From NCBI GenBank assembly GCA_019237205.1, contig JAFAHO010000267.1, positions 1 to 34,472 on the forward strand: a stretch of DNA of 34,472 bases, given 5' to 3'. Source of the DNA: Hyphomicrobiales bacterium. Its GTDB lineage: Bacteria; Pseudomonadota; Alphaproteobacteria; Rhizobiales; Beijerinckiaceae. Position numbers and translations under genes: made by a program. The notes under the pieces are model-generated. The model was not told the DNA's origin. It was given only the letters and a program-made list of their open reading frames with translations, and ran no database searches. Shown here piece after piece: positions 1-34,472 of this stretch. The first letter of the stretch is position 1; every line of letters begins with the position of its first letter.

Positions 1-509
1 GCCCGCGCGGCGTTGAGCACCTAAGCCGATCGCCCCGCACATGAGATCCATTGCTTGATGTTAACGGGTCCGGCGCATTGACCTGCGGCAGGTTTTTGCG
101 GTTCTTCGGACGTTCCGGGCTGACCGTCAAGGTCGGCTCCGGGTCGAATCCGGCCAAACTGGTTCCCGCCTTCGATGAGGGAATTGAAGCAACTAGAAGG
201 GCTTTTGCCTTCCGCCCCTCGCATCTACCCCATGCCCGCTCTCACCCCTCCCTCCTAAACTCACCTCGTCGTGATGGCCGCGAGCAGGTCGGACGCGCTG
301 TCGACATCATCGAGAAAGTTGACGTCTCGATCGCATTGACGGTGGTGAGCAGACAGGGTGGCTTTTGCGCGACGCCTGTGAATATTCCCCATGAGGATGT
401 TCTCGCCGCGCTGCAGACGGTTTTTGGCTTGCCAGCCGGCAAAGGTTCAATCGACACTGCTCCGATCCGGCTGGGGTAGTCGCGCGTCGGTGCGTCAAGT
501 GGGAAGCTG
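1..509. other. No supportable gene; unassigned sequence
   Basis: Open frames exist on both strands. The longest on the plus strand is 142 codons, about 51-479. None has a convincing ribosome binding site, recognisable domain or membrane pattern, and several frames overlap as expected for GC-rich DNA. The 3' part of the 51-479 frame (after about 310) has a somewhat protein-like composition and could be the decayed end of a gene, but I recognise no family. A tRNA T-loop-like string near 140 lacks a matching acceptor stem. Confidence 0.4.
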
Positions 510-896
510 ATGATGAGCGAACTCGTATGTCTTGAGGTCAGCGTCCTCTTGTGGATCGTTTATGTCCTCGCACAAGTCGGAGCCTCTCAAGTGGAGCTGC
601 CGCTCTCCTATCTCCTGAGTTCGCGCGACCGCCCGGTTGAGCTGAAAGGCGTGATGGCGGGGCGCGCCAATCGCGCGCTCGGCAACTATGTCCAGAACTT
701 CACCGCGTTCATCGCGCTCGATCTCGCGTTCGTCGCCACGCATCAATCCGCCGGAATCTCGCCCACGGTCTGGATCGTGGCGCGCATCGTCTATCTGCCC
801 CTCTACCTATTCAACGTGATTTACGTGCGCTCGATCGTCTGGGGCGTCTCGTTCGGCGCCATAATCGTGATGCTGGCCCGGCTGGCGTTCGCCTAG
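510..896 (+). CDS. MAPEG family membrane protein
   Basis: A 128-residue hydrophobic protein with about four membrane segments (roughly residues 5-22, 60-80, 84-98 and 102-125). The Arg-Ala-Asn-Arg-Ala...Asn-Tyr stretch around residues 50-60, between the first and second hydrophobic segments, is the conserved MAPEG feature (membrane-associated proteins in eicosanoid and glutathione metabolism). Length is normal for bacterial members. Eukaryotic relatives are glutathione-dependent transferases or peroxidases in membranes; the role of bacterial members is mostly unknown, so no substrate is assigned. Two ATG codons in tandem (510 and 513) follow a purine-rich GGGAAG, and either could be the start. 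It lies 61 bp before lpdA on the same strand and may share a transcript with it. Confidence 0.8.
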
Positions 897-957
897 ACTG
901 CCCACGAAGCCCGCTTCCGAGAAGCGGAACTGGGCGCGGAGAAAGAGAATCGCTCAA

Positions 958-2355
958 ATGACCTACGACCTCGTCGTGATCGGCGCCGGCCCCGGCGGTT
1001 ACGTCTGCGCGATCCGCGCGGCCCAGCTCGGCATGAAGGTCGCCGTCGTCGAAATGCGCAAGACGCTCGGGGGCACGTGCCTTAACATCGGCTGCATTCC
1101 CTCGAAGGCGCTGCTCTACGCCTCCGAAATGTTCGAGGAGGCGGCGCATGGGCTAGGGGCCCTCGGCGTCGTCGTGGCGCCGCCGAAGCTCGATCTCGCG
1201 GCGATGATGAAGCACAAGGACGACACCGTCGCCGCCAACGTCAACGGCGTCGCCTTCCTTTTCAAGAAAAACAAGATCGACTGGGCCGTGGGCGAGGGCC
1301 GCATCGCCGCGCCCGGCAAGGTCGTCGTCAAGGGCGAGGACGGCGCCGAACAGACGCTGGAGACGAAGGCGATCGTGATCGCGACCGGCTCCGACTTCGC
1401 CCGCCTGCCAGGCGTCGAGATCGACGAGAGGACGATCGTGTCCTCGACCGGGGCGCTCACCCTTCCCAAGGCTCCGAAGAGGCTGATCGTGGTGGGGGCG
1501 GGCGTGATCGGACTCGAGCTCGGGTCGGTGTGGCGGCGCCTCGGCGCGGAGGTGGCGGTGGTCGAGTTCCTCGACCGCATCCTGCCCGGCATGGACAGCG
1601 AGGTCGCCAGGCAATTCCAGCGCATGCTGGAGAAGCAGGGCTTCGCCTTCCACCTCTGCCACAAGGTGACCAGGGTTGCTAAAGCCGCTGGCGTCCTCAC
1701 GACGGCCATCGAACCCGTCGCGGGCGGCGAGGCCAAGACGATCGAGGCGGACGTCGTGCTGGTGGCGATCGGCCGCCGCCCTTTCACCGAGAACCTCGGG
1801 CTCGAGGCGCTTGGGGTCGCAACGGATCGCGGACAGGTCGTGGTCGACGCGCATTTCGCCACCAACGTGCCCGGCGTCTATGCGATCGGCGACGTGATCC
1901 GCGGCCCCATGCTCGCCCACAAGGCTGAGGACGAGGGCGTCGCTGTCGCAGAGATCCTGGCGGGACAGGCGGGTCACGTGAACTATGACGTGATCCCCAG
2001 CGTCGTCTACACCACTCCCGAAATCGCCGCCGTCGGCAAAACCGAGGACGAGCTCAAGACCGAAGGCGTCGCCTACAAGGCCGGCAAGTTTCCATTCACC
2101 GCTAACGCCCGCGCTCGGGCGATGCGGCATACCGAGGGTTTCGTCAAAATTCTCGCTGACGCCGCAACCGACCGGGTTCTCGGCGCGCATATCGTCGGAT
2201 TCGGCGCTGGCGAGATGATCCACGAGGCCGCCGTGCTGATGGAGTTCGGCGGCTCGTCCGAGGACCTCGCCCGCACCTGTCACGCTCATCCGACCATGTC
2301 GGAGGCCGTCAAGGAGGCCGCAATGGCGGTCGAGAAGCGCGCGATCCACATTTGA
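958..2355 (+). CDS. lpdA: Dihydrolipoyl dehydrogenase (E3)
   Basis: A 465-residue flavoprotein that reoxidises the dihydrolipoamide of 2-oxo-acid dehydrogenase complexes or the glycine cleavage system, passing electrons via FAD to NAD+. Visible features are the N-terminal FAD-binding GxGxxG (residues 9-14), the redox disulfide motif [13 protein letters not shown] (38-50, Cys41/Cys46), a second Rossmann [10 protein letters not shown] in the NAD domain, the ATGS and AIGD FAD/NAD contacts, and the C-terminal HAHPT catalytic His-Glu region. Length is that of the family. No E1 or E2 subunit gene is adjacent, so which complex it serves cannot be told from the window. The ATG follows a purine-rich GGAGAAAGAG. 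Confidence 0.96.
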
Positions 2356-2506
2356 CCGGTGGTGATTGTGCATCCCAGGCGGCGATCTTCGGAAAAGCCG
2401 ACATGACTTCCTGAACGCGTCCCAGCCGTGATTTGCTGCGGCCTTCGGGCGGGCCATGCAAGTAAAACATCTATGATATGTTAATATAGTCGAAAATGGA
2501 CAGAAA

Positions 2507-3286
2507 ATGGCGCCCAACCTTTTGAAAAACCATCGTCGCATTAAGAAGTGCGCGGCCGTTGTCCTGGTCCTTTGTCCGTTACATGCGCGCGCGGACCCCA
2601 ACGCCCTCTGGCGCATCGTTCATGACCAGTGTGTGCCCCATGTCCAGGCGGCCGAAGGCCCGAAGCCCTGTGAGACCGTAGACCTTACGGGCGGCGTTGA
2701 AGAAGGAGTCGCGATCCTCAAAGACCTCATCGGCGTCGCCCAGATGCTCGCGATCCCGACGCGGCGCATCACTGGCATCGAGGATCCGCAAATGCTCGCG
2801 CCGGACGCGCCCCCCGTCTTTGCCGACGGGTGGAAGGGTAAGGTGCTCGTCGAGGCGCGCCTCGGCAAGCAGCTCCCGCGCGAGGCGGTCGCGCTGACGA
2901 TCAACTCGAAATGGGCGCGCAGCCAGGACCAGTTGCACGTCCACGTTGATTGCGTCGCGCAGTCGGTCAGCGAGGTATTGGCCAACTATCATTCGGCCCT
3001 TGACGATCGCTGGCTGGCGATGACCGAGCCGCTGAGAGGCCGCAAATACTTCGTGCGCCGAGTCGACTCGACCGATCTTGAGGATGTTCAGCCGCTCCGC
3101 TTGCTCGCCGATGGGCTCGAAGGCGCGAAAGCCAATATGGGCGCCTACAGTCTCGCTGCGGTCGGCGCGACGTTCGACGGCAAGCCCGGCTTCGTTCTGC
3201 TCGCGGAGAGCTTTTCGCTCGAAGGGGGCGGGCACGCGGAAGACATCCAGGACCACGATTGCGCAATCGCCAATATTGCGCCATGA
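2507..3286 (+). CDS. cdh: CDP-diacylglycerol diphosphatase
   Basis: A 259-residue protein matching the Cdh family (HIT-like fold), which hydrolyses CDP-diacylglycerol to phosphatidate and CMP at the membrane. The signature region at residues 133-149 carries S-x5-SQDQ-L-HVHVDC, with the catalytic-type H144-x-H146 pair and Cys149. The N-terminus is basic and then hydrophobic (residues 11-26), consistent with a membrane anchor or uncleaved signal. The two Cys around 42 and 55 may pair in the periplasm. An AT-rich stretch with an imperfect palindrome (about 2467-2483) lies just upstream and may hold the promoter. The start is uncertain because no good Shine-Dalgarno precedes it. A perfect stem-loop follows the stop. 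Confidence 0.85.
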   Translation: MAPNLLKNHRRIKKCAAVVLVLCPLHARADPNALWRIVHDQCVPHVQAAEGPKPCETVDLTGGVEEGVAILKDLIGVAQMLAIPTRRITGIEDPQMLAPDAPPVFADGWKGKVLVEARLGKQLPREAVALTINSKWARSQDQLHVHVDCVAQSVSEVLANYHSALDDRWLAMTEPLRGRKYFVRRVDSTDLEDVQPLRLLADGLEGAKANMGAYSLAAVGATFDGKPGFVLLAESFSLEGGGHAEDIQDHDCAIANIAP

Positions 3287-3294
3287 TTTCGCCC

Positions 3295-3314
3295 GGGTCC
3301 GCTTGCGCGGACCC
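3295..3314 (+). terminator. Stem-loop after cdh
   Basis: A perfect 8-bp inverted repeat (GGGTCCGC / GCGGACCC) with a TTGC loop begins 9 nt after the cdh stop. The 3' side is followed by AAAA rather than a T tract, so it is not a canonical intrinsic terminator. It may mark the transcript end or protect the mRNA. Confidence 0.3.
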
Positions 3315-3454
3315 AAAAGGGGCGCGATCCCAAGCCGCGAGTCGTCCAAGTCGCCGGTTGGCGGTGGCATGGCCATTGCTCGACTAGGTCTGCCGGCCTT
3401 GGGGTGAGCCATTCTGGCGCGTCTTAAGGGGCCCTCGAAGGGGAGAGGCGGGGC

Positions 3455-3985
3455 ATGCGTTCCATTTTGAAATTCCTGCTGGCGCTTGGCGTAATCGTCG
3501 CTGCGCACAGCCAGGCGTTTGCGTTCGTCCACGTCGACGTCGACCTCAGTTCGCAGACGATGCATGTGCGCTCGGACTCGGGTGCGGCCTATGACTGGCC
3601 GATCTCGTCCGGACGAAGCGGGCATCTGACGCCGCGCGGCGTGTTCCGGCCGCGAGCGCTCTACACCATGGTGCATTCGGCCAAATACGGCAACGCGCCG
3701 ATGCCGCATTCGATCTTTTTCTACGGCCAATACGCGATCCACGGCACGACCGCGGTTGGCAATCTCGGCAGTCCGGCCTCGCATGGGTGCATCCGACTGT
3801 CGCCCGCAAACGCCGCGACCCTCTTCGCCATGGTGCAATCGCAAGGCGCGCAGATCCGCATTGTCGGATCGATTGAGACGCATATCGCGCACAGCGGCCA
3901 TCGAACCGAAACCGCGCTCGGCTATGCGCCGATCCATCACGAGACGACGCTCAACCAGTGGGCGCGCAATCCGCTCGCGCGCTAA
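3455..3985 (+). CDS. L,D-transpeptidase (YkuD family)
   Basis: A 176-residue secreted protein. It starts with a typical Sec signal peptide (basic start, hydrophobic residues 4-17, cleavage likely after the Ala-Phe-Ala near 21-23). The YkuD catalytic domain follows, with HG at 96-97 and the SHGCIRL motif at 109-115 (nucleophile Cys112, His110, Arg114). Such enzymes make 3-3 crosslinks in peptidoglycan or attach proteins such as lipoproteins or outer-membrane barrels to it. There is no LysM or PG-binding domain, so it is a minimal version. The start is supported by GGGAGAGG about 6 nt upstream. The next gene downstream is also exported, which fits a cell-envelope cluster. Confidence 0.92.
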   Translation: MRSILKFLLALGVIVAAHSQAFAFVHVDVDLSSQTMHVRSDSGAAYDWPISSGRSGHLTPRGVFRPRALYTMVHSAKYGNAPMPHSIFFYGQYAIHGTTAVGNLGSPASHGCIRLSPANAATLFAMVQSQGAQIRIVGSIETHIAHSGHRTETALGYAPIHHETTLNQWARNPLAR

Positions 3986-4110
3986 GACGGGCGGATCGGG
4001 TCGCAGGGCTCACGCAAGATAAGCAGGGCGATGATTGCGTTTGGGTGTCGCGTTTTGGCTCCGTTTGGGATATCAGGCCGACCGACGCATGTCGTTTGAG
4101 GAGGCCTTTG

Positions 4111-4980
4111 GTGCAGAGACGTCAATTCCTGGCCGGCGCCGCCGGGCTGATCGGAGGCGCGCTCGCGCCGCGCTTTGCGCTGGCGAACGTGCCGACGCCT
4201 TTCACCTTCGAGATGAGTCCGCCGATGGACAGTCGCGAGAAGTTCATTGCCTGGGGCCTAGCCCAGCGCGGCGAGGATCCGAAGTTTCTGGGCGAACGCT
4301 TCGATCGCTTCGGCGCGATGGTGCGCAACGAGGACCTCCTCAACGACCGTCACAAACACGCGTTTCTGCTGACGCCGCGCGAGAAGTTCGTTTTGCAGCA
4401 GAACCTAGGCCGCGCCTATGACCACGCCTTTCTCGACATCGGCTTCGGCGTTACGATTTCCGGACCGCACATCGTCGGCCGCATGACTTCCAACATCGAT
4501 CCCAAGGAGGGCGAGAAGGTCCTGGAGATCGGCACAGGGTCCGGCTACCAGTCGGCCTATCTCTCGCATCTGACCAACAAGGTCTACACCATCGAGATCA
4601 TCAAGCCGCTCGCCGAGCGCACCCGTGGAATCTACGACCAGCTCATCAAGGACGGATACGGCGAATTTTCCGCAATCACCTCCAAGGCTGCGGACGGCTA
4701 CTATGGCTGGGAGGAGTTCGCCCCTTTCGACAAGATCATCGTCACCTGCGGCATCGACCACGTTCCCCCGCCCTTGCTGCAACAGTTGAAGGCCGGCGGG
4801 ATCATGGTCATTCCGGTTGGCCCCCCGGGCGCTCAGCGGGTGCTCAAGGTCGTCAAGACCGAGGGCGCGGACGGTCAGATGACGGTCGCTCGCTCCGATA
4901 TCTACGGCGGGCGCATTGTCCCCTTTGTGCCCTTCACCAAACTCGAAGGCGACCAGATCGTCGGCACGCACAACAACTGA
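4111..4980 (+). CDS. Tat-exported protein-L-isoaspartate O-methyltransferase-like protein
   Basis: With the GTG at 4111, preceded by GAGGAGG at 4098-4104, this encodes 289 residues. The N-terminus QRRQFLAGAAGLIGG is a twin-arginine signal with an Ala-rich h-region, so the enzyme should be folded and exported. The SAM-binding motif I, VLEIGTGSGYQ, is at residues 137-147, followed by an acidic strand (TIEII). The preceding TISGPHIVGRMT aligns with the Pcm substrate region (usually ISQPYIVA.MT), with Gly in place of Gln. About 40 residues between the signal and the usual Pcm start are extra. Pcm normally repairs isoaspartate in the cytoplasm using S-adenosylmethionine, so an exported form raises the question of its methyl donor. 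The open frame continues upstream to 3958, but that would bury the Tat signal. Confidence 0.82.
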   Translation: MQRRQFLAGAAGLIGGALAPRFALANVPTPFTFEMSPPMDSREKFIAWGLAQRGEDPKFLGERFDRFGAMVRNEDLLNDRHKHAFLLTPREKFVLQQNLGRAYDHAFLDIGFGVTISGPHIVGRMTSNIDPKEGEKVLEIGTGSGYQSAYLSHLTNKVYTIEIIKPLAERTRGIYDQLIKDGYGEFSAITSKAADGYYGWEEFAPFDKIIVTCGIDHVPPPLLQQLKAGGIMVIPVGPPGAQRVLKVVKTEGADGQMTVARSDIYGGRIVPFVPFTKLEGDQIVGTHNN

Positions 4981-5067
4981 GCGCCGGCTGGCTTCCTCCC
5001 ACGCGAGCGGCTTCGCCTCAAAGGGGCCCCCGCGCGTCTGGCATGGCCGGCGCTCCGGAAAGAGCGC

Positions 5068-7752
5068 ATGAACGAAGCCCGCCCCATTCAGAGCGTTGAC
5101 GCGGTCGTCAAGGAATCGGTCGAGGATACGAGCGGCGACGCGGTGCTCAGCCCGCGCGAGCGCATGGGCCTTTATTTCGCAGTCGGGCTCGCAGCCGGAT
5201 CCGTCATCGCGCTCCAGATCGACATCATGCGCGTCTTCGCGGTGGGCAGCTGGGCCCATTTTGGCTCCCTGGTCGTGAGCCTCGCCATGCTCGGCTTTGG
5301 GCTGACCAGCGCTGTGATGACCATCGCCAAAGACTGGTTTTCGAGACATTGGCGCATCGCGGCGACAGTGGCGCTCGGGCTCTTCGGCCCGCTCGCCGTC
5401 GGCGCCAATCTCTATGTCCAGCAACTCGGCTTCAACGCGATCTTTATCGTTTCCGATCCGGGGCAGAAGTGGAAGCTTCTGCAAATGTTCCTGGCCGAAT
5501 TGGCGCCGTTTTTGGCCGGGGCGGTTTTCCTCGGCTGCGTCTTCCTCAAGAGCAACCGGACGTTTGGGCGCGTCTATTTCGCCGACCTCGCGGGGGCGGG
5601 ATTGTGCGGTCTCGTCTTTCTTTTGGCGATGTATGTGTTCGTCCCGGCCAACCTGATCGCGGCGCCCCTGGGACTGTGGCTTGCGGCCTGTCTCGCTTGG
5701 GCGCTGGGCCCCGGAGGCGGCTTTGCGCTCATTCCTTATGCGCTCGCCGGCGCATTGGCCTTTGGGGGCCATTTTGCGGTCGCGCCCGCTTTCGGCCTGA
5801 AGACGCTCGCGGTCAACGACTACAAGGGCGTTTCCTACGCGCGGAAATTCCCGGACGCGAAGCGGGTCTACGAAAGCGCGTCTCCCTTCGGCTATCTCGA
5901 GGCCTATTCAAGCTCCTATCTGCACTTCGCGCCCGGCCTCTCGGACAACGCGGGCTTCAACCTGCCGACGATGCCGGTCAACGCCTATCTCGGCCTTTAT
6001 GTCGACAGCGACGGCCCGATCGGCATCATGCGCGATCTAACCGACAAGGAGACCGCCTATTTCCGCTTCCTGCCGATGGTGTATCCCTACATCATCAAAT
6101 CGTCGCCCAAGACCTTCATCACCCAGTTCGGCGGCGGCATCTCGACCGAAGTTGCGCTGCATTCGGGCGCTCGCGACGTCACGATCGCGGAGGGCAATCG
6201 GGCGGTTCTCGATGCGTTTCGAAGCGACGTCATCCGCAACTTCACCGGCGACATTCTGTCCAAGGTGCGCGTCATTGACTACGAGGGACGCCATTTTCTC
6301 GCCCACACCAATGAGCGCTTCGACGTCATCGACCTGAGCCTTGCGGATTCGGTCGGTCTATCAAATCCAGGCGGTTTCGCCATCGTCGAGAAGTTTTCCT
6401 ACACCAAGGAGGCGATGGAGACCTATATGCGCGCGTTGGCGCCCGGCGGCGTGCTCTCCGTCACCCTCTGGAACAAGGAAGAGCCCCCCAAATCGGTATT
6501 GAAGCTCTATGCGACGATGGCGGCCGCCGCACGCGAGGTCGATCCGGCGCATCTCGCCAATTCTTTCTTTGTCGCATCCACATATCTCTCCACCGCGACG
6601 GTGCTCTACAAGAACGGAGACTTCAGCTTCGACGAAATCGAGAAGCTGCGCGCGCACACGCACGACATGTCATTCGACGAGATCTATTCACCGGGATTCG
6701 TTTACGATTCGTCCCAGACCGCCGCGACCCTCGACGGCTATGTCCAGCAGATCTTCGCTGGCGCCGCCGGCGGCCCCCCAGCAGCGGGCTCGAGCGACCC
6801 GGTCGCCGCAAGCGCTTCCTCCGAACAGGGCGCCGACGCCACGCCTCCCTCCGGCAAATCCGACGACGGCGTTTTGCCGGCGACCGTGATGGGGCGACTC
6901 GCCTGGCACGCGCTCATGTCCGGCGACTGGCCGGACATCGCCTCGCGCTATGTGTTCAACACGCGCGCGCTCACCAACGACGCGCCCTATTTCGCGGCCT
7001 ACGTCAAGACTCCCGACTTGCCGCGGGTCCTCGACCGCCTCGAACTGCTGCAGGACGAGTGGGGTTACCTCCTGATTTGGGCGACCCTCGGGGTGGCCTG
7101 TTTGACGGCGACGGTTCTGCTCGCGATACCGGTCCTTTGGGGCTGGCGGACGATCTTTTCGCATTCTCGCGGCAAGGCGCTCACCGTACTCTATTTTGCC
7201 TGTCTCGGCGCCGGCTACATCATGGTCGAGGTCGGACTCATCGCCCATTTCGTCATGGCCCTCGGCAATCCGACCGTTTCCGCCTCGGTGTTGATCACCG
7301 GCATGCTGGTCTTTTCCGGTCTCGGGGCGCTGACTTCGGAGCGCGTCCTGCCGCGGATGCGACTTTTCATGCCGCTGGTGTTTCTCGCGGTCGCGGCGCT
7401 GCTGATGTCTTACGCAATGTTTATCAACAACGCGCTAGACGGAATCGGCTCGCTGCCTTACGGAGCGCGCCTTGTCTTCTGCTTTCTGCTTATTGCGCCG
7501 CCGGCCTTCTTGATGGGGTTCCCGATGCCGACCGCGATGACGACGCTTGGGCGGTTGGGCAAGGACCACATGTTTATCTGGGCATGGGGTGTCAACGGTT
7601 GCTTTTCGGTGATCGGCGCCGCGGCCGCGCCCGTCATCGCGACCAACTTCGGGCTCGGGGCAGTCATCGAAATCGCTGCTTTCACCTATCTTCTGGCGCT
7701 GCCCGCTTTTTTTGGTGTGATAGCTGTGGATAAAGTCCTTTCGCGGCCTTGA
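5068..7752 (+). CDS. Polytopic membrane protein with embedded spermidine-synthase-like domain
   Basis: An 894-residue protein in three parts. About six membrane helices lie at residues 33-245. A soluble spermine/spermidine-synthase-like Rossmann domain spans about 250-520, with the glycine-rich FGGGISTEVA at 354-363, an acidic strand end (IAEGN, Glu375) and a DVIDLSLADS loop (419-428) where the family carries its catalytic Asp. A low-complexity linker (about 565-605) is followed by a second hydrophobic block (about 660-890). This is the fused MFS/spermidine-synthase architecture. No SpeE function is assumed, because the acidic substrate loop is not a close match. It follows the Tat-Pcm gene by 87 nt on the same strand, suggesting a joint envelope function. 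Its last codons contain a perfect DnaA box. Confidence 0.75.
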   Translation: MNEARPIQSVDAVVKESVEDTSGDAVLSPRERMGLYFAVGLAAGSVIALQIDIMRVFAVGSWAHFGSLVVSLAMLGFGLTSAVMTIAKDWFSRHWRIAATVALGLFGPLAVGANLYVQQLGFNAIFIVSDPGQKWKLLQMFLAELAPFLAGAVFLGCVFLKSNRTFGRVYFADLAGAGLCGLVFLLAMYVFVPANLIAAPLGLWLAACLAWALGPGGGFALIPYALAGALAFGGHFAVAPAFGLKTLAVNDYKGVSYARKFPDAKRVYESASPFGYLEAYSSSYLHFAPGLSDNAGFNLPTMPVNAYLGLYVDSDGPIGIMRDLTDKETAYFRFLPMVYPYIIKSSPKTFITQFGGGISTEVALHSGARDVTIAEGNRAVLDAFRSDVIRNFTGDILSKVRVIDYEGRHFLAHTNERFDVIDLSLADSVGLSNPGGFAIVEKFSYTKEAMETYMRALAPGGVLSVTLWNKEEPPKSVLKLYATMAAAAREVDPAHLANSFFVASTYLSTATVLYKNGDFSFDEIEKLRAHTHDMSFDEIYSPGFVYDSSQTAATLDGYVQQIFAGAAGGPPAAGSSDPVAASASSEQGADATPPSGKSDDGVLPATVMGRLAWHALMSGDWPDIASRYVFNTRALTNDAPYFAAYVKTPDLPRVLDRLELLQDEWGYLLIWATLGVACLTATVLLAIPVLWGWRTIFSHSRGKALTVLYFACLGAGYIMVEVGLIAHFVMALGNPTVSASVLITGMLVFSGLGALTSERVLPRMRLFMPLVFLAVAALLMSYAMFINNALDGIGSLPYGARLVFCFLLIAPPAFLMGFPMPTAMTTLGRLGKDHMFIWAWGVNGCFSVIGAAAAPVIATNFGLGAVIEIAAFTYLLALPAFFGVIAVDKVLSRP
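7725..7733 (-). promoter_or_regulatory. Perfect DnaA box
   Basis: TGTGGATAA is the exact complement of the consensus DnaA box TTATCCACA. It sits in the last codons of the preceding gene, at the edge of the AT-rich intergenic region that leads to dnaA. I found no second consensus box between 7720 and 8340, so this may be an autoregulatory site rather than part of a full origin array. Confidence 0.55.
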
Positions 7753-8332
7753 TTCCGCGGTCACAGCCCTGTCGCCAAGCCGCAATATTACGGTTGTGCA
7801 ACGAAATCACGACAAGGGGAAATCGGCGGTCGAACACAAAAATTCCATAGTTAACAATAATTTATTAACCAAGCTAAGTTGGGTGCGCTGCACAACGCGA
7901 GTGGGGGCCCAGAATCCATGATGATCGTTGCGCCTCCGAAGCCGTGAGATGTGGGTGCGCGAAGGCGATGCGGGCTTGATCTTGGGTCTCGAATCAAGCC
8001 TTTGTCTTACATCGCCGTTGATCTGTATGAATCTCCGTCACCTGACCCGCCTTGGACCGCCTCGGGGGACCAGGGGCGCGGTTGCGTCCATGTCCCCGAC
8101 ATGCCATAGTTTTTTTCGCTTCAAGAAACGGGCGAGAATAATGCCGTGAGACCTTTGTAATGTCCTGCAGGGTGGCAATAATAGCATTAGAATAGATTGA
8201 TGCTCGATTTAGCATATAGAATGGGGCTCTTAGGGAACGGGGTTTTCGGGACCGATTTCGACGTTGCGGCCCGAGTTTCTGAAGTTTGGGACTAATAGAA
8301 GGTCCGTAGTGTCGGCTACGGGGGGAGAAACC
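7753..8332. promoter_or_regulatory. 580-bp non-coding region upstream of rhodanese-dnaA; possible regulatory or origin region
   Basis: No credible gene lies here. There is an AT-rich segment at about 7832-7880, including a near-palindromic GTTAACAATAATTTATTAACC (7850-7870). Four GANTC sites lie at 7751, 7912, 7991 and 8029; GANTC is the CcrM methylation target in alphaproteobacteria. An 8-bp stem-loop spans 7973-8000 and a 6-bp stem-loop 8089-8103, followed by seven T at 8110-8116. A second AT-rich patch is at 8174-8225. Together with the DnaA box at 7725, this resembles a cell-cycle-controlled dnaA promoter or a small replication origin. Only one DnaA box was found, so an origin is unproven. 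Confidence 0.4.
7973..8008 (+). terminator. Stem-loop with T-rich tail in dnaA upstream region
   Basis: GGCTTGAT (7973-7980) pairs perfectly with ATCAAGCC (7993-8000) across a 12-nt loop, and TTTGTCTT follows. It could end a short transcript that starts in the AT-rich segment near 7850-7880, or act as an attenuator. The T tail is interrupted, so this is weak evidence. Confidence 0.3.
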
Positions 8333-8779
8333 ATGTCTTTTCAACACGCCGTTGGGTATGCTGGAGATTTGCTCGCGACCGACGCTTACGGACTCCTCGC
8401 CAACGATGGGACCTCAGCGCTGATCGACGTGCGCACGCAGGCCGAATGGACGTATGTAGGCGCTCCGGATCTCCAAGCCTTGGGCAAGATGCCGCTCTTC
8501 TTGGAATGGCAGAGCTTTCCGTCGATGCATGTCGACGGGCAATTCGCCGCTCGCTTGTCTGCAATGCTGGAGGCTGCCGAGGTTAGGCGCGGCGCCCCGC
8601 TCATCTTCCTTTGCCGATCGGGCGCGCGATCGCGCCAGGCCGCCATCGCAATGACGAACGCGGGCTGGGCGCCGTGTTTCAATGTCTCGGACGGTTTTGA
8701 AGGTCCGTTGGATCCGTCGCGGCACAGGAGCGTCATCGGGGGGTGGAAGGCGAGGAATCTGCCTTGGACGCAGGCGTAG
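8333..8779 (+). CDS. Rhodanese-like domain protein
   Basis: A 148-residue single-domain rhodanese. It contains the [10 protein letters not shown] entry motif and the active-site loop CRSGARS, whose Cys would carry the persulfide. Such proteins transfer sulfane sulfur or act as thiol carriers, and the physiological acceptor is unknown here. The ATG at 8333 is chosen because GGGGGGAGA lies directly upstream and the domain starts soon after. The frame is open further upstream, but without a ribosome site. It ends 5 nt before the likely dnaA start, so the two are probably co-transcribed, an unusual gene pair. Confidence 0.88.
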
Positions 8780-8784
8780 ACGCC

Positions 8785-10353
8785 ATGAATGCGTCCCATT
8801 TGCCCGTCGCCGCCACGTCATCCGCTCACCCTGTTCGCGTCCCGGCCACGTCCATGGACATGTATCACGAACCCAATTCCAATACCTCAGGCTCGGGCGG
8901 TCCGACCGTGCCCTTAATCGCTGCGGGCTGGCGGCGCTGCTGCGAAAGATTGCGGGCGGAATTGGGCGAGGACGTTTTCAATTCCTGGTTCGGCCGCCTG
9001 GAGCTGGAATCGCTCGCCGGGGGACAGGCGCGCCTTTCGGTGCCGACCCGCTTCTTGAAGAGTTGGATTGACACCCACTACGTCGGGCACATCACGACGG
9101 CGCTGACCGCCGCCGGTCTCGGCCCCATTGCGCGCATCTTGGTTTCCGTCCGCTCGTCTGTTCGACAGGACCCGGCGACGAACCTGACCCCCTGCGCTGT
9201 CGGTCCATCCAAGGCGCAGGCGGAGGCTTTGAGCGGACAGGATCGCTCAGCCCCCGCCGGTCGTCGCGCGCCGACGCGGGCGCCCGCCTCGCCTTCGTCG
9301 GGCGAACCGCTGGTCGGCTCGCCGCTCGACCGACGGCTGACATTTGCGACCTTTCAACTCGGCCGGTCGAACAGGTTGGCGTTTTCCGCCGCGCATAGCC
9401 TCGCTGAGCACAGCGGCGGCGGTTCGGCGGCTTTCTGCCCGCTTTACGTCCACTCGGCGGTCGGTCTCGGAAAGACCCATCTGTTGCAAGCCGTCGCGCA
9501 TACCGCGGCAAGCCAAGGGCGCTCAGCGATCTATCTGACTGCGGAAAAATTCATGTATGGGTTCGTCGCCGCGCTGCAGTCGCAGACCTCGATCGCCTTC
9601 AAGGAGCGGCTCCGTGCGATCGATCTTCTCATCTTCGATGACGCCCAGTTCCTTCAGGGCAAGTCGATCCAGGCCGAATTCGGTCATGCTTTGAACGCGC
9701 TGCTCGACGCCGGACGCGACGTCATCGTCGCCGCCGACCGACCGCCAAACGACCTCGAATCGCTTGACGAGCGCGTGCGCTCGCGTCTGGGCGTGGGCCT
9801 TTGCGTCGAGATCGGTCCGCTCGACGAACCGTTGCGTCTCAAGATTCTGGAGGCGCGGGTCGCGGCGGCTCGCGCTCTCCAGCCGAATTTCGAGCTTTCG
9901 CCGGCGGTGCTTGCTTTTGTCGCGCACTCGATCCGTTCCAACGGCCGAGATCTCGAAGGGGCCGTCAACCGGCTGCTTGCGCACACGACGCTGAGCGGGG
10001 CGCCGCTCACGGTCGAAGGCGCCGAAATCGCGATCCGCGATCTCATCCGTGCGCACGAGCCGAAGCGAGTGAAGATCGAGGACATCCAGAAGCTCGTGGC
10101 GAATCATTACAACGTCTCGCGCGCCGATATTCTGTCCTCGCGACGCACTGCGGTTGTCGTGAAGCCGAGGCAGGTCGCGATGTTTCTCGCCAAGACGCTG
10201 ACCATGCGCTCGCTGCCGGAGATCGGCCGGCGGTTCGGCGGACGCGACCACACCACGGTGCTGCACGCTGTGAGGAAGATCGAGGCCTTGTGCGCAAACG
10301 ACGGGACGTTGCGCGACGAGCTCGACCTCTTGAAACGGATGCTGCAGGAGTGA
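8785..10353 (+). CDS. dnaA: Chromosomal replication initiator protein DnaA
   Basis: About 522 residues from the ATG at 8785. An in-frame ATG at 8743 would overlap the rhodanese gene, and others lie near 8854. Domain I (DnaB-interacting) is visible as the GWRRCCERL...FNSWF region. A Pro/Ala-rich linker follows. The AAA+ module has a P-loop VGLGKTHLL, a Walker [10 protein letters not shown], and sensor and arginine-finger regions ([13 protein letters not shown]). Domain IV has the DnaA signature [11 protein letters not shown], which binds TTATCCACA boxes. The P-loop begins SA rather than GG, which I believe is common in Rhizobiales. DnaA-ATP opens the origin and also regulates its own promoter; the upstream region carries a consensus box. 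Confidence 0.96.
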
Positions 10354-10429
10354 GCCGGTTTTGCGCGCCGGAGGGCCCGAGGCCGGCGCGGCAGGCAGCA
10401 TTACCTCGCCGCCCATTCTTCGCACGACC

Positions 10430-10774
10430 ATGACGCTTATCTTCAAGATCGTCGCGAGCAACGAGTGGAGGGCCGCGGAAACGGCCGGGGCGTTCGCCGG
10501 CGCCGAGGTCGATCGCGCTGACGGCTACATCCACTTTTCGACCGCCGCCCAGGTGCCAGAGACCGCGGCGAAATGGTTCGCCGGCCAAGACGACCTTACC
10601 CTGGTCGCGGTCGACGCCGAGGCGCTCGGCGCCGATCTCAGATGGGAGCCGTCGCGCGGAGGCGCGCTCTTTCCTCATCTTTATGCGCCGCTGCCGACGA
10701 GCGTCGTCCGATGGTCGCGCCCGTTGCCGCTCTGCCCGGACGGACGTCACGACTTTGGGGGCCTCGCGGGGTGA
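10430..10774 (+). CDS. DUF952 family protein
   Basis: A 114-residue small soluble protein starting MTLIFKIV, with the DGYIHFS motif of DUF952 and a C-terminal PHLYAPLP segment. The family is widespread beside pyrD in Rhizobiales, has a compact alpha/beta fold related to ADP-ribosyl-binding or glutathione-transferase-like folds in some descriptions, and has no firmly known function. The frame is open upstream to 10361 without any conserved sequence, so the ATG at 10430 is preferred. Its stop codon overlaps the GTG start of pyrD by 4 nt, implying translational coupling. Confidence 0.85.
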   Translation: MTLIFKIVASNEWRAAETAGAFAGAEVDRADGYIHFSTAAQVPETAAKWFAGQDDLTLVAVDAEALGADLRWEPSRGGALFPHLYAPLPTSVVRWSRPLPLCPDGRHDFGGLAG

Positions 10775-11835
10775 GGCTCGCCGAGATCGCGCAGCCTCTC
10801 ATTCAGCTTCTGCCGCCGGAGACGGCGCACCGCGCGGCGATCGAAGGACTCAAGGTCGCCCCGCTGCGAGCAGCCAAGCCGTGCGATCCCCGCCTTGCCG
10901 TCGACGTGCTTGGGCGCAGGTTCCGGAATCCGCTCGGCCTTGCGGCGGGATTCGACAAGAACGCCCAAGTTCCCGGCGCGATGCTTGGGCTCGGCTTCGG
11001 CTTTGTCGAGGTCGGCACGCTGACGCCTCGCCCGCAGGCAGGAAACCCGCGTCCGCGGCTCTTTCGCCTGCGCGAGGACGGCGCCGTGGTCAACCGCCTA
11101 GGTTTCAACAACGACGGCTACGAGGCCGCGCGACTGCGCCTTGCTCGCCGTCCGGCAGGGATCATCGGGGTCAATGTCGGGGCCAACAAGGACGCGGTCG
11201 ATCGGGTCGCCGATTACGTGCTCGGCGTCAAAACGTTCGCGTCAGCGGCCGACTATTTCACCATCAACATTTCCTCTCCCAATACGCCGGGCCTGCGCGA
11301 CCTGCAGAGGCGCGAGGCGCTCGACCAGCTTCTTGCGAGGCTCGTCGGTGCGCGCGACGAGATGGAGCCGCGGCGGCCGTTGCTCATCAAGATTGCGCCC
11401 GATCTCGACGATCGCGGGCTTGAGGACATCGTCGGGGTGGCGCTCGGCAGAGGAGTCGACGGGCTCGTCGTCTCCAACACGACGGTCGCGCGGCCCGCTT
11501 CGCTGCGCTCTCGCCATCGCGACGAAGCCGGAGGTTTATCGGGGCGTCCCCTTTTCGAGCCGTCGACGCGGCTTCTTGCGAGCGCCCGCCTCGCTGTCGG
11601 CGAGGCGATGCCGCTGATCGGCTGCGGCGGCGTCGAGGACGCGACGACGGCGCTCGCCAAGATCGAGGCCGGCGCCACGCTCGTGCAACTCTACACGAGC
11701 CTCGCGCTCAAGGGCGTCGGGGTCGTGGAGGAGATTCTCGCGGGCCTCGCGCGCACGGTCGAGGAGCGCGGCGTCTTGACCATTGGCGCGTTGACCGGGA
11801 CAAGAGCCGCTCATTGGGCGCGGCGCGTGCCGTGA
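10771..11835 (+). CDS. pyrD: Dihydroorotate dehydrogenase (quinone), class 2
   Basis: 354 residues from a GTG at 10771 that overlaps the DUF952 stop (GTGA). It catalyses the fourth step of pyrimidine synthesis, oxidising dihydroorotate to orotate with FMN and passing electrons to membrane quinone. Visible family features are LAAGFDKNAQVPG, the VGTLTPRPQ-GNPRPRLFRL segment, RLGFNNDG, the NISSPNTPGLR catalytic loop with its Ser nucleophile, KIAPDL, SNTT, and the GCGGV and LYT-SL phosphate-binding motifs. The short amphipathic N-terminal helix (ETAHRAAIEGLK) is the class 2 membrane and quinone domain. A longer frame from 10573 would read through DUF952 and is rejected. Confidence 0.95.
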   Translation: MRLAEIAQPLIQLLPPETAHRAAIEGLKVAPLRAAKPCDPRLAVDVLGRRFRNPLGLAAGFDKNAQVPGAMLGLGFGFVEVGTLTPRPQAGNPRPRLFRLREDGAVVNRLGFNNDGYEAARLRLARRPAGIIGVNVGANKDAVDRVADYVLGVKTFASAADYFTINISSPNTPGLRDLQRREALDQLLARLVGARDEMEPRRPLLIKIAPDLDDRGLEDIVGVALGRGVDGLVVSNTTVARPASLRSRHRDEAGGLSGRPLFEPSTRLLASARLAVGEAMPLIGCGGVEDATTALAKIEAGATLVQLYTSLALKGVGVVEEILAGLARTVEERGVLTIGALTGTRAAHWARRVP

Positions 11836-11836
11836 G

Positions 11837-12541
11837 CTAAACCGCCCTTCCCACAAGGGCCCCGATGCCCGCGGTCACGGCCATCGCCAGAGCGCCCCAA
11901 AAAGCCACCCGGAGTGTGGGCTTCATAAGCGGAGCGCCCCCGAGCCAGGCGCCAATGGCGCCGAGCAATGCGAGAAAGATCAGGGCCGCGACCGAGACCA
12001 TCACCACGGTTGTCTCGTGCGGCGCTACGACCGCAGCCAGCGTTGGCAGCGCGCCGCCGACAGCGAAGGCGACGGCGGAGGCGCTCGCGGCCAAAATCGG
12101 ATTGGCCGCCGTCTCATCATTGAAACCGAGCTCGTCGCGCGCGTGGGCGCTCAAGGCGTCCTTGGCCATCAGTTGTTCGGCAACCTGCAACGCCAGATCG
12201 GACGCGAGGCCGCGATCGACATAGATCTGGGCCAGCTCGCGTAATTCCGCGCGCGGGTGCTCGCGAAGAGCGCAACTCTCGCGCTCGAGGTCCGCCGCCT
12301 CGGAATCGGCCTGGGAGCTGACCGAGACGTATTCCCCCGCCGCCATCGACATCGCGCCCGCGGTCAGTCCGGCGAAGGCTGCGGTCAGGATTTCGCCGCG
12401 CGACCCGGCGGCAGCGGCGACCCCGACGATGAGGCTCGCCGTCGAAATGATGCCGTCGTTCGCCCCCAGCACCGCGGCGCGCAGCCACTGGCCGCGACGG
12501 ACAAAATGGACTTCCGCGCTCGGCATCGCGCCCGTCCCCAT
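11837..12541 (-). CDS. VIT/CCC1 family iron or manganese transporter
   Basis: A 234-residue membrane protein of the Ccc1/VIT1 family. Membrane segment 1 carries the LGANDGIIS motif, segment 2 has the AGAMSMAAGEYVSV motif with the membrane-buried Glu typical of Fe2+/Mn2+ transport, and a cytoplasmic acidic helix region (about residues 78-140) contains several Glu. Three further membrane helices fill the C-terminal half. VIT proteins export Fe2+ or Mn2+ from the cytosol, usually as H+ antiporters; the metal cannot be told from sequence. It is convergent with pyrD, ending 1 nt from the pyrD stop. The start could be the ATG nearer the first membrane segment (MPSAE). Confidence 0.9.
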   Translation of the reverse strand: MGTGAMPSAEVHFVRRGQWLRAAVLGANDGIISTASLIVGVAAAAGSRGEILTAAFAGLTAGAMSMAAGEYVSVSSQADSEAADLERESCALREHPRAELRELAQIYVDRGLASDLALQVAEQLMAKDALSAHARDELGFNDETAANPILAASASAVAFAVGGALPTLAAVVAPHETTVVMVSVAALIFLALLGAIGAWLGGAPLMKPTLRVAFWGALAMAVTAGIGALVGRAV

Positions 12542-12649
12542 GCTATCCTGGCGGGTCGCGTAGCACGGAGGGGCGGCGCGGGGCCAGCATCGATCGCCAT
12601 CGAAACTGCGTCAGATTGGCGCGCAGACGCCAACAATCCTTGTTGCGAT

Positions 12650-15600
12650 TCAGCCCATGAGCTGGGGCGCTTTGAGCGCCTCAAGCAGCGTCAGGGCCTC
12701 GTCGATCTCCGGCAGCGCCGGCGTCGGCGAGAAGCTTTCCAGCGCCGCGGCGAGAGCGGCGGCCGCCTCGGCGGAACGATGGCTCGAATTTCGCAGCTTC
12801 GCCAGCGCCAGCGCGGCCCTGAGGCCGAAAATGCGCGATCCCTGCCCGAGCGCGACCGCGATCGCGGTCTCGAAAGCATCCTCGGCGGCGGCGAACCTGA
12901 CGGGATCCGCGGCCGAGAGGAATTCGCCGCGGATGCGATAGAGCTCCGGGTCGGACCAGCGCTCGCCCGTCTCGTGCGCGAAGCGAAGACCTTGGTCGAC
13001 CAACGCCAGCGCCCCGGCGCGATCTCCAGACTCTGCGACGAACTTGCCGAGAAGACCGTGGAAGTAAGGCGTATCCGCCTTTGCGCCCTGGTTCGTGTAG
13101 ATCGCCAAAGCGCGCCGGAAGTCGGTCGCGCCTGAGGCGCCCCCGGTGGTCCGGCCGCGCGCCCAGGAGGCGATCACGTCGCCGAGGGCCAGGTAGAACG
13201 CCATGGCGTTCTGCCTGGCGAGGCCAGAGTAAACCTCGACAGCGCGCATCGCCGCCGCGGGATCGTCGCGCCGGACGTCAAGTCTGGCCTTGAAGGCGCA
13301 CACGTTGACGACCGTCGGGACATGGCCGGCCTCGAGCGCCTGCGTGACCGCACGGCTCATCAGCGTATTCGCGCGCTCGACGTCGCCGAGATGCCACAAG
13401 GCGAGCGAGAGACAGGCCGCAGCGGCGCTTGCGGTGTCGACGCTGAATCGGTGCCGCGATTCGTGGTCCCGATCCGGCTCGTAGTCGGCAAGCGTTTTTT
13501 CGAGATGGCTTCGCGCGGTCGCAAACTCCCCCTGGGAGAGACAGGTCAGGCCGAGAACGCGTCGGGCGGCGCCGGCCTCCATGGCCCGGTTTTCCGCCTC
13601 TGCTTCAGACAGGAACGCCTCGGCCGCCTTGCGAGCGGAGCGCAATTCGCCCCGCGTATAGCTTCGGACCCATCGGCCGTTGTACTCGCTGAACCGCTCC
13701 CGTGCGTTTGCGCTTTGAGCGGCAAGTTCACGAACGCGAGCGAAGGCGGCCTTCGTCTCTTCGACCGGGAAACCCTTGGACCACATCAGCGCCTGCGCAT
13801 AGTCGGACTGCAGCTTGAGCCGCCGGCTCGATGCGGGGAACGCGGCCGGCGCGTGAGTCGATTCCCATTCATCGGCCAGTTGGATCGCCTTGCCGAGGTG
13901 CGCGATTGCTTCTCGGAAAGCCGAATGGCGCAACGCCTCTTCGCCGGCCTGGGCCCACCATTCGATCGCGAGATCCGCTCGGCCCGCCTGCGTGAAGTGA
14001 TAGGCGATGGTCTCGGGCTCGACAGGCGCTCGAGCGTCGCCGGAATCGCGCAACGCCTCGGCGGCGCGCAGGTGCAGCGCCAGCCGGTCTCTCATGATCA
14101 GAGTCTCATAGGCCGCGTCCTGGATCAAAGCATGCTTGAATTGATAGGAGGCTTGCGGCGGCGCGCCCGCGACGACCAGAATGTCTGCCGCGGTCAAGCG
14201 CGCGAGCGAAGCCTGCAATGAGGCATCCGGCAGACCGGAAACGTCGCGCAGAAGCACATACGAGAACTCTCGTCCGAGGACTGAGCCAATCTCGGCGATT
14301 TCGCGCGCTGCGGCCAACCCGTCGAGCCGCGCCGCGAGCGATTGCTGAAGGGTCGGTGGGATCGCGTCCACGTCCGACTGCTCGCCGCGTTCGAGAATGA
14401 GCCGCGTCACTTCTTCGACGAAGAGAGGCACGCCCCCTGTTCGCTCGCTGACGTAATCGATGACGTTCCTCGCTAGCGAGCGGCCGGATGCAAGCGCGTC
14501 GACCATCATCCGCACCTCTGTCGAATCCAGAGGCGCAAGGTCGATCAGCGCGTGGTGCGGGCGCGGGGTCCACGGCGCGCTAAACTCCGGGCGCGCGGTG
14601 GCGACGATGAAAAGCGGCGCCCCGGCTCCCGATTCGGCGAGCGTAGAGAGAAGGTCGAGCGAGGTCGGATCGGACCACTGCAGATCTTCGACGACTAGAA
14701 CGAGCGGCTGCGCCCGCGATCCTGCCATGATCCAGGACTCGATCGCGGCAAATTGACGCCGGCGCAATTCATCGGGCGCGGCAGTCTCGACACGGGGGGA
14801 CGGCAGGGGAATGTCAACCAGCGGCGCGATCACCGGAGCGATGGCCTCGAGCCCGACCGCCGTCAGCGCCTTTTCCAGTTCAGCCAGCCGCTCGGCCGGC
14901 GCTTCTGCGGCGTCGAAGCGTTGTCGCCCCCATTCGGTGATCGGATGGAGCGGCGAATTCTGCAGAAGTTGTGAACAATTCCAATCGATCCAGGTGTAAG
15001 GGGCGACGGACAGCCGTGCGTGGAATTCCCACAACAGTCTCGACTTGCCGATGCCGGGTTCGCCGACGACCAACGCAAGTTGGCCTTCGCCCGCCCGGGC
15101 GCGCTCCCAGCGGCTCATTAGCAGCGCGAGTTCTTCTTCGCGGCCGGCAAGCGGGGTCAACGGCCGCGCGCCAGACTTTCGCCGGCCGGTGGCGACACGG
15201 AGGATGCGATAGAGATTGACGGGTTGCGGCACGTCCTTGAGGTCGCAGGCGCCTCGATCCTCGACCACGAACAGCCCGGCGACCTGACGCTGGACGTTGC
15301 CAGTGACGAGCACGGAACCGAGCTCGGCCGCCGCCTCAACGCGCGCGGCGATGCTGGAGGCTCTTCCGAAAACCCCGCCCATCGAATCGACCACCATCTT
15401 GCCCGAATCGAGGCCGATCCGGGCGGAAAGCTTTGCCGCATGGTGCCTGGCGGACTTGGCGTTCAGCGTCCCGATCGCTTGCTGGATGGCGAGGGCGGCG
15501 CGCACCGCGCGCTCCGCGTCGTCCTCCCGCGCCTGCGGGTAGCCGAACACCGCCATCAGGCTGTCGCCCAGCCCCGGCATGACCCGCCCGTCAAACTTAC

Positions 15601-15952
15601 GAACCGCGGCTGAGGCCGCGTCCAGATAGGCGCCGAAAAAATTGCGCCAATCTTCCATCTCGAATTGCGCCGCCACCTTCGACGTCTCGAAATCGCAAAA
15701 GAGGAATGTGATCGGGCGACGCTCGACCGCGGCGGGAGTCGGACGAGCGCAGGCGGGGGAACCGACGCGAGAAGGCGTTTCGAGATCTGCGATCGCCTGC
15801 ATCAGGCGCTTGCGCGACCCGAGCGACATTCCAAGTCTCTTTAGATCGGCTTCCGTCAGCTCAGGCAGCACGTCCCAGTCGATCTTGCGTTCGCGAAACA
15901 TGGCCGCGTATTGGCCGAGGGCAACACTGTGGAGCCACTTGCCGACTGTCAT
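12650..15952 (-). CDS. SAM-domain / class III cyclase-like / AAA ATPase / TPR signalling protein
   Basis: A 1100-residue multidomain protein. A SAM domain (residues 1-57) is followed by a class III adenylate/guanylate cyclase-like domain (80-250), an AAA-type ATPase with Walker A GEPGIGKS (297-304) and a VVEDLQWSD Walker B-like motif, then about 500 residues of TPR-like helical repeats. The cyclase domain keeps the metal Asp87 and Asp130 (GD). It has Pro126 where the substrate Lys is expected in K-x-x-GD, and Ser200 where the catalytic Asn is expected before AAR (Arg204 is kept). A nucleotide-binding loop also appears shortened (GGVFGRASS). It may therefore be a regulatory pseudo-cyclase. The protein is presumably cytoplasmic, and its partner is unknown. 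Confidence 0.9.
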   Translation of the reverse strand: MTVGKWLHSVALGQYAAMFRERKIDWDVLPELTEADLKRLGMSLGSRKRLMQAIADLETPSRVGSPACARPTPAAVERRPITFLFCDFETSKVAAQFEMEDWRNFFGAYLDAASAAVRKFDGRVMPGLGDSLMAVFGYPQAREDDAERAVRAALAIQQAIGTLNAKSARHHAAKLSARIGLDSGKMVVDSMGGVFGRASSIAARVEAAAELGSVLVTGNVQRQVAGLFVVEDRGACDLKDVPQPVNLYRILRVATGRRKSGARPLTPLAGREEELALLMSRWERARAGEGQLALVVGEPGIGKSRLLWEFHARLSVAPYTWIDWNCSQLLQNSPLHPITEWGRQRFDAAEAPAERLAELEKALTAVGLEAIAPVIAPLVDIPLPSPRVETAAPDELRRRQFAAIESWIMAGSRAQPLVLVVEDLQWSDPTSLDLLSTLAESGAGAPLFIVATARPEFSAPWTPRPHHALIDLAPLDSTEVRMMVDALASGRSLARNVIDYVSERTGGVPLFVEEVTRLILERGEQSDVDAIPPTLQQSLAARLDGLAAAREIAEIGSVLGREFSYVLLRDVSGLPDASLQASLARLTAADILVVAGAPPQASYQFKHALIQDAAYETLIMRDRLALHLRAAEALRDSGDARAPVEPETIAYHFTQAGRADLAIEWWAQAGEEALRHSAFREAIAHLGKAIQLADEWESTHAPAAFPASSRRLKLQSDYAQALMWSKGFPVEETKAAFARVRELAAQSANARERFSEYNGRWVRSYTRGELRSARKAAEAFLSEAEAENRAMEAGAARRVLGLTCLSQGEFATARSHLEKTLADYEPDRDHESRHRFSVDTASAAAACLSLALWHLGDVERANTLMSRAVTQALEAGHVPTVVNVCAFKARLDVRRDDPAAAMRAVEVYSGLARQNAMAFYLALGDVIASWARGRTTGGASGATDFRRALAIYTNQGAKADTPYFHGLLGKFVAESGDRAGALALVDQGLRFAHETGERWSDPELYRIRGEFLSAADPVRFAAAEDAFETAIAVALGQGSRIFGLRAALALAKLRNSSHRSAEAAAALAAALESFSPTPALPEIDEALTLLEALKAPQLMG

Positions 15953-16149
15953 CCCGCTTTCCTCTGCGGCCTATTATCGGCGAGACGGCGACCAGTGTCG
16001 AGCGAGAGTTCCTTACTGGAGTTCTTTGGCCCTAAGGATCGACGATATCGAGCAGATACAGGTTTGCCGTCTGGCCGGCGAATGCTCTAGAATCTCGCCG
16101 GATCGCTTGCGCTGCTTTTGCGCGACGACGCATCCGAGGAGAACGCTCC

Positions 16150-17145
16150 ATGGCCGCCAACCTCCAGGTCCTGCTCGACCATCGCCCGACCGCCAAAGTC
16201 TCGCCGGCCAATTTTCGCGTCGCCGAGACGCCAGTCCAAGCGCCGGGGCCGGGGCAGGTGCTGGTGCGCCATAAGTTTCTGTCGCTCGACCCCTACATGC
16301 GCGGTCGGCTGAGCGACGCGAAATCCTACGCTGAGCCCCAGGAGGTCGGGGCGGTGATGGGCGGCGGCACGGTCGGCATCGTCGAAGCCTCGAACAATCC
16401 GCGCTTCAAGGCGGGCGACGCGGTCGTCGGCATGGGCGGCTGGCAGCGTTATGCTTTGAGCGACGGGCGCGGGCTCAACGTCATCGACGCCAAGGCGGTC
16501 CCGATCCAAGCCTATCTCGGCCCGGTCGGAATGCCGGGTGTCACCGCCTGGTACGGCCTCAACAAGGTCATCGCGCCGAAAGCCGGGGAGACGGTAGTCG
16601 TTTCAGCAGCCACCGGCGCGGTCGGCTCGGTCGTCGGCCAGCTCGCCAAGCATGCAGGCGCCCGAGCGGTCGGGATCGCGGGAGGTCCCGAAAAATGCGC
16701 CTATGCTGCTCAGGAGCTGGGCTACGTGGTCTGTGTCGATCACAAGTCGCCCCATTTCGCCGAGGAGATGAAGGCGGCGCTGCCGAACGGCGTCGACGGG
16801 CTGTTCGAAAATGTTGGCGGCGAGCCATTCGCCCAAGCAATGCGTCGGCTCAACAATTTCGCGCGCGTCGCCGTCTGCGGCCTCATCGCATCCTACGAGG
16901 GTGCGCCCACGGGGTTGCCGGACATGCGCATCTTTCTTGTCAAGCGGTTCAAGATGGAGGGCTTCATAGTCTCGGATCACCTGAGCTTATGGCCCGAGGC
17001 AATCGGCGAACTCGCCGGCCTCGTCGGCGCCGGGCGACTGACCTGGCGCGAGACGATCCGCGACGGTCTCGAGAACGCCCCGCAGGCGCTGGTCGACCTG
17101 CTCCACGGCGAGAACTTTGGCAAGATGCTGATCCGGATCGATTGA
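16150..17145 (+). CDS. NADP-dependent medium-chain oxidoreductase (CurA/LTB4DH-like)
   Basis: A 331-residue zinc-independent MDR-family enzyme. N-terminal GroES-like fold motifs include LSLDPYMRGR, the family's signature for the prostaglandin/leukotriene reductase and CurA group. The Rossmann site has ATGAVGSVVGQLAK, followed by GGPEKC and GVDGLFENVGGE. These enzymes reduce alkenal or enone double bonds (for example curcumin or 2-alkenals) using NADPH, often for detoxification. The substrate is not predictable. The ATG has GAGGAGAACG upstream. It is divergent from the large signalling gene, with 197 bp between the two starts, so regulatory elements for both should lie there. Confidence 0.92.
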   Translation: MAANLQVLLDHRPTAKVSPANFRVAETPVQAPGPGQVLVRHKFLSLDPYMRGRLSDAKSYAEPQEVGAVMGGGTVGIVEASNNPRFKAGDAVVGMGGWQRYALSDGRGLNVIDAKAVPIQAYLGPVGMPGVTAWYGLNKVIAPKAGETVVVSAATGAVGSVVGQLAKHAGARAVGIAGGPEKCAYAAQELGYVVCVDHKSPHFAEEMKAALPNGVDGLFENVGGEPFAQAMRRLNNFARVAVCGLIASYEGAPTGLPDMRIFLVKRFKMEGFIVSDHLSLWPEAIGELAGLVGAGRLTWRETIRDGLENAPQALVDLLHGENFGKMLIRID

Positions 17146-17170
17146 GCGAGACTCAAGCAATCCCCGGGCA

Positions 17171-17210
17171 TTGAGTTGCACAAAACGTCTGGCGCGCCTA
17201 CCTAGCGCTC
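17171..17210 (+). promoter_or_regulatory. Candidate leaderless promoter of HTH-ribB
   Basis: TTGCAC (17175-17180) and TACCTA (17199-17204) are separated by 18 bp and resemble sigma-70-type -35 and -10 boxes. The predicted transcription start falls on or next to the ATG at 17211, and no Shine-Dalgarno precedes that ATG. This would give a leaderless message. It is pattern matching only. Confidence 0.35.
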
Positions 17211-18503
17211 ATGAAACTCGGCGATTGGCTCAGGAGCAACGGCGTCACCCGCGCCGACTTCGCGCGCCGCATCGGCGTCTCGCCCGGCGCGGTGACGCTG
17301 ATTTGCCGCGAAGGCCGCGCCTGGCTGTCGCGCGAGACTGCGGAGCGCATCGTCGCCGAAACGGACGGCGCCGTCACGCCCAACGATTTCCTCCATGAGG
17401 CGCCCAAGGGGCGCAAAGGACCCGACATGCATCATCCAGTTAACGCGGCCATCGTAGCCTTCTCCCGGGGCGAGATCGTCGTCGTCACCGACGACGACGA
17501 TCGCGAGAACGAGGGCGACCTCATCGTCGCGGCCTCGCTGTGCACGACTGAGAAGATGGCCTTCATCATCCGCAACACCTGCGGCATCGTCTGCGCGCCG
17601 CTGACGGCGGACGACGCGCGCCGGCTTCATCTGGCGCCGATGGTGGTTTCGAACGAGGCGCCGCTTGGCACCGCCTTCACCGTTTCGGTCGATGTCAGGC
17701 ACGGCATGACGACCGGCATTTCGGCCGAGCAGCGCTGCAACACCGCCCGTGCGCTCGCCAACGGCAACATGGGCGCGAGCGATTTCGTACGGCCGGGCCA
17801 CGTGTTCCCGCTCATCGCCCGGGATGGCGGCGTCTTGATGCGCTCCGGCCACACCGAAGCCGCCGTCGATCTCTGCAAGCTCGCCGGACTGCCGCCGGTC
17901 GCGGTGATCTGCGAACTCGCCAACGATGACGGCACGGTGATGGTCGGGCCGCAAATTGCGTCCTTCGCCGACAGGCACAAGCTGAAGCGCATTTCCGTCG
18001 CTGATCTCATTGCCTACCGGCAGGCCCGCGAGAAGCTGGTCGAACGCGTCTCGACGTTCCCGGTCAAGACGCCGATCGGCGAGCTGCAGGGCTACGGCTA
18101 CCGGACGCCGTTCGATCCGGCGCTGCACTACGCCTTTGTGCACGGGGCCATCGGCGACGGTCGGGATATGCCTGCGCGCCTCCATCGCGGCGACATCGTC
18201 AGCGATATTTTTGGCGCCGGCGCCATCCCAAAGGTGCTGCATCGTTTCAAGACCGAGGGCCGCGGCGCGCTCATCTACCTGCGCGACGGAGCGGCGGGCG
18301 TGCCGGCCAACCCCTCCGGCGCCGAGCGGACGAGTTCCGACGGCGCGCGGGCGACGCAATGGCGCGAGATTGGGCTCGGCGCGCAGATCCTGCGCGATCT
18401 TGGCGTCACCTCGATCCGGCTGCGCACGGACAATCCGCGCGTATATGTCGGTCTTTCGGGCTTCGGCATTGAAATCTCAGCCGTGGAGCCGATCGACGGG
18501 TGA
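17211..18503 (+). CDS. ribB: HTH-fused 3,4-dihydroxy-2-butanone 4-phosphate synthase with RibA-like domain (RibBX)
   Basis: 430 residues. Residues 1-65 form a Cro/XRE-like helix-turn-helix (DFARRIGVSPGAVTLICREG). Residues about 73-275 are the RibB domain, with the DDDDRENEGD metal and substrate loop and the GHTEAAVDL motif. RibB makes the four-carbon unit of riboflavin from ribulose 5-phosphate. The C-terminal part (about 277-430) resembles GTP cyclohydrolase II, but the zinc motif (normally GE-C-LTGD-x-C-D-C) reads RLHRGDIVSDIFGAG without Cys, so it should not hydrolyse GTP; such RibBX forms are known in proteobacteria. An internal ATG at 17427 (358 residues) has a good AAAGGA at 17415-17420. 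Either start is possible, and both may be used. Confidence 0.9.
   Translation: MKLGDWLRSNGVTRADFARRIGVSPGAVTLICREGRAWLSRETAERIVAETDGAVTPNDFLHEAPKGRKGPDMHHPVNAAIVAFSRGEIVVVTDDDDRENEGDLIVAASLCTTEKMAFIIRNTCGIVCAPLTADDARRLHLAPMVVSNEAPLGTAFTVSVDVRHGMTTGISAEQRCNTARALANGNMGASDFVRPGHVFPLIARDGGVLMRSGHTEAAVDLCKLAGLPPVAVICELANDDGTVMVGPQIASFADRHKLKRISVADLIAYRQAREKLVERVSTFPVKTPIGELQGYGYRTPFDPALHYAFVHGAIGDGRDMPARLHRGDIVSDIFGAGAIPKVLHRFKTEGRGALIYLRDGAAGVPANPSGAERTSSDGARATQWREIGLGAQILRDLGVTSIRLRTDNPRVYVGLSGFGIEISAVEPIDG
17415..17420 (+). promoter_or_regulatory. Internal ribosome binding site before RibB domain
   Basis: AAAGGA with a 6-nt spacer precedes an in-frame ATG at 17427. Initiation here would produce RibBX without the helix-turn-helix. 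The upstream ATG at 17211 has no comparable site. Confidence 0.4.
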
Positions 18504-18519
18504 GGGCGCAAGCTGCGTC

Positions 18520-19449
18520 TCACCCTTCCATCAGCGTCGCGACATGCGCGGCGACCGAGCGGGCCAGGCCCTCGAGATCGTAACCGCCCTCTAGCACCGA
18601 AACGATGCGGCCGGCGCAACGTCTCTGGGCGATCCCCATGACCTTTCGCGTCGCCCAGGCAAAGTCGGCCTCGACCAGGTTGAGATTGCCGAGCGGATCG
18701 CGGCGGTGAGCGTCGAAGCCCGCCGACATGATGATGAGATCGGGCGCGAAATCATCGATGCGCGGCAAGATCGCCACTTCCATCGCCTCCCGGAAGGTGT
18801 CGCCGGCGTCGCCCGCGCGCAAGGGCGCGTTGACGATCTGGTCGTGTTCGCCCCGCTCGCCGAGCGAGCCCGTGCCGGGATAGTGCGGCATCTCGTGGGT
18901 CGAGGCGTACATGACGCTTCGATCGTCCCAGAAGATGTGCTGGGTTCCGTTGCCGTGATGAACGTCGAAATCCACGATCGCGACGCGCTCTGCGCCGTAG
19001 GCCGCCTGCGCGTGCCGGGCGGCCACGGCGGCGTTGTTGAAGAAGCAGAAGCCCATGGGCGTTGCGAGTTCGGCATGATGGCCGGGAGGGCGCGTCGCGA
19101 CGAACGCGTTCCTCACCTTGCGGGTCATCACCTCGTCGACCGCGAAAATGGCGCCTCCGGTCGAGCGCAGGGCGGCCTCGAACGTTCCCGGCGACATCGA
19201 CGTGTCCTGGTCGATGACGGTGTGCCCCTGCTTCGGCGTCGCCGCGCGGAGCGCCTCGATATAGTCGAGCGGATGGACCCGCGCGATTGCCGAAATCTCG
19301 GCCCGCGGCGCGGAATCGCGGGCGAGCATCTGGAAGCTCTCGCTTTCGAAGGCGCGTTCGACCGCGCGCAGCCGGTCTGGCCGCTCGGGGTGCCCTTCGC
19401 CCATATCATGCGCGAGGCACGCGGGGTGGCTGATGAGCAGTGTGGTCAC
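18520..19449 (-). CDS. Histone deacetylase-family hydrolase
   Basis: 309 residues from a GTG at 19449. Longer readings upstream are Arg-rich, overlap the next gene and have no homology. Motifs: GEGHPERPDRL (residues 17-27) near the entrance, RPPGHH with the catalytic His pair 124/125, VDFDVHHGNGT with zinc ligands Asp162 and His164, the AGFDAH zinc Asp, and the EGGYD tyrosine that stabilises the oxyanion. All catalytic residues are present. Bacterial members deacetylate acetyl-lysine, acetylpolyamines or other acetylamides, and the substrate here is unknown. It lies downstream of the DUF1214/DUF1254 pair on the same strand with a gap of about 80 nt, so co-transcription is possible. Confidence 0.93.
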   Translation of the reverse strand: MTTLLISHPACLAHDMGEGHPERPDRLRAVERAFESESFQMLARDSAPRAEISAIARVHPLDYIEALRAATPKQGHTVIDQDTSMSPGTFEAALRSTGGAIFAVDEVMTRKVRNAFVATRPPGHHAELATPMGFCFFNNAAVAARHAQAAYGAERVAIVDFDVHHGNGTQHIFWDDRSVMYASTHEMPHYPGTGSLGERGEHDQIVNAPLRAGDAGDTFREAMEVAILPRIDDFAPDLIIMSAGFDAHRRDPLGNLNLVEADFAWATRKVMGIAQRRCAGRIVSVLEGGYDLEGLARSVAAHVATLMEG

Positions 19450-19528
19450 CGTGATGCCCTGCTTGACGAAATGCGTCCCACCCCGCCGCAGTCTCGCGCC
19501 AACCGCCCGCAATGTCCACCGGCTGCGC

Positions 19529-20104
19529 CTATGGAGGGACCAGTTCCGGTTTGCACGCCAGCCGTTTAGCCTCGGCCTCGGCCTCCGGATAGAGGCTTGG
19601 CAGTTCGCTGAAGACTCGCATCGCGACATAGCCTTGAGGGGCAGGCGCCGCGATCCGTAGGTCTCGGGAGGGATCCTCCTCGTCGTCGTGCGCGGCAAGC
19701 GCCCTGACGTCCTCGGGCGTCGCCAGCACCGCGTCGATAACGCCGTGCGTCGCAGCCTTGTCGGTCAGCGCGTAAAAGACGAGGCCGCGCCGGGTGTGGA
19801 ACGAAATCGACGCGAAGGCGCGGCCAGACGGCGCGGTGACGCGGATCGGACCCCGCGTGAGGTCGTATCGGCAAAAGCTCATCGCCACCGCTGGATCGAC
19901 ATAGGGCAGGAGCCTCGCCGCCGGGCCGGCCCGCGGCAGCAGGATTGTCTCGTTCAGGGCCCCGAGCGGTTCGAGCCGCGTAAAGGCGTCGCGCGTGGCG
20001 ACCAGCGGCACGACGAGCACGACGATCAGGTGAACGAGCGCGGCAAGGATCGCCGTCGCCGCGACGTAAGCGGCCGCCTCGCCGACAGCGAACCGCCCCC
20101 TCAT
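19529..20104 (-). CDS. DUF1254 domain membrane protein
   Basis: 191 residues. One N-terminal membrane helix (about 12-37) is followed by a periplasmic domain with LPRAGPAARLLPYVDP and CRYDLTRGPIRV segments, characteristic of the DUF1254 proteins found as two-gene modules in Rhizobiales. The biochemical function is unknown. Its ATG overlaps the stop of the DUF1214 gene by 4 nt (20101-20104), so the two are almost certainly translated together and probably form one complex. Confidence 0.8.
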   Translation of the reverse strand: MRGRFAVGEAAAYVAATAILAALVHLIVVLVVPLVATRDAFTRLEPLGALNETILLPRAGPAARLLPYVDPAVAMSFCRYDLTRGPIRVTAPSGRAFASISFHTRRGLVFYALTDKAATHGVIDAVLATPEDVRALAAHDDEEDPSRDLRIAAPAPQGYVAMRVFSELPSLYPEAEAEAKRLACKPELVPP

Positions 20105-20679
20105 CCGCAGCCGACCCTGGTCACGCGCGGAACAGCGGTCTTGTCCATTGCGCCTGCGGTTGCGCCCAGAGGCGAATCATAGAGCCTAAGGGCGAGCGCG
20201 AAGGGTCCGGGCCGGCCGATCGGCAGCCAATCGCCCGGATGCACGTCCGCGGCCACGGTGATCACGAAGTTGCCGTTGGCGGCGCGCAGGAGTTCCGAAG
20301 AGCGGAAGCCGTAGCGTTCAGCCGGGTTGCCGATCGGCCAGCCGCCGGGATCGATCAGACTTAGCGTCCAGTACCGCGCCGGCGGAACCCGCGGACCGAC
20401 TGTATAGACGCAACGGGCGTCCAGCGGGCGGCCGTCGTCGTCGACCCGGGCGATCAGTTGCAGCCCTTCCCCGATGGCCAGCGGAATTTCGCTGCTTCTC
20501 TCTAGATTGGCCCTCGTGTACGGATCGGCCTCGGTCGAGCCGGCATGGGCTGCGAGCTCCCAGGGGCCTAGCCGCACTCGGTCGAACGGACTGGGCCGGC
20601 TGAGCGCGTAAGCGCTCGCCAGCAGGCCGAGGCCGAGGCCGATCCCGCAGACAAGCAAGACCTTGACAAAATCCGCCAC
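20101..20679 (-). CDS. DUF1214 domain membrane protein
   Basis: 192 residues with one N-terminal membrane helix (about 6-27) and a periplasmic domain. The WTLSLID and NPAERYGFRSSELLR motifs, a GNFVITVA strand and the GDWLPIG-PGPFALALRLY end are typical of DUF1214. It is the first gene of an overlapping pair with DUF1254. In larger single-chain homologues DUF1254 and DUF1214 are fused, so the split pair is likely the membrane-anchored version of that unit. No enzymatic residues can be named. The upstream neighbour is the PBP gene, 77 nt away on the same strand. Confidence 0.85.
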   Translation of the reverse strand: MADFVKVLLVCGIGLGLGLLASAYALSRPSPFDRVRLGPWELAAHAGSTEADPYTRANLERSSEIPLAIGEGLQLIARVDDDGRPLDARCVYTVGPRVPPARYWTLSLIDPGGWPIGNPAERYGFRSSELLRAANGNFVITVAADVHPGDWLPIGRPGPFALALRLYDSPLGATAGAMDKTAVPRVTRVGCG

Positions 20680-20756
20680 GCGCGCCGCTCTCCGAAAGAG
20701 CCGCCGATAAGCGCGGCGCGAGCGCCCGAAGTCAAGCCGACGGCGCTTGTCGCCGC

Positions 20757-23021
20757 TCAGGGCGAAGCGACCCGTTCGCGCATCACGGCGCCCCCGCTCG
20801 GCGCGCCGGGGCTTTCGGCGCCGGGCGCAGCCGCGCTCTGGTTGTTCCTGAGCGCCTCCCGCGCCAGATCGCCGATATCGAGGAGCGCCTTGGTCGCGCG
20901 CGCCGAGAGAGCAATCGGCTGCGGCGAAGTCTCGGCGGCTTCAGGCGCGGCTTTGGCTACGGCGCCGGCCGCCGGCGCATTCGAGGCCGCCGGCGGCGGA
21001 GCGACGCCGAACGGCGGCTTGGCCTCGAGTCCCTGATGCGCGAAGACCATGATCTCGCGCCAGGTCATCGCCGGCAGCGTGCCGCCGGTCATGTTCTCCA
21101 TTGGCGCATTGTCGTCGTTGCCGAACCAGACGCTTCCCACGAGGTTGCCGGTGAAGGCGTTGAACCAGGCGTTGGTCGAATTGTTGGTGGTGCCCGTTTT
21201 TCCGGAGATTACGAGGCCGGGAATTTGGGCGGCCCGGCCGGTGCCCTCGGTCACCACGTGGGTCAGGATGTTGTTCATCTCGGCGACCTTGTCCGCCGGC
21301 AGAACGCGCGCCTGCGGCCCACCATCGCGCCCATGGGCGTAGATCAGCTTGCCGTTCGAGTTGCGGATTTCGACAGCCGCATATGGCGTCACCCGGATGC
21401 CGCCGCTCGCGAGCGTCGCGTTGGCGCCGACCATGTCGATTTGCTTGACCTCGTCCGCCCCGACCGGCAGCGACACCGTGTCGACGAGCGGCGTCGTCAC
21501 GCCCATGGCGCGCGCGGTCGCGACGATCTTCGAGCGGCCGAGCGCGGCGATCTTGCCGAGGTGATAGGACTCTTTCGGCGGCCAATAGAATTCGCCGATC
21601 TTGATCGACATGCGGATCGCGGCGGTATTGAACGATTCCGCAAGCGCCGTCTGCAGCGGCATGATGCCTCCGCTTTCCCCATGATAATTGTGCACGCAAT
21701 AGTCGCCGATGCAGACGGCCGACGCGTCGATCGGGGTGTTGCCGTGATACTTGCCAGTCAGGAGCGCGGTCATATAGACAAAAATCTTGAACGAGGAGCC
21801 GGGCTGGCGCGCAGCGTCGGTCGCCCGGTTGAACTGACTCGCGCCATAGTCGCGTCCGCCGACCATCGCGCGGACGAGGCCGTCGGTAGTTGCGATCACG
21901 GCCGCCGCCTGATGGGCGCGATAGGCGGGCGCCTTGTCACGCAGCATCGTCTCGATGGCCGTCTCGGCCTTGGTCTGCAAAGCTCGGTCAAGTCCCGTTC
22001 GGATGGTCACGGTCCGCTCGTCGCCGAGCTTGCCGGCGGCCGCAAGCGCCCTCACCTCGGAATAGGCGAAATCGAGATACCAGTCGGGGCTGTCGTGGTC
22101 GGTCCGATCAACCGGACTCGCGGGGTTGCGGCGGGCGGCGTAGACCTGTCCCTCGGTCATGAATCCAGCGTCTACAAGATTGCTCAGGACGTCGTTCGCC
22201 CGCGCCCGCGCCGCCGGCAGATTGACGAAGGGCGAGTACTTCGTCGGCGCTTTGAAAAGACCCGCCAGCATCGCCGCCTCGGCCAGATTGATGTCACGGG
22301 CCGATTTGCCGAAGTAGGTCTGCGCGGCCGCTTGCACGCCGAAGGCGCCGGCGCCCATGTAGGCCCGATCCATGTAGAGCTTGAGAATCTCCTTCTTAGT
22401 CAGATGCCATTCGAGCCACAACGCGAGATAGGCTTCCTTGATCTTGCGCTGGATCGATCGTTCGTTGGTCAGAAAGAGGTTCTTGGCCAGCTGTTGGGTG
22501 ATGGAGGAGCCGCCCTGGACGACGCCCTCGGCCTTTGCATTGACGGTCAGCGCGCGGAACGTGCCGATGACGTCGATGCCGAAGTGGCTGTAGAAGCGCC
22601 GATCCTCGGTCGCAATGACGGCCTTGACGAAATAATCTGGCAGATCCTCGAAGGGGATCGCGTCGTCGTGCTTGATGCCCCGTTTGCCGACCTCGACGCC
22701 ATATCGATCCTGAAACGTCACGGCGAGATCGCCGTGCTTCAGCCAATCATCGTCGGCTGTTTCCTCGAACACGGGGATAGCTAGCGTCAGCACGACGAGG
22801 AGGCCGGCAAGGCCTATCGTCAGCCCCTCGCAGGCGAGTTCGACGAGGATGCGCAGACCGCCCGAAAGATACAGGCGGTCGGAGGCGGCGTCGATGCGCC
22901 TCCAGGCGCTCGCCACGGCTCGCCAGGCATTGAACATCGACGAGTCGACGAAGGCGTCGAAAGCGAGCAGTGCTCGCGACGCTGCGCTCACAAATCTCGT
23001 GGTCCGCGTCGTCCTCGGCAC
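20757..23021 (-). CDS. Class A penicillin-binding protein (transglycosylase/transpeptidase)
   Basis: 754 residues. A cytoplasmic tail of about 60 residues and one membrane helix (about 65-86) are followed by the GT51 glycosyltransferase. That domain has the EDRRFYSHFGID motif (catalytic Glu139), GGSSITQQLAKNLFLT and RKIKEAYLALWLE. The transpeptidase domain has SSFK (409-412, acyl Ser409), SFN (463-465) and KTGT (608-611). All active-site motifs of both enzymes are intact. It polymerises lipid II and crosslinks peptidoglycan in the periplasm. The C-terminal 90 residues are Ala/Pro-rich. It resembles PBP1a-type proteins of Rhizobiales (mrcA/pbpC-like); I cannot choose the exact paralogue. Confidence 0.95.
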   Translation of the reverse strand: MPRTTRTTRFVSAASRALLAFDAFVDSSMFNAWRAVASAWRRIDAASDRLYLSGGLRILVELACEGLTIGLAGLLVVLTLAIPVFEETADDDWLKHGDLAVTFQDRYGVEVGKRGIKHDDAIPFEDLPDYFVKAVIATEDRRFYSHFGIDVIGTFRALTVNAKAEGVVQGGSSITQQLAKNLFLTNERSIQRKIKEAYLALWLEWHLTKKEILKLYMDRAYMGAGAFGVQAAAQTYFGKSARDINLAEAAMLAGLFKAPTKYSPFVNLPAARARANDVLSNLVDAGFMTEGQVYAARRNPASPVDRTDHDSPDWYLDFAYSEVRALAAAGKLGDERTVTIRTGLDRALQTKAETAIETMLRDKAPAYRAHQAAAVIATTDGLVRAMVGGRDYGASQFNRATDAARQPGSSFKIFVYMTALLTGKYHGNTPIDASAVCIGDYCVHNYHGESGGIMPLQTALAESFNTAAIRMSIKIGEFYWPPKESYHLGKIAALGRSKIVATARAMGVTTPLVDTVSLPVGADEVKQIDMVGANATLASGGIRVTPYAAVEIRNSNGKLIYAHGRDGGPQARVLPADKVAEMNNILTHVVTEGTGRAAQIPGLVISGKTGTTNNSTNAWFNAFTGNLVGSVWFGNDDNAPMENMTGGTLPAMTWREIMVFAHQGLEAKPPFGVAPPPAASNAPAAGAVAKAAPEAAETSPQPIALSARATKALLDIGDLAREALRNNQSAAAPGAESPGAPSGGAVMRERVASP

Positions 23022-23227
23022 GAATGTCCTCGATTGTCGCCATGCCCGAAGAGGCTAGCCCATCGGGCAGGGAGGACTTAACATAAGAATGTCCTTATCC
23101 TAAAGGCGGGCGTCGCAGCGCAATTTCCGTTCCGGCGCGAAACGTCCGAGATCGGTCCCGTGATCACGCAGGCTCTAGCGCTGTCTAGCTGGCCCAGATT
23201 CCCCGGAGAAAGCCGGAGCCGCCGCGA

Positions 23228-23710
23228 ATGAGCGGCGGAGACGCCGAGACTCGGCCGTTCTGGCGCACGAAGACGCTCGAGGAGATGAGTGCGAGCGAAT
23301 GGGAGAGCTTGTGCGACGGCTGCGCCCGCTGTTGTCTCGTCAAGCTCGAGGACGAAGACACTGGCGACATCCATTTCACCGACATCGGCTGCACGCTCCT
23401 CGACGACAAGACCTGCCGCTGTCGCGACTACCGGCGCCGGCGCCAGAGGGTTCCGGATTGCGTCAAGCTCACGCCCGAGGCGGTTCGCACGCTGAGTTGG
23501 CTGCCGGTCACCTGCGCCTACCGGCTCGTCGCGGAAGGCAAGGACCTGCCCGACTGGCATCCGCTCGTCTCGGGGTCGCCCGACAGCGTTCATGAGGCGC
23601 GCGTTTCGGTGCGCGGACGCGTCATCGCAAGCGAGGACGATCTCGACCAGGGGCTCTGGCCGGACCGGATCGTCAAATGGCCAAACCGGACGCCGCAGAA
23701 AAAGCGCTGA
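23228..23710 (+). CDS. YcgN family cysteine-cluster protein
   Basis: 160 residues, UPF0260/YcgN. The CDGCARCC cluster (Cys29, 32, 35, 36) plus Cys55, Cys63, Cys65, Cys78 and Cys96 are the conserved cysteines, suggestive of an iron-sulfur or zinc site in the broader CxxCxxCC family. The Trp-rich N-terminus (FWRTKTL) and the [12 protein letters not shown]-terminus also match. The function is unknown. It is divergent from the PBP gene, with 205 bp between the starts. Confidence 0.9.
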
Positions 23711-23842
23711 GGCTAGTAGACCCCCTGTGGACGCCACGGCTCGATCACACACGTTTGACCGCCGCCTCGCGGAGGCGTTCAGCCGGCGTTCAACGTGAGG
23801 GCCATAGGTTGGCGGCGTCACTTCGAATCAGGAGGCGCACAC

Positions 23843-24130
23843 ATGCGAAAGATGTTCATGGCTTCGGCAATCGCGCTATTGGGTCTCGCGGCGGCTCCGG
23901 CCAGCGCGATGCCGTTCCCGCCGCTCGGCGACGGGCCTTCGGGCGTCACGCCCGTCGCTTATGGCTGCGGCCCCGGATGGACGCGCGGGCCCTACGGCCG
24001 CTGCCATCCGATGGGCGGCGTCTATGTCGCTCCTCCCATCTATGGCTTCGCCGCTCCGGTCTACGGCTACGGCTATTATCCTTACGCCCGCCGCTGCTGG
24101 TGGCGCGCTGGCGTACGCGTCTGCAACTGA
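23843..24130 (+). CDS. Small secreted GCG_CRPN-type protein
   Basis: A 95-residue product with a Sec signal peptide (residues 1-22, ending ASA). The mature part begins MPFPP and carries GCGPGWTRGPYGRCHP, the GCG_CRPN-type motif found before repeats in small secreted Rhizobiales proteins, then a Tyr/Gly/Pro-rich segment and RRCWWRAGVRVCN. Four cysteines (42, 54, 85, 94) could form two disulfides. GGAGG at 23831-23835 with a 7-nt spacer fixes the ATG at 23843. The function is unknown. The gene overlaps, antisense, the downstream part of the reading frame of a broken glutathione transferase gene. Confidence 0.82.
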   Translation: MRKMFMASAIALLGLAAAPASAMPFPPLGDGPSGVTPVAYGCGPGWTRGPYGRCHPMGGVYVAPPIYGFAAPVYGYGYYPYARRCWWRAGVRVCN

Positions 24131-24205
24131 ATGTCGTCTTGACGAATGGACCCGCCGCCGTCCCGCGGCGGCTGACGACTCGACTTGCCGGCGGTCACGC
24201 GGTCG

Positions 24206-24475
24206 CGCTCGGAGCGGCGTCGCGCCGAACAGATTCGGCGCCGGATGGAGTTCCTCGACGCAGCGGCAGATCGCGATCGATTCGCTGATCATTGTCCCGT
24301 CGTCGAGTTCGAGCACAGGAATCGTCTGAAAGGGATTGAGCGCGGAGAATTCCTCAGTCTTGTGCTCGAGCTTGGCGAGGTCGACCTCGACCCGCGGGAT
24401 TGATAGGCCTTTCTCCGCGAGGAAGATGCGCACCCGCAGTGGGTTCGGCGCAAAGTTCGAATTGTAGAGCTTCAA
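24206..24475 (-). pseudogene. Glutathione S-transferase N-terminal remnant
   Basis: The first 90 codons encode a clean GST thioredoxin-fold domain: MKLYNSNFAPNPLRVRIFL at the start, NPFQTIPVLELDDG, the SESIAI glutathione-binding motif, and CVEELHP. After FGATPL the family normally continues with an ERA/ERD...VEMWQRR helix. Here the frame instead continues into Arg-rich nonsense. Removing one base near 24206-24210 restores PLERDRVT for a few codons, after which homology also stops. The helical C-terminal domain is therefore missing, and its place is taken by the opposite-strand secreted-protein gene. I read this as a frameshifted and truncated pseudogene. The open frame extends to 23876 but is not conserved. 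Confidence 0.75.
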
Positions 24476-24623
24476 GCATCCGCGCGCGCCTCGGTGTCCT
24501 TAGAAGCCGACTCTAGCCGAACTCCAGGTAAAATTCCGCTCGCTTGGGCCAATCTCGTCAGCGGCTCGTTAATGATTTGGACAGCATAATCGCGAAACGA
24601 GCGTGTGGCGGTGCGTGTCGGTT

Positions 24624-26177
24624 ATGAGCGAGTTGAGGGCGCAAAGCGCAGCGAGCTGGCGGCGCGATTCCGGACCCAGGGCGGGTCGCTGGAGGATGAT
24701 CGCTCTCCTTGAGCGCCTGCGCCGCGCCGTGGCGGGCCCCGAAACGATCCCGAGCCACTCCGCCGCCATGGTGCGGCTCTTTGCCGAAATCAACCGAAGC
24801 GCCGCGCCGATGCTGGGACTGGTGGCGCTCGGGCTCTGCGCGATCACGCTCGCCTGGATTGGCGCGGGCGCACTCGCGACCTGGTCGGCCTTTATCGTCT
24901 GTGCGATCGCGCTCATCTACGTGCTTCCGATCGCCTTCCTGGACGGCGTCGAGAGCGAGAAGGCCGCAGGCGGATGGCGGCGTAAATTCGTTCTGGCGAC
25001 CGCCTTTTGCGGGGCCGCTTGGGCCTATCTCGTCCTTGCGCTGCTGCAGTCGCCCGACCCGAACGCGCAGGCCTTCGCCACGCTGGTCATGCTGCTCGTC
25101 TCGACCGTAATGTCGCTGCTTGCGGCGGCCATTCCAGCCGCCTTCGTCGCCGGCATGCTGCCGATGATTGTCGGGGTCGTCGTTCTTTACGTGGTCCGTC
25201 TGCACGCCAACGCGTTGCCTGCGGCGGCGCTGGCGGCCGGCGTCATTGGCTATTTCCTGGTCGTGGTTCAGAGGCTGCATGCGGCGGCGAAGCGCAACAT
25301 CTCGTTCCAGGAAGAGAAAGATTCGCTCATCGCCGAGCTCGAACAGGCCAAGCTCAATTCGGACGAGGCGCGCCGCCGGGCCGAAAGCGCCAATCTGGCC
25401 AAGTCACGGTTTCTGGCGACGATGAGCCACGAGCTGAGGACGCCTCTCAACGCCATCCTCGGCTTCTCGGAGGTGATGCAAGGGGAGCTGTTCGGACCGC
25501 ACGGCGTGCCGGCCTACAAGGAATACTCGAACGACATTCACGTGAGCGGCCAGCATCTCCTGATGCTGATCAACGAGATCCTCGACCTCTCTCGGGTGGA
25601 GGCCGGGCGCTACGAACTGAACGAAGAGCCAGTGTCGCTGCGGGAGGTGGTCGAGGACTGCTGTCGCCTCCTCGCGATGCGGGCGAAGAGCCGCAATCTC
25701 GCCGTCACCGAATCGCTCGAGCCGGAACTGCCGCTGATCTGGGCGGACGAGCGCGCGGTGCGCCAGGCGGCGCTCAACCTGCTCACCAACGCCATCAAGT
25801 TCACGCCTCCGGGCGGGTCTGTCGTCGTCAAGGTCGGCTGGACGCGCAACGGCGGACAGTATGTCTCGATCCGGGACACCGGGCCCGGCATTCCGCCTGA
25901 GGAGATCCCGGTCGTTCTCTCCTCGTTCGGTCGCGGCTCGCTCGCCCACAAGAACGCCGAGGAGGGAACGGGCCTTGGCCTGCCGATCGTCAAGGGCCTC
26001 ATCGAACTGCACGGCGGCCAGTTCCGCCTGATCTCGACGCTGCGGGAGGGCACGGAGGCGATCGTCATCTTTCCGCCGGAGCGGGTGATGGACCCGACCG
26101 AGCCGGCCCCGGAAACAGCGCAGCCGCGCAAGCCGCTCTTCGGCCGAAAACGGCCCCATCCCGCCGAGGCGGCGTGA
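24624..26177 (+). CDS. Membrane sensor histidine kinase (PleC/DivJ-like)
   Basis: About 517 residues. Six membrane helices (about 61-215) and a coiled-coil linker (about 225-258) precede a HisKA domain with the H-box SHELRTPLN (His near residue 269). The HATPase follows, with N-box NLLTNAIKFTPPGG, G1 RDTGPGIPPEE and G2 GTGLGLPIVKGL. The FGPHGVPAYKEYSNDI...HLLMLINEILDLSRVE stretch is typical of the alphaproteobacterial DivJ/PleC kinase group that feeds DivK and CtrA. There is no receiver domain or adjacent response regulator, so the partner is encoded elsewhere. The start is uncertain: GTG 24603, ATG 24624 or ATG 24696 (the last directly abutting GGAGG) are all in frame. Confidence 0.88.
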   Translation: MSELRAQSAASWRRDSGPRAGRWRMIALLERLRRAVAGPETIPSHSAAMVRLFAEINRSAAPMLGLVALGLCAITLAWIGAGALATWSAFIVCAIALIYVLPIAFLDGVESEKAAGGWRRKFVLATAFCGAAWAYLVLALLQSPDPNAQAFATLVMLLVSTVMSLLAAAIPAAFVAGMLPMIVGVVVLYVVRLHANALPAAALAAGVIGYFLVVVQRLHAAAKRNISFQEEKDSLIAELEQAKLNSDEARRRAESANLAKSRFLATMSHELRTPLNAILGFSEVMQGELFGPHGVPAYKEYSNDIHVSGQHLLMLINEILDLSRVEAGRYELNEEPVSLREVVEDCCRLLAMRAKSRNLAVTESLEPELPLIWADERAVRQAALNLLTNAIKFTPPGGSVVVKVGWTRNGGQYVSIRDTGPGIPPEEIPVVLSSFGRGSLAHKNAEEGTGLGLPIVKGLIELHGGQFRLISTLREGTEAIVIFPPERVMDPTEPAPETAQPRKPLFGRKRPHPAEAA

Positions 26178-26196
26178 GCGGCCGGATCGCCGCGCC

Positions 26197-26796
26197 TCAT
26201 GGGAGCGCCGCCTTGTCCCCGAAACCGGCGGCCTCGATCGCGAGGTGCGTCTTGTTCTGAAAGCTCGCGTCCTGGCCCTCGACCAAGAGGGGCGCGGCGT
26301 CCGCAACCGCTCGGCAAACGGCCTCGACCCAGCCCATGTCCGCCTTGGCGAAGTCGCTCAGCACGAAATTGTGCACGAGCGCCTTGTCGCCGGGATGGCC
26401 GATGCCGAGCCGCACGCGCCGGTAGTCGTTGCCGACATGGGCGGTGATCGAGCGCAGGCCGTTGTGGCCCGCGTTTCCGCCGCCGACCTTGACGCGGACC
26501 TTGGCGGGGGCGAGGTCGAGCTCATCGTGAATGACAACGAGCGCGCCCTCGTCGAGCTTGTGGAAGCGCAGGGCCTCGCCGACGCTGCGGCCGGAGTCAT
26601 TCATGAAGGTTTGCGGCGCGAGCAGGATCACGCGCTTCGATGCGATCACGCCTTCGGAGGCGAGACCGGAGAAGCGCGCCCGAAACGGCCCGACCCGATG
26701 CGCGCCGGCGATCGCCGCGAGCGCCATGAAGCCGATGTTGTGGCGGTTGCGTGCGTGGCGCTGGCCCGGATTGCCGAGTCCTGCGATGACGAGCAT
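26197..26796 (-). CDS. pth: Peptidyl-tRNA hydrolase
   Basis: 199 residues. Pth recycles peptidyl-tRNA that drops off ribosomes. Motifs: GLGNPG at the start, the catalytic His19 in [16 protein letters not shown] with the substrate-binding Asn, HDELDLAP with the Asp that assists His, and [13 protein letters not shown]. The usual Tyr before RHN (as in GPEYAGTRHN) is His14 here, a mild departure. It is downstream of rplY on the same strand, with an 89-bp gap, the standard pairing in proteobacteria. Confidence 0.96.
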
Positions 26797-26849
26797 GGGG
26801 CCCCCGATCGTTCCGCTCGCCGCGGGCCGCGGGCGGCGAAGCCGCCGAA

Positions 26850-26880
26850 CCCTCTCCCGGCGGACCGGGAGGGGCTTTTT
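26850..26880 (+). terminator. GC-rich stem-loop with T5 tail between rplY and pth
   Basis: A roughly 10-bp stem (CCTCTCCCGG with CCGGGAGGGG) and a short loop are followed by CTTTTT at 26875-26880. It points along the plus strand, opposite to rplY and pth. A second short hairpin (26832-26846) lies next to it. It might block antisense transcripts entering rplY, or act as a processing hairpin in the rplY-pth message. Confidence 0.35.
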
Positions 26881-26885
26881 CGGCC

Positions 26886-27614
26886 TTACTTCTTCGCGGC
26901 GGGCTTGGCGGCTGCGGCTGTAGCTGGCGCGGCGGGAGCGGCGGCTGCTCCCTTGGCCGGGGCGGCCGCCTTGGCGTCGGCGGCGGCTGCGGGCGCTGCG
27001 GCGGCCGTTGCGACCGGGGCCGCGGCGACGGGCGTCTCTTCGATCATGACCGTTGGCGGGACGATGGTCACGACCGTCTGATCGGCCTTCGAGCTGACCG
27101 GCCTGCAGCCTTCCGGCAGCTTGAGGTCCGAGACATGCACCGAGCCGTGAAAGTCGAGGCCGGTGAGGTCGATCGTTAGCGACTCTGGAATGCCGTCCGC
27201 CGGCGCCATCACTTCGACCGTGTGCAGCACGAGGTTCAAGGCGCCGCCCTTCTTCAAACCAGGCGAGGCCTCCCTGTTCTCGACGTGCACCGGCACGCCG
27301 ATGCGCACGCGCGAGCCCGGGGTCAGGCGGAAAAAGTCGACATGCACGGGCCGGTCGGTTACGACGTCGAGCTGGTAGTCGCGCGGGAGCACTCGCTCTT
27401 TGCGCCCTTCCACCTCGAGCTCGAAGATCGAAGTGAGAAAGTGGCCGGCGTAGATGAGCTTGTTGATGTCCCTGAAGTCGACCGAGATCGGTTCGGGCTT
27501 TATGCCGCCGCCATAGATGACGGCGGGAACGCGGCCTTCGCGACGAACGGAGCGGGCGGCCCCCTTGCCTGTCCCGCTGCGCGTCACGGCCGCGAGTTGC
27601 TTGATCGCTGCCAT
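26886..27614 (-). CDS. rplY: 50S ribosomal protein L25 (Ctc form)
   Basis: 242 residues, two-domain L25/Ctc. It binds 5S rRNA. The N-terminal domain has the [20 protein letters not shown] motif, and the beta-rich C-terminal domain follows ([22 protein letters not shown] and [17 protein letters not shown]). About the last 45 residues are an Ala/Pro/Lys tail ending KPAAKK, common in alphaproteobacterial L25. The ATG at 27614 has AAGGA about 7 nt upstream on the coding strand; longer frames upstream have no conserved sequence. It is the first gene before pth and is divergent from the MntP-like gene. Confidence 0.95.
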
Positions 27615-27776
27615 GAGGATGTCCTTACGTTGCTCGCGCCTTTGCCTCCAGGGGTGTCGGATGTCGGCGCGAAGCGCAGGCTTATAGGGGAGGAGGGCAG
27701 GCGGGGCAAGAGACCTTGACACTCGGCGTTGCGCCGTCAGACTGTCCCAATTTCGTCGAATTGGACTGAAGGGTCA

Positions 27777-28286
27777 ATGACCGGCCTGATCGTGTCTCAC
27801 GTCTTCTATGGTCTGGACAGCTTCATCTTTTGCCTCGGGCTCGGGCCGTTCTGCTGGTCTCGGCGTAGTTGGCTCTTCATGGCGTCGGCCTTCGGCGTCG
27901 CCGACGGAGTAGGCGCTCTCCTCGGAAGCCAACTCATCGCCCTTTGGCCGGATTGTTCCCTCGCGTCCGCAATCGGCGCTCCCGCGGTGGCGGCCTACGG
28001 CTTTCTCGTCCTTATTGCGACGGCCAGGGTCCGCTCGATTGTCACAAGCCGCATTTCGCTAGCGTGCCTGCCAATTCTGTTCAGCCTGGACAATCTGGCG
28101 GCCGCGGCTTCGACAGGACATACGCCCGCGGGAGCGGAAGTCGCCGCGACAACTATCACGACTGCGAGTTTGGCGTTCCTTGGATGCGGCCTCGGCACGG
28201 CGCTCATCCGCGGCTGGCCGGCCTTGAGAGGCGCTCTTCCTGGCGGGGCGGCGATCGTTGCGGCCGCAATCATGATCGTCAGCTGA
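27777..28286 (+). CDS. MntP-like membrane protein
   Basis: 169 residues with about six membrane segments. The two halves look like a duplicated unit: YGLDSFIF (Asp14) in the first helix and FSLDNLAAA (Asp105) in the fourth, each with a membrane-embedded Asp, plus a Gly-rich FGVADGVGALLG. This pattern resembles the MntP/YtaF superfamily of manganese exporters and LysE-like proteins, but similarity is by pattern only, so the metal is not assigned. GAAGGG just upstream supports the ATG at 27777. It precedes the quinoprotein gene by 60 nt and is divergent from rplY. Confidence 0.55.
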   Translation: MTGLIVSHVFYGLDSFIFCLGLGPFCWSRRSWLFMASAFGVADGVGALLGSQLIALWPDCSLASAIGAPAVAAYGFLVLIATARVRSIVTSRISLACLPILFSLDNLAAAASTGHTPAGAEVAATTITTASLAFLGCGLGTALIRGWPALRGALPGGAAIVAAAIMIVS

Positions 28287-28346
28287 CGGCATTGTTTCGT
28301 CCGAGCGCCGCCGCGCGCCCGGAGTTGTCATAAAAGAGCGACACCC

Positions 28347-30590
28347 ATGCCCGTCGACATACTCACCAATCGATACTCTCCAAGCCGCGCCGGGGTGAAC
28401 GATCGGGAAGCGACGCTGATGAAGAGGCGGATCGATCCCGCCGGCTTCGGCAAGCTCTTTGCCAGGACAGTCGACGGCGACCTTTACGCCCAACCTCTCA
28501 TCGTGAGCGATCTCACCATCGCGGGACGCAAGCGCAACGTCGTTTACCTCGCAACCTCCCGGAATTGGGTTTATGCCTACGATGCGGACGATCCGCTCGA
28601 CTACCTGCCGCTATGGACTCGGCAGCTCGGTCAGGCGGTTCCGCGCGACGCGATCGAGAAGGGATATCTCAACTTTGGCGGAGAGGTGGGCATCACCAGC
28701 ACGCCGGCGATCGATCGTGCCGGGGCAGGAGGCACGATCTTCGTAGCGACCAAGACGATGGAGGGCGACCGCGACAGGCCGTCATTTGCCTATCGACTCC
28801 ACGCGATGGACATCTTGACGGGCGAAGATCGGGCCCCGGCTACCCCGATAGAAGCGGCGCTCAAGGACCGTCCGAACGTCCGATTCGATGCGCGGCTGAA
28901 TCTCAACAGGCCCGGGCTGCTGCTGCAGGACAACGTCGTCTATCTCGCCTTCGGATCGCATGACGACACGGGAGACTATTTCGGCTGGATTTTGGCCTAC
29001 GACGCCGCGACGCTCGCTCAGATCGCAGCCTACGCCACAGCGCCGGAGTGGGGCGAGGGCGGCGTCTGGCAGTCTGGCACGGGTCTAGCCGCGGACGCCG
29101 ACGGCTGCGTCTACGCGGTTGTCGGCAACGGGCGAAGCCCTGAAGAAAACCTCGAGAAACGGCGACCGCCGCTGAAGGCGCCGCCGCGGGTGGAAGCGCC
29201 CGTCTACGGCAATGCGATACTGAAGCTGAAGCTCGACCGCGACGCGGGCGTCTTGCGCGTCGCCGATTGGTTCACTGCATCCGACGTATTCGACCTCAAC
29301 CAAGTCGACAATGACTTCATCGGCGGGCCCGTCCTCTTCGAGCGGCCCGGGCCGCGGGGAACCGTCGAGCGCTATGTTCTCGGCGGCGGCAAGGACGGCA
29401 AGTTCTATCTCGCCGACCGCGACAACATGGGAAAATGGACCCCGAAGGGGGACACGTCGATCCTGCAAGCCGATCAGTTCTGCACATTCCATATTCACGG
29501 CGCGCCGGTCGTTTGGCATAAGTCCGACCGCGATATTCGCGCCTTCGTGTGGAGCGAGAAAGACGCGCTGAAGGCCTTCCGGCTCAAAGGCCGGCGCTTC
29601 GAGACGACCCCACAGTCGATGAGCGAATACCGGCTGCCGACCAACGAGCTCCGCATGCCGGGCGGCATCCTGACCCTCTCGTGGGACGGCAAGCGTCCCA
29701 ACACGGCTGTGCTGTGGGCCGTTCATTCGACGCGTGAGGACGCCATGAACAAGACTGTGGCGGGAACCCTGCGCGCTTACGATCCGCTCGACCTTACGGA
29801 TGAGCTCTGGAACAGCGACATGGACGCCGCGGAGGCGGACAAGCTGGGCAACCTTGCGAAATTCTCGCCGCCGGTGGTCGCAAACGGCAAGGTTTATGTC
29901 GGCACGTTTTCTCGCGAACTCGTCGTCTACGGCCTGCTCGGAAAGGGACGGCGTCGGTACGATCTCGGCATTTTCGAGCTTCGCAACATCGGCGCCGACG
30001 TCATCAAGTCCGGCCGCCGCGCGGGGGGACGCTACGAACTGCGCATGACCGGCGCCGGCATCGGCACGCCGGACGAGGGTTTTCTGTTCGCCAATGTCGA
30101 CCGCGACCCGAAGGACGGCGTGATCACGATAGTGGCGCGCGTCGACGGCATCAACGCATCCGTGCATCCGGAAGCAAGGGCCGGGCTCATCATGCGAAGG
30201 GGCTTCGACAAGGAGGAAGGGTTCGCGGCCCTGGTCGTGTCGAAGGAAGGCAAGGCGACGTTTCTCTGCCGCGAACAACCCCCTGCCGCTTCGCCCGCCT
30301 TGCCCACCCGACAGACAGACGCGCCAAGAGCGTTGACCTTTCCGATCGCGCTGAGACTGATGATCAAGGGGGCTGACGGCCTGCCAGGATCGGTTCAAGT
30401 GACGGCCGAGACTTCCGGCTCCGTCGCAGGACCGTTCCAGGCCGTCGGCGAACCGGCCCAACTGCGTCTCGACGTCGATGAGAGCATCGACCTCAAGGTT
30501 GGACTTTGCGCGACCGCGCAAACGGCCGGGCCAATCACGGAATCGGCGCTCCCGGCCTGGGTGCGGTTTTCGAAAGTCGTCGTCGCCTAG
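28347..30590 (+). CDS. PQQ-repeat (quinoprotein-like) beta-propeller protein with C-terminal lectin-like domain
   Basis: 747 residues. The N-terminal 530 or so residues have the quinoprotein-like propeller pattern: an NRYSPSRAGVNDREATL opening, GDLYAQPLIVSDLTI, VVYLATSRNWVYAYDADD, repeated VYLA/VYAV blades and VVANGKVYVGTFSRELVVYGL. Residues from about 538 form a beta-sandwich like the concanavalin-A or 'regulation of enolase' domain (RYELRMTGAGI, GVITIVARVDG, ARAGLIMRRGF). Related proteins are usually secreted, yet no signal peptide is present: the propeller begins at residue 8 and a TGA at 28284 closes the frame upstream. No alcohol dehydrogenase active-site signature was recognised. It converges on the S10-S53 protease gene, with 35 nt between the stops. 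Confidence 0.75.
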   Translation: MPVDILTNRYSPSRAGVNDREATLMKRRIDPAGFGKLFARTVDGDLYAQPLIVSDLTIAGRKRNVVYLATSRNWVYAYDADDPLDYLPLWTRQLGQAVPRDAIEKGYLNFGGEVGITSTPAIDRAGAGGTIFVATKTMEGDRDRPSFAYRLHAMDILTGEDRAPATPIEAALKDRPNVRFDARLNLNRPGLLLQDNVVYLAFGSHDDTGDYFGWILAYDAATLAQIAAYATAPEWGEGGVWQSGTGLAADADGCVYAVVGNGRSPEENLEKRRPPLKAPPRVEAPVYGNAILKLKLDRDAGVLRVADWFTASDVFDLNQVDNDFIGGPVLFERPGPRGTVERYVLGGGKDGKFYLADRDNMGKWTPKGDTSILQADQFCTFHIHGAPVVWHKSDRDIRAFVWSEKDALKAFRLKGRRFETTPQSMSEYRLPTNELRMPGGILTLSWDGKRPNTAVLWAVHSTREDAMNKTVAGTLRAYDPLDLTDELWNSDMDAAEADKLGNLAKFSPPVVANGKVYVGTFSRELVVYGLLGKGRRRYDLGIFELRNIGADVIKSGRRAGGRYELRMTGAGIGTPDEGFLFANVDRDPKDGVITIVARVDGINASVHPEARAGLIMRRGFDKEEGFAALVVSKEGKATFLCREQPPAASPALPTRQTDAPRALTFPIALRLMIKGADGLPGSVQVTAETSGSVAGPFQAVGEPAQLRLDVDESIDLKVGLCATAQTAGPITESALPAWVRFSKVVVA

Positions 30591-30625
30591 GCGTTGTCGC
30601 CGCTCCTCACGGTCCTTGACGCTGC

Positions 30626-33484
30626 CTATCCCTCCGCGCGAGCTCGGTTGCGTCTGCGCGCGACGTGCTTCGGCCGCTCGGACCGATGCTGCTCCGTACG
30701 ACGCGCGTCTTCTGCCTGGGCCGCCGGCTTGCCGGCGGGAGCGGCGGACTGGGCGTTGAACAGCGCCGCGAGTTTGACCCCGATCGGCGACCCAAGTCCG
30801 CTGCAGGGATCAGGGCCGGGCATGGCGCGGTAAAAGCCGTTGTCGCCCGTGACGATGTCGGTGAAGCTGGTCTGGTTCAGCCAGAGCTGCGGCGTAATCA
30901 GCCGCTGCGGCGTCGCCGAGCTCAGCTTGCGTCCGAAAGCCGCGAACAATCCAGCATAGAGCGGTGCGACCGCGCTCGTGCCTCCGAACGACAACGCCTG
31001 GCCGTGGACGACGATGTTATAGCCGGTGTTCGGGTCGGCGTTGGCCGAGACGTCGGGAACCATGCGGCCTGGCCCGTGCGGCGCGCCCGCCTGCCAGAGC
31101 GGCATCGGCACGAAGATCGTCGAGAAGCCGCCGCCGGTCCCGTTGCCGTTGGCGTTGCCGGGATCGTCGTTCCACGCGGTTTCCTCGCCTCCGCCATGCG
31201 GCTTCATCGTGCCGCCGCAGCCGATGACGAACGGCGATGACGAGGGTAGATCGACGTTGGCGGGAGTGGGTCCGCCGTCGCTGGAATCGTTGTCGCCTGC
31301 GGCGGCGAAGACGGACATGCCGGCCTTAGCCGCAGCCTGCGCAGCGGCGTTGAGCTTGCCGGCGTAGTCGACCCCGGCCTGAGACCCGGCGGCCTGCCAG
31401 TTGGCCTCATCCGAGCCCCAGGAGATCGAGCAGACGTCGCATCCGTCCGCCGCGGACGCAGCGATGGCGAGCGCCATCGAGCCCCAGTCGTTTGGGTCAG
31501 CCCAATAGACGCGGATGGCCGCCGCGGCGCCCGTCGCGACGCTATAGGCGGCGGCGGCGACTTCGATGTCGAGCGCGACCTCGCCGTCCGAATTAATGGA
31601 CGGATCGCCGCCAGGGTCGGGATTGTTGACGCCGGCGCCGATCGGCACGTCGACGATCGTGGGTTTGGGAAGCGCGGCCTTGGCGAAATAGGCGTCGATG
31701 TCGGACTGGACCCAGCCGCCGCCCAATTCGATGATTCCGATCACGCCGCCGCCCGCGAGGCCCTTCGGCCACGAATAGGCTGCGCAGAGGGCGGCGACGT
31801 CCCAGGTCTCAGCCCCCGCCAGCGAGGGCCGGATGGCGCCCGAGCCCCGAAGGATAAAATAGGGACGGATCGGATTGCGGACAGTGCGCGGCATCGCCAG
31901 GACGCGGCGCGCACGCGCAGCGACCATGGCGCCCGACGCATCGTACATCGCGGCGAGGTCGGCCTTGAGCGCGGTGCGCGAATTGCCGTCCAGATAGATC
32001 ATGTGGCCGGAGGGATAGTTGCGGATTGTCAGATTGGCGCGCGCCTTCGGGTCCTTCAGCGGCATCGCGTCCAAGGTCAGTTTGGTCTGATAGAACGGCG
32101 TGACGGCGTCGAAATAGCCGTTCGCCGAAAGCACGAGCAGATCGGGATTGGCGGCCATTGTCGCGGCGAGGTCGCCCGCCGTGTAAAGGGTGGGGTTGCC
32201 CTGGCCGTCCGGCGTCTGGATCGCGCCGGCCGGGTCCTTGTGGCGGAAATCCCAGAACTGGAACGCCTGGTCGTTGAGGTCGACGAAATTCGAGAGCGCG
32301 GTAAACAAGAGCTCGGTGTTGAGGTAGTTGTTCCACATCGCGGTGTAGACGCCGCTGACGGCGGCCATGGTTGGATCGTTCATGCCGCCGTCGGGCAAAA
32401 CGACGGCTGCGATGCCGGTGTCGATGCCCTTCACGCGCCCGTCATAGGATCCCAGCGCGAGGCCTTGATCCTGCAGCAGGGTGATGAGGAACGCCGAATG
32501 TCCGAGCCGGTCGGAGGTCTCGACATTGAGGCCCCAGGCGGTGAGCACATTCGCCGGCAGGCCGAGATACTGGCTCAGCGTCTGAACCGTCGCGGGGTCG
32601 GCCTGCGGAAAGGCGGCGAGCGCTTGCGCGTAGGGTCCCGTCGAGAATTGCGTCACTGTATCCATGAAAGTCGGCAGATCCGCCGGCGGCGGATTGAGGC
32701 CTGTCTTCTGATGATACCAGGCGTCCGCGGCGTACGTCGGCATGAGCCCGGGCGCATTGCTGAAGTTCGCCGGATAGTCGAGAACGCTCGACTGCAGGGT
32801 GACGCCATTGAGGTCGATTCCGTCCTCGTGCAGCATCCAGGCGAGCACGCAGCTGCGCGCCGTGCCATAGGATTCGCCGAACAGGAATTTCGGCGAGTTC
32901 CAGCGGTTGTTGGCGGTGAGGTACCGCTTGATGAATTGCTTGATGGACAGCGCGTCCTGATCGACGCCCCAGAAGTCGCGGTTCTTGAACGGCGCGATCG
33001 CCGCCGAATAGCCCGTCCCTGCCGGATTGATGTAGACGAGGTCGCTGCGATCGATCAGGCTGTCGGGATTGTCCTCCATCGTATAGGGCGGAGGCGGGGT
33101 GAAGCCCGGCATGTTCGTCTTGATGCGGCGCGGCGCAAACGAGCCGAGCATGAGGAACACGGCGGACGATCCGGGACCGCCGTTGTAGAAGAACGTCACC
33201 GGGCGCGTCGACGGCGCCGCGCCGTCGGCGGTGAAGGCGACATAGAAGAATTTCGCTGCGGGTTTCGAGCTCGACGGATCGACCGCGACGAGATGGCCCG
33301 CAGTCGCGGTATAGGGGATCGGAACGCCGCCGATCGTCACGGTGTGATGGGTGATCGCGGCGGCCTCGGCGACGTCCGTGATCGAATCGTCGGGGCCGGA
33401 GCCGTAGGCGGTGGTGTCGAGAAGCGGTTGATCGGCGGCTGCGGGCTGACCGAATCCGGCGTGGGCCACAATCGCATTGGCCAT
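30626..33484 (-). CDS. Fused serine carboxypeptidase (S10) / sedolisin (S53) double protease
   Basis: 952 residues carrying two complete serine peptidases. Residues about 40-515 are an S10 carboxypeptidase: NGGPGSS (101-107, oxyanion), GESYG (nucleophile Ser205), NGYFDAVTP (Asp459) and SGH (His494). A short basic linker (about 521-545) leads to an S53 sedolisin/kumamolisin domain (about 545-912) with Glu635 and Asp639 in GEVALDIEV, Asp731 in AAGDN, nucleophile Ser837 in GGTSAVAP, and the C-terminal calcium site (DIVTG near 876 and DPCSGLGSP near 892). Both triads are intact. The S53 pro-domain is absent, no signal peptide is seen, and the C-terminus is Arg-rich. GGGAGG upstream supports the ATG. 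Both families usually work at acid pH. The arrangement is unusual. Confidence 0.9.
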   Translation of the reverse strand: MANAIVAHAGFGQPAAADQPLLDTTAYGSGPDDSITDVAEAAAITHHTVTIGGVPIPYTATAGHLVAVDPSSSKPAAKFFYVAFTADGAAPSTRPVTFFYNGGPGSSAVFLMLGSFAPRRIKTNMPGFTPPPPYTMEDNPDSLIDRSDLVYINPAGTGYSAAIAPFKNRDFWGVDQDALSIKQFIKRYLTANNRWNSPKFLFGESYGTARSCVLAWMLHEDGIDLNGVTLQSSVLDYPANFSNAPGLMPTYAADAWYHQKTGLNPPPADLPTFMDTVTQFSTGPYAQALAAFPQADPATVQTLSQYLGLPANVLTAWGLNVETSDRLGHSAFLITLLQDQGLALGSYDGRVKGIDTGIAAVVLPDGGMNDPTMAAVSGVYTAMWNNYLNTELLFTALSNFVDLNDQAFQFWDFRHKDPAGAIQTPDGQGNPTLYTAGDLAATMAANPDLLVLSANGYFDAVTPFYQTKLTLDAMPLKDPKARANLTIRNYPSGHMIYLDGNSRTALKADLAAMYDASGAMVAARARRVLAMPRTVRNPIRPYFILRGSGAIRPSLAGAETWDVAALCAAYSWPKGLAGGGVIGIIELGGGWVQSDIDAYFAKAALPKPTIVDVPIGAGVNNPDPGGDPSINSDGEVALDIEVAAAAYSVATGAAAAIRVYWADPNDWGSMALAIAASAADGCDVCSISWGSDEANWQAAGSQAGVDYAGKLNAAAQAAAKAGMSVFAAAGDNDSSDGGPTPANVDLPSSSPFVIGCGGTMKPHGGGEETAWNDDPGNANGNGTGGGFSTIFVPMPLWQAGAPHGPGRMVPDVSANADPNTGYNIVVHGQALSFGGTSAVAPLYAGLFAAFGRKLSSATPQRLITPQLWLNQTSFTDIVTGDNGFYRAMPGPDPCSGLGSPIGVKLAALFNAQSAAPAGKPAAQAEDARRTEQHRSERPKHVARRRNRARAEG

Positions 33485-33910
33485 GTCGTTCCTCCCGATG
33501 GGTTGGCGGCCCCACTGGCGCGTGGAGCCTCGAACTCAGCGCTCGCCTGTCCTCACCGGGCGCGCCGGCCTCCTCTCAACGAGACCCGCACAAGCAGCGA
33601 ATTCGGCCGGCCTCAACTCCGACGAGCGTCTTTGCGAAAAGTTGGCGGATGACGCAATCACCGCCGACGACGTTCTGCGCTTGAGGTTGCGGAGCGGGCC
33701 CTTGCCGAGTCTTGTCGGACGGGCGAGACACAACTCTGCGGTTTTGCCGTTATCAGAGTCCCGACCGACACGCTGTGACGAAGATCACAGTCGATTTCCG
33801 CCGGGGGACCGAGAAACGCGTGCACTGTCGCGACGGCGCCCCAGCCATGGCCCATCGGGATCGGCTTTCTCTCACGCGCCCAGGAGGCGATCGGCTCCGA
33901 CCGAAGCGGC
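33485..33910. promoter_or_regulatory. Upstream region of S10-S53 gene
   Basis: 426 bp without a supportable gene; plus-strand frames here are low-complexity and Arg/Ser-rich. It separates the TetR gene end from the protease start. Apart from the protease ribosome site (GGGAGG, about 33490-33495 on the minus strand) and the CRP-type palindrome listed separately, nothing was recognised. Confidence 0.45.
33774..33789. promoter_or_regulatory. CRP/FNR-type palindrome
   Basis: TGTGA-N6-TCACA is a perfect match to the classic cAMP receptor protein operator core. It lies about 290 bp upstream of the S10-S53 start and about 120 bp beyond the 3' end of the TetR gene. Alphaproteobacteria have CRP-like regulators with similar sites. 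A chance occurrence of the ten fixed bases in a window this size is possible but uncommon, and the position in a non-coding region favours function. Confidence 0.5.
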
Positions 33911-34472
33911 TCAAACCGCATACGCCCTGAAAAACACCTCGACCCCTGCTTCGACCGCGTCCTCGATCTCCTTCGCGCTCAGGCTGTCGACCACGCCGAA
34001 CAAGAGGCGCTTGTAGACGTAGCTCTGGCAGAGATCGACGAATTGCCAGGCCGCGCGTTCGGGATCGGGCACTTTCAACGCGCCCGTGGCCTCAAGCCCG
34101 CGGAGCTCGGCGGCGAGGCGCGTTGCGCCGTAGAGGGGGCCAGCTTCGTAGAACGCCTGGCCGACTTTCGGGAATTTTTCCGCCGCCGCAATCACCACGC
34201 GGCCGAGGGCGAGCGTCTGGGGTTCGCACATCCGGTTCATCAGGCGAACCCCGAAGTCAGTCAGCATCTCCCGTGCGTGGCCCTCGCGCTTGAACCGGCA
34301 AAGTCGCTCGGCCGCTTGGGCCTTTTCCGCACGGATAATCGCCTCGAACAGTTCCTCCTTTGATGTGAAGTAGGCGTAGAGCGTGCCTTTGGAGACGCCG
34401 GCTGCGCGGGCGATGTCGTTCATGCTCGCGCCGTCGAAGCCGGCGCTCAAGAATACCGTCCGCGCGCCGTCC
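33911..34472 (-). CDS. TetR family transcriptional regulator (partial, 5' end outside window)
   Basis: About 187 codons visible. The frame continues past the right edge (upstream codons read ARTVFLSAGFDG, the usual TetR helix 1 region), so the true start is outside. The helix-turn-helix is MNDIARAAGVSKGTLYAYFTSKEELF. The remainder is a helical ligand-binding domain resembling AcrR/TetR_C proteins of Rhizobiales. It may control a neighbouring efflux or detoxification gene beyond the window; no target is identified. It is on the same strand as the protease gene, 426 bp upstream of it. Confidence 0.88.
   Translation of the reverse strand, partial: DGARTVFLSAGFDGASMNDIARAAGVSKGTLYAYFTSKEELFEAIIRAEKAQAAERLCRFKREGHAREMLTDFGVRLMNRMCEPQTLALGRVVIAAAEKFPKVGQAFYEAGPLYGATRLAAELRGLEATGALKVPDPERAAWQFVDLCQSYVYKRLLFGVVDSLSAKEIEDAVEAGVEVFFRAYAV

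Follow-up and report, generated by a model that had tools for sequence, protein, structure and literature searches.

The window, the whole stretch of 34,472 nucleotides analysed here, belongs to a bacterium related to Roseiarcus and encodes a single protein in which an S10 serine carboxypeptidase domain precedes an S53 sedolisin domain of the kumamolisin type. This protein is probably the fused form of a conserved partnership, in which an S53 acid endopeptidase and an S10 carboxypeptidase jointly digest protein in acid. The S53 domain would open new C-termini and the S10 domain would trim the C-termini made by S53. The partners are represented in Burkholderiales by neighbouring genes, usually an S53 with its pro-domain and then an S10, and in Hyphomicrobiales and one acetobacterial MAG by one chain with the S10 first, in place of the globular pro-domain. 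Both peptidase activities, an acid optimum and joint digestion are predicted, the catalytic chemistry from the families and the acid use from both families and their acidic domains.

Architecture and catalytic residues of the fused protein

The gene (30626..33484, minus strand, as for all coordinates below) is an uninterrupted ORF of 952 codons followed by a stop codon. The sequence-only reading of this DNA had proposed that S10 and S53 peptidases share one frame, and Pfam, PDB sequence and Foldseek comparisons agree on this architecture. The S10 domain spans residues about 18–515 (31940..33433) and is followed by an interdomain linker (residues 516–560; 31805..31939), the kumamolisin-type S53 domain without a globular pro-domain (residues 561–912; 30749..31804) and a basic, poorly conserved C-terminal tail (residues 913–952; 30629..30748). 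Pfam matches Peptidase_S10 at residues 73–207 (E 1.1e-11) and Peptidase_S8, of the subtilase clan, at residues 658–860 (E 5.3e-8); NCBIfam gives no match to the window protein. Among PDB sequences, kumamolisin aligns over residues 535–911 (E 2e-59) and human cathepsin A (protective protein) over residues 78–241 (E 4.4e-5). An AlphaFold2 model computed with 62 related sequences displays two mostly well-formed domains (mean pLDDT 81.9, with 114 residues below 50), and Foldseek searches with this model retrieve kumamolisin-As (E 2.9e-21, TMt 0.73) and human cathepsin A (E 5e-14, TMt 0.66), the S10 part also matching Kex1 and carboxypeptidase Y. For the whole chain the pTM is 0.64, the pLDDT of the linker falls below 50 at residues 535–557 and the orientation of S10 relative to S53 is not fixed, giving no confident arrangement of the two domains. 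Modelling of the linker and S53 fragment alone yields a pTM of 0.85 with a linker pLDDT of about 43–53, which speaks neither for nor against binding of the linker in the cleft. Promoter and terminator scans gave nothing beyond shuffled sequences.

The S10 domain combines an α/β-hydrolase fold with a Ser-Asp-His triad formed by the nucleophile Ser205 of the GESYG motif (32870..32872), Asp459 (32108..32110) and His494 (32003..32005). Similarly, the subtilisin-like fold of the S53 domain holds the triad Glu635 (31580..31582), Asp639 (31568..31570) and the nucleophile Ser837 of GGTSAVAP (30974..30976), together with the oxyanion-hole Asp731 (31292..31294). The codons confirm these positions, originally assigned from the letters and their translations, and every one of the residues is invariant in 11/11 intact fusions and in the separate rows of alignment A3 (29/29 for S10 and 22/22 for S53). 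Asn101 (NGGPG) and Glu204 (GES) of the S10 domain are also invariant in 11/11 fusions, and position 112, placed by eye, is Met (2) or Leu (9) and not Glu. In carboxypeptidase Y the C-terminal carboxylate is recognised by the Asn of NGGPG, the Glu of GES and a further Glu, the last presumably corresponding to position 112. Near the C-terminus of the S53 domain Asp876, Gly890 and Asp892, which we take to be the calcium-site residues of S53, are invariant in 11/11 fusions and in 21/22 separate S53 rows. The accessible text of PMC6278154 attributes a calcium site to sedolisins, and that of PMC5935664 gives the catalytic roles of E78/D82/S278, plus Asp164, in kumamolisin.

Over the catalytic domain the fused S53 is 38–40% identical to kumamolisin and kumamolisin-As (MEROPS S53; PDB 1t1e, 1sio), with which it shares the Glu-Asp-Ser triad, the oxyanion Asp, the calcium-site residues and the motif of the linker between pro-domain and mature enzyme. 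In contrast to kumamolisin, it is preceded by an S10 enzyme and not by a globular pro-domain, and 11 fused S53 rows (alignment A5) display common indels, such as a shortened loop after WQAGAPHG. The fused S10 resembles cathepsin A, Kex1, carboxypeptidase Y and bacterial 'peptidase S10' proteins in its α/β-hydrolase fold, GESYG, triad Asp and His, and NGGPG, but differs from other S10s in being part of a separate bacterial clade, most sampled members of which are linked to S53, and in having an S53 enzyme attached C-terminally. Methylocella tundrae WP_134493105.1 (pro-domain, S53 and class 3 lipase) is another fusion of S53 with an α/β hydrolase, also from Hyphomicrobiales, but here the lipase partner is at the C-terminus and the pro-domain is retained.

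Distribution and evolution of the S10–S53 linkage

Eleven distinct intact fusions are known including the window's, the other ten being 61–77% identical to it and located in Hyphomicrobiales and one acetobacterial MAG. Within the window's genus 2/11 genomes carry the fusion, namely the window's own and G005 (Roseiarcus fermentans DSM 24875). The scans of family and order scored the best two candidates per genome. In the family, four full-length fusions (the window's included) were found in 397 genomes, from three genera, the other three sharing 77, 70 and 62% identity with the window protein over the matched stretch. In the order, 2/397 genomes match at E 1e-110 (G000 and the frame-shifted G467), and thus the fusion is rare. 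A scan of GTDB representatives took the best 80 loci of 572 relatives, ranked by similarity to the whole fusion, which favours loci with both halves. These 80 loci comprise 10 single S10–S53 ORFs (L055 among them broken in S53), a frame-shifted copy of the same arrangement (L062), 66 loci where separate genes in the same orientation encode S53 and, downstream of it, S10 (L065 ending at a contig edge), 2 convergent loci and one single ORF in the opposite order, S53–S10 (L128). The junction of L128 retains a methionine matching the start of separate S10s, and this ORF, which is of little weight since it comes from a single MAG, may simply have lost a stop codon. Among the fusion hosts in the GTDB scan are Rhizobium dioscoreae, Mesorhizobium, Phyllobacterium, Lichenibacterium and a Rhodopila MAG. 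In an Acetobacteraceae MAG (L112) the partners are two genes, and on a Rhizobium plasmid (L133), whose flanks match those of R. dioscoreae at 98–100% identity, the S10 half has been lost. Carriage by phages or viruses was rejected, as searches found no match in phages and no relative in viral contigs.

Homologues of the window protein are therefore not always two genes, as they are in Burkholderiales, and same-frame, full-length S10–S53 homologues occur in other genera. These homologues and the low dN/dS of both domains argue that the fusion is not due to chance. The S10 and S53 families are known already, while the S10–S53 fusion and the S53–S10 gene pair are apparently undescribed: no description of either was found in the literature searched, mostly papers free of subscription, and the accessible text of a paper on α/β hydrolases (PMC11878206) does not mention the fusion. 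An extracellular protein with a 'serine-carboxyl peptidase' domain is listed for the Rhizobium etli secretome (PMC2964644), the accessible part of which makes no tie to the S10–S53 family.

As the GTDB scan favours loci with both halves, 200 Burkholderiaceae genomes were searched separately with the S10 (cut-off 1e-150) and the S53 (1e-60) of Paraburkholderia xenovorans and the positions were compared, giving a less biased count. An S10 orthologue (identity to the query of 74% or more) is present in 90/200 genomes, and 90/90 of these also have an S53 no more than 3 kb away, which is upstream in the same orientation in 88 and convergent in 2; the matched S53 and S10 stretches are separated by a median of 211 bp (largest 2076). 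S10 paralogues (57–64% identical) have an S53 nearby in 1/36, L153, where the order is S10 then S53. An S53 match without an S10 orthologue occurs in four Burkholderiaceae genomes, and the plasmid-borne S53 of Caballeronia zhejiangensis has no adjoining S10. Thus, this S10 clade goes with S53, whereas S53 can do without S10. The two enzymes very likely constitute a functional pair, since the same partners are fused or adjoining in relatives. The division of labour between endopeptidase and exopeptidase predicted at the outset is backed both by this pairing and by the conserved fusion. The Burkholderiales pair comprises the same two partners, with an S10 that is 66–70% identical to the window's S10 half, but is encoded by two genes, and its S53, which keeps the pro-domain (for example P0006), is only 37–43% identical.

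In a tree of 46 chosen S10 rows, the 34 S10s of the fusion kind fall into a single clade (100/100), separate from the other 12 S10s, some of which have long branches. The fused S10s themselves are not a clean clade: the label 'fused' changes three times, strong branches forcing at least two of the changes, since two paralogues, L153 and L154, group among fused S10s (86/82 and 99/97); L058 is placed without support. In the tree of 36 chosen S53 rows the fused S53s (12 rows, L133 included) form one clade (100/100) on a stem of 1.82 changes per column, and the separate S53s L043 and L112 group with them (98/92). The simplest reading of both trees would be that fusion happened once and was followed by splitting or replacement in the L153/L154 line, but the S10 tree alone does not show this. 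Pairwise Nei-Gojobori estimates for five pairs, some with dS above 1, give dN/dS values of 0.06–0.17 for S10, 0.07–0.25 for S53 and 0.13–0.43 for the linker, the pair formed by the window and Roseiarcus fermentans having 0.17 for S10 against 0.25 for S53. Both halves are under purifying selection in the five pairs tested.

Comparison of ORFs of at least 90 aa revealed no conserved neighbours in 12 fusion or half-fusion loci, a threshold at which a short precursor peptide would be missed. Near-identical neighbours occur only between close pairs (L052/L133, L056/L061 and L054/L062), and the other neighbour matches are mostly ABC transporters with 21–51% identity. In two sister strains of Mesorhizobium a type I secretion-type ABC/HlyD pair lies upstream of the fusion, which is no more than a lead. 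By crude hydropathy and with hand-chosen start codons, no Sec/Tat-like N-terminus was seen in 12 fused rows and 6 separate partners, in which the maximum hydropathy over 12 residues is at most 1.1, against 1.6–2.3 in four exported-type controls. Export, if any, would therefore follow another route, and this result counts against an extracellular role.

The junction between the two peptidases

The large N-terminal pro-domain usual in S53 enzymes, PF09286 (Pro-kuma_activ), had been noted as missing from the window protein; it is absent from the 4 fusions scanned, where only the linker motif is left, and present in 6/6 scanned S53s that are non-fused or otherwise fused (P0005, P0006, L128, L153, L162 and L163). 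Core-only paralogues are reported for fungal sedolisins in the accessible text of PMC6278154. No PF09286 was found at E 0.01 anywhere in 6/7 fusion-bearing genomes, a set that includes G467 with its broken fusion and several drafts, which rejects supply of the pro-domain in trans; in the seventh, the Rhodopila MAG, it belongs to a separate S53. An internal start giving S53 alone was also rejected, as residues 516–575 contain no conserved Met and 7/12 rows have none at all (ATG only; L059 repeats P0004).

The linker is variable in sequence and carries a net charge of +7 in the window protein. In 11/11 fusions its net charge is +4 to +9, while that of S10 is −15 to −23 and that of S53 −13 to −19. 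Within the linker the motif RPYF (residues 540–543; 31856..31867) is the counterpart of the RPHF found at the border of pro-domain and mature enzyme in separate S53 zymogens, and the PDB alignment, which begins at residue 535 against the end of the pro-kumamolisin pro-domain, places RPYF against RPHF. The motif P[HY]F, picked after the alignments were seen, precedes the Glu of the first core strand by 43–46 residues in 11 of the 13 fused rows, a set that includes the broken copies L155 and L062, and the core-strand Glu by 41–46 residues in 63/76 separate S53 rows; the nine loci excluded beforehand were duplicates, near-copies and the half-fusion L133, and L065 could not be anchored. When the linkers were shuffled 2000 times, P[HY]F fell in register in a mean of 0.11 of 13 rows and in at most 2. 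The fusions mostly read [RH]PYF, against RPHF in the separate S53s. The fused rows without P[HY]F are the Lichenibacterium copy, with no clear counterpart, and the Rhodopila MAG, with RPYV. L043 and L112, the separate S53s that group with the fused ones, also lack a matching motif, one reading RPRF and the other having no counterpart, so that inheritance of the motif shows most clearly in comparison with kumamolisin and the zymogens of Burkholderiales. With the motif in register and the pro-domain gone, S10 seems to have been joined on at the end of the globular pro-domain, the linker being inherited. That a complete enzyme takes the place of a pro-domain at the edge of the linker appears to be the most unusual feature of the protein.

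Possible modes of action

In pro-kumamolisin the linker sits in the catalytic cleft. We tentatively propose that the basic linker of the fusion may likewise lie in the acidic S53 cleft, with RPYF as a pseudo-substrate, and be cut by the enzyme itself at low pH, releasing two enzymes. Such self-cleavage would be reasonable for a linker that is predicted with low confidence and has inherited a processing-type motif, and the AlphaFold2 model is equally compatible with a tethered and with a self-cleaved chain. According to the accessible text of PMC6278154, sedolisin prosegments aid folding, the linker after the prosegment is removed at low pH, and the human sedolisin prosegment inhibits its enzyme. 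A bolder and on balance doubtful proposal is that S10 occupies the seat of the pro-domain as a whole active enzyme, which would fold first and silence S53 by means of the basic RPYF linker, lodged in the acidic cleft of S53, until S53 cuts that linker at low pH and frees both enzymes 1:1.

S10 might instead chiefly replace the S53 pro-domain as intramolecular chaperone and inhibitor, its own peptidase activity being secondary. The idea, already raised in the sequence-only reading, is plausible because S10 is joined at the border of pro-domain and linker, at the former place of the globular pro-domain, and it fits with the lack of that domain elsewhere in 6/7 fusion-bearing genomes. The long stem of the fused S53 clade (1.82 changes per column) would also be as expected if S10 had replaced the pro-domain and the old pro-domain contacts had been released. 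We nevertheless consider this role rather unlikely, as the S10 triad does not vary, the pair of the window and Roseiarcus fermentans shows stronger constraint on S10 than on S53, and AlphaFold2 gives no confident S10–S53 arrangement. Furthermore, the S10 of Burkholderiales pairs with S53s that still have a pro-domain, as in P0006, and thus replacement of the pro-domain is not the reason for the pairing.

A single chain that stays intact and works processively, S53 cutting and S10 trimming the new C-termini without release, was the model first offered for this protein. Two intact active sites in one chain and a conserved linkage are consistent with it, but elsewhere the two enzymes are made as separate proteins, the linker retains a motif of zymogen type and has low confidence in AlphaFold2, and no model has the active sites facing each other, which makes such a chain unlikely. 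It is improbable that the pair serves a specific substrate, such as a peptide to mature or a host or fungal protein, in place of general acid digestion. The lone position of the gene, without conserved neighbours, and the ABC/HlyD set upstream in the two sister Mesorhizobium strains speak for such a role, but among ORFs of 90 aa or more no conserved partner gene adjoins the 12 fusion or half-fusion loci. A lost stop codon or an assembly join that merged two genes has a negligible chance of explaining the protein and is refuted for the family, for although two-gene relatives exist, one separate pair in the order S10–S53 is known (L153) and the window comes from a draft genome in 459 contigs, there are 11 distinct intact fusions, two of them in a 2-contig genome (G070) or a complete chromosome (Mesorhizobium AR07), their order differs from that of 88/90 Burkholderiaceae pairs, and the fused S53s are without the pro-domain.

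Joint acid digestion by an S53 endopeptidase and its S10 carboxypeptidase partner is thus the reading that we prefer. Counted against it are the Met or Leu at S10 position 112, the two fused rows without P[HY]F, the lack of that motif in L043 and L112, the low confidence of the linker and of the domain orientation in AlphaFold2, and the S53 genes without S10. Two enzyme families from unrelated clans would here be joined into one functional unit, and their linkage recurs in varied forms, as same-strand pair, convergent pair, fusion and, in one MAG, an opposite-order ORF. If the prediction holds, a self-contained acid endo/exo peptidase would be of interest for degrading acid-stable proteins such as gluten and collagen. 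For the S53 family, the fusion may offer a natural test of what sedolisin pro-domains do, since evolution has discarded the globular portion here while mostly retaining the linker.

Neighbouring genes in the window and upstream of Mesorhizobium fusions

Convergent with the fusion gene is a 747-aa ORF (28347-30590, + strand), for which neither a Pfam search (E up to 0.1) nor an NCBIfam search returned a match. A 1100-aa protein encoded at 12650-15952 on the - strand combines a SAM domain, a guanylate-cyclase-type domain and an AAA ATPase domain. In Mesorhizobium sp. CA14 (locus L054, 1503-7774) the fusion is preceded by genes for an ABC exporter, an HlyD-like protein, a Sel1-repeat protein and a 212-aa ORF, and the same set lies upstream at L062 of Mesorhizobium sp. 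CA8. The ABC exporter and HlyD-like protein shared by these two loci are a possible export route for the fusion.

Degraded and unfused arrangements

The fusion copies of L062 and of L055/L155 (Mesorhizobium sp. B2-4-15) are frame-shifted, the S10 half being broken in one and the S53 half in the other. On a plasmid of Rhizobium sp. AB2/73 (L133, 5156-6349) the S53 half and linker are retained and the S10 half is lost, with flanks 98-100% identical to those of the Rhizobium dioscoreae fusion locus L052. In the Burkholderiaceae genome G932 (L153, 4845-8321) an S10 paralogue is immediately followed by a separate S53, the gene order matching that within the fusions; this S53 belongs to a different lineage.

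An S53-lipase protein in Methylocella tundrae

Plasmid 2 of Methylocella tundrae encodes a single 896-aa protein (WP_134493105.1; L163, 3989-6676) in which a pro-kumamolisin domain and an S53 region are combined with a domain of the class 3 lipase type (PF01764). A patatin-like phospholipase gene adjoins it. The S53 region is 45% identical (tblastn) to P0006, the separate, pro-domain-containing S53 of a Burkholderiales S53-S10 gene pair. Like the window fusion, WP_134493105.1 links S53 with an alpha/beta hydrolase, and is another such case.
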